Shown in pieces: positions 1-46,881 of a stretch of DNA of 46,881 nt. This DNA is from an uncultured bacterium (lineage in GTDB: Bacteria; Patescibacteriota; Minisyncoccia; Phycocordibacterales; PALSA-1337). Below the pieces are notes generated by a model. It did not search any database, was not told the DNA's origin, and saw nothing but the letters and a program-made list of their open reading frames with translations. The stretch covers positions 1 through 46,881 of the forward strand of contig CAIUOX010000011.1 of NCBI GenBank assembly GCA_903900935.1, written 5' to 3'. Position 1 is the first letter of the stretch, and each line of letters begins with the position of its first letter. A program made the position numbers and the translations under genes.

Positions 1-123
1 CCTGCCGAGTCCTTTTTAGTAGTTTTAATCATTTGGATTTTGCTCGAAATAGTTTCGAACTTTGTCCAGTAAGCACCGCCAATGATATGTACCCCATAAA
101 GTGGACACAGATTTTATGATAAT

Positions 124-684
124 ATGGTGTTCATGAAACTAGATAAAGAAAAAGTTAGAAACCTTGCATTCATAGACGGACAAAATCTACACATGGGCAC
201 AGCAAAGCGGAAAAAAGATCCGTGGCATATTGATCTTGCGCGTTTTCTAGTGTATCTCAAGGAGAAATACAATGTAGATGAAGCTTACTATTTTCTTGGA
301 TATGTTCAAGAAGAAAATCAAGAATTGTATGATGAAATACAGAAGGCTGGTTTCATTCTTAAATTTCGAGAACATAATCCAGCTATGATCGGAAAGAAAA
401 AAGGTAATGTTGATTCGGATATCATTTTCCATATAATGAAAAAGATGTATAAGAAAGAAGATTTTGAAAAGATTGTCCTTGTATCAGGAGATGGTGATTA
501 CAAGCTGGTGGTGGATTTCATGATAGAAGAAAAAAGATTTGTGAAAATATTGTTTCCAGATCTTGATAGAGCATCTTCTCTCTATAAAAAACTCTCAAAC
601 AAATACTTTGCTAATTTGGATAATAAAGATATTAGAACAAAAATCACTATCAGTAACCTGGGTAAAAAGAAAAGGGTGCCTTAG
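124..684 (+). CDS. NYN/PIN-like domain protein (LabA/DUF88-type putative RNase); start may be 133
   Basis: FIDGQNLH near the N-terminus, DSDIIFHI and VSGDGDYKLVV acidic motifs typical of NYN domains. Confidence 0.8.
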   Translation: MVFMKLDKEKVRNLAFIDGQNLHMGTAKRKKDPWHIDLARFLVYLKEKYNVDEAYYFLGYVQEENQELYDEIQKAGFILKFREHNPAMIGKKKGNVDSDIIFHIMKKMYKKEDFEKIVLVSGDGDYKLVVDFMIEEKRFVKILFPDLDRASSLYKKLSNKYFANLDNKDIRTKITISNLGKKKRVP

Positions 685-803
685 GTAATTAACCGTTTGG
701 ACCCCTTTTCGTCGTAATACCTATATCCTAGCTAACGGTTCGCTAAAAGTCAAGCAAAATTGTGGATTAGATTTTGACAATATATTTGTTGTATAATACA
801 TTC

Positions 804-2459
804 ATGAAATATTTTATACGCACCATAATTGCTATCTTTACTATTACATTGATATCTTGTAGCTTTTCTATTCATGCAAATGCCTCATCACAACCATCAC
901 TGCTTGTAACTTCGCTTGGTTCTGATTCTATGCAGGTGTCGGTTATGGCCGGTGATCCAAATTCCACGGTTAGTTTGCACTATCAATCTGCTTCATCAAT
1001 GGCCTCTATTCCTATTGGAACTAGCAATATCAATGGCAATTTGTCTACAATCATCAATTCTACGACATATCAGATAAAGGGAAATACTCAAGTATATGTG
1101 ACCGCAAATGGAGCATCTTCGCCGAGCACTTTGTGGCCTGATTATTCAAATTCTGGAACATTGTCGCTTAGTCCAGCTGGTCTAGCTATGAAAAAGGGAC
1201 AAGTTACTACGGTAGTTGCTTCTGTCGGATCCAATCTATCAGTTTCTGACAATCCAAATCCTTCTGTTGCTATTGTTTCTATAAGTGGTAGTCAGATTAC
1301 GGTAAATGCTTTAAATTCAGGTTCGACCAATATGATCATCTGTGCTTCTAATATAGGATGTAGAACACTTTACGTATCAGTTGATGCACAAAATAATTCT
1401 ATGAATAGTTCAATTTCTTTTAGTCAGAACAATTCATCTATTACTGTAGGCCAAGTACAGAGTATTTCTATATATGGACAAAGTTCATATGTGCTTTCAA
1501 ACAATTCAAATTCTAGCTCAGTTGGTGCAACATTGAATGGTAGCACCATAACTTTGACTGGTCTCATTCCTGGTCCATCAACGATAACTGTATGTGCAGG
1601 AGGTGGAACAGTGTGCAATTATTTATATGTGACTGTTCAATCATCAACTTCATATTTACAGCCAATGATATCTTTTAGTCAAGGTATTCTCAATTTGATC
1701 ATCGGACAAAATCAGTCAGTATCTATAAGTGGAACAGGAACATATGGTATATCCAATAATTCCAATATTGGAGTAGCCGTAGCAAATATTTCAGGATCTA
1801 CTCTCAATATAAATGCTCTTTCGCAGGGAAGTACAACTGTAACTGTATGTGCTATCGGTACAAATAATAGGACATGTAGTGGTGTATCAGTATCAGTACA
1901 GCAGACACAAAGTCAGATTGCATCAACTACAAATCCGAGGATCACTCTTAGTCAGACAAATTTGAATATGACTATTGGACAGAGTCAGTATGTCACAATA
2001 ACAGGTAATGGTGGGTATTATATTTCACAAAATTCTGGACAAAATGCTATTTCTGCAAATATATCTGGTAATACTTTGGAGATAAGTGCCATTGCATCTG
2101 GTGGCTCAAATATAACTGTGTGTCAGAATTCAAATCAGTGTGCCACGGTATATGCCTATTCAGCACCATCTTTCATGAATACTTCAAGTAACAGTCCATC
2201 AGTTATCACGCCCACTTTGGTATTTTTAACATTCAGCAAACCTCTCTATGTCGGAGTAACTGCTCTTGGAATTTCTGATCCAGAAGTAGTAGCTCTACAA
2301 AAGCACTTGAAAGCAGATGGGGTATATTCTGGTCCTATTACTGGATATTTTGGTACCCAAACAAAAGCCGCTGTCCAAAAGTATCAGCGCAAAAATAAGC
2401 TAAGTCCTATTGGATCTGTTGGTCCAGCTACACGCGCATTACTAAACAAAAGTATATAA
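804..2459 (+). CDS. Secreted repeat protein: signal peptide, four Big-like repeats each with a Cys pair, C-terminal peptidoglycan-binding (PG_binding_1) domain
   Basis: ORF 774..2459. N-terminal hydrophobic segment MKYFIRTIIAIFTITLISC; repeats beginning LSLSP/ISFSQ/ISFSQ/ITLSQ; C-term DPEVVALQKHLKADGVYSGPITGYFGTQTKAAVQKYQ. Start 804 chosen from TATAAT at 792-797. Confidence 0.8.
   Translation: MKYFIRTIIAIFTITLISCSFSIHANASSQPSLLVTSLGSDSMQVSVMAGDPNSTVSLHYQSASSMASIPIGTSNINGNLSTIINSTTYQIKGNTQVYVTANGASSPSTLWPDYSNSGTLSLSPAGLAMKKGQVTTVVASVGSNLSVSDNPNPSVAIVSISGSQITVNALNSGSTNMIICASNIGCRTLYVSVDAQNNSMNSSISFSQNNSSITVGQVQSISIYGQSSYVLSNNSNSSSVGATLNGSTITLTGLIPGPSTITVCAGGGTVCNYLYVTVQSSTSYLQPMISFSQGILNLIIGQNQSVSISGTGTYGISNNSNIGVAVANISGSTLNINALSQGSTTVTVCAIGTNNRTCSGVSVSVQQTQSQIASTTNPRITLSQTNLNMTIGQSQYVTITGNGGYYISQNSGQNAISANISGNTLEISAIASGGSNITVCQNSNQCATVYAYSAPSFMNTSSNSPSVITPTLVFLTFSKPLYVGVTALGISDPEVVALQKHLKADGVYSGPITGYFGTQTKAAVQKYQRKNKLSPIGSVGPATRALLNKSI
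1161..2162 (+). repeat. Four tandem ~75-aa Big-like protein repeats
   Basis: Repeats near 1161-1389, 1409-1640, 1666-1901, 1939-2162, each ending in a [IV]C-x(4-9)-C motif (IICASNIGC, TVCAGGGTVC, TVCAIGTNNRTC, TVCQNSNQC). Confidence 0.7.
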
Positions 2460-2501
2460 GCTTGATGGGTATAGGGTTGATTTTATGCTACCCTAAACTC
2501 T

Positions 2502-4286
2502 ATGTCCCATAGACAAGAATATCCAAAAGTCACCATTATCGACGTACTCAAAGAGTATGGCCGTGTTGCCAAAAAGTATTGGTTTGCTCTTATAGTTGCA
2601 ATTATTTCTACTATTGTGCCGATTATATCAGCTAGTATAATCGCGCCACTATTCTATAAGAAATTTTTTGATATCTTGACTCAAGGAGCTAATCCTCTTG
2701 TCGCAACTCCTGAACTAATAAATATTATTCTCTTCATATTGTTGATGAATGTTATTGCGTGGATAAGTTTCCGCATATATTCATTTGTTATTGTTCACAT
2801 ACAAACAGGTATTATGAATAATTTACGCCAGGATGCTTATGATTACATCATTGGTCATTCGTATGCATTTTTTAGTAATACATTCAGTAGTTCATTGGTG
2901 CAAAAGATCAATCGATTCATGCGTTCGTTTGAGCGTGTTACTGATAGATTTTTCCAAGAAATTATACCAATCATGGTCAGAGTTATTGGTGTGTGTATTG
3001 TTCTTTGGTATATACAGCCGATCCTCACTCTTGCCATTGTTATTTGGATGGTTGTATTTCTATTACTTTCATTTGTATTATCACGTTGGAAAATACCATA
3101 TGATATCAATTCTGCAAAAGTGGAGTCTTTGGCTACTGCCACAATGGCTGACAGCCTTTCCAATCATGCCACAATACAGATGTTCAATCGTTTTTCTTAC
3201 GAATCCAGTCTTTTTGGTATTGCAAATACTACTTATACCAAAGCACTCAGTGCAAAATGGAATGTTTCCAATGTGATCGATGCGATACAAGCAGTCCTCA
3301 ATGTTGCTACAGAATTCTTGATCTTTTATGTGGCTATCAAGTTTTGGGGAATGGGCATGATATCAGTAGGAACATTCGTATTGATCCAGATATATATCAT
3401 CGGTCTTATGAACAATTTCTGGGCATGGAGTCGTATATTGCGTGATTTGTATGAAGCCTTTGCTGATGCTAAAGAAGCTGTTGAAATCATGAAACTTTCT
3501 CACGGAATAAAGGATGCTCCTCATGCAAAACCACTCACAGTTACTTCTGGTGCTATTGATTTCAAGGATATTGGTTTTCATTTCAATGAAGGCTCAGGAG
3601 TCTTGAATGGTATTGCCTTGAATATAAAACCTGGCGAACGAGTTGCTCTTATCGGTCCTTCTGGAGCAGGCAAGTCAACAATGGTTAGATTGTTATTACG
3701 TTTGTATGATATCCAAAAAGGCTCTATTTCTATTGATGGCCAGGATATTACACATGTTACTCAGGGAAGTTTACGTGAGTCGATTAGTTTTGTGCCACAA
3801 GATCCGATACTGTTCCATCGTTCACTCAAAGATAATATTAAATATGGCAAAACTGATGCAACTGACGAGGAGGTTATATGTGCTGCAAAACTCGCACATT
3901 GTCATGAGTTTATTGAGACTCTTCCGAATGGTTATGATACCTATGTAGGTGAGCGTGGTATCAAACTTTCTGGTGGTGAACGTCAGCGTGTTGCGATTGC
4001 GCGAGCAATACTCAAGAATGCACCGATTCTTGTGCTTGATGAGGCAACATCAAGCCTAGATTCACATTCAGAAATGCTCATTCAAGATGCACTTGATGTT
4101 CTCATGAAAGATAAAACGGTAGTTGTTATTGCGCACAGACTTTCAACTATCAGTAAGATGAATCGTATCGTTGTGCTTGATCAAGGATCTATTATTGAGC
4201 AGGGTAGTCATGATGAGCTTCTACGCAAAAATGGTCTATATGCAAAATTGTGGTCATTGCAATCGCAAGGATTCATCAAAAGCTAA
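2502..4286 (+). CDS. ABC transporter, fused permease and ATPase (MsbA/exporter type)
   Basis: Walker A GPSGAGKST, signature LSGGERQRVAIARAIL, Walker B ILVLDEATSSLD, six-TM N-terminus. Confidence 0.93.
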   Translation: MSHRQEYPKVTIIDVLKEYGRVAKKYWFALIVAIISTIVPIISASIIAPLFYKKFFDILTQGANPLVATPELINIILFILLMNVIAWISFRIYSFVIVHIQTGIMNNLRQDAYDYIIGHSYAFFSNTFSSSLVQKINRFMRSFERVTDRFFQEIIPIMVRVIGVCIVLWYIQPILTLAIVIWMVVFLLLSFVLSRWKIPYDINSAKVESLATATMADSLSNHATIQMFNRFSYESSLFGIANTTYTKALSAKWNVSNVIDAIQAVLNVATEFLIFYVAIKFWGMGMISVGTFVLIQIYIIGLMNNFWAWSRILRDLYEAFADAKEAVEIMKLSHGIKDAPHAKPLTVTSGAIDFKDIGFHFNEGSGVLNGIALNIKPGERVALIGPSGAGKSTMVRLLLRLYDIQKGSISIDGQDITHVTQGSLRESISFVPQDPILFHRSLKDNIKYGKTDATDEEVICAAKLAHCHEFIETLPNGYDTYVGERGIKLSGGERQRVAIARAILKNAPILVLDEATSSLDSHSEMLIQDALDVLMKDKTVVVIAHRLSTISKMNRIVVLDQGSIIEQGSHDELLRKNGLYAKLWSLQSQGFIKS

Positions 4287-4304
4287 TAATGTTATGATAC
4301 AGGC

Positions 4305-4796
4305 ATGACACATACAATTATTCTCATAATCGCAGGAATCCTTCTTATTCCAGGTATTATAATGTCGATTATTCCTGTAGTTCCAGGAATGTTGTATATG
4401 CTAGTTGTTGTTGTATTATATGGTTTCTATGACAACTTTTATCACATTACTTTGCTTGATGTTGGTATACTTGCTTTGATCTCTGCAATAGCGATGATTA
4501 TTGATACTATTTCTGGATTGATTGGGGCAAAGTGGGGAGGAGCTGATTGGACAGCAATTGTGTCTGGTTTCGTTGGTCTTATATTTGGTTCGGCATTTAT
4601 TCCAGTACCTATCATCGGGAGTATTATTGGAATGTTTTTTGGAGTATTAGCTTCTGAGTGGTATAGAACACGCAATATTGTTCATTCACATCGTGTAGCT
4701 ACTGGAAGCATCATCGGTTCTCTTGCTGGTGCTGGTGTGAAACTTGTAGCATCATTTGCATTCTTAATTTTATTTATTGCATTCGCCCTATATTAG
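4305..4796 (+). CDS. DUF456-like small membrane protein
   Basis: Hydrophobic; DxxSGLIGAKWGGADWTAIVSGFVGLIFG...GSIIGMFFGVLASEW pattern. Confidence 0.75.
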   Translation: MTHTIILIIAGILLIPGIIMSIIPVVPGMLYMLVVVVLYGFYDNFYHITLLDVGILALISAIAMIIDTISGLIGAKWGGADWTAIVSGFVGLIFGSAFIPVPIIGSIIGMFFGVLASEWYRTRNIVHSHRVATGSIIGSLAGAGVKLVASFAFLILFIAFALY

Positions 4797-4828
4797 TTTG
4801 TACGCTATAATTTTCAATATTCAAACGT

Positions 4829-5620
4829 ATGATACTCCTTATTTCTCTTGCAACATTCACAGCTACGCTAATCGGTGGTCTTGTTGCTGTGCGTCTCAAA
4901 GATAAGCTCCATATAATTCTTGGTTTTAGTGCTGGTGCAATAGTTGCTGTTGCATTTTTTGATCTTATACCAGAATCACTCAATATTGGTTCTCGTTTTT
5001 TTGGTGCTGATACTATTATGAGTATTGTTGCTCTTGGTTTTTTGATATATCTGGTTCTTGATCGCGCCATATTTCTTCATGCACACGCTCATGAAGAATG
5101 TGAAACCACTGGACATACTTTTGATATTTCAAAACATGAGCATGATCATGAATATGAACCATCAGTCATAGAATCAAAAAAGCTTAGACGAGGTGTATTT
5201 GGAGCAGGAAGTCTTTCAATCCATAGTTTTCTAGATGGTGTTGCAATTGGCCTTTCATTTCAGGTATCTACTACTGTTGGTATTATTGTTGCGGTAGCTG
5301 TTCTCGTGCATGATTTTTCTGATGGTATGAATACAGTCAGTATGATCCTCAAGAATAAGGGTACTACAAAACACGCACTTCGATGGCTTGTAGTAGATGC
5401 AATAGCTCCTGTATTGGGTGTCACATCAACTCTCTTTTTTACATTACCAGAACAATATTTGAGCGTTGTTCTTGCATTATTCTCTGGTTTCTTTTTGTAT
5501 ATTGGTGCTAGTGATCTTATTCCTGAGAGTCAGCACAAGCATCCAAAATTATTAACTACAGGTATGACACTGTTTGGAGCTACTGTACTATATGTTGTGA
5601 TACGTATTGCTGGATTATAA
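4829..5620 (+). CDS. ZIP family metal transporter
   Basis: His-rich loop HAHAHEECETTGHTFDISKHEHDHE, then SIHSFLDGVAIGLSFQ and VLVHDFSDGMNTV ZIP motifs. Confidence 0.88.
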   Translation: MILLISLATFTATLIGGLVAVRLKDKLHIILGFSAGAIVAVAFFDLIPESLNIGSRFFGADTIMSIVALGFLIYLVLDRAIFLHAHAHEECETTGHTFDISKHEHDHEYEPSVIESKKLRRGVFGAGSLSIHSFLDGVAIGLSFQVSTTVGIIVAVAVLVHDFSDGMNTVSMILKNKGTTKHALRWLVVDAIAPVLGVTSTLFFTLPEQYLSVVLALFSGFFLYIGASDLIPESQHKHPKLLTTGMTLFGATVLYVVIRIAGL

Positions 5621-5690
5621 TCTTGGAAACATAATTGTAGTGAGTAGCTATCAATCTATATAGTATATTTTTTCTGCTATACTATCATTC

Positions 5691-7607
5691 ATGAATAGTA
5701 TCTCTCATATTGCTTCTACGCATACAAAACGTACATTTACTGAGATAGAAGGAACATTTTTTCTGGTGATGGATATAACGCTTATTGTTGCTACAACTAT
5801 CATGTTGATTGCTTCTTTTTTCTTGCATAAAGATATTGCTGATATTATTCTTGCAACTCTGACAGTAATAGGACTTATTCCTGTAGCAGTGTCCGCTATT
5901 CATTCACTGATTCGAAGACGGCTTTCAATTGATTTGCTCGCTGCTATTGCTCTGATTTTCTCGCTTATTTCTCGAGAATGGTTCTCAGCAGGATTTATTA
6001 CGTTGATGTTGGCTTTCGCCCGTCTTTTTGGTCGTATTACCGAAGCTCGCGCCAATAAGACCATTCAAAGTTTGATGAAATATCATGTTGAGAATGTACG
6101 CGTACAAGTCGGAGAAACTATACGAGAAATGCACATTAGTGAAGTTAAAAAAGGCGATCATGTCATTGTTGAATCAGGAGATCGTATGCCAGTTGATGGT
6201 ACAGTTATATCTGGTGTAGCTGAGATTGATGAATCTTCATTGACTGGCGAGAGCGAATTGGTTCCCAAAAAGGTAGGTGATCAGGTATATACAGCCACTG
6301 TCAATGAATCTGGTTCACTCGTAGTCCGTGCAGAAAAGCTTGGTGCAGATACTACATTGTCTCGTATGATTAGTTTGGTTGATGAGGCAAGTCGCCAGAA
6401 GAATGATGCTGAGCGTGCTGCGGATAGATTTACTCAATGGTATATTGCTCTATCATTGGTTACAGCTGTAACAATGTATATGCTTGGTATAAGTCCAAGA
6501 AATATACTTTCAGTTTTATTGGTAGTTTGTGCAGATGATATCGCTGTTGCAGTACCACTTGCATTCACTGCAGCTATTAGTCGTGCGGCAAAGCGTGGAG
6601 TTATCGTGAAAGGTTCACAAGCATTTGAGCAGATATCTCGCTTAAAATATATTTTGACTGATAAGACCGGCACGATTACTAGAGGTAAGCCAAAAGTTAT
6701 TGATATCAAAGCATATGGTCCATGGTCTATTGAACAGGTCGTTGAGTATTTTGGTATGGGGGCCTCAGAGTCGCGACACATAGTCTCTCGAGCTATTCTT
6801 GAATATTTATCTGAGCATCATCTATCTGTGCATGCACCACATGAATCATCAGAAGTTTCTGGTCAAGGCATCAACTTTTCTCACGATAATCAGCAGATGT
6901 TCCTTGGTCGCCTTTCATTCTTGGAAACAAAAGGTATTCATGTTGATGAAGCAATCATACGAGACATCACTAGTGAAAAAGATGCAGGCAGAGGAATCGT
7001 TGTGCTAGCAATCAATAATGAGATTGCTGGTCTACTCTCATACCGCGATGAAATTCGTCCAAGAGTAAAAGAAATTATTGCAGAAACAAAAGAGCTTGGT
7101 GTATTGGAGTGGCATTTGTTGACTGGTGACAATGAGCGCTCTGCGGCTCCAGTGGTCCGCGAGCTTGGTATCAATGATTTTCATGCCAATATGACTCCTG
7201 AAACAAAAGTTGCTTTTATCAAAGCTTTTCAGGAAAAACACCGTGCGCACTCAAAACACGCCAATTGGGAGGTGGTTGGATATATTGGTGATGGGGTGAA
7301 TGATGCTGGTGCCTTGGCGCTTGTGGACGTATCTATTGCAATGGGTGGAATCGGAGCTGATGCCGCGATAGAAGCATCTGATATAACAATCATGAAAGAT
7401 CATCTGTCTAGATTGCCAGAAGTAATGCTTTTGTCACAGCGTGTTACTAGAATCATGCATCAGAATTTTGCTATATGGGCTATTACCAATATCATTGGAT
7501 TGGGATTGGTTGCATTTGGAGTAATTGGACCAGCAGGTGCCGCTACATACAATTTTCTTTCTGATTTTTTGCCGATCGGTAATGCTCTTCGTGCAGGAAG
7601 AAAATAA
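5691..7607 (+). CDS. P-type ATPase, P1B-like but with a non-canonical TM4 motif
   Basis: SLTGES, DKTGTIT, GDGVNDAGAL; CPx region reads VVCADDIAVAVPLAF; no N-terminal HMA domain. Confidence 0.88.
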   Translation: MNSISHIASTHTKRTFTEIEGTFFLVMDITLIVATTIMLIASFFLHKDIADIILATLTVIGLIPVAVSAIHSLIRRRLSIDLLAAIALIFSLISREWFSAGFITLMLAFARLFGRITEARANKTIQSLMKYHVENVRVQVGETIREMHISEVKKGDHVIVESGDRMPVDGTVISGVAEIDESSLTGESELVPKKVGDQVYTATVNESGSLVVRAEKLGADTTLSRMISLVDEASRQKNDAERAADRFTQWYIALSLVTAVTMYMLGISPRNILSVLLVVCADDIAVAVPLAFTAAISRAAKRGVIVKGSQAFEQISRLKYILTDKTGTITRGKPKVIDIKAYGPWSIEQVVEYFGMGASESRHIVSRAILEYLSEHHLSVHAPHESSEVSGQGINFSHDNQQMFLGRLSFLETKGIHVDEAIIRDITSEKDAGRGIVVLAINNEIAGLLSYRDEIRPRVKEIIAETKELGVLEWHLLTGDNERSAAPVVRELGINDFHANMTPETKVAFIKAFQEKHRAHSKHANWEVVGYIGDGVNDAGALALVDVSIAMGGIGADAAIEASDITIMKDHLSRLPEVMLLSQRVTRIMHQNFAIWAITNIIGLGLVAFGVIGPAGAATYNFLSDFLPIGNALRAGRK

Positions 7608-7657
7608 TTTACTATATTCAAATATGGCGATGGTGATGTACATGTTATACTTATTTC

Positions 7658-8299
7658 ATGAATATATTCATAACATCTCCACTTATAGGATTGGTCGCGC
7701 TGGTACTTGTATGGATTATTGCCAGCTGGAAGGTCAATCGCGTCAGCTCACCACCATATCATGTGATTTCCAAAAAGAAGGAGTATGAGATACGTGCATA
7801 CAATCCTTATATTGTCGCTGAGACTATTGTAGAAGGTGATCGAGATATTGCGATGAAAACTGGTTTCAAAATTCTTGCTTCATATATTTTTGGTGGCAAT
7901 GTTGATCGTACAAAGATAGACATGACGGCCCCTGTAGTTGAGAGTGATTTGGCTTCGGTCAAAATTCCAATGACTACTCCAGTAATTGTCAGAGACAATT
8001 CAAAGACTTCTCACGTCATTTCTTTTGTGATGTCTAGAGAATATACGCTTGCCACTCTTCCCAAGCCTACTGATTCTCGTATCGTTTTCAATACAATACC
8101 TGCACATAATGTGGCAGTTAGAAATTTTTCTTGGTATGCCAGCAATAGTCGGACTCAGAAACAAAAAGATATACTGAATGCAGTTTTGACTCGTGATGGA
8201 ATCATACAAGAAGGTGGCATATCATATGCTGGCTATACTGCACCATTCACGATTCCTTTTATGGAAAAGCATGAGGTTATGGTTAGAGTTCAAATATAG
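7658..8299 (+). CDS. SOUL/HBP family heme-binding-like protein
   Basis: YEIRAYNPYIVAET, DMTAPV, IPMTTPV, FVMSREYTLATLPKP. Confidence 0.85.
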   Translation: MNIFITSPLIGLVALVLVWIIASWKVNRVSSPPYHVISKKKEYEIRAYNPYIVAETIVEGDRDIAMKTGFKILASYIFGGNVDRTKIDMTAPVVESDLASVKIPMTTPVIVRDNSKTSHVISFVMSREYTLATLPKPTDSRIVFNTIPAHNVAVRNFSWYASNSRTQKQKDILNAVLTRDGIIQEGGISYAGYTAPFTIPFMEKHEVMVRVQI

Positions 8300-8329
8300 T
8301 ATAGTTAAATATGCTACTCTATATTTTCA

Positions 8330-9937
8330 ATGTCAAATAACTCCAAAACAGCGTTTTCTTGGGATACTATTATTCGTTTTGATGATGTATCTTTTGAATG
8401 GGGACACAATAAGCCAATTCTTGATGATGTTTCATTTACTGTTCGTCGTGGTACAAAAGTTACCATTATGGGCCAGAATGGTGCTGGTAAGACCACTATT
8501 TTTGGATTGATTCTAGGTGCTACTACGACTGAGCAGAGTCAGCTCTTGGAACATAAAGAAATATGGAAACCTGAATCTGGAGAGATCTTTATTACAAATG
8601 GTGTAACGGTTGCAACGAGTCGCCAAGTTATTCCACGTGATCAGCTCAATCTCACGGTGCGTGAATTTTTCGCTACTTCATTTAAGAAAAAAATATATGA
8701 TCTCGATCCTCGTATTGATGAGGTGCTCAATGTTGTTAATCTGCATATAGGTAAGAAGAGCACAGGTAGTAAAGAAGTTTCTCTTGATATCAAAGATCGT
8801 TTGATAAAAACATTTTCTGGAGGTCAGCAGGCACGATTACTTTTGGCGTCGGCATTAATTCAAGACCCTGATATTTTATTGCTTGATGAACCAACGAATA
8901 ACCTAGATAAAGCAGGTATTGAACATCTTACGGACTTTCTGGTGAATTATAAGAAGACTTGTTTGGTTATTTCTCACGATGCTGAATTTTTGAATGCATT
9001 CACGCATGGAGTTTTGTATCTAGATGTATATACCAAGAAAGTAGAACAATACGTGGGTGATTACAAAGACGTGGTTGAACAAATCAGTGTGCGCATAGAA
9101 AAGGAAAATATGAAAAATGCCCAATTGGCAAAGCAGATTCAGGCCAATAAAGATCAAGCCAATGTCTTCGCGAATAAAGGAGGCCAGATGCGTCTAGTGG
9201 CAAAGCGCATGCGTGAGAAAGCTGAAGAGCTTGAAGAAGAGATTGTTGATGTGCGCAAAGAAGATCGCACTATAAAGCCTTTTACGATACCTTCTCAGCC
9301 AGATCTTATTGGTGAAATAATCAGTATTTCATCATATTCAATAATGAATCCGAAGACACATAAGGCAGTAAAGCGCACCACCAAGATTTCATTACGCAAA
9401 AAACAGCATTTGCTTCTCTCTGGTCCAAATGGTATTGGCAAGAGTACATTGCTAGAATCAATTGCTCGCCATGTAGGTGTGGTTACTGATATACATCATC
9501 ATTCATTGGTCAATGCTGAAGTATCAATCGCTCCTGGTATTCGCGTCGGCTATTATAGACAAGATTTCTCAATGATGGATTTCAATGATACGGTCTATCA
9601 AAGTCTAGAAAAAGTGATTCGCTCAGTTGAAGGTCGCCTCATAGAAACTGAACTTCGTGCTGTAGCTGCAAGTTTCCTTATCACTGCTGAAACAATCCAT
9701 ACCAAAATTGCATCGCTCTCTGAAGGGCAAAAGGGTCTCGTTGCTTTTGCGCGTCTAGTATTACAACGTCCAGGACTACTTATTCTCGATGAGCCAACGA
9801 ACCATATCAACTTCAGACATTTGCCTGTAATTGCAAAGGCACTTGATCAGTATGAGGGTGCAATGATTTTGGTTTCCCACGTTCCAGAATTTGTGAAGCA
9901 GATACGGATTGATGAGGTATTGGATTTGGGGAAATAA
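8330..9937 (+). CDS. ABC-F family ATPase (two ABC domains, no TM)
   Basis: GQNGAGKTT, FSGGQQARLLLASAL, LLLDEPTNNLD; second domain GPNGIGKST, LSEGQKGLVAFARL, LILDEPTNHIN. Confidence 0.9.
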   Translation: MSNNSKTAFSWDTIIRFDDVSFEWGHNKPILDDVSFTVRRGTKVTIMGQNGAGKTTIFGLILGATTTEQSQLLEHKEIWKPESGEIFITNGVTVATSRQVIPRDQLNLTVREFFATSFKKKIYDLDPRIDEVLNVVNLHIGKKSTGSKEVSLDIKDRLIKTFSGGQQARLLLASALIQDPDILLLDEPTNNLDKAGIEHLTDFLVNYKKTCLVISHDAEFLNAFTHGVLYLDVYTKKVEQYVGDYKDVVEQISVRIEKENMKNAQLAKQIQANKDQANVFANKGGQMRLVAKRMREKAEELEEEIVDVRKEDRTIKPFTIPSQPDLIGEIISISSYSIMNPKTHKAVKRTTKISLRKKQHLLLSGPNGIGKSTLLESIARHVGVVTDIHHHSLVNAEVSIAPGIRVGYYRQDFSMMDFNDTVYQSLEKVIRSVEGRLIETELRAVAASFLITAETIHTKIASLSEGQKGLVAFARLVLQRPGLLILDEPTNHINFRHLPVIAKALDQYEGAMILVSHVPEFVKQIRIDEVLDLGK

Positions 9938-9963
9938 TTTCAAAAATAGCTTGGTAGAAAAGC

Positions 9964-9984
9964 AATGTGCATTTTTTGCACATT
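9964..9984 (+). terminator. Hairpin terminator downstream of the ABC-F gene
   Basis: AATGTGCA-TTTTT-TGCACATT perfect inverted repeat. Confidence 0.55.
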
Positions 9985-10043
9985 ATAAATAGGGGCAATA
10001 GAGACATTTGGTGAGTGCGCAACTCAAGAATAATATACAAAAA

Positions 10044-10084
10044 CCCGCCTTCCCACAGAAAGCAAGTTTTTGTGTGAAGGCGGG
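10044..10084 (-). terminator. Rho-independent terminator for the minus-strand gene 10088..10588
   Basis: CCCGCCTTC ... GAAGGCGGG stem followed on the minus strand by TTTTTGTATATT. Confidence 0.8.
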
Positions 10085-10087
10085 CTG

Positions 10088-10588
10088 TCAGGCGAAGGCT
10101 AGCTGAAATTGTTCAGCGTATTTTCGCGCGAACATCTTACGGAACAAATAGGGAACAGCACCAAGAACGAGTGGTATTGGTGCATTTGGGTCTTTGATGT
10201 GGTCGAGCCACAGATCAGCTTGATCACCCCGTTCCAGCTTTGCACATACTGTGCGGAACAATGAAGAGTCATAACAAAGCCCGGGTACAGATTCCAGAAG
10301 TAGGATATCTCCTTCTTCAAGCCCATCTGGCCACGTTGTAGAACGTGTCGGCCGAGGACTTGGGGGTGACGAGAAGCAGTGCTTTTTCGCCAATTTGGTG
10401 ATTGGGCGACTGAATTTTTTTGGGTTTTGGTTGATGTATGCTGTAACACGCGCCGCATCACTTTGAGAAATTTCCAGAAGCTGATGGTATATGCCAAGCA
10501 AGAGACTGGTTGGATGACCTTCTTGCGTGAAGAGTTTTACTGCGTCGCACGAATCCATTATTCCATTTGTAGTTTTTATATTTGGCAT
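10088..10588 (-). CDS. Hypothetical protein, GC-richer than its surroundings, cassette-like
   Basis: ORF 10088..10657; start MPNIKTTNG at 10588 preceded by SD-like TAAGGAACATC-ATG; dedicated terminator. Confidence 0.6.
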   Translation of the reverse strand: MPNIKTTNGIMDSCDAVKLFTQEGHPTSLLLGIYHQLLEISQSDAARVTAYINQNPKKFSRPITKLAKKHCFSSPPSPRPTRSTTWPDGLEEGDILLLESVPGLCYDSSLFRTVCAKLERGDQADLWLDHIKDPNAPIPLVLGAVPYLFRKMFARKYAEQFQLAFA

Positions 10589-10682
10589 GATGTTCCTTAT
10601 GTTTGTGTGTTGAATGTTGCTAACAAAATAACTATAGGCCGGCTGATAATGTATCATTTGTGGATATGTACGTCAATCTCTA

Positions 10683-10701
10683 ATCGAGGTCAGACCTCGA
10701 T
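10683..10701. repeat. 19-bp perfect palindrome just upstream of a -10 box
   Basis: ATCGAGGTC-A-GACCTCGAT. Confidence 0.7.
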
Positions 10702-10710
10702 AATATCTGA

Positions 10711-10716
10711 TATAAT
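10711..10716 (+). promoter_or_regulatory. Extended -10 box, leaderless promoter
   Basis: TGaTATAAT + 6 nt + ATG (10723). Confidence 0.65.
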
Positions 10717-10722
10717 CGCCCT

Positions 10723-11139
10723 ATGCCGTATCATATTTTCTTTCGAAGGATTCGCAGACGTATCAGACAAAAATCTTTGAATCATAAGGAATATCTTTTA
10801 CAACGTGAATCAGCTAGAACACTTGTGATGGAACGTCTTATTTATTTTGTTGGTGAATATGCAAAGCTCGACCCAATTCTTGCGCAGTTCATGAAATACA
10901 ATCATGTCAGTATTCGCAATCAGCGTAGACGATGGGGAAGTTGCTCATCAAAAAAGAATCTAAATTTTAATTATCGTATTCTGACACTTTCACCAGAATT
11001 ACGTGATTACATCATAGTGCATGAATTGTGCCATCTCAAAGAGCTACATCATGGTAAAACATTTTGGGATCTTGTTGAGCGTATTATTCCAGACGGACAG
11101 GCCTTGAATATGAAAGTTCGCCACATAAAGTTCCAATAA
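10723..11139 (+). CDS. YgjP/WLM-like zinc metallopeptidase
   Basis: RRRWGSCSSKKNLNFNYRI ... YIIVHELCHLKELHHGKTFWDLV (HExxH-like HELCH). Confidence 0.88.
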   Translation: MPYHIFFRRIRRRIRQKSLNHKEYLLQRESARTLVMERLIYFVGEYAKLDPILAQFMKYNHVSIRNQRRRWGSCSSKKNLNFNYRILTLSPELRDYIIVHELCHLKELHHGKTFWDLVERIIPDGQALNMKVRHIKFQ

Positions 11140-11140
11140 T

Positions 11141-11419
11141 ATGAATAAAATAACTTATTATGTGTATATTTTAAAGTGCGCTGATACAACATTATATATC
11201 GGTTCTACTACTGATCTTGAAAGACGACTTTATGCACATAATCATCTAAAATCAGGTGCACATTATACCAAGATACGCAGACCAGTAACTTTGATATATT
11301 CAAAAAAATACAAAACATATGCACAAGTTCGTGCGAAGGAAGCCAAATTAAAGAGAATGAGTAGAGATAGAAAATTACAACTTATTTTTCAAAATAAGAA
11401 AATAACTAGACGAAAATAG
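11141..11419 (+). CDS. GIY-YIG nuclease superfamily protein
   Basis: YYVYILKCADTTLYIGSTTDLERRLYAHN. Confidence 0.9.
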   Translation: MNKITYYVYILKCADTTLYIGSTTDLERRLYAHNHLKSGAHYTKIRRPVTLIYSKKYKTYAQVRAKEAKLKRMSRDRKLQLIFQNKKITRRK

Positions 11420-11424
11420 TTGGG

Positions 11425-12255
11425 TTACAAACCAAGTGCTCTGAGGAATTCTTGTAATTCAGTATCTTCTATTTTGCGGAATGCATTTGATTGCAATCGA
11501 TCAAGTTTGATATTTATGATGCGTGTACGAGTGAGTTGTTCAATCTCAGCAAAAAGAAGTGCACACATTTGGCGGAGATGATTTCCTGCATCAGTGGTAA
11601 TGATAGAGCATAGATGTGAATCTTCTATTTTTACTGATGCACGAGATATGATGTGTTTACCAATATTGATTCCTTCGGCCATCTTTTCCTTGAAATTACT
11701 TCGGAGTGGCGTGATTGTACGGATGACGTATTCAGCGTCATGCTCATGTCCATTATTGAATAGACGGCTCGAGACGCGACGGTCATTGGTGAGGATCATC
11801 AAGCCATTTGCATTTGTATCAAGGTGTCCAACAGAGAAAACACCACGAAGAGAGATTGATTGTGCGATACTCGGTGTTCCTTTACGTGTTTCATCAGTTG
11901 AGATGCCACGAGGTTTATTGTATGCATAGTATACATATGATTCAATCTTCTTATGGTTATTCACTTCAACAACGTCTGATTCCTCTACTTTATCACCGAG
12001 TACAGCATATCTACCATTGATGGTGACACGTTTCTTTGTGATGATTTCATCTGCACCACGACGTGTGGCATATCCTTTGAAGGCGAGATATTTGTTGATG
12101 CGCATCGGGAATGTGTATGGGTTTGTGGCAGGAATTGGTGATGGTCCAGGAACTTTTGTCTTTGTGCGAATAGGCCTAGCAGAACGTTTCTTGTGCAAAT
12201 TGTGCACAAACTTTGGAACGAATTTTGAATTAGATCGAGGGGCGAATTTTTCCAT
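11425..12255 (-). CDS. RNA pseudouridine synthase (RluB/E/F-like, S4 domain)
   Basis: S4-like INKYLAFKGYATRRGADEIITKKRVTING; YNKPRGI; GHLDTNANGLMILTND. Confidence 0.85.
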   Translation of the reverse strand: MEKFAPRSNSKFVPKFVHNLHKKRSARPIRTKTKVPGPSPIPATNPYTFPMRINKYLAFKGYATRRGADEIITKKRVTINGRYAVLGDKVEESDVVEVNNHKKIESYVYYAYNKPRGISTDETRKGTPSIAQSISLRGVFSVGHLDTNANGLMILTNDRRVSSRLFNNGHEHDAEYVIRTITPLRSNFKEKMAEGINIGKHIISRASVKIEDSHLCSIITTDAGNHLRQMCALLFAEIEQLTRTRIINIKLDRLQSNAFRKIEDTELQEFLRALGL

Positions 12256-12262
12256 GAATAAA

Positions 12263-12268
12263 ACTGTA
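12263..12268 (-). promoter_or_regulatory. Extended -10 box, leaderless promoter of the pseudouridine synthase gene
   Basis: Minus strand TGaTACAGT + 7 nt + ATG (12255). Confidence 0.55.
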
Positions 12269-12309
12269 TCATTTTGGTGCTAAAATAGCAAATCAAAAAT
12301 GATTTATTG

Positions 12310-12351
12310 TCAAACATATTGTAATTGTTAGACTTATATAAATATGTTTGA
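12310..12351. repeat. 11-bp inverted repeat in a divergent intergenic region
   Basis: TCAAACATATT (12310-12320) / AATATGTTTGA (12341-12351). Confidence 0.6.
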
Positions 12352-12467
12352 TATTTTTTAGTGTAGTCATTGGTGTACTTTTTTGTGTCTGAATATGTTT
12401 GTGGTAATCAACAGCTTATTCACGTATATACAAAAGTTTTTATTGAGAAGTAGTGTAAAATCTCTTC

Positions 12468-14306
12468 ATGACTCAGAAAGATGCATTGAATATACTGAAA
12501 GCTGGACAAAATGTCTTCATTACAGGACCAGCTGGTTCAGGAAAAACATTTGTAGTAAATCAATACATCAGATATCTCAAGGATCATGGTGTTCCGATTG
12601 GTATTACAGCATCAACAGGTATTGCTGCTACTCATATGGGTGGTGTGACTATTCATTCATGGTCTGGTATTGGTATCAAAAATTATATATCAGAAGAAGA
12701 TCTTGAAGCTATAAGCCAGAAAGCGAGTGTGCGCAAAAAAATTCAAGAATCTCAAGTTTTGATTATTGATGAAGTTTCAATGTTGCACCATTTTCGTCTG
12801 GATCTTATTGATCAAGTGCTCAAACATATCCGCAAATCAACAGAACCATTTGGTGGCATACAGATGATATTGTGTGGAGATTTTTTCCAGTTACCACCAG
12901 TATCACGCATGGGCGAACAAAGTCCCCAATTCATCTATCATTCTGATTCGTGGAAACAAGGCAAGTTTGCTGTATGTTATCTTTCAGAAAATTATCGTCA
13001 AGGTGATGATGTGTCATTGACTATTTTGAATGAAATTCGTTCAGGCGAAGTATCAGAAAAGTCACAAGAACTTTTACGAGGTAGATTCAAGAAAAATACG
13101 ACAAAATTAGCGTCACCACACATTGACATCTCCTCTGACGTTGAAGAAGAAATCATTAACCTAGATTTTCAAGAGACTCTCATTGAACCAACACGTCTCT
13201 ATACTCATAATATTGATGTAGATATTATAAATGATCGTGAACTAAATAAGGTCAATGCTCATGAATGTATGTATGAGATGACTTGCCAAGGAAGGAAGTC
13301 ATTGGTTGAAACCCTTAAGAAATCCTGTTTGGCGCCAGAGAATCTACGATTGAAAAAAGGCGCACGAGTGATGTGCATTAAGAATAACTTTGAGAAAGGC
13401 TACGTGAATGGAACACTCGGTGTAATTGTCTCATGTGGCCATGGAGTTGACCCGATTATTCGTACTGCAGGGACTCCTGATTTTCCTGATGGCAGATTGC
13501 TTACACTTGAGTCAGCTACGTGGCAGATTGAATATGATGGAAAAATATTGGCTGAGATACATCAATATCCATTACGCCTCGCATGGGCTATCACAGTGCA
13601 CAAAAGCCAAGGAATGAGTTTGGATGCCATAGAAGTTGATCTATCTCGTTCATTTGAGGCGGGTATGGGATACGTGGCATTGTCTCGTGTGCGTACTTTG
13701 GCGGGTTTACGTATTCTTGGACTCAATCAACATGCGCTTAAGGTCAATCATGAAGTGCTCAAATATGATCATCATTTGCGTGAATTATCAGCAAAAGCAG
13801 AGAGTGTTATCACCCATACTGATGAAAAAGATATCATTCGTGCTCAAGAAGCATTTTTGGGTAAGGTTGCGCCAATGTATTCATATATTGATCCAAAAAC
13901 AGGGAAGACAACACGAAAAAGCATCAAAAAAGATAAAACAATCAAGATTTCAACATTTGCTCGAACTGCAAATCTTATTCGCTCACAAAAAAATCTCAAA
14001 GAGATAGCTGAGGCGCGTGATATGGTTATTGATACCATCATATATCACCTTGAATATCTCATAAATACTGATGGTTCAGACGTGGCAGAGCATCTCAATC
14101 AATCAGATATAGCGTATCTCAAGTATGAGATTTCACCACAGCATTTTGGCAAGATAGAAAAAGCGCTGGAGGTTGTGTCGCTAGCCCAAAATGATGACAA
14201 ACCACCTTTGCTCTCTCCTGTAAAAAATAAAGTTGGTGCCAATGTCTCATTTAGGGATATTCGCTTGGCACGTGTTTTGCTAGGATATATCAAAAAGACT
14301 ATATAA
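12468..14306 (+). CDS. PIF1/RecD-like SF1 helicase with C-terminal HTH_40-like domain
   Basis: GPAGSGKTFVVNQY, LIIDEVSMLHHFRLDLID, GGIQMILCGDFFQLPPV, WAITVHKSQGMSLDAIEVDLS; C-term LKEIAEARDMVIDTIIYHLEYLI. Confidence 0.9.
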   Translation: MTQKDALNILKAGQNVFITGPAGSGKTFVVNQYIRYLKDHGVPIGITASTGIAATHMGGVTIHSWSGIGIKNYISEEDLEAISQKASVRKKIQESQVLIIDEVSMLHHFRLDLIDQVLKHIRKSTEPFGGIQMILCGDFFQLPPVSRMGEQSPQFIYHSDSWKQGKFAVCYLSENYRQGDDVSLTILNEIRSGEVSEKSQELLRGRFKKNTTKLASPHIDISSDVEEEIINLDFQETLIEPTRLYTHNIDVDIINDRELNKVNAHECMYEMTCQGRKSLVETLKKSCLAPENLRLKKGARVMCIKNNFEKGYVNGTLGVIVSCGHGVDPIIRTAGTPDFPDGRLLTLESATWQIEYDGKILAEIHQYPLRLAWAITVHKSQGMSLDAIEVDLSRSFEAGMGYVALSRVRTLAGLRILGLNQHALKVNHEVLKYDHHLRELSAKAESVITHTDEKDIIRAQEAFLGKVAPMYSYIDPKTGKTTRKSIKKDKTIKISTFARTANLIRSQKNLKEIAEARDMVIDTIIYHLEYLINTDGSDVAEHLNQSDIAYLKYEISPQHFGKIEKALEVVSLAQNDDKPPLLSPVKNKVGANVSFRDIRLARVLLGYIKKTI

Positions 14307-14367
14307 TACAGAAAAAGCTAAAGATTCTTTTTGAAAGCGTATAGAATATAACTTATAAAAAATAAGA

Positions 14368-14393
14368 CCCCCGACGCACAGGTGTGCTGGGGG
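14368..14393 (-). terminator. Rho-independent terminator for the minus-strand gene 14411..14806
   Basis: CCCCCgacGCACA-GG-TGTGCtGGGGG stem with a U-rich tract (TCTTATTTTTTATAA) on the minus strand. Confidence 0.8.
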
Positions 14394-14410
14394 CTGATAT
14401 CCTGATAAAC

Positions 14411-14806
14411 TCATGCTGGGACCATTGCCGGATTGTCGATTCGGTATGAAAGTCGTTTTTGGTGAATGGTAACAGTGGTGATTCCGTTCCTACCGCGTAT
14501 TTTTTTCACGACACGAATAAAAATGATGAAGATTTCAAGGATGGCATCCTTGATAATTACTGGAAGATCGCGTGTGATTTTCGCGGTGATACTGGTTTTT
14601 TTGCCACAACAGATTTTAAACCGATGTGCTCCCATTTCGGTGAAGATCTGCATGTCCCGGATTTCATCCAGAACTCTTCGGCAGACGAGGGCCACTGTTT
14701 CTTTCGTAAGTCCCAATCCGAACTTTGAAGCGTTCGGCGTGTTGGGTCTCGCTTTCCTCTTTTTCATAGTTTGTTTCGTTTTGTGGTTTTTGTACTTTTC
14801 ATTCAC
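14411..14806 (-). CDS. Hypothetical protein, cassette-like (start may be 14767)
   Basis: Open frame with a dedicated GC-rich terminator; no recognised family. Confidence 0.5.
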   Translation of the reverse strand: MNEKYKNHKTKQTMKKRKARPNTPNASKFGLGLTKETVALVCRRVLDEIRDMQIFTEMGAHRFKICCGKKTSITAKITRDLPVIIKDAILEIFIIFIRVVKKIRGRNGITTVTIHQKRLSYRIDNPAMVPA

Positions 14807-14880
14807 ACATATGAATGACGTTCGGTTACAAATAGTACTACTCTAGTATAGTTATGTCAATCATATTTCTTTGTTATTCT

Positions 14881-16152
14881 TTATGAAGATTTTGATGTAG
14901 GAATAGCATTACCAGCGACCCAACCAGTGCTCCAGCAGAGCTGTAAACTATATCCACCAGAAGGACGATCTATATTCAATACATCACCGATAAGATATAG
15001 GTTGGGGATGATTGAACTTTTCATTGTTTTAAAATCTACTTCAGTCAAAGTGACTCCACCAGAAGTAATGATAGCTTTGTCAAATCCAAGTAATTTTGTT
15101 GGATGAATATGTATGTCTTTGAGTAATTTCACCAAGTCCAGACGCTCTTGTCTTGTTACACTATGATTTGGTTTTTCGGGATTGATGAGAGAGCGTTGTA
15201 TCACCATATCAATAAATGCTGCAGGAATGAGTGAACCGATACTATTTTTGAATTTCTTATTGCTATCTTTTGCAAATAGGTTTTGCAACGCTTTATTCAA
15301 GGTAGCATAATCATGTTCAGGAAGAAGGTCTATTGAGATGATCACTTCGCCATATTTCATTAGGTCTTCTACTTCTGATGACATATTGAGTATAGCTGGT
15401 CCTGATAGGCCGAAGTGTGTAAAAAGAACCTTACCTTTTTTTGTTGCTTGTTTTATTCCATTTTGTAATAGAGTAATCTTTGCATTGGGCATTGAGACGC
15501 CAGAAATATCTTTGACCCATTGGTCGCGAACCTCGATTGGTACTAGTGCTGCTTTTGGCTCCGAAATCGTATGGCCGAGTTTCTTCAGCCATCCAAATCC
15601 TTCACCAGTTGAGCCAGTTTCTGGGTGAGATTTTCCGCCAGTAGCAAGAATGAAATTCTTGGCATGAATAACTTCACCATTTTTGAGCTTCACGCTCTCT
15701 ATGTGTCCATTTTTACTCTGTACAAATCCAGTGACAGGAACATTTGAGCGCACAGTCACTTTCCCAGCTTTCATATATGATATGAGCACATCGAATACTG
15801 ATTGTGCCGAATCACTAATAGGGAAGACACGCTTTCCTTCTTCAACTTTTGTCTCCATAAATCTATTATTAAAAAACTCTAGTGTATCTCTGACACTGTG
15901 TTGTGAGAATGTGGAAAAAAGGAATTTGCTATCATCTTTGAATTTTGAAAGAAATGCACGTACATTAGTTTCTGCATTGGTTAGATTGCATCTACCACCA
16001 CCGCTGATGAGGAGCTTTTTGCCGAGAGAGGTATTTTTCTCAAGTAGTATGACATTTAAGCCACGTTCGGCTGCACGTCCAGCCGACATCATACCAGCGG
16101 GTCCACCGCCGATCACAGCTACGTCGTATGGGGTTTCAACTGTTTCTTTCAT
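14881..16152 (-). CDS. HI0933-like FAD/NAD(P)-dependent oxidoreductase
   Basis: DVAVIGGGPAGMMSAGRAAERG, SGGGRCNLTN, FILATGGKSHPETGSTGEGF, GGVTLTEVDFKTM. Confidence 0.92.
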   Translation of the reverse strand: MKETVETPYDVAVIGGGPAGMMSAGRAAERGLNVILLEKNTSLGKKLLISGGGRCNLTNAETNVRAFLSKFKDDSKFLFSTFSQHSVRDTLEFFNNRFMETKVEEGKRVFPISDSAQSVFDVLISYMKAGKVTVRSNVPVTGFVQSKNGHIESVKLKNGEVIHAKNFILATGGKSHPETGSTGEGFGWLKKLGHTISEPKAALVPIEVRDQWVKDISGVSMPNAKITLLQNGIKQATKKGKVLFTHFGLSGPAILNMSSEVEDLMKYGEVIISIDLLPEHDYATLNKALQNLFAKDSNKKFKNSIGSLIPAAFIDMVIQRSLINPEKPNHSVTRQERLDLVKLLKDIHIHPTKLLGFDKAIITSGGVTLTEVDFKTMKSSIIPNLYLIGDVLNIDRPSGGYSLQLCWSTGWVAGNAIPTSKSS

Positions 16153-16228
16153 AGCGACATGTTAGCACAGATAAGTCAAAAAGGCTCATGTATGCAAATA
16201 AAAAAGGAATTTTTGTTTGTACTATGTA

Positions 16229-17470
<1,242 letters not shown>

Positions 17471-17524
17471 TTAGTTCAGAAGATGGAGGATGTGTACCCA
17501 TTTTCAAATATTCTCATCCTCAGT

Positions 17525-17530
17525 TATAAT
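17525..17530 (+). promoter_or_regulatory. -10 box, leaderless promoter
   Basis: TATAAT + CAGTCA + ATG (17537). Confidence 0.6.
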
Positions 17531-17536
17531 CAGTCA

Positions 17537-18232
17537 ATGAATAATCAAAAAAATCCACACTTTTTTTCACGAAAGAATATCCATAGCGATGAAATAAAAG
17601 TACATCTAGAAAATATCAATAGAGAATTCAAAGAAGGTTTTGCATTTGTGCGCAAATATCCAAAGTCTGTAACGATATTTGGTTCATCATTGATCAAACC
17701 TGAAAGTCAAACATACAAGGATGCATTCAATCTCGGTGAACGTATCGTAAAAGAATTGAAATACGCAGTGATTACTGGTGGTGGTCCAGGAGTTATGGAA
17801 GCTGCCAATATGGGTGCATCGCAAGCTCATGGTCAGTCAGTTGGCCTCAATATCAGTCTTCCTCACGAGCATCATACCAATATTGCAGTGACCGATTCTA
17901 TGAAGTTTAGTTATTTCTTTTCTCGGAAGACAATGCTTACATTCGCGGCAGAGACTTATGTTTTTTTTCCTGGTGGATTTGGGACATTTGATGAATTATT
18001 CAGTATCCTTACATTGGTTCAGACTGGAAAAATTCCTCGTGTGCCGATTGTATTGTTTGGTTCAGAATTTTGGAATAGTTTCTTGGGTGTATTCAAAGAA
18101 AAAATGTCTGATGAATATCACACAATTGATCCTCATGACCTTGAATTGGTCAAAATAACTGACTCTATTGATTTTGTTTTGGAAGTTATCCAAAAAGCCC
18201 CAATATCAGAGTGGTGGAGGAATATAAATTAG
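17537..18232 (+). CDS. LOG/TIGR00730-family Rossmann-fold protein
   Basis: ORF 17465..18232; VTIFGSSLI, VITGGGPGVMEAANMGA, FPGGFGTFDELFSILTLVQTGK; start 17537 chosen from TATAAT(17525-17530)+6 nt. Confidence 0.88.
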   Translation: MNNQKNPHFFSRKNIHSDEIKVHLENINREFKEGFAFVRKYPKSVTIFGSSLIKPESQTYKDAFNLGERIVKELKYAVITGGGPGVMEAANMGASQAHGQSVGLNISLPHEHHTNIAVTDSMKFSYFFSRKTMLTFAAETYVFFPGGFGTFDELFSILTLVQTGKIPRVPIVLFGSEFWNSFLGVFKEKMSDEYHTIDPHDLELVKITDSIDFVLEVIQKAPISEWWRNIN

Positions 18233-19224
18233 ATCTCTCTTGGCTTATAATCAGATGGAGCTCGTTCAAGCCACCATTCTATCTGTTTTCTAGTTAGGAG
18301 ACCTTCTTGCGAACCGATGAATTGGGCGACTGACATCGGATTGACTGGAGCCCAAGTGAGTGCTTCAAGAGGAGATTTTCCAATACAAAGTGCAGACATG
18401 AATGTTGAGGCGAAAGCATCACCGCAGCCGGTGCGTTCAAATGGTGGCTTTGAGTCATGGTATATTGGCATAAAATAATAGTGTTCGCCATCAAACATAT
18501 ATGCTCCTTTTGATGCATCAGTAATCAATGTTATCTTTGGTCCTTGATCAGCAAGTCCTTTGAGAAGAATTTTTATATCACGAGAAGTGCTTCCAAGAAT
18601 ACGTTGCGCTTCTTCAAGATTTACAATAAAAACATGAGTATGTTGGTATATACGTTTCAATTCTTCAATTCCAAGTTTGATTTGGAATGTTCCTGGTTGG
18701 AATGTTAGACGAACGTTCGGGTGTGCATCAAGATAGTCAGCTATTGCCATGTGGTATGGGAATGTTGCACTACTCATTGATGTAAGATATATCCATTTTG
18801 GTTCGGCAAATTTTGGTAATTCATAGTCATAATCAGTGTGGTGTACAAGAATAGTGCGATCAATGTCATACCATAGTACGAAGTGATAGTTCGTTGGCTT
18901 GTTTTTGTTGATCTTTACATATGATGTGCTGACATTGTTCTTATGAAGTTCTACCAAAGAGTCTTTGCCATTTTGATCATCGCCAATATTTGTTACTAGT
19001 GCCGTATTGAGTCCAAGACGTGCTGCTGAAACTGCGGCATTTGCGGCATTTCCTACAGCTTTTATTACTTTCACATACTCAAAAGGTATTTTATCTCCAA
19101 ATGGCATGCATATCTCACAATCATTTGTATTCACTTTGCAGTGCACATCTGCTTTTTCTAGGCGAATAAAAGCATCTGTGGCTATATCGCCGATAGCGAG
19201 TACGTCGAGTGACTTTTTGAACAT
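18229..19224 (-). CDS. PfkB family carbohydrate kinase
   Basis: VGNAANAAVSAARLGL, FERTGCGDAFASTFMSAL. Confidence 0.9.
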   Translation of the reverse strand: MFKKSLDVLAIGDIATDAFIRLEKADVHCKVNTNDCEICMPFGDKIPFEYVKVIKAVGNAANAAVSAARLGLNTALVTNIGDDQNGKDSLVELHKNNVSTSYVKINKNKPTNYHFVLWYDIDRTILVHHTDYDYELPKFAEPKWIYLTSMSSATFPYHMAIADYLDAHPNVRLTFQPGTFQIKLGIEELKRIYQHTHVFIVNLEEAQRILGSTSRDIKILLKGLADQGPKITLITDASKGAYMFDGEHYYFMPIYHDSKPPFERTGCGDAFASTFMSALCIGKSPLEALTWAPVNPMSVAQFIGSQEGLLTRKQIEWWLERAPSDYKPREI

Positions 19225-19230
19225 GCACAA

Positions 19231-19236
19231 ATTATA
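19231..19236 (-). promoter_or_regulatory. Extended -10 box, leaderless promoter of the PfkB kinase gene
   Basis: Minus strand TGaTATAAT + TTGTGC + ATG (19224). Confidence 0.7.
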
Positions 19237-19246
19237 TCATAGACCA

Positions 19247-19390
19247 GAGAAGCGGGAGGATGTGTACTCATTTCATTCCATGAAGCTCGGTGACGATTTG
19301 ATATGTGTGCCTAAAGAATAATATAATGAGACGAAATCCCGCTGGGAATGCTTCATGGAATGAAATGAGTACACATACTCCCGCTTCGCT
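19247..19390. repeat. Long inverted repeat (~40-bp arms, ~63-nt spacer) between divergent promoters
   Basis: GAGAAGCGGGAGGATGTGTACTCATTTCATTCCATGAAGC (19247-19286) versus GCTTCATGGAATGAAATGAGTACACATACTCCCGCTTCGCT (19350-19390); about two mismatches. Confidence 0.9.
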
Positions 19391-19407
19391 AAACTCTTAT
19401 GAGGGGG

Positions 19408-19413
19408 TATAAT
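19408..19413 (+). promoter_or_regulatory. -10 box, leaderless promoter of the aldolase gene
   Basis: TATAAT + AATGTC + ATG (19420). Confidence 0.65.
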
Positions 19414-19419
19414 AATGTC

Positions 19420-20280
19420 ATGACATTACGTGAACATATTCAAGAAGCTATTAGTAAAAAGGTAGCGATAGGGCATTTTAATATTTCTACACTTGATGGG
19501 GTCTGGGCAGTTGCAGATGCTGCAAAAGAGCTCAATGTCCCAGTGATTATTGGTGTTTCAGAAGGTGAGCGTGATTATGTTGGCGTGAATGAGATATACG
19601 CAATAGTAAAAAGTATTCGTGAGCATAGAAATCAGCCAGTTTTCTTGAATGCTGATCATACCTATTCATTTGAACGAGTCAAAGAAGCGATTGATGCTGG
19701 TTTTGACTCCGTAATATTTGATGGCGCACAGCTTTCTTTTGAGGATAATATAGCAATTACAAAAAAATGCGTTGAATATGCACGAGCTTCTGGTCGCGAT
19801 GTTCTTGTTGAAGGTGAATTGGGCTTCATCGGTGCCTCTTCAAAACTTCTTGATGCAATTCCTGTTGGTGCTGTTGTTGGAGATGCAAATATGACCAAGC
19901 CAGAAGATGCACTTTCATTCATTCAAGCAACTGGTGCTGATATACTCGCTCCAGCAGTTGGTAATATTCATGGTTTGATTCGTGGTGGTGAACCAGCTCT
20001 GAATATTGATCGTGTACAAAAAATCTCCACAACAACCAAGATTCCATTGGTGCTTCATGGTGCTTCAGGAAATACAGCAGATGATATTCGTGGCTGTGTT
20101 GCATCTGGTGTAGCTATAGTTCATGTCAATACAGAGCTTCGTGTGGCATATCGTGGAGGTCTCGTGAAGGCACTTTCAGAATATCCAGATGAAGTTGCTC
20201 CATACAAATATTTGAGACCAGCAAAGTCTGCAATGCAAAAAGTAATTGAAGAAAAGCTGAAGATTATCAATCGTCTATAG
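19420..20280 (+). CDS. Class II fructose-bisphosphate/ketose-bisphosphate aldolase
   Basis: AIGHFNISTLDGVWAVADAAKELNVPVIIGVSEGE, FLNADHTYSFERVKEAIDAGFDSVIFDGA, GNIHGLI, PLVLHGASG. Confidence 0.92.
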   Translation: MTLREHIQEAISKKVAIGHFNISTLDGVWAVADAAKELNVPVIIGVSEGERDYVGVNEIYAIVKSIREHRNQPVFLNADHTYSFERVKEAIDAGFDSVIFDGAQLSFEDNIAITKKCVEYARASGRDVLVEGELGFIGASSKLLDAIPVGAVVGDANMTKPEDALSFIQATGADILAPAVGNIHGLIRGGEPALNIDRVQKISTTTKIPLVLHGASGNTADDIRGCVASGVAIVHVNTELRVAYRGGLVKALSEYPDEVAPYKYLRPAKSAMQKVIEEKLKIINRL

Positions 20281-20285
20281 TTTTT

Positions 20286-21257
20286 ATGAAATCTGTATTT
20301 ATTACTAGAAATATACCTGAGATTGGCATATCTATGCTCAAGAATCGTGGATATGTAGTTGATGTGAGTCAACTTGATAGGCCGTTGACCAAACAAGAAT
20401 TGATAATAGCTTTGAAAGCAAAACCCTATGATGCAGTACTCACACTTCTAACTGACGTTGTTGATGCTGAAGTATTTGCCGTAGCAACTTCAGTCAAGAT
20501 ATTTGCCAACTATGCTATAGGGTTCAACAATTTTGACGTTGAAGAAGGCAAGAAACGTGGCATATTTCTAACCAACACTCCTGGTGGTGGAGCAGATCGT
20601 GTTGCCGAGCATACATGGGCGCTTATTCTCGCATTGTCATGCAGGATAGTAGAAGCAGATTTATTTGTTCGTGAAGGAAAATACACTGGTTGGGATCCAA
20701 TGATTTTTCAAGGAAGCAAAATCGCAGGAAAAACTCTTGGACTTATTGGTGCAGGTAGGATTGGTGCTGAAGTTGCGCGTATTGCATCTAGAGGATTTGG
20801 CATGCGCATTGCCTATCACGATATTGTTCGCAATGAAAAAATAGAGAGCCTTCACGGTGCTTCATTCTGGCCTACGGTAGAAGATGTATTGAAGCAGGCT
20901 GACATTGTCTCGGTCCATGTCCCATTGAATGAATCTACACACCATCTTATCAATGGGGATCATATGAAGCTTATGAAGCCTACCGCATATCTCATCAATA
21001 CTGCCCGTGGTCCAGTTATTGATGAAAAGGCTCTTGTTGAGGCTCTAAAAAATAAAGTTATTGCTGGTGCAGGTCTTGATGTATTTGAGAATGAGCCATT
21101 ACTCGCTACTGGTCTTAAGGATCTTTCCAATGTCGTCCTTACACCTCATATTGCATCAGCAACTGAGCAAGCTAGGCATGATATGGCTATTTTGTCAGCT
21201 CAGAATATTATTTCTACTCTTGAGGGTGGCATACCAGCGAATATGGTATACTCGTAA
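20286..21257 (+). CDS. D-isomer specific 2-hydroxyacid (glycerate-type) dehydrogenase
   Basis: GKTLGLIGAGRIGAEVARIA, LINTARGPVIDEKALVEAL, VLTPHIASATEQAR. Confidence 0.92.
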   Translation: MKSVFITRNIPEIGISMLKNRGYVVDVSQLDRPLTKQELIIALKAKPYDAVLTLLTDVVDAEVFAVATSVKIFANYAIGFNNFDVEEGKKRGIFLTNTPGGGADRVAEHTWALILALSCRIVEADLFVREGKYTGWDPMIFQGSKIAGKTLGLIGAGRIGAEVARIASRGFGMRIAYHDIVRNEKIESLHGASFWPTVEDVLKQADIVSVHVPLNESTHHLINGDHMKLMKPTAYLINTARGPVIDEKALVEALKNKVIAGAGLDVFENEPLLATGLKDLSNVVLTPHIASATEQARHDMAILSAQNIISTLEGGIPANMVYS

Positions 21258-21280
21258 TATACAATGCAATTATTACTTTT

Positions 21281-21490
21281 ATGTCTATAGAATTTGATAC
21301 AGACGAACAGGCGCGACAATTTACTTCATCAGGACAATTTCCTGGTCAATCTCGTTCATCAGGTATGGCTGGATGGTTGGCTCGGCATGGAATTATCAAA
21401 GATGAATCAAGTGCTGGTCCTATACTTATAGGTATAGTTATATTTAATTTTCTTATTGCTGGAGCAATTATCTATTTCTTCGTATTTTAA
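21281..21490 (+). CDS. Small single-TM hypothetical protein
   Basis: 69 aa, C-terminal TM AGPILIGIVIFNFLIAGAIIYFFVF. Confidence 0.6.
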   Translation: MSIEFDTDEQARQFTSSGQFPGQSRSSGMAGWLARHGIIKDESSAGPILIGIVIFNFLIAGAIIYFFVF

Positions 21491-21591
21491 TAATAGACTA
21501 GGACGCGTATATTTCCGTTATATACCTAAAATAGTTATTTATAGGCTGAGAACTTGCCTTTTTGTCTGACTTATATTAACCTTAGAGACCT

Positions 21592-22266
21592 ATGGCAACA
21601 TTCAATCTAAATGCAGAAAAGCGTGACGTAAAGGTAAATCTCGATGTACTTCGTAAGGCAGGTCGTATGCCAGCTGTGTTTTATGGCCCAAAAGAGTCTT
21701 CAACTCCTATTTCAGTATCGCTCATTGAATTCAAGAAAGTATGGAAAAAGGCTGGTGAATCATCAGTTGTTATCGTCAAAGAAGGTACAAATGAACACGA
21801 GACTCTTATTCATGAAGTAGATATTCATCCTCTTAGTGGTGAACCTCGTCATGCTGATTTTTATGTTCTAGAAAAGGGCAAGAAGGTTCAGGTTGCAGTT
21901 CAGCTCGTATTCGTTGGTATTGCTCCAGCCATCAAGGACAAGGGTGGTATTCTCGTTAAGGTTCAGCGTGAAATAGAGATTGAAGCAGCTCCAAAAGATC
22001 TTCCTCATGAGATCGAAGTTGATATCTCCAAGCTTGTTGAAATTTCAGATGTTATTCATGCAAAAGATTTGAAGCTTCCTGTAGGTGTTGATCTCAAGAT
22101 CAATCCAGAAGAAGTTGTCGCTTCGGTTTCTGAGCCTAAGGAAGAGAAGGAAGAGGCACCAGTAGCTATAGACATGTCAGCTATTGAAGTTTCTGATGCA
22201 AAGGGCAAGGAAATAAAGGAAGGTGATGTTGTTGCTGAAGCTCCAGCAAAGGAAGAGAAAAAATAG
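21592..22266 (+). CDS. rplY: 50S ribosomal protein L25/general stress protein CTC
   Basis: GRMPAVFYGPKESSTPISVSLIEFKKVWKKAGESSVV..., HPLSGEPRHADFYVL, acidic C-terminal tail. Confidence 0.92.
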   Translation: MATFNLNAEKRDVKVNLDVLRKAGRMPAVFYGPKESSTPISVSLIEFKKVWKKAGESSVVIVKEGTNEHETLIHEVDIHPLSGEPRHADFYVLEKGKKVQVAVQLVFVGIAPAIKDKGGILVKVQREIEIEAAPKDLPHEIEVDISKLVEISDVIHAKDLKLPVGVDLKINPEEVVASVSEPKEEKEEAPVAIDMSAIEVSDAKGKEIKEGDVVAEAPAKEEKK

Positions 22267-22300
22267 CGACAAGGGTAGTCCTTGTTGCTATAATATACAT

Positions 22301-23680
22301 ATGAAAATGTATGTTCGTATCGCCGTTCTCGCGGTTTTCTTATTGTTTACCCTGCCTTTTTTTGTGCATGCCCAAAGCGTTGTTTGTATTGAAGCCCCTG
22401 ATACATTACCAGGCGAAAGTACTCAACAGAGAAAAGACCGTCTAACTGCAATTTATAATGTATGTAATGCTGAGTATCAGGCGGCGCAATCTCAGTTGGT
22501 TACAGCACAAGCCCAGAGCTCATCATTGGCAAATGATATTGCTATTCTAGGTGCCAAAATAAAGACGGCACAGCTTCAGATAAAAACTAAAAATCTATTG
22601 ATACAGACGCTTGGAAACAATATAACCCAAAAACAAACACGCATTGATGATTTGGAAAGTAGAATTGATTCTGGCAAAGCGACACTTGCCGCTATTATGC
22701 GCAAAACAAATGAGATAGATTCATATTCATTTCCAGAGGTAGCATTGTCTCAAACCTCTGTGGCTGGTTTTTTTCAGGATCTTGATACATTTCAATCTGT
22801 TCAAAATAGTCTGAAGACAGTATTTGAGCAACTCCGGTCTGATCAGGCAAGTACGACCGCAGAGAAAGATGCTCTTGCAATACGCCAAAACACTGAGATG
22901 GATGCGCGATATGTGATCCAACAGCAACAAAAAAATATTGAATCTGATCAGAAGGCTCAAAAGCAACTTCTGGCTATAAGTAAGGACAATGAAAAGGCAT
23001 ATTCAACTTTGGCAGCACAAAAGGCCTCGCAAGCAGCAAAGATTCGTGCAGCATTGTTCCCATTGGCTGGTGGGCAAAAGATTCCATTCGGACAGGCATT
23101 GCAATATGCTCAGGTAGCATCAGCCAAGACTGGAGTCAGACCAGCATTCCTTTTGGCGATTCTTACCAACGAATCAGCGCTCGGTGCCAATGTTGGTCAA
23201 TGTTATATTTCTAATACAAGTACAGGAGATGGTATTAATGTAAAAACGGGAAACTTTAGTCCGAGTGTTATGAAACCAACGCGCGACATTCAGCCATTTT
23301 TGGATATTACAAAAGCACTCGGTTTTGATCCTTACAAGACAGTTGTGTCATGTCAACAACCTTCTGTTGGTGGTTGGGGTGGTGCTATGGGTCCAGCACA
23401 ATTTATTTCTTCAACATGGGTATTATTTACTGATCGTTTACGTGGAGCTTTGGGTATATCAGATGAGCCAAATCCATGGAATCCAGCGCATGCATTTATG
23501 GCATCAGCTCTTTATTTGGATGATCTTGGTGCAGGGAATGGTGGATATTCTGCAGAACGAAATGCGGCATGTAGATATTATTCTGGTAGCTCATGTAGTA
23601 AGTCTAGGACGATTGCGAGTTATGGTGATAATGCTATAAGCCAGGCAAATAAGATTCAGTTGGATATAAATCAGTTGTAA
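22301..23680 (+). CDS. Secreted coiled-coil protein with lytic-transglycosylase-like domain
   Basis: ORF 22223..23680; signal peptide after MKMYVRIAVLAVFLLF; coiled coil; AQVASAKTGVRPAFLLAILTNESALGANVG and GWGGAMGPAQFISSTW; start 22301 chosen from TGcTATAAT+6 nt. Confidence 0.82.
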   Translation: MKMYVRIAVLAVFLLFTLPFFVHAQSVVCIEAPDTLPGESTQQRKDRLTAIYNVCNAEYQAAQSQLVTAQAQSSSLANDIAILGAKIKTAQLQIKTKNLLIQTLGNNITQKQTRIDDLESRIDSGKATLAAIMRKTNEIDSYSFPEVALSQTSVAGFFQDLDTFQSVQNSLKTVFEQLRSDQASTTAEKDALAIRQNTEMDARYVIQQQQKNIESDQKAQKQLLAISKDNEKAYSTLAAQKASQAAKIRAALFPLAGGQKIPFGQALQYAQVASAKTGVRPAFLLAILTNESALGANVGQCYISNTSTGDGINVKTGNFSPSVMKPTRDIQPFLDITKALGFDPYKTVVSCQQPSVGGWGGAMGPAQFISSTWVLFTDRLRGALGISDEPNPWNPAHAFMASALYLDDLGAGNGGYSAERNAACRYYSGSSCSKSRTIASYGDNAISQANKIQLDINQL

Positions 23681-23702
23681 AAATTGCACGTTCTTGTTCT
23701 GG

Positions 23703-23816
23703 GCAAGACACCGAACACTCAGAAAATAGACACGGATATTTTCTTGCTAGAAAATTCCTCGTGCTCGGACCAGTCGTCCTCGCAGGGTCTATTTTTCTGA
23801 GTGTTCGGTGTCTTGC
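23703..23816. repeat. Long hairpin (29/30-nt arms, 55-nt loop) between convergent genes
   Basis: GCAAGACACCGAACACTCAGAAAATAGAC (23703-23731) versus GTCTATTTTTCTGAGTGTTCGGTGTCTTGC (23787-23816). Confidence 0.9.
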
Positions 23817-23829
23817 TTTTTGCTTCTAC

Positions 23830-23866
23830 AAATAAAAAACTGAGCACGTAACTCAGTTTTTTATTT
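23830..23866. terminator. Bidirectional terminator between convergent genes
   Basis: AAATAAAAAACTGAG-cacgta-ACTCAGTTTTTTATTT. Confidence 0.85.
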
Positions 23867-23883
23867 GTTATGTGTAATCGAAA

Positions 23884-25932
23884 CTATATCGTCAGTATCA
23901 CTGGTATCACCATCGGTCTCTTTGCAGTCTTCTGCATCAAGAATTTGGCAACAGCGTCGGTAACATTGTCTTTGATGAAATCAATATTGATAGGGTTTTG
24001 TCCACGAGCTGATTTCTCAACTGTATCTTTGATGATAAGGCGAACTTCGTGGAGCAAGTCTTGTGATTCGCGGAGATAGACGAAACCACGAGAGATGATG
24101 TCAGGAGATTTTTTGAGTTTGCCAGTCTGGCCATTCATGATACCAAAGATTATGAATATTCCATCCTTTGCGAGTGCCTGGCGATCACGGATCACGACAT
24201 CTTGTACATCTCCAACAGAGAATCCATCAACAAGAACAAGTCCAGATGGAGCTTTCTCTTTGAGTCGAGCGAGTTTGGTTCCACCATTTTGGATTTCTAT
24301 AACACTTCCATTGTCTGGAATGACAACGTCAGTTTCGGTAAGTCCATTGGTTTCTTTTGCGATGTCTGTGTGGACGCGAAGCATATAATGATATCCATGG
24401 ATAGGCATGAAGAATTTCGGATGTATCTTGCGATGAATCCATGCTGTCTCGTCACGATTGGCATGTCCAGATGAGTGTATTTCAGCCATACGGTAGTGGA
24501 TGATCTTTGCTCCTTGGCGAGATAGGTTGTCTTTTAGCTTTTGTACAGCACGCTCATTTCCTGGAACAACTGATGATGAAAGCATGATAGTATCACGTGG
24601 ATTGATTGATATCTTTGTGTGTGTCTTGTTGGACATACGCATGATTGCTCCAAATTCATCACCTTGAGCTCCTGTGGCAAGGATAATAATACGGTCTGGT
24701 GGATAACTATCTATATCGTCACTTGAAATCATTGTTTCTTTTTTGGCTTTGAGCAGACCAATGTGCTTACAGATCTCAATATTTTGTTTCAGACTGCGAC
24801 CTTCAACGATGACTCGTTTATTATATTTTTCTGCGAATTCGACTATTTTGAGCAAACGCTCTAGAAGAGAAGAGAATGTGCTGATAATGAGACGACCCTT
24901 CACTGTGCGGATGATTTCTTCTATATTTTTGTGAACAGTCTTTTCAGGAATAGAAAAACCGGGGTTTTCCACATTCGTCGAATCAGCCATGAGCATAAGT
25001 ACTTTTTCATTCTTGAAAACACGATCATACTCAGCTTCTTCATCTTCAGTTGGTATACCTGCGACGTGATCGAGTTTTAAGTCTCCTGTATGCACTATAG
25101 ATCCATATGGAGTCTCTATGATTACTCCCATAGCGTCAGGAATCGTATGAGTTACTGCAAAAAATTTGATACGTAGTTTGCCGACGGTGATTGTTTCATT
25201 TTTTTCAACAATCTTGATATTGAGTTTTGGTACATGAGGAAATTCCTCTTGGCGCTTTGAGATTAGTACGGAAGTTAGCAGGCGAGTGTATATTGGTGGA
25301 TTGCCAATACGTGGCATGACGAAAGGAATACCCCCGATGTGGTCCAAGTGTCCATGGGTAATAATGACGGCGCGAATCTTTTCATGTCTTTCTTCAAGAT
25401 ACTTTGTATTTGGTAATATAAAATCAATACCTGGAGTACTTTCATCACGAAATCCAAATCCGATATCAATAACAATAATCTCACCACCATATTCAATGGC
25501 AGTCATATTTTTTCCGATCTCTTCAACTCCACCGAGGGGAATTATACGGATTGTATCTGCTGTAGGAGCAGGAATAGTATCTCCTTCGCGACGGACAAGA
25601 GGCTTTGGTGTGCTACGGCGCATAGGTCGAGCTGCATCAGGACGGACGATTTGCATACGAGCACCAGCGATATGTTTCAATGCTTCAGGATGTTTGTGTG
25701 CACCTTTACCAAGAACTATTCTAGGTGCAGAAGCACCATGTTGAGATGTTGATATTGCTGATTGTGAATCAGGTGCACGAAGTGTGCGTGTTTGAAGTGG
25801 CTTGCGTTGATGATGCTTATGGAAGAATGTATTACGATTATGCGTCGATCCTTGTGTGCGCATAATTCCTGTTGACTGTGGCCTCTTATTATCTGGTGCA
25901 CTTCGTGGTTGTGGTATTGGTATCGGATTCAT
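23884..25932 (-). CDS. rnj: Ribonuclease J with ~130-aa basic, low-complexity N-terminal extension
   Basis: IRIIPLGGVEEIGKNMTAIEYGGEIIVIDIGFGF, ITHGHLDHIGGIPFV, VHTGDLKLD, FMPIHGYHYML. Confidence 0.93.
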   Translation of the reverse strand: MNPIPIPQPRSAPDNKRPQSTGIMRTQGSTHNRNTFFHKHHQRKPLQTRTLRAPDSQSAISTSQHGASAPRIVLGKGAHKHPEALKHIAGARMQIVRPDAARPMRRSTPKPLVRREGDTIPAPTADTIRIIPLGGVEEIGKNMTAIEYGGEIIVIDIGFGFRDESTPGIDFILPNTKYLEERHEKIRAVIITHGHLDHIGGIPFVMPRIGNPPIYTRLLTSVLISKRQEEFPHVPKLNIKIVEKNETITVGKLRIKFFAVTHTIPDAMGVIIETPYGSIVHTGDLKLDHVAGIPTEDEEAEYDRVFKNEKVLMLMADSTNVENPGFSIPEKTVHKNIEEIIRTVKGRLIISTFSSLLERLLKIVEFAEKYNKRVIVEGRSLKQNIEICKHIGLLKAKKETMISSDDIDSYPPDRIIILATGAQGDEFGAIMRMSNKTHTKISINPRDTIMLSSSVVPGNERAVQKLKDNLSRQGAKIIHYRMAEIHSSGHANRDETAWIHRKIHPKFFMPIHGYHYMLRVHTDIAKETNGLTETDVVIPDNGSVIEIQNGGTKLARLKEKAPSGLVLVDGFSVGDVQDVVIRDRQALAKDGIFIIFGIMNGQTGKLKKSPDIISRGFVYLRESQDLLHEVRLIIKDTVEKSARGQNPINIDFIKDNVTDAVAKFLMQKTAKRPMVIPVILTI

Positions 25933-25935
25933 GTG

Positions 25936-27678
25936 TTATTTATTAGCGAATATACTCCATACAGTTTCTGTTTCTAGATACCATGATGATATAGAATTCC
26001 ATCGATCTGCTGGTGTTGATATGTTATTAATACGTATATTATGGATTGATTTTGGTACAGCATATATAAAATCAGGAGTGTATAGAAATATTGCAGGAAT
26101 GTCATCGCGAATAATCTTTTCGAATTGTGTATATTTTTGAGATCGTAGCAAATCATCACTTGTAGCTCGGATGTCTTCAAGCAACTTATCTGTTTTTATA
26201 TTGGCATACATTGAAACATTGAGACCGGGAGCATTTCGTTGTGAGGAATGCCAGAATGCATATAGGTCGCGGTCTTTTCCGATAAGCTCTCCAAATAGAA
26301 GGGCATCGTATTTTCGTGGTCGTATGATATTTTGATATAGATCACTTGATTCAAATATTTTTACATCTACTTTAGCACCAAGAGTTGCCCATGAATTTTT
26401 TACAAGCTCTGCTGCTTGTTTCAAATCTGGAGTATCTGCGGTATATATATCAAATGAAAGAAGCTGTCCAGCATTCTTTTTGTCTTTACTACTCTTTGCA
26501 TATATACCATCAGCATTCTTTTTCCAGCCATTTTTCTCAAGAAGAGCTTGGGCACCAGTAATATTGGCATGATCATTTGTATCGCTACTAGTGCTCATAT
26601 TATGAGGTAATGGTCCTTGAAGTGGTGAGCCGTATCCATTGAGTATCTTTTCAACGATTGCATTACGATCGACTGACATATCTAGCGCTTGTCGTACATT
26701 TTTATCTGCGAGTACTGCATTTTGATTTTGATTGAAAAAGACTCCAAATATTCGTGGTAAAGATGTTGATAAGATGGTATAGCTTGCCGCTTTTTCTGAA
26801 GCGAGACGTTTCGCTTCAATAGGAGAAATTGATGCCAAGCTGTCTATAATACCACTATCAATTGCGCCAAAAGCGCTAGTTTCGTCGGAGAAGAATGTAA
26901 ATGTAATAGTTTGTATGTATGGAATAGTTCCATAATAATTATTCCAAGCAGAAAGGGTATATGTTGTAGGAATACCTCCTGCATCACGTACTATATTTGT
27001 CATTTTATATGGACCAGATCCGACTGGCTCAATATTGTATTGGCTGAAAATAAATTGATCATCACTTACACCTCCCCAAATATGCTTCGGAATAATGCCA
27101 ATAGTTGTATTCGTAAGAAATGGGCTATAGGGTTGTTTGAGGATAAATTGAATTTCAAAAGGAGAAATTACTTTTACATTAACATTGAGCCAATCAGACC
27201 TGCGAGGACTTTTGAGTATAGAATCTTGGATTTTTTGTATAGTAAAAGCGACATCATCAGCAGTTAGTTGAACTCCATCTTGGAAATGCACATCATTACG
27301 AAGAATGAATGAATATATAAGTCCATCATTTGATATTGTGTATGACTTCGCTATGTCTCCAACTAGGGTATCATCTTGGTATTTCATGAGTCCTCCATAT
27401 ACTAGTTCTGATATATCACGATCAGTACCAGAAACTGCAAATACAGGATTGATAGTGCGTGGCAAGCCGATCATGCCTTCTCGTAACTCACCCCCATGTG
27501 CTGGAACATCTACTATGAAGTAATTATTTACAGAGCTGAGCATTGTCACTGAAGTAAATAAGGTGATCAATACAAATAAGCCGAATATAAATTTTTCAGT
27601 AGCTGAGAATGCACGAATGTATTCAAGTATATGAGATCCGCTTTTGATGCGAAATTCTTTGTATGGTTTTGTGGACAC
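25936..27678 (-). CDS. ABC transporter substrate-binding protein family 5 (peptide/oligopeptide type), GTG start
   Basis: INPVFAVSGTDRDISELVYGGLMKYQ, YSFILRNDVHFQDGVQLTADDVAFTI, NVRQALDMSVDRNAIVEKIL. Confidence 0.9.
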   Translation of the reverse strand: MSTKPYKEFRIKSGSHILEYIRAFSATEKFIFGLFVLITLFTSVTMLSSVNNYFIVDVPAHGGELREGMIGLPRTINPVFAVSGTDRDISELVYGGLMKYQDDTLVGDIAKSYTISNDGLIYSFILRNDVHFQDGVQLTADDVAFTIQKIQDSILKSPRRSDWLNVNVKVISPFEIQFILKQPYSPFLTNTTIGIIPKHIWGGVSDDQFIFSQYNIEPVGSGPYKMTNIVRDAGGIPTTYTLSAWNNYYGTIPYIQTITFTFFSDETSAFGAIDSGIIDSLASISPIEAKRLASEKAASYTILSTSLPRIFGVFFNQNQNAVLADKNVRQALDMSVDRNAIVEKILNGYGSPLQGPLPHNMSTSSDTNDHANITGAQALLEKNGWKKNADGIYAKSSKDKKNAGQLLSFDIYTADTPDLKQAAELVKNSWATLGAKVDVKIFESSDLYQNIIRPRKYDALLFGELIGKDRDLYAFWHSSQRNAPGLNVSMYANIKTDKLLEDIRATSDDLLRSQKYTQFEKIIRDDIPAIFLYTPDFIYAVPKSIHNIRINNISTPADRWNSISSWYLETETVWSIFANK

Positions 27679-27726
27679 GATGATTACGTGAATTTGAATC
27701 AGTATTCTTTATTAAAGAATGAGAGT

Positions 27727-27948
27727 TTAGAGTAAGTTGATGAGCGCTGAAATAGCGAAAATAATAGCAAGAATTATCGTTGCAATAAAAAGTCCTTTCT
27801 CGGCACCACGACGAGTATGATATGCAGAACTGAGATTGTCGCTACCGCCAAAAGCGCCTCCAACCTGTGCTCCAGTACGCTGAAGAAGGATGAGTGCAAC
27901 CAAAATGACCGATATCACAATCTGAATATAGGGGAGAATAGACTTCAT
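27727..27948 (-). CDS. secG: Preprotein translocase subunit SecG
   Basis: Two TMs; ILLQRTGAQVGGAFGGSDNLSSAYHTRRGAEKGLFIATIILAIIF. Confidence 0.9.
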   Translation of the reverse strand: MKSILPYIQIVISVILVALILLQRTGAQVGGAFGGSDNLSSAYHTRRGAEKGLFIATIILAIIFAISALINLL

Positions 27949-28037
27949 GTGAGAACTATCGTAGCACCATGTGTATTTTTTTGCAAGTATTATACGGGAA
28001 TAGTATATTGTGGAATGAATTGGTACAATCTACAGAT

Positions 28038-28766
28038 ATGTTTAAATTTTTATTTAAATTAATATTAGTTATAGTTGTAATCTTGCTTATTATTGCTACA
28101 GCTTGGTTCGGTTATCGATCTACAGTCAAAAAGAAAGCTACTTTATTTACTCCTATTACTATACCAACTTTAGGCACAGATATTCAGGCTACAACGTCTC
28201 CATTTGTTTTATTTGATATTGATATGACCACGCCGGCTTCATCAACTATAGACATTTCATCTTGGAAATCTTATAAAAATGATATCTTGGGATTCCAAGT
28301 TTCATATCCTGACAATCTCATAACCAATGGAGATGATTCTAGTACAATATTGGCCTTTCCTAAAGATGAGTATTTTTCTTGGCCACTGCAAGATGATTTG
28401 AAGATAACTATTTCAGCAAGCACTGCGTGCCAAACTCTATTGAATAGTTCTCCTATAGCAACAACATCTTCTTTTACATTGAACGAACACACATTTACTA
28501 GGCAACTTGGTCAGGATATTGCTGTAGGCAATCGGTATTTGGAAATTATAGATACTACGATCGTGAATGGAATCTGCTATAGCATATATCTGTTCGATCG
28601 TGGTGCAAATGGTGCTGGTCTATATGTTGATGATCAAGAATTGATTAAGCGCTATGATGCTGATTATTTGGCTCATATGAAAGTAGTCATGGAAATATTC
28701 AATGCCATCACTGCCAATATTAGTATTTTTAAGTTAAATCTCTACAAACCTAGCATTACAATATAG
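28038..28766 (+). CDS. Membrane-anchored hypothetical protein
   Basis: ORF 27969..28766; N-terminal TM MFKFLFKLILVIVVILLIIATAWFGY; TGgTACAAT+8 nt before ATG 28038. Confidence 0.65.
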   Translation: MFKFLFKLILVIVVILLIIATAWFGYRSTVKKKATLFTPITIPTLGTDIQATTSPFVLFDIDMTTPASSTIDISSWKSYKNDILGFQVSYPDNLITNGDDSSTILAFPKDEYFSWPLQDDLKITISASTACQTLLNSSPIATTSSFTLNEHTFTRQLGQDIAVGNRYLEIIDTTIVNGICYSIYLFDRGANGAGLYVDDQELIKRYDADYLAHMKVVMEIFNAITANISIFKLNLYKPSITI

Positions 28767-28832
28767 AATTGCATATGTTATAATATGCAAATTCTTATTA
28801 TATTAGCCGTATTAATCATATAATTTTTTATT

Positions 28833-29513
28833 ATGAAAAAAACAACATTAAGTATAGGTGCTCTCATTATCATCGTCATCGTGATCGTCTTCATCTGGTA
28901 CAAATCATCATCTACTACTACGGTAGTTGCTCCAATACCAGTTGATACATCAAGTCCTACAGCCTTTGTGCCTGTGACAGCAACAACCAAGGTCTCTGAT
29001 AAGCTTTCAGTTTATCAAAATGCTGAGCTTGGATTCTCGGTCAAATATCCTACTGCATGGGAAAAGGATGATACTGATACAGGAGTTACATTTATTATGC
29101 CGATTGATAACAATCAAGTATCAACTGTTGCAAAGCTTCAGATAGATCTTGGTGTTGGTGCAGGCAAGTGTGCATTCCCACCAGTTATTACAGTCAAGGA
29201 TCGTGGTACTCTCACTGTTGGTAGCAATACTCTCAATACTATTTCTATCTCAAATACCAATCAAGGCCGTGGCTATTTTGACCGCATGTATTCTCTACAA
29301 AAAGGGAGTGTTTGTTATATCTTTAGATTATCCACGATCACTCTTGCCCCAGAAAGCAAGAATTTGACTGGTTCAAATATCATTCAAGCCCAAAATAATA
29401 ACAAAGCTATTATCAATACAGCAGATGTTGCCTTCACTGATCTGGTCAAGTCTTTCACATTCGTTGCAAGTGCAACTGGTGTTGATGAGTCGACGGTTCC
29501 TCCTGTTAAGTAA
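28833..29513 (+). CDS. Membrane-anchored hypothetical protein related in layout to the preceding gene
   Basis: N-terminal TM; GFSVKYPTAWEK segment resembles GFQVSYPDNLI in the upstream gene. Confidence 0.65.
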   Translation: MKKTTLSIGALIIIVIVIVFIWYKSSSTTTVVAPIPVDTSSPTAFVPVTATTKVSDKLSVYQNAELGFSVKYPTAWEKDDTDTGVTFIMPIDNNQVSTVAKLQIDLGVGAGKCAFPPVITVKDRGTLTVGSNTLNTISISNTNQGRGYFDRMYSLQKGSVCYIFRLSTITLAPESKNLTGSNIIQAQNNNKAIINTADVAFTDLVKSFTFVASATGVDESTVPPVK

Positions 29514-29528
29514 AAACACATACTATTC

Positions 29529-30083
29529 ATGAAAAAAATTCTTATTTGTATTGTTGTCGTTGTTGTGCTTATCGTTCTGTACGGATTGGGCACATACAAT
29601 AGTCTAGTGACTTCAAATGTTGCCGTTGATGCTCAGTGGAAACAAGTAGAAACTCAATATCAACGTCGTTTTGACCTCATCCCAAATCTTGTTGAATCTA
29701 CAAAGGGAGTTATGAAGCAAGAGCAGACAGTATTCACTGCTATTGCAGATGCACGTATTCATTATGCTGGTGCAACAACTCCAGATCAGAAAGTCGTTGC
29801 AGCAAGCCAGGTTGAGAGTGCTCTCGGAAGACTCTTGGTCATAACTGAAAATTATCCTCAATTGAAATCATCTGATGCCGTTCAGGCAATGATGGTATCG
29901 TTAGAGGGAACTGAGAACAGAGTGAGTGTTGAACGTATGCGCTACAATGAAAGCGTTCAAGCATACAATCTCAAAGTAATGCGTATTCCAAGCTCAATCA
30001 TCGCATCAATGTTCGGTTTTACTCAGCGACAGTATTTCAATTCTGCTACTGGTGCAGAGAATGTTCCTCAGGTAAAGTTCTAA
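29529..30083 (+). CDS. LemA family protein
   Basis: YNSLVTSNVAVDAQWKQVETQYQRRFDLIPNLVESTKGVMKQEQTVF. Confidence 0.93.
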   Translation: MKKILICIVVVVVLIVLYGLGTYNSLVTSNVAVDAQWKQVETQYQRRFDLIPNLVESTKGVMKQEQTVFTAIADARIHYAGATTPDQKVVAASQVESALGRLLVITENYPQLKSSDAVQAMMVSLEGTENRVSVERMRYNESVQAYNLKVMRIPSSIIASMFGFTQRQYFNSATGAENVPQVKF

Positions 30084-30099
30084 GTCTAGCATTCGTGGA

Positions 30100-30978
30100 A
30101 TGAAAAAAATCCTATTACTTATTGGTTTTATCACCGTATTTCCTGTGTGTCTTTTCGCCTATACGAGTCCAGGTACACCCAAAGGTTTTGTGAGTGATTT
30201 TGCAAATATTTTATCTACTAGAGATGTTCAGACAATGAATGCTCAGTTGCAAGCACTTCAAAATTCAAGTAGCGCACAAGTTGCAGTTGTGACTATTCAA
30301 GCTCTTGGAAATGAGACTATTGAGACATATGCTACAAAGTTATTTCAAGAATGGAAAATCGGCACAAAAGAAAAAGATAATGGCTTACTTATTCTAGTTT
30401 CTCCAAATGATCGCGTCGCTCGCATTGAAGTTGGATATGGTCTAGAAGGTGCAGTGACCGATATTCAATCTGGAAATATAGTAAATAAGACCATGATACC
30501 AGCTTTCAAGATAGGTGATTATGGTGCTGGAATAAAAGGCGCAGTAGATGCAATCACTCTTCTTATTCAAGGTTCTCCTGAAGCGCAACAGTATTATTCT
30601 ACTCCAATACAAAATAATTCTGGGAAAAATATAAATATTGCTGGAATATTTTTCTTTGTCATTATTATTGTAAATGCTTTGGCCAGAATACTTGGTAGTA
30701 CAAAATCATGGTGGCTCGGAGGTGTGCTTGGTGCTGTCGTCGGTATTATTATTGGTCTTATTTGGGGTTTTGTATTCATTGGCTTTGGATCAATCATAAT
30801 TCTGACTATTATAGGATTAATTTTTGATTATATTGTTTCCAAGCACCCACCAGGTCCTGGTAGTGGTGGGTTCTGGCCTATCTTTTTTGGTGGCGGTAGT
30901 GGTGGATTTGGTGGCGGTGGATTTGGAGGTTTTGGTGGTGGATCTTCTGGTGGTGGTGGATCAAGTGGTCGTTGGTAG
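30100..30978 (+). CDS. TPM domain (YgcG-like) membrane protein with Gly/Ser-rich tail
   Basis: FVSDFANILS, QVAVVTIQALGNETIETYATKLFQEWKIGTKEKDNGLLILVSPNDRVARIEVGYGLEGAVTD; GGGSGGFGGGGFGG tail. Confidence 0.93.
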   Translation: MKKILLLIGFITVFPVCLFAYTSPGTPKGFVSDFANILSTRDVQTMNAQLQALQNSSSAQVAVVTIQALGNETIETYATKLFQEWKIGTKEKDNGLLILVSPNDRVARIEVGYGLEGAVTDIQSGNIVNKTMIPAFKIGDYGAGIKGAVDAITLLIQGSPEAQQYYSTPIQNNSGKNINIAGIFFFVIIIVNALARILGSTKSWWLGGVLGAVVGIIIGLIWGFVFIGFGSIIILTIIGLIFDYIVSKHPPGPGSGGFWPIFFGGGSGGFGGGGFGGFGGGSSGGGGSSGRW

Positions 30979-31013
30979 AATAAATCTTTACTTCCTGTTA
31001 TATTTTATGCGCT

Positions 31014-31103
31014 GGAGGGTTCGCATAGCGGTCTAGTGCGCCACCTTGGAAAGGTGGTATACCCGAAAGGGTATCAAGAGTTCAAATCTCTTACCCTCCG
31101 CCA
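31014..31103 (+). tRNA. tRNA-Ser (anticodon GGA), CCA encoded
   Basis: GGAGGGT/ACCCTCC acceptor, CCACC-TTGGAAA-GGTGG anticodon arm, long variable arm, T-arm GAGTTCAAATCTC. Confidence 0.93.
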
Positions 31104-31146
31104 TTGCTACGCCGAAGCCCGATTATGGCGAAGGTGATTAAAATAT

Positions 31147-31305
31147 ATGTATTATGTATATAGCTTAAAATGTAAAGATGGTTACTATATTGGTTGCATA
31201 GATAAACTAAAAGAAAGAATTTCCAGACATCAGAAATGTAATGTTCCGGCGACAGCAACAAGACTACCTTTGAAGTTAGACTTTTACTTTGTTATTGTTC
31301 TTTGA
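31147..31305 (+). pseudogene. Truncated GIY-YIG nuclease fragment
   Basis: Reads MYYVYSLKCKDGYYIGCIDKLKERISRHQKCNVPATATRLPLKLDFYFVIVL*; stops after ~52 aa. Confidence 0.7.
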
Positions 31306-31318
31306 TAGAGAATCACTG

Positions 31319-31394
31319 TTGACCCAGTAGGTCAATATGCTGATTGAGACGAGCTTTTTGAGCCTTAAATCAGGGCCTAGAAAGCTCGTCTCAA
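31319..31394 (+). promoter_or_regulatory. Two-hairpin leader upstream of the DGR-like gene
   Basis: TTGACC-cagta-GGTCAA (31319-31335) and TTGAGACGAGCTTT ... AAAGCTCGTCTCAA (31344-31394). Confidence 0.55.
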
Positions 31395-31463
31395 ACTAAG
31401 GCAAGACGTTCCGAGCGTTCTCGGTAAATCAAAAAAAAGAGATGATATCGATGAAAAAAAACA

Positions 31464-32243
31464 TTGAATACGTCTGCACTGGTAACCGCAGACAGTCCGA
31501 AAGGACAGAGAGCTACCGAAACGTTCCGCGCCCAATACAACAAGGCTGGACTCGATGATGACAGTGCACAGATCCTGAACGAGCATCCCGGCTTCGCCGT
31601 GTATCTCGCAGAAGGCATCCGTCGCTTCTCAGCGAAAGCGCCCAACTACGGTCTGGCGCAGTCAATCCTCGGCACGGATTTCATTACCGCCGAGGAAGTC
31701 ACCAAGGCTCGCCCGAGCATCGTTTACACCGTCGAACAGATCACGGCACTCGCCGAAAGTCTGCCGTCGGAGGACGTTCTCAAGTGGTGCAAGGACAACG
31801 GTTACGCCGTCATGCCTGCACCTCCCACAGCGATGTCCACGCTCGACGTTCGGGAGATCCAGTCCGCCCACTTCTACTCGAAGACGGGTGGATGGTATGC
31901 CGATCAGAAGTTCGCCCGCGAGGACAAGACGTCCTTCGGCTGGCTCCTGATCAAGAAGACGCATGTTTCGAACTCGACCAGCAAAAACTGGAACGAGCAG
32001 AACAAGCTTCTCTCCGCACTCGAGAAGGTGCCGAACGCTGCCGAGATGAGCTGGTTCATCACGACCTACTTTGAGGTTCGTGGCGTCCAACTCTTCGAAG
32101 GCGTTTATGTTCGGACGTCCAGTCTCGACTCGGACGGTGACCGTGTCGGCGTCGGCGGCTTCGATTCCGACGGGCTCAGCGTCAACGGCTATTGGGACGA
32201 CGACCGCAGCGACGACATCGGGTTGTCGGCTGCCAGGAAGTGA
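31464..32243 (+). CDS. GC-rich cassette protein with DGR-target-like (C-type-lectin-like) C-terminus
   Basis: Open from TTG 31464; ATG 31451 is out of frame by one nt because of an A8 run; C-term VYVRTSSLDSDGDRVGVGGFDSDGLSVNGYWDDDRSDDIGLSAARK. Confidence 0.75.
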   Translation: MNTSALVTADSPKGQRATETFRAQYNKAGLDDDSAQILNEHPGFAVYLAEGIRRFSAKAPNYGLAQSILGTDFITAEEVTKARPSIVYTVEQITALAESLPSEDVLKWCKDNGYAVMPAPPTAMSTLDVREIQSAHFYSKTGGWYADQKFAREDKTSFGWLLIKKTHVSNSTSKNWNEQNKLLSALEKVPNAAEMSWFITTYFEVRGVQLFEGVYVRTSSLDSDGDRVGVGGFDSDGLSVNGYWDDDRSDDIGLSAARK

Positions 32244-32281
32244 TTCTTGATCCCTTGAGGGCTTGTCCCTCTTGAATACTT

Positions 32282-32311
32282 GAGCCTCCGCGATTTTTTT
32301 CGCGGAGGCTC
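32282..32311 (+). terminator. Strong rho-independent terminator of the DGR-like cassette
   Basis: GAGCCTCCGCG-attttttt(t)-CGCGGAGGCTC then TTTCTTTTT. Confidence 0.9.
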
Positions 32312-32364
32312 TTTCTTTTTATATAGAAGTTGTTTTGAGGATAATATTTTATTAAAATATAAGC

Positions 32365-32589
32365 ATGACTAATGAAAAATGCGAAAAATGCCACGGCAGA
32401 GGAAGCTACATGTATGATGAGAATCATGCAAAGCCATGCGAGGTTTGTTGTACTCACTCCCAAGGATGGTGGAAACTGGAAGAACACTACGGTAATGATA
32501 ACGGCAAGTATGCTTGTAAAAATGGTTGCGGAACTGTGGTTGATAAGGATCCTCAGGCGCAGGTAGATACTCTTTCTGTCGCCAACTAG
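32365..32589 (+). CDS. Small Cys-rich (zinc-ribbon/DnaJ-CxxCxGxG-like) protein
   Basis: CEKCHGRG, CEVCC, CKNGCG; TAAAAT+6 nt before ATG. Confidence 0.65.
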   Translation: MTNEKCEKCHGRGSYMYDENHAKPCEVCCTHSQGWWKLEEHYGNDNGKYACKNGCGTVVDKDPQAQVDTLSVAN

Positions 32590-32611
32590 TTTTAATTTAC
32601 ATAATCCAACC

Positions 32612-33022
32612 ATGAAATGGTATTTCGCCTCACGTGTGCGACATCAGCAAAAGATCATCGATGTGGCGAATTTTCTGGATGGGAAAGTGGAAAAGGTTGT
32701 CTCGAATTGGATCAATAAGAAGAGTTTGAAACCTTACGACCAAAATCTGAAGGAAGTCCAGCTGTTAGCGGAGGAAGTGGTTCAATCGATCTTGGATTCA
32801 GACATCTTCGTCCTCATAAGCGATCCGGAAGGGACGGATATGTTTGTTGAACTGGGGATTTGTCTGAACAATGCAGAAGCGAGAATCTACATTGTCGGCA
32901 AGCATTCCAAGCGATCACTCATGCAACTTCATCCCAGGATCAAGCATGTCAGTACTCTAAAAGAAGTATTCGATTCGGAGAATATTGATAGTAAAGATTA
33001 TGATGCGCCGTTGTTTGACTGA
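32612..33022 (+). CDS. Nucleoside 2-deoxyribosyltransferase-like/TIR-like small protein
   Basis: MKWYFASRVRHQQKI, ILDSDIFVLISDPEGTDMFVELGICLNNAEARIYIVG. Confidence 0.65.
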   Translation: MKWYFASRVRHQQKIIDVANFLDGKVEKVVSNWINKKSLKPYDQNLKEVQLLAEEVVQSILDSDIFVLISDPEGTDMFVELGICLNNAEARIYIVGKHSKRSLMQLHPRIKHVSTLKEVFDSENIDSKDYDAPLFD

Positions 33023-33066
33023 TGCAAGTTCAAATTTACATGTTCGGTTATACTTCCACCATTTCT

Positions 33067-33168
33067 TTAGATACCAATCTTGTATCCTGTATTGTATGTC
33101 ACACAATTATTTTTAATGCGATTCAATATCTGTTCCTTAACCTCTGGAGCCACTTTGTATTTTTTCAT
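33067..33168 (-). pseudogene. Truncated transposase (IS3-type OrfA HTH) N-terminus
   Basis: MKKYKVAPEVKEQILNRIKNNCVTYNTGYKIGI*; flanked by a 13-bp inverted repeat ACCAATCTTGTAT (33073-33085)/ATACAAGATTGGT (33192-33204). Confidence 0.55.
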
Positions 33169-33305
33169 GTTTGTATATTAGGTTACTAATTATACAAGAT
33201 TGGTGTTCAAAATTTTGGGGGAGGGCCAATCTAAGCGATATAACATTTCATAATAGTTTCAACATCGTTCTACCCTTTCATCCGACATTTTTAGTCTTAT
33301 TTTGT

Positions 33306-33311
33306 TATAAT
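33306..33311 (+). promoter_or_regulatory. Extended -10 box of the permease gene
   Basis: TGtTATAAT + 8 nt + ATG (33320). Confidence 0.6.
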
Positions 33312-33319
33312 AAATATTT

Positions 33320-34288
33320 ATGAATATATTTCATCCTATTCAACTACTTTCAGATTGGTTAACTTTTTCTGTATTAAAAATTGTTCCAAAATCATTACCA
33401 GCAGAAGCTGTCAATTTTTTTATTTATGACACTATAAAAATATTTATTTTACTTTCTATTATTATATTTTTTGTTTCAATTCTTCGTTCTTATTTACCAA
33501 AAGAAAAAATACGAATAATTTTATCCCATAAAAATAAATATGTAGGAAATATTCTTGCATCCATATTAGGAATAATTACACCATTTTGTTCTTGCTCTGC
33601 AATTCCTCTATTTTTGGGTTTTATCCAAGCAGGAGTTCCTCTTGGTGTGACTTTTTCTTTTTTAGTTGCATCACCAATGATAAATGAGGTTGCTATAGTT
33701 CTACTTTTGGGAATGTTTGGTTGGAAGATCGCATTGATGTATATCATAAGTGGACTTCTCATATCTGTTTTTTCTGGAATAATTATTGGAAAAATGAAAG
33801 TTGAAAACTTGGTAGAATCTTTTGTTTTTGAAGAAAATAAAAATGGAAATATTATTTTTCCAAAAATAACTCAGCAAGAAAGAATTACTTACGCAAAAAA
33901 TTATACTTTAAATATTCTCAAAAAAGTCTGGCTATATATTTTAATTGGTATTGGAGTTGGATCTTGGATACATGGTTATATACCTACAGATTTCATAGCA
34001 CAATATGCTGGTTCTGATAAATGGTATGCAGTTCCATTAGCTGTTCTTATTGGAATACCTCTTTATTCAAATGTAGCTGGTATTATTCCACTTGTATCTG
34101 CTTTAACTGAAAAAGGGGTTGCCATGGGCACAACTCTGGCATTTATGATGTCTGTGACAGCCTTATCTCTTCCAGAATTCATGATTTTAAAAAAGGTAAT
34201 GAAAACTAAGCTTATTCTTATATTCACTAGCATTGTCGGAATCGGTATCATGCTTACTGGATATTTATTTAATTTAATCTTGAATTAA
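33320..34288 (+). CDS. Permease (DUF318/ArsP/YraQ-like)
   Basis: ITPFCSCSAIPLFLGFIQAGVPLGVTFSFLVASPMINEVAIVLLLGMFG. Confidence 0.88.
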   Translation: MNIFHPIQLLSDWLTFSVLKIVPKSLPAEAVNFFIYDTIKIFILLSIIIFFVSILRSYLPKEKIRIILSHKNKYVGNILASILGIITPFCSCSAIPLFLGFIQAGVPLGVTFSFLVASPMINEVAIVLLLGMFGWKIALMYIISGLLISVFSGIIIGKMKVENLVESFVFEENKNGNIIFPKITQQERITYAKNYTLNILKKVWLYILIGIGVGSWIHGYIPTDFIAQYAGSDKWYAVPLAVLIGIPLYSNVAGIIPLVSALTEKGVAMGTTLAFMMSVTALSLPEFMILKKVMKTKLILIFTSIVGIGIMLTGYLFNLILN

Positions 34289-34352
34289 TTTTTACTTTTT
34301 ATTGAAGTAACTGTAGCTTTAATCCATCTTAATTAAAAAATATTATCCACAA

Positions 34353-35282
34353 CTAATCAAATAGATTCACCAAATAGTTATCAATTGTCCTCTGATCCCA
34401 GTCATAGAAATTTTGATTTGCATTGTGAAGATCAGTTGCCAATTTTACACCAACAAATCTCCAATGCCATGGCTCAAAAACATAATACGAATTGTTCTTT
34501 GGATAAGAAAGTATAAAACCGTATTTATAAGCATTTGTAATAAGCCATGTATATGCTGATGTACCATCAAAACCATCAAGCTGACCTCCAAGACCTGTAG
34601 TGATAAAATCCATAGCAGTACCTAGCTGATGTTCAGAATAACCCTGATCAGCCGAGAATGAATTGGCGGTACCTATGCCGTATATGACTTTGTATTGGCT
34701 TTTGAGCGCACTCTGCTCACTAAATGACCTATACCCAGAGAAAACATATATCTTGATACCAGCAACTGTAGCGTCATCAAACATACGCTTCATGTATATC
34801 CATACCGGTGTACTAATCTGAGGATACTTGGTACTACTATATTTGTAATCATCAGGAATCGCAATCAATTCTGCTGGAGCATAATTTTCATTCAAGAAAA
34901 ATATTTTTGAATATTTCTCCAAAAGTTGTGGATCTGTTTTGCTCAACTTTTGTAATGTATTCAATGTTCCAGATAATGTGCCAACTTGTTGTTGATAATT
35001 TCCTAACTTATCTTGAATATCACCAACATTTTTCCGAATATTATTTGTTAAATTATTTTGTGCTTGAGAAATAGTGTCTTTGAGAGACTGTGTCGTAGAG
35101 GCAACGTTGGCCTGAAGCATTGTGACTTGATTAGAAATATCTTGAAGGCGATTGTAGCCATACCAAGCAACATATCCAATAGCAATCGCAAGAATAAGAA
35201 AACCACCAACAGCAAACCAATGAATACGCTCAAGCTTCTTGAGAAATTCATGTACATTTGTTTTTAATATATGCCAATCCAT
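34353..35282 (-). CDS. D-alanyl-D-alanine carboxypeptidase, VanY/M15B type, with N-terminal TM and coiled coil
   Basis: VFSGYRSFSEQSALKSQY, GYSEHQLGTAMDF, WHWRFVG. Confidence 0.9.
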   Translation of the reverse strand: MDWHILKTNVHEFLKKLERIHWFAVGGFLILAIAIGYVAWYGYNRLQDISNQVTMLQANVASTTQSLKDTISQAQNNLTNNIRKNVGDIQDKLGNYQQQVGTLSGTLNTLQKLSKTDPQLLEKYSKIFFLNENYAPAELIAIPDDYKYSSTKYPQISTPVWIYMKRMFDDATVAGIKIYVFSGYRSFSEQSALKSQYKVIYGIGTANSFSADQGYSEHQLGTAMDFITTGLGGQLDGFDGTSAYTWLITNAYKYGFILSYPKNNSYYVFEPWHWRFVGVKLATDLHNANQNFYDWDQRTIDNYLVNLFD

Positions 35283-35292
35283 ATTATGTGAA

Positions 35293-36309
35293 TTATGCAC
35301 AGATATTCACTACTGCCAATTCCAAAGGTAATGTCTCTATCTGTGATCGAGAAATTTGTCCAACTGCTTCAAGTAGAGCAATGAGAATTGTTGGTGTAAT
35401 AGCCTTTTTGCTTGCTTCTGCTTCAATATAATTCATATCATCTTTGGACACGCGCTCTATTAGATATTTCTTGGAGCTTGGAGAATGCTGAAGAAGTAAT
35501 ATAAAACGCATCTTCTCAAGCATTAGAGCAGAAAACACTGTCATAGAAATACCTGCTTTTTCTACTCGAGCAAGAACATCAAGAGATCCGTCTGCATTCT
35601 TGGCTATGACATTTTGAATGAATGTATTGATAAGAATCGCCTTTGGCGCACCAGTAATAACTTCAACTTCACTACGGCTTAGTTTTTTGTCTTTAGAAGA
35701 CGAAATCACCTTCTCAAGCATACCGAGAGCATCGCGGAATGATCCATCACCAAGTAATGCGATCAGATCAGCTCCATCAACATCGAGTGTATACCCTTCT
35801 TTTTTTGCGATAACAGATATATGGGCTCGCACTACTTCACGCGAAGGACGTTTGAATGAAAATGTCTGGCATCGAGAAACGATGGTGTCTGGAACTTTGT
35901 TGAGCTCAGTGGTCGCTAGAATGAAGATTACATGCTTTGGTGGCTCTTCTAGGGTCTTCAGGAGTGCATTCCACGCATCCTTGGATAGCATATGGACCTC
36001 ATCAATGATATAAACTTTGTAAATAGAAGAAAATGGAGATACTGAAACATGCTCACGCAATTCACGAATATCATCAATGCCACGATTGGACGCTGCATCA
36101 ATCTCATATATATCTTCATCTGTGGTACCAAGAGATTTTGCAAGAATACGAGCCACGCTTGTCTTGCCAGTTCCACGGCTTCCAGAAAAAAGATATGCAT
36201 GGGATATACGCTTGAATTTGATGGTTTCTTTGAGAACATCAACGATTGATTCTTGTCCGACGACATCATTCCACGAAGATGGTCGGTATGTGCGGTATAG
36301 TACTGTCAT
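35293..36309 (-). CDS. dnaX: DNA polymerase III gamma/tau-type AAA+ subunit, short and lacking the zinc module
   Basis: YRTYRPSSWNDVVGQE, GSRGTGKTSVARILAKSL, IYEIDAASNRGIDDIRELREHV, IIDEVHMLSKDAWNALLKTLEEPP. Confidence 0.93.
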   Translation of the reverse strand: MTVLYRTYRPSSWNDVVGQESIVDVLKETIKFKRISHAYLFSGSRGTGKTSVARILAKSLGTTDEDIYEIDAASNRGIDDIRELREHVSVSPFSSIYKVYIIDEVHMLSKDAWNALLKTLEEPPKHVIFILATTELNKVPDTIVSRCQTFSFKRPSREVVRAHISVIAKKEGYTLDVDGADLIALLGDGSFRDALGMLEKVISSSKDKKLSRSEVEVITGAPKAILINTFIQNVIAKNADGSLDVLARVEKAGISMTVFSALMLEKMRFILLLQHSPSSKKYLIERVSKDDMNYIEAEASKKAITPTILIALLEAVGQISRSQIETLPLELAVVNICA

Positions 36310-36329
36310 GGATACAGTTTACAAGGTTA

Positions 36330-37373
36330 TTACCCTTTCTTCAAATACATCTTGACTGCAGACGAGACTTCTTTGATATTGTTCATTTTCATAATATGTA
36401 TGCGTAATTCTTTGGCGCTGTCCATTCCTTTACATGCAGGCCAACCTGAAATATATGTTTTGAAATGTTTCTTCATGACATCAAAATTTTTTATATTGCG
36501 AAATGTCTTATCAAAAAGTTTGGCATGTTCAAGAAGGACTTTTAGTCGAAATTCTGGAGTCTTTGATTTGGTAGAATATGCCTTCTTGGAACGAATCTGT
36601 TTCAATCCTTCAAAAAACCATGGCTTACCAAAAACACCCCTACCTATCATTACCCCATCACATCCATATTTCATAGCTTTTTCATTGGCATCTTCAAGAG
36701 AAACAACATCACCATTTCCAATAATAAGAGTCTGTGGACTTATCTTATTACGCAATGCAACTATAAGAGGCATCAGGTCCCAGTGTGCAGGAACATCTGA
36801 CATCTCTTTTCTAGTTCTTAAATGAACCGTCAGTGCAGGAAGTTTCTGCGCAAGTAATAATTCAATCCATACGAGATCAACTTTATTGTATCCAATACGC
36901 GTCTTCACAGAAACAGGAATTGAAATAGCGCCAGTACGCGCGGCTTCAAGTACATTCAAAGCATTCTCTGGATCTTTCATGCTCGCCGCTCCACCACCCT
37001 GCTTCTCAACTGAACGATCAGGGCATCCCATATTGATATCAATACCATCAAAACCAAGCTTGGCTACCAAAGCAGAAGCTTCCTTCATTGCTATAGGATG
37101 ACCAGTGAATAGCTGAGCTATCACAGGACGTTCCTTCTCTGAAAATACAAGATCGTGTAACAGTTTTTTTCTGCCTGGAGAAATAAGTCCATCAGCAGAG
37201 ACAAATTCTGTCCATATAACATCTGGCTTGCCATATATAGTGAATAGCTTGCGAAAAACTGAATCAGTTACATTTGCCATAGGAGCAAGCACAAAAAATG
37301 GCCGTGGAAGAGATTGCCAGAATGTATTTGAGAGATTTTTTACAGCTTTCTTTGTTGATTTTCTGTTTAGCAT
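36330..37373 (-). CDS. dus: tRNA-dihydrouridine synthase
   Basis: LAPMANVTDSVFRKL, GIDINMGCPDRSVEKQGGGAA, HLRTRKEMSDVPAHW, IIGNGDV, GVMIGRGVFGKPW. Confidence 0.93.
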   Translation of the reverse strand: MLNRKSTKKAVKNLSNTFWQSLPRPFFVLAPMANVTDSVFRKLFTIYGKPDVIWTEFVSADGLISPGRKKLLHDLVFSEKERPVIAQLFTGHPIAMKEASALVAKLGFDGIDINMGCPDRSVEKQGGGAASMKDPENALNVLEAARTGAISIPVSVKTRIGYNKVDLVWIELLLAQKLPALTVHLRTRKEMSDVPAHWDLMPLIVALRNKISPQTLIIGNGDVVSLEDANEKAMKYGCDGVMIGRGVFGKPWFFEGLKQIRSKKAYSTKSKTPEFRLKVLLEHAKLFDKTFRNIKNFDVMKKHFKTYISGWPACKGMDSAKELRIHIMKMNNIKEVSSAVKMYLKKG

Positions 37374-37407
37374 GCATATCCGAATGTATCATGAAGTTGA
37401 TGTAAAG

Positions 37408-37534
37408 TAAAAATATACACAACATATATAGTTGAAGCGACTTTCGGAAGGAGTGGAGACGACTGAGAATGAGTTGCTGGCCGAGCACGGCCAGACAGCG
37501 TTCGCTGAAACTATATATGTTGTGTATATTTTTA
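37408..37534. repeat. 26-bp perfect inverted repeat flanking a GC-richer ~75-nt insert
   Basis: TAAAAATATACACAACATATATAGTT (37408-37433) / AACTATATATGTTGTGTATATTTTTA (37509-37534); nested CTGGCC-gagcac-GGCCAG. Confidence 0.92.
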
Positions 37535-37559
37535 TGATCAATCAATTCATGAGGAAATC

Positions 37560-38525
37560 TTATTTAACTTTCTCCAATAGTTTGATCATATCAGGATCAC
37601 GAGCTCCACTTCCCAATATAACGACTGCATAGACATCCTTATTTCTTCCCAATGCAAATAATTGAATAGCTGTTCTATTTGCTTCTATTGTATAGCCATT
37701 TTTCCCACCAAGATAATTTGACCAGCTCAAGAAATGCGTTGGATTCACAAATGTATGCGCACGAAGTACCTTTGATTTGAGTTGAGTAATACCAATAATC
37801 CCAGGATCATTGGCACGTATCCATTCAAGGATAATAACCAGATCATTTGCAGTAGAGACATTTTGTCCATCTAATCCTGAAGGGTCTTTGAATGAAGTTC
37901 TATATGCACCGATTGATTGGACAAAATCATTCATCGCTTTGATAAATTTTTGTCTGCCATAAAATTGTGCATATGCTTCTGCAGTATCATTTGATGAAAC
38001 CATAAGCAGTGGATAAAGTAGGTTTTCGGCAGTGAATGTCTCACCAACTTTGAAACTTGCTGTATTGCCATATGTAGCGAGTATATCGCGACTAAGAATA
38101 ATATGAGCGTTTGGACTGATGAGCTTTCGCGCGACAATTGCAGTCACAAGTTTAGTGATTGAAGCAATCGGTACGATCTTGTCTATATTGTATTGCGCAA
38201 CAATCGTATTTGTTGAAAGATCTTTTACTATATATGCTACTGCTGTAATCTTGCCGTCTGCCCCTTGAGGCAATGCCTGCGCAGCAGAATCAATAATATC
38301 TTCTTCTTCCAAAGCGGTATAGCGAATAGTACGAGTAAATCCAGAAATAGATGTGTCATCATCTATACTAGTAAAAGCAGTTTTGACTTCAGCTAAAGTA
38401 TCTGATGTGCTATGTATAATATATGGTCTAACTACATACCATGTATGCGAAGCAACATATGCACATGCGACACCGAACAATACAGCGCCAATACCCCAAC
38501 ACGTTATAGATAAAAGATTTTTCAT
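37560..38525 (-). CDS. Serine D-Ala-D-Ala carboxypeptidase (S11/DacA-like)
   Basis: VPIASITKLVTAIVARKL (SxxK), SSNDTAEAYAQFYG, GKNGYTIEANRTAIQLF. Confidence 0.9.
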   Translation of the reverse strand: MKNLLSITCWGIGAVLFGVACAYVASHTWYVVRPYIIHSTSDTLAEVKTAFTSIDDDTSISGFTRTIRYTALEEEDIIDSAAQALPQGADGKITAVAYIVKDLSTNTIVAQYNIDKIVPIASITKLVTAIVARKLISPNAHIILSRDILATYGNTASFKVGETFTAENLLYPLLMVSSNDTAEAYAQFYGRQKFIKAMNDFVQSIGAYRTSFKDPSGLDGQNVSTANDLVIILEWIRANDPGIIGITQLKSKVLRAHTFVNPTHFLSWSNYLGGKNGYTIEANRTAIQLFALGRNKDVYAVVILGSGARDPDMIKLLEKVK

Positions 38526-38526
38526 A

Positions 38527-39456
38527 TCATTTGATCAGTCGATAAAATACATTTGATCCATAGCGTATATCAATATATTCAAATCTTGATGCTGGACCTT
38601 TTCCTGTAGTAGCATCTGCAGTCATACGCTCCCAAAATGAGACAAGATTGCTAAGTTGAATATCAAAAGAACGAGTATTATTGAAATATATAACAAGAAT
38701 ATCGTCAGGTGATGTACTACCAATATTTGTTGAAACTTTCTGATCTACATACAATTCATATTCTCCACCAGGCTTGATCAAAAGTGCTTGAACATTTATA
38801 CCAGATGCCTTAACTGCTGTATAAAAATGTTGTAATAATACAAATTCATTTGTTGATGTGGCCATAGAGCCGATATTAATATTCATAGATGTTGTTGTGC
38901 CAAGAATGTCAGGAGCATAATACCGATTGTACACATGTCCAGAAAAAGAAGGAGATTGCTCGAACATATATCCAGTCTCATCAGCAAAATAACAACTATC
39001 AGAAGACTCCATGCTAAGGGTATTACCATTCCAATCTGGCAATGTTGCACAAATAAGCGCCGAAGGAGTTTTTTGACTCACCGATATAATAAGACTATGC
39101 CAGCCGTCTCGGCGAACATTGACATGTGCGATGCGTGGCGAAGCAGACTGTATATTTGATATCAATTGGCCCATAGGATATATGAGCGAACTTCTACGCG
39201 GAAACAAGCCCATATATGATCCTTCTAGAGCTTGCTCAGCCGTCTTATCTAGCAAAGGAATGATGTCTTGGTCTACACCAAATATCTGAACAGTATCAAT
39301 ATGGAACTTTTGTAAACCTACTATCTTGAATACACCAAACAATAAACTACCAATCAATAAAATAACTACTCCACATGTCATAAAAAGTCGAGTACGACGA
39401 GTGTGCACAAATGATTTTGATTGATGAGAGAATTTTGGGCGTCGAGATATATCCAT
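38527..39456 (-). CDS. FtsQ/DivIB-like POTRA-domain cell division protein
   Basis: Short basic cytoplasmic N-terminus, one TM, FHIDTVQIFGVDQD... VNVRRDGWHSLIISVSQKTPSALI; ORF extends to 39519. Confidence 0.6.
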   Translation of the reverse strand: MDISRRPKFSHQSKSFVHTRRTRLFMTCGVVILLIGSLLFGVFKIVGLQKFHIDTVQIFGVDQDIIPLLDKTAEQALEGSYMGLFPRRSSLIYPMGQLISNIQSASPRIAHVNVRRDGWHSLIISVSQKTPSALICATLPDWNGNTLSMESSDSCYFADETGYMFEQSPSFSGHVYNRYYAPDILGTTTSMNINIGSMATSTNEFVLLQHFYTAVKASGINVQALLIKPGGEYELYVDQKVSTNIGSTSPDDILVIYFNNTRSFDIQLSNLVSFWERMTADATTGKGPASRFEYIDIRYGSNVFYRLIK

Positions 39457-39502
39457 GAATATAAGAAAGTACGAACAATAGAAGAATAGACGTATGTATG
39501 TT

Positions 39503-40798
39503 CTATTTGTTACCACCAATCACATCTTGTCCAAAATACTTACGTAATACTTGAGGAACTTTGATGGTTCCATCTGCTTGTTGATAATTTTCAATGAGAG
39601 ACACTAAAATACGTGGTGTTGGAATAGCCGTTGAATTGAGAGAGTGTGCATAACGAAGAGTACCCTCAGCATCACGATAGCGAATATTGAGACGACGACA
39701 TTGAAAATCATGAAAATACGAAGCTGACGATATCTCGCGATATTTCTTTTCTTTTGGAACCCAAAGCTCAATATCATATTTCTTGACTTGACCCAAACCA
39801 AGATCAGCTCCACAATTGATCACTGTGTGATATGGAATACCCAATGATTCTATGAATTCTTCAGTATTGCGATTGACCTCTTCATGATACTTGACTGAGG
39901 TTTCATGATTTGCCTCACAGAGAATAAGTTGCTCAAACTTATAAAATTCATGAACGCGAATCAAGCCTTTGACGTCTTTGCTATGTGCACCAGCTTCGCG
40001 GCGATAACATGGAGAAAAACCGAGATAACGCTTGGGGAGTTGCTCAAAAAGTAATGTCTCATCAGCATGCATGCCCATAAGAGGAACTTCAGCAGTACCT
40101 ACGAGATAATCACCGTCTTGGGTCTTGTAGAGGTCTTCTTCGCCATCTGGAAGATATCCTGTGCCTAACATAGTAAGCTTTCGAACAATAACTGGTGGCA
40201 TCACAGGAACAAATCCTTTGCCTACAATACCAGAGGTATTTTTTTCGCCAAAGAAATCAAGTGCATAATTCCAAATTGCAAAACAAAGTCTTACTCCATC
40301 CCCTGTAAGAAAATATCCTCTGAAACCATGAACTTTGGATCCACGCTCAATATCAATCATATTTAATGATGTCATAATCTCTATATGATCTTTTGGTTCA
40401 AAAGTAAAATTTGGTTTTTCGCCCCAGATTTTTACCTCTTTATTGTCAGCATCACTCTCACCATCAGGAACTGACATATCAGGTATATTTGGTACACGTA
40501 ACATGAGATTTTGCCAATCTTTCATAACATTCTTTAGGAGAACGTCTTCTTTTTCAAGCTCATTCTTGACTGTCTTCATTTGTGCAATAAGTACTGCACG
40601 ATCTTCTGGAGTGGCTGACTTCGTAATCTTGTCACTTGCTGAATTTTGAATAGCTCGGCGAGCTTCTACACTAGAAAGTAGAGCACGACGCTTGTCGTCG
40701 AGAGCTATGAGCTCATCTATATTGAATACAAGGTGCTTCTTTTGTACAGCAGTAGCAATAATCTCTTTATTTTCTCTGATGAATTTAATATCAAGCAT
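39503..40798 (-). CDS. serS: Seryl-tRNA synthetase
   Basis: MLDIKFIRENKEII; GTGYLPDGEEDLYKT; FSPCYRREAGAHSKDVKGLIRVHEFYKFEQ; NSTAIPTPRILVSLIENYQQADGTIKVPQVLRKYFG. Confidence 0.96.
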   Translation of the reverse strand: MLDIKFIRENKEIIATAVQKKHLVFNIDELIALDDKRRALLSSVEARRAIQNSASDKITKSATPEDRAVLIAQMKTVKNELEKEDVLLKNVMKDWQNLMLRVPNIPDMSVPDGESDADNKEVKIWGEKPNFTFEPKDHIEIMTSLNMIDIERGSKVHGFRGYFLTGDGVRLCFAIWNYALDFFGEKNTSGIVGKGFVPVMPPVIVRKLTMLGTGYLPDGEEDLYKTQDGDYLVGTAEVPLMGMHADETLLFEQLPKRYLGFSPCYRREAGAHSKDVKGLIRVHEFYKFEQLILCEANHETSVKYHEEVNRNTEEFIESLGIPYHTVINCGADLGLGQVKKYDIELWVPKEKKYREISSASYFHDFQCRRLNIRYRDAEGTLRYAHSLNSTAIPTPRILVSLIENYQQADGTIKVPQVLRKYFGQDVIGGNK

Positions 40799-40943
40799 AT
40801 ATGTACTCTATAGTATCATCATTTCCTAAAAAATTGAACAGGATTTGATTCACCATGTGGTACAATATGGCGTTTCGAATTATTAACTAATAATACTCAG
40901 ATTAGTTGGAGACGGGGTGACATATACTTTTTAATCAAATGCA

Positions 40944-41828
40944 ATGAAAACAAATATATATACAATAAATCCTGAACAATATCCTGGATTGTTACCACAC
41001 ATATCTAGACTACCAAAGAAATTAGAGGTCTCTGGATTATTGCCTAATATTGAATACAAATTCTTATGCATTATTGGATCTCGAGAAAATAGTGCATATG
41101 GTAAAGAAGTATGTAATCGTCTTATCAAAGGACTTCAAGGATATCCAATAGTTATAGTGTCTGGACTAGCAATCGGTATTGATTCGATTGCTCATGAAAT
41201 AGCACTCAAATATAGTATAAAGACTATTGCATTTCCTGGATCAGGATTGGCTCTTGATGTGCTATACCCAGGATCACACAGATCACTCGCATTAAAAATT
41301 GTTGAATCTGGAGGAGCACTCATATCACCATTTGAGAGACATCAAAAAAGCACAGTATGGACCTTCCCTTTCAGAAATCGCCTTATGGCAGGAATATCTC
41401 ACGCTACACTTATAATAGAAGCACGAAAAGGCTCGGGCACTCTTCTTACAGCAGAATATGCGGCAGAATTCAATAGAGATATACTCGCTGTTCCTGGTTC
41501 AATATTTTCTGATCTTTCATATGGGCCACATATGTTGATCGAACGTGGAGCAATTCCAGTAACTTCATCAAAGGATATTCTTGAGGCGCTTGGATTTGCG
41601 GTTGCAAAAGAAAGTAATCAACAATCTCTACTTAGTCTAGCTGAACTATCATTGTCTGAACAAGAAACAAATATTCTTGCATTACTCAAATCATCACCTC
41701 ACACAGGGTCAAATATAATAAACTTACTGCAACTCACTTCATCAGCATTCAATATGTCAATATCAGAACTCGAAATCAAAGGAATCGTAGAAGAAAGAGG
41801 TGGATTATATTGTATAAAAAATAGTTAA
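40944..41828 (+). CDS. dprA: DNA processing protein DprA/Smf
   Basis: IVSGLAIGIDSIAHEIAL, TIAFPGSGLALDVLYPGSHRSLA, SPFERHQKSTVWTFPFRNRLMAGIS, GSGTLLTAEYAAEFNRDILAVPGSI. Confidence 0.93.
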   Translation: MKTNIYTINPEQYPGLLPHISRLPKKLEVSGLLPNIEYKFLCIIGSRENSAYGKEVCNRLIKGLQGYPIVIVSGLAIGIDSIAHEIALKYSIKTIAFPGSGLALDVLYPGSHRSLALKIVESGGALISPFERHQKSTVWTFPFRNRLMAGISHATLIIEARKGSGTLLTAEYAAEFNRDILAVPGSIFSDLSYGPHMLIERGAIPVTSSKDILEALGFAVAKESNQQSLLSLAELSLSEQETNILALLKSSPHTGSNIINLLQLTSSAFNMSISELEIKGIVEERGGLYCIKNS

Positions 41829-41855
41829 AATCATTCAGATTATAAAGTGTCGCTT

Positions 41856-41884
41856 TTGACCTTTACCTTTACTCCGTGTAATAC
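41856..41884 (+). promoter_or_regulatory. topA promoter with near-leaderless start
   Basis: TTGACC - 17 nt - TAATAC, then 9 nt to ATG (41894). Confidence 0.7.
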
Positions 41885-41893
41885 TTACCGCTA

Positions 41894-44320
41894 ATGAAAC
41901 TTGTTATTGTAGAATCTCCTTCAAAATCAAAGACTATCACCAAATATCTTGGTGAGGGTTTTATTGTTCGTGCTTCTATTGGGCACGTTCGCGATCTTCC
42001 AAAATCAAGCAAAAAGGCCATAGATATTGGAGATGGATTCACGCCCCACTATGAAGTCGTTGCAAAAAAAGAAGATGTACTCACTGATATTGCAGAACAA
42101 TCAAGAAAAGTTGATGAAATACTTCTTGCAACAGACCCAGACCGTGAAGGAGAAGCTATAGCGTGGCATATATCTGAAGTACTCAAAGACCGCATTGGTA
42201 AAGGTGTCATAAAAAAGATGCATCGCATCAGCTTCCACGAAATCACCAAAGAAGCCGTACAAGAAGCACTCAAAAATCCTCGTGAAATTGATCAGAACCT
42301 CCGCCAAGCACAAGAAGCACGTCGTGTGCTCGATCGACTAGTTGGTTACGAACTTTCTGGTCTTATCTGGAAAAAAGTCCGTTATGGTCTTTCAGCTGGC
42401 CGTGTCCAATCTCCAGCATTACGCATCATCGTTGAACGTGAACGTGAGATCAAAGCATTCATTCCTGAAACCTATTGGGTCTTGAGTGGCGAATGGAAAA
42501 CAAAAAAAGGTGACAAACTTACTCTTACATGTGTAGAAGAACCACGACACAAGACAACGATAGATTCTATTCTTGATATTGCTCGTAACAATCCATGGCA
42601 TATTGTTGATATAGAAGAATCAGAACAAAAACGTTCATCAAAAGCACCTTTCATAACATCAACACTACAACAAGCTGCGAGCTCACGCCTTGGATTCTCG
42701 CCATCACGCACCATGGGTATAGCACAGAAGCTTTATGAATCAGGACATATCACCTATATGCGTACTGATTCAACCAACCTTGGCGCCCAAGCTGTAGCGC
42801 AGATTATTACAGTCGTAACCAAAAATTACGGACCACAGTATATAAACGTTAGAACATTCGCTACAAAGAGTAAAAATGCCCAGGAAGCTCACGAAGCAAT
42901 CCGTCCAACCAATTTTAGCAAAGAAGCAGTTGGTGCCAACGATGAACAGAAGAAGCTCTACCGTTTGATTTGGCAACGTACTGTCGCTTCACAGATGACC
43001 GATGCCAAGATGGCAAAGACGAAGATTGTCGCAAATATCAAAAATTCGTCAGCTGTGTCTGCAGACGAGAATGATGTCTCGACTGCGAAGCACAAAGAGA
43101 CATCATTCTCATCAAAAGGGCACGGTGTAAGTATTCCTGATTTCACCGCAACCGGTTCACGTATCCTTTTTGACGGTTGGCTCAAAGCTGACCCTGATTC
43201 AGTTGGCGAAGAAGTTACCCTGCCTGCATGTGCCCCCAATGAATCTCTCACTCTCATTTCTATCGATTCACAAGAAAAGCAGACTCAGCCACCTGGACGC
43301 TATACCGAAGCTGGACTCATCAAAGAACTCGAAAAGCGAGGCATCGGTCGCCCTTCTACTTATGCATCTATATGTAGAACTATCGAAGATCGTGGCTATG
43401 TAGAGAAAGAAGGTCGTTCACTCAAACCAACTGATACAGGTGAGGTTGTTTCATCATTCTTGGAAGAATACTTCCCTACTTATATTAGTGATACATTCAC
43501 TGCAGAGATGGAAAATGAGCTTGATGAAATAGCAAATGGCGAACGCACTTATGTAAAAACACTCACTGATTTCTACTGGCCATTCCACCAAGAAGTCCTA
43601 TCAAAAGACAAGCTCGCCAAAGCAACCAACCTTGGTGCAGCAGATCCAAAATTCATATGTCCAAAGTGTGGAACAACACCGATGGAAATCAAGCTTGGTA
43701 GAAATGGCAAATTCCTATCATGTTCAAAATATCCTGACTGCGACGGTGCACTCACACTCGATGGCACTGAATTCAAGAAAGATGAACCTATTGGCATTGA
43801 TCCTGCAACTCAACTTCCTATTTTCGTATTAAATGGCAGATTTGGCCCATATGTCCAACTAGGTGTAAAACCTCCAAAGATCAAGAAAGCCAAAAAACTT
43901 AAAAGCAAAAAAGACCTACCTTCTGACAGGCATGGAAAGAAAACTGAAAAAGCCGAGAAAGCACTTGGTTTAGAGGATTCTGGTACACCAAATCATATTC
44001 CAGCAGAAATAGCCCCAGAAGATCCAATCACACCAAAACCTCGCATGGCTTCAATACCTCGCACCATGGATCCTTCAAAAGTTACTGTCGCTGATGCCCT
44101 AAAATATTTGAGCCTTCCTCGCACACTCGGAATTCACCCAGTATCTGGAAAAGATGTTGTTGCTTCCAATGGTCGCTTTGGTCTTTATATTGCTCATGAT
44201 GGGAATTATCGTTCAATCAAAGCTCCTGATGATGTCTACGAAATATCACTTGCACGAGGCCTAGAATTATTGGCTATAGAAAAAAAGCCCCGAGGATTCA
44301 AAAAGAAAATTGATAAATAA
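41894..44320 (+). CDS. topA: DNA topoisomerase I
   Basis: MKLVIVESPSKSKTITKYLG, LATDPDREGEAIAWHI, SAGRVQSPALRIIVERE, ITYMRTDST, C4 zinc finger CPKCGTTPMEIKLGRNGKFLSCSKYPDC. Confidence 0.97.
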   Translation: MKLVIVESPSKSKTITKYLGEGFIVRASIGHVRDLPKSSKKAIDIGDGFTPHYEVVAKKEDVLTDIAEQSRKVDEILLATDPDREGEAIAWHISEVLKDRIGKGVIKKMHRISFHEITKEAVQEALKNPREIDQNLRQAQEARRVLDRLVGYELSGLIWKKVRYGLSAGRVQSPALRIIVEREREIKAFIPETYWVLSGEWKTKKGDKLTLTCVEEPRHKTTIDSILDIARNNPWHIVDIEESEQKRSSKAPFITSTLQQAASSRLGFSPSRTMGIAQKLYESGHITYMRTDSTNLGAQAVAQIITVVTKNYGPQYINVRTFATKSKNAQEAHEAIRPTNFSKEAVGANDEQKKLYRLIWQRTVASQMTDAKMAKTKIVANIKNSSAVSADENDVSTAKHKETSFSSKGHGVSIPDFTATGSRILFDGWLKADPDSVGEEVTLPACAPNESLTLISIDSQEKQTQPPGRYTEAGLIKELEKRGIGRPSTYASICRTIEDRGYVEKEGRSLKPTDTGEVVSSFLEEYFPTYISDTFTAEMENELDEIANGERTYVKTLTDFYWPFHQEVLSKDKLAKATNLGAADPKFICPKCGTTPMEIKLGRNGKFLSCSKYPDCDGALTLDGTEFKKDEPIGIDPATQLPIFVLNGRFGPYVQLGVKPPKIKKAKKLKSKKDLPSDRHGKKTEKAEKALGLEDSGTPNHIPAEIAPEDPITPKPRMASIPRTMDPSKVTVADALKYLSLPRTLGIHPVSGKDVVASNGRFGLYIAHDGNYRSIKAPDDVYEISLARGLELLAIEKKPRGFKKKIDK

Positions 44321-44404
44321 TTCAAAAACTTGCAATTTTAATAATTTTGTTGTTAAATAGGTTTAGTGTTATTTGTAAATTGAACATTACGGCTACTTTG
44401 AATT

Positions 44405-45682
44405 ATGAGTGAAACGACCATATTACCTACGGTTTTTGTTATGCAGGCTCGGAAAGTCCATTTACTTGAGGAAAGAAATATGCAGTGGTATCTTGGAACA
44501 CAGCTGATATCCCTTACCGGACTAATGTTGCGTTCTTCACTACTGTCATTACTGCTAGTGGATCTTCTCGGTATTACGAAAGCTCCACCTTACGTTGGCT
44601 TTGTCTGGGCGCTCAATGTGCTTCCTGGAACATTTCTCGGCATATTCGCTGGAGTAATCCTCGATCGCTATGACAAGCGAAAGATCTTGCAGATCACGGC
44701 TTCATTTGGTGTTATCCAAGGAGCAGCTCTAGCCTACTTGGCATTTATGGATGTGCATCACATGTCTATATCAGCCATCATGGCCATTGCTCTATTTGGT
44801 GGGTTCACAAATGCTTTGGATGGTATCGGCAGGAATGCCATAGTCAAAGATGCCGTCGTCAACAAGTACAATCATCGGTCAGGAGCGATATTTTTTGGTT
44901 CACTCTATACCTTTGCGATGCTAGTTGGTAACGGAATATCTGGATACCTCATCATTTGGATCGGTTACGGCAATTCATTCATGCTAAATGCGATCTCATT
45001 CTTGGTGCTCATCATCGGTTTAAGAAAAATGAACTTTGATCACCATGAAGTACGAAAGCTACGCCCATTCAACTTCGGTGAAACATGGCAATCCATACTG
45101 GCAGGAGGACGCTACACGTTCTCTGAGCCAGGTATTCGTATATCTATTGTGCTCGCCTCATTCATAACTGTCTTTGGTTTCGACTACAACGTCATCTTGT
45201 CCATCATTACACAAGCGATGTTCCATGGTGGACCAAAAGAATACAGCTACCTCGCAACCTGCTCAGGAATAGGGTCACTCGTCGGTTCAATTATTGCGAT
45301 CTTATTCAGTGAATCGCGACCAAAACAATTTGTCATTGGCGGATGCCTTCTGCTTGGTTTGGGCCAAATAGCTTGCGCGTGTACGACGAACATCCACGTA
45401 GCTGCTATCATGCTCGCCATTTGTGGTTTTGGATTCATGGCAAGCTTCTTACCATCTCGTGCAGCAATCATGCATATCGTGAAAAAAGAAATGACTGGAA
45501 TCGTACTCGGCTTTACCTTCATGTTCTTCTATGGAGGAATGATGGTTAGCTCAGTTTGTGCCGGCTGGCTCGCAAAGCACGCCGGTTGTCCTTCAGTTCT
45601 TTTGATATGTGGCACTGTCCTTATATTTACTGCAATAGCAACACCGTTTCTTCCAGGAATTGCAGAAATTGAAAAGGAGTGA
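44405..45682 (+). CDS. MFS transporter (MFS_3/enterobactin-exporter-like)
   Basis: WYLGTQLISLTGLMLRSSLLSLLL, GTFLGIFAGVILDRYDKRKILQIT; 12-TM-like hydrophobicity. Confidence 0.85.
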   Translation: MSETTILPTVFVMQARKVHLLEERNMQWYLGTQLISLTGLMLRSSLLSLLLVDLLGITKAPPYVGFVWALNVLPGTFLGIFAGVILDRYDKRKILQITASFGVIQGAALAYLAFMDVHHMSISAIMAIALFGGFTNALDGIGRNAIVKDAVVNKYNHRSGAIFFGSLYTFAMLVGNGISGYLIIWIGYGNSFMLNAISFLVLIIGLRKMNFDHHEVRKLRPFNFGETWQSILAGGRYTFSEPGIRISIVLASFITVFGFDYNVILSIITQAMFHGGPKEYSYLATCSGIGSLVGSIIAILFSESRPKQFVIGGCLLLGLGQIACACTTNIHVAAIMLAICGFGFMASFLPSRAAIMHIVKKEMTGIVLGFTFMFFYGGMMVSSVCAGWLAKHAGCPSVLLICGTVLIFTAIATPFLPGIAEIEKE

Positions 45683-45696
45683 TGATCAAAACGATC

Positions 45697-45726
45697 AACA
45701 GCGTTGCCCTATGGTGACGCTGTTTT
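45697..45726 (+). terminator. Terminator of the MFS gene
   Basis: AACAGCGT-tgccctatggtg-ACGCTGTT followed by TTTAT. Confidence 0.75.
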
Positions 45727-45742
45727 TATATATAAAAAATAA

Positions 45743-46729
45743 TTATATACTAAAATTCTTCAATGAATACAAATCCTCATTTTCATCTTTTTTGATCTCG
45801 GCAGTTCCCCTATCATCAATCGCGCTTGTCGAGGTCTGACCTTGAATTACTTCTTGTGTAGACACAGTAGAAATAACCACTTTGCTAGCACTATTTTTAC
45901 TTGCATGAATCTTTTCTAATAATACCCTCAAATCATCTGGACTGAAGAAATCTATCGTAACAGTGCCACCTTCTTTGTTTTTTTCAATACGCACACGAGT
46001 ACCGAGTGATTCAGTAAAATTGCGCTCCATCTCCATAATGGCAGGATCGAGGTACTTGCCTTTGTTGCGGATGCGCTCAGTAGCTACGCGACGAGACATA
46101 GACTCTGCTTCACGCACCGTGAGTCTATTGGCCATGATTTCCTTGAATAGGACCACTTGCTCTTCTGGTCTGCTAGTTAGCATGAGTAAAGGACGTGTAT
46201 GACCTTCAGAGATCTTTCCTTCTTCAAGTGCAGTGATCATATCATCTGGCAAAGCGAGAATACGCATTGAATTTGAAACATATTCACGGCTCTTGCCGAC
46301 CTTATCAGCAATCTGGGCTTGTTTGAGATTGAATTCCTTTGCCAATCTCTCAAATGAACGTGCACGATCGACTGGGTTCAGATCTTCGCGTTGGAGATTT
46401 TCAATAATAGCCATCTCAAGCTTGAGCTGTGGATTTTCTTCGCCACTGCGAATGAGTACAGGTACTTGTAATAGACCTGCCAATTTTGAAGCGCGCAAAC
46501 GACGCTCACCAGAGATGAGCTCGTATTCTACATTCATGCCACCATCTTCGCGATAGACTTCTTTGCGAGTAACAACGAGTGGCTGAAGCACACCATACAT
46601 CCGTATAGACTCCGAAAGATCCTTGAGTCTATCTTGATCAAATTCACGACGTGGCTGATATGGATTTGGGACTACTTTTTCAAGCTCGATCCAAAAGATT
46701 GCATTGTTCTCATATGATAATTGATTCAT
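45743..46729 (-). CDS. parB: ParB/RepB/Spo0J family partition protein
   Basis: IELEKVVPNPYQPRREFDQDRLKDLSESIRMYGVLQPLVV, ELISGERRLRASKLAG, ENLQREDLNPVDRARSFERL; start MNQLSYEN at 46729 preceded by TACAAT+6 nt; longer ORF runs into the tRNA region. Confidence 0.93.
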   Translation of the reverse strand: MNQLSYENNAIFWIELEKVVPNPYQPRREFDQDRLKDLSESIRMYGVLQPLVVTRKEVYREDGGMNVEYELISGERRLRASKLAGLLQVPVLIRSGEENPQLKLEMAIIENLQREDLNPVDRARSFERLAKEFNLKQAQIADKVGKSREYVSNSMRILALPDDMITALEEGKISEGHTRPLLMLTSRPEEQVVLFKEIMANRLTVREAESMSRRVATERIRNKGKYLDPAIMEMERNFTESLGTRVRIEKNKEGGTVTIDFFSPDDLRVLLEKIHASKNSASKVVISTVSTQEVIQGQTSTSAIDDRGTAEIKKDENEDLYSLKNFSI

Positions 46730-46788
46730 GACATAATTGTAATACAAGATTGATTTTAACCAAAATTCTAGTAGACTAGTATTCAGTT

Positions 46789-46870
46789 GCCGGGATGGCG
46801 GAATTGGTAGACGCACACGACTCAAAATCGTGCGGAGTAATCCATGGGAGTTCGATTCTCCCTCCCGGCA
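46789..46870 (+). tRNA. tRNA-Leu (anticodon CAA)
   Basis: GCCGGGA/TCCCGGC acceptor, CACGA-CTCAAAA-TCGTG anticodon arm, T-arm GGGAGTTCGATTCTCCC; CCA not encoded. Confidence 0.93.
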
Positions 46871-46881
46871 CAGACGTTACG

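Follow-up and report, generated by a model that had tools for sequence, protein, structure and literature searches.

A GC-rich gene in a 46,881-nt stretch of an uncultured Patescibacteria (CPR) genome (the window) is almost certainly the variable protein (VP) gene of a diversity-generating retroelement (DGR), with a variable repeat (VR) that has been rewritten at adenines. The associated arrangement of template repeat (TR), VR, reverse transcriptase (RT) and Avd gene is present in relatives, the window VR diverges from the template at adenines only, and a second copy of the gene on contig C18 of the same genome diverges independently at adenines. With the template located beside RT and Avd in relatives and VR divergence confined to adenines, the original prediction that this CPR genome carries a DGR target held up. 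In the mechanism we propose, the DGR RT and Avd, acting as a complex, would copy TR RNA carrying AAC codons and misincorporate opposite TR adenines; the cDNA would then replace the gene's 3′-terminal VR of 115 bp, presumably by retrohoming, and about ten residues on the surface of a domain that is probably C-type-lectin-like, on a conserved scaffold, would be re-randomised. The window copy was probably last rewritten from a TR identical, outside adenines, to that of the same-genus genome UBA5187 (locus L005).

Features of the variable protein locus in the window and of DGR-related loci on other contigs of the same genome
Feature	Location	Strand	Basis or remark
tRNA-Ser(GGA)	31014..31103	+	ARAGORN
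Truncated GIY-YIG ORF, 52 aa	31147..31305	+	Cut where cassette homology begins
5′ leader segment identical to the end of contig C15, exactly 127 bp	31297..31423	+	Sequence comparison
Long hairpin (22-bp) in VP 5′ leader	31344..31394	+	Homology to most relatives begins here
ATG followed by A8	31451..31461	+	One base out of VP frame; in frame in relatives
VP ORF, 259 aa	31464..32243	+	Read from sequence
N-terminal module, aa 1-58, low-confidence helical	31464..31637	+	Also on L011 DGR target
Conserved scaffold domain	31638..32122	+	Comparison with C18 copy
VR, 115 nt	32123..32237	+	11 A-to-G changes relative to L005 TR, 0 other
Fixed 3′ end of VR, IMH-like (putative role)	32217..32237	+	TR-VR comparison
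Terminator-like hairpin	32282..32311	+	Homology to several relatives ends nearby (window about 32312-32328)
Degraded second DGR	Contig C4 (L040) 1-1296		AAC-rich TR-like repeat at contig end, Avd, RT stopped before YxDD
AAA ATPase gene and small partner gene	Contig C15 (L100) 618-2460		AbiLi-like by PADLOC; partner weakly AbiLii/possibly RloB-like

The strongest evidence comes from comparison of the VR with the L005 TR (5424-5533, minus strand), which served as the reference template in place of one from the window's own genome. The two repeats are equal except at adenines: over 115 nt, mismatches occur at 11 of the 28 TR adenines and at none of the 87 other bases, a confinement with a hypergeometric probability of 3e-8. 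The prediction that the C-terminal codons derive from AAC by adenine substitution was thereby confirmed, and its bounds for the repeat (32103-32240) were corrected to 32123-32237. The VR occupies the 3′ end of the VP coding sequence, its changes fall at first (six) and second (five) codon positions and never at third positions, and no TR codon of L005 can reach a stop codon through adenine changes. Following CTGCCAGG, the VR has AAG where the TR has CAG, as in all close relatives, a difference consistent with a putative IMH/IMH* role. The GC-rich ORF with the described C-terminus is present, and the VP gene has a GC content of 58% (74% at third codon positions, GC3) compared with 39% for the whole window; because the entire gene is GC-rich, a run of xxC codons by itself proves nothing. 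That the acidic, repeat-like C-terminus is simply a product of this codon usage, and not of a DGR, is nevertheless very improbable, since an actual template was found and adenine-only divergence recurs in many independent TR-VR pairs. A chance codon pattern was likewise rejected on the strength of the template match.

The AAC-rich template that the original prediction expected beside an RT was found in same-genus and other Patescibacteria genomes, adjoining both RT and Avd. A genome scan identified seven relatives, in Patescibacteria, and a VP profile matched 46 of 397 genomes of the order. At loci L005-L009 a distance of 0.5-1.2 kb separates the TR from a same-family VP, and the TR adjoins an Avd gene, which is antisense to the RT gene and overlaps its start; a DGR-type RT beside the TR is present at these and other loci and absent from the window. 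The RT of relatives contains the motifs GNLTSQ and YTDD and matches Pfam RVT_1 and PHROG_1423, and its best solved relative is PDB 8ub7 (E 4.6e-56), which we take to be the BPP-1 DGR RT. The L005 Avd protein matches PF22296, phrog_3206 (‘Avd protein of DGR’) and, just under the cut-off, NF033474 (NCBIfam). Across 17 non-redundant TR-VR pairs the mismatches were confined to adenines, apart from a single other mismatch in each of three pairs. The orientation of TR to VR is divergent in L005 and L007 and collinear in L006, L008 and L009. In L052, as in G051, two targets share a single TR; the two VPs of L052 (G383) are in tandem and carry 14-16 A-to-G changes each. In G051 the TR and the second target are each located at the end of a contig and might be adjacent to one another; this case therefore demonstrates multi-targeting and not distance.

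The window's own genome contains a second VP copy, on contig C18, that is frameshifted within its VR. Compared with the L005 TR, this VR differs by 20 substitutions, of which 17 are at TR adenines (8 to T, 5 to C and 4 to G, counted by hand from the alignment) and 3 at other bases, plus one inserted G. The copy varies at the same adenines as the window VR, and the differences of this paralog from the template lie predominantly at adenines, as predicted, and not at random. The bodies of the two genes are 95% identical, with 20 of 24 differences at third codon positions, which points to purifying selection on the scaffold. The distance between the two copies is roughly the same as that of either one to L005; a recent duplication therefore did not produce them.

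All 11 changes in the window VR are A-to-G, a pattern that the original prediction called unusual. This description is weakly true: across the 17 TR-VR pairs, 170 of 281 changes (60%) are A-to-G, and the share varies strongly between pairs (11 of 12 in L062, 3 of 19 in L072), which places 11 of 11 at the edge of the family bias (P = 0.04 in a beta-binomial fit to the family dispersion). The reconstituted BPP-1 RT misincorporates mainly C (about 59%), corresponding to A-to-G in the VR (PMC12875486). Given the bias of both the family and the BPP-1 RT, a special A-to-G chemistry is not needed and was set aside.

The start of the cassette also required revision. It had been placed at 31451, where an ATG lies one base off frame in the window; the start in the VP frame is a TTG at 31464. 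The A8 tract after this ATG possibly reflects phase variation, slippage or a homopolymer error. The VP matched no Pfam family at the cut-off, no PHROG and no PADLOC entry, and a PDB sequence search with the VP returned nothing significant. An AlphaFold2 model of residues 57-259 had high confidence (pLDDT 96, pTM 0.92) and placed the VR on the last strands. In Foldseek searches the C-terminal domain gave only weak matches (E ≥ 0.1, TM ≤ 0.42), none of them significant, largely to FGE/EgtB/C-type-lectin folds and including the DGR variable proteins Mtd, TaqVP and TvpA. The domain is probably C-type-lectin-like, and a ligand-binding, lectin-like target is our best inference for the VP. The weak matches to C-type-lectin folds, together with the out-of-frame ATG and the uniform A-to-G direction of the changes, are points against the DGR-target reading. 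The N-terminal module of the VP recurs on L011, a DGR target whose variable region is unrelated; sharing of this module without the variable region indicates that the targets are modular.

Neither a TR nor an RT is visible in the window, as originally noted, and the same largely applies to the assembly as a whole, which is 97% complete. A pattern search of this assembly for the cognate TR, allowing up to 3 mismatches, found the window copy alone. The only DGR-type RT of the genome, on contig C4, breaks off ahead of YxDD and is accompanied by an unrelated TR; this TR did not match the window VR or the C18 copy when considered as their template, and no second copy of it was found in the genome. 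Without a cognate TR or an intact RT in an assembly of this completeness, present activity is unsupported. Contig C15 contains, in order, the VP leader, the promoter-like and TR-upstream region of L005 and L007, and a short stretch whose L005 counterpart adjoins tRNA-Gln on the far side of the RT 3′ end. Before the tRNA-Gln of C15, where relatives have TR-Avd-RT, there is an AAA ATPase gene and its partner. We read this arrangement as loss or replacement of the TR-Avd-RT core at tRNA-Gln, with the reverse order also possible; the AAA ATPase pair in C15 and the TR-Avd-RT core in L005 suggest that the tRNA-Gln site is a hotspot for cargo.

Two states of the window gene can account for these observations. 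The likelier, with somewhat better than even probability, is that it is a frozen relic or stranded target, the RT-TR core having been lost and the VP copies left behind. The C15 locus, which retains the VP leader and the TR-upstream sequence by the same tRNA-Gln and lacks TR-Avd-RT, argues for this state, as do the truncation of the sole RT, the frameshift and the 3 non-adenine changes within the C18 VR and the out-of-frame ATG in the window. Target-only fragments in Nanoarchaeota have been reported as fossils or remote targets (PMC4372165). However, the window VR lacks non-adenine decay, and the third-position bias of the differences between the two copies implies a scaffold still under purifying selection, both of which argue against a relic.

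The other state, a serious contender with a probability a little short of even, is a live remote (trans) target, in which an RT-TR core that is in the cell and was left unassembled or unbinned still rewrites the VR; the core would then lie at least 14.6 kb from the VR, if the contig is correctly joined. DGR repeats break assemblies, and contigs C18, C4 and C15 each terminate in DGR sequence. Action in trans with perfect non-adenine matches is documented in another bacterium (PMC10907252), and cyanobacteria have been described with remote variable proteins (PMC7517822). In the window, the absence of non-adenine mismatches to the L005 TR can be set against a difference of 5.5% in the gene body, from which 4.7 mismatches would be expected among the 87 sites (P = 0.008), and weakly suggests that the VR was rewritten after the split from L005. 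This evidence is weak because TRs themselves change slowly, those of L007 and L046 differing from the L005 TR by 1-2 bases, so that slow TR divergence could also yield a perfect match. The ATG out of frame and the absence of both a cognate TR and an intact RT from the assembly also count against a live trans target.

Many other members of the family were found without companions. L053, L055, L049 and others have hypervariable-looking C-termini, but the surrounding ~1.5 kb contains neither an RT nor an Avd gene nor a TR, and several genomes of such members hold an RT elsewhere. In G185, G203, G205 and G379, the TRs flanking the remote RTs did not match the companion-less VPs at the thresholds used, and thus these cases do not demonstrate trans action.

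The boundaries of the cassette bear on how it reached its present location. Within the genus, conserved synteny extends as far as the tRNA-Ser 3′ end, with 80% nucleotide identity to G030 stopping at window position 31101. The truncated GIY-YIG ORF that follows (Pfam PF01541, E 6e-5) covers positions 1-52 of the 78 in the profile. The left junction at 31297, where the window and C15 share exactly 127 bp, may be an assembly branch, since a de Bruijn assembler run with k = 127 produces overlaps of precisely this length at branches. The sequence to the left was therefore joined either truly, with two leader copies in two places, or by the assembler, and claims on the insertion site are accordingly tentative. 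The leader hairpin is conserved in L005, L006, L007, L009, L010, L030 and L046, with compensatory changes (for example, GC to UA in L009), and had no Rfam match at the cut-off.

It is conceivable, although we consider it unlikely, that DGR target units of ~1 kb (5′ hairpin leader, VP and terminator) move between Patescibacteria and between sites independently of the core. If so, they would be plug-in target cassettes diversified in trans by any compatible core, and the core at the tRNA-Gln site would be swapped with defence genes. In L009, a phage terminase large subunit gene (4172-5722) lies directly upstream of the DGR VP, and a CPR phage or prophage may be carrying the cassette; no relatives were found in phage records or IMG/VR. 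L005 carries a large serine recombinase (7129-8460) whose end coincides with the limit of homology to the window (window 32600) and which may have served as a vehicle for the cassette.

Remote and target-only DGR genes are already known from Nanoarchaeota, cyanobacteria and Thiohalocapsa, as is a CPR DGR clade, and the window gene adds a member. The Patescibacteria-restricted DGR clade 2 (Roux et al. 2021, PMC8144416), to which we liken the window gene by host lineage, shares with it a CPR host, a DGR RT with Avd, targets lacking a recognised domain and an adenine-biased VR, but the window target is not beside its RT and TR. The Nanoarchaeota fragments (Paul et al. 2015, PMC4372165) are likewise VR-bearing targets without an RT and have the same fossil-or-remote ambiguity; they belong to another domain of life, and other DGRs remain there, whereas the remaining DGR-type RT of the window's genome is truncated. 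The remote targets of cyanobacteria (PMC7517822) and Thiohalocapsa PB-PSB1 (PMC10907252) match their TRs perfectly outside adenines, as the window VR does, but their TRs are in the same genome and the template matching the window VR was found in relatives only. The BPP-1 DGR (RT, 8ub7; Mtd, 1yu0) resembles the window family in RT family, Avd, AAC-rich TR, 3′-terminal VR and a suspected C-type-lectin target; in contrast to its phage tail-fibre target, that of the window is a cellular protein with its own N-terminal module.

Surveys that require an RT beside the VR miss remote targets (PMC8144416). The window gene illustrates that codon pattern alone can reveal an isolated DGR target, which a template in relatives can then confirm. 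It adds a CPR target family in which several members lack companions, together with a locus from which the core is missing, and provides a test case for whether stranded targets in CPR cells are kept as fixed binders or diversified in trans.
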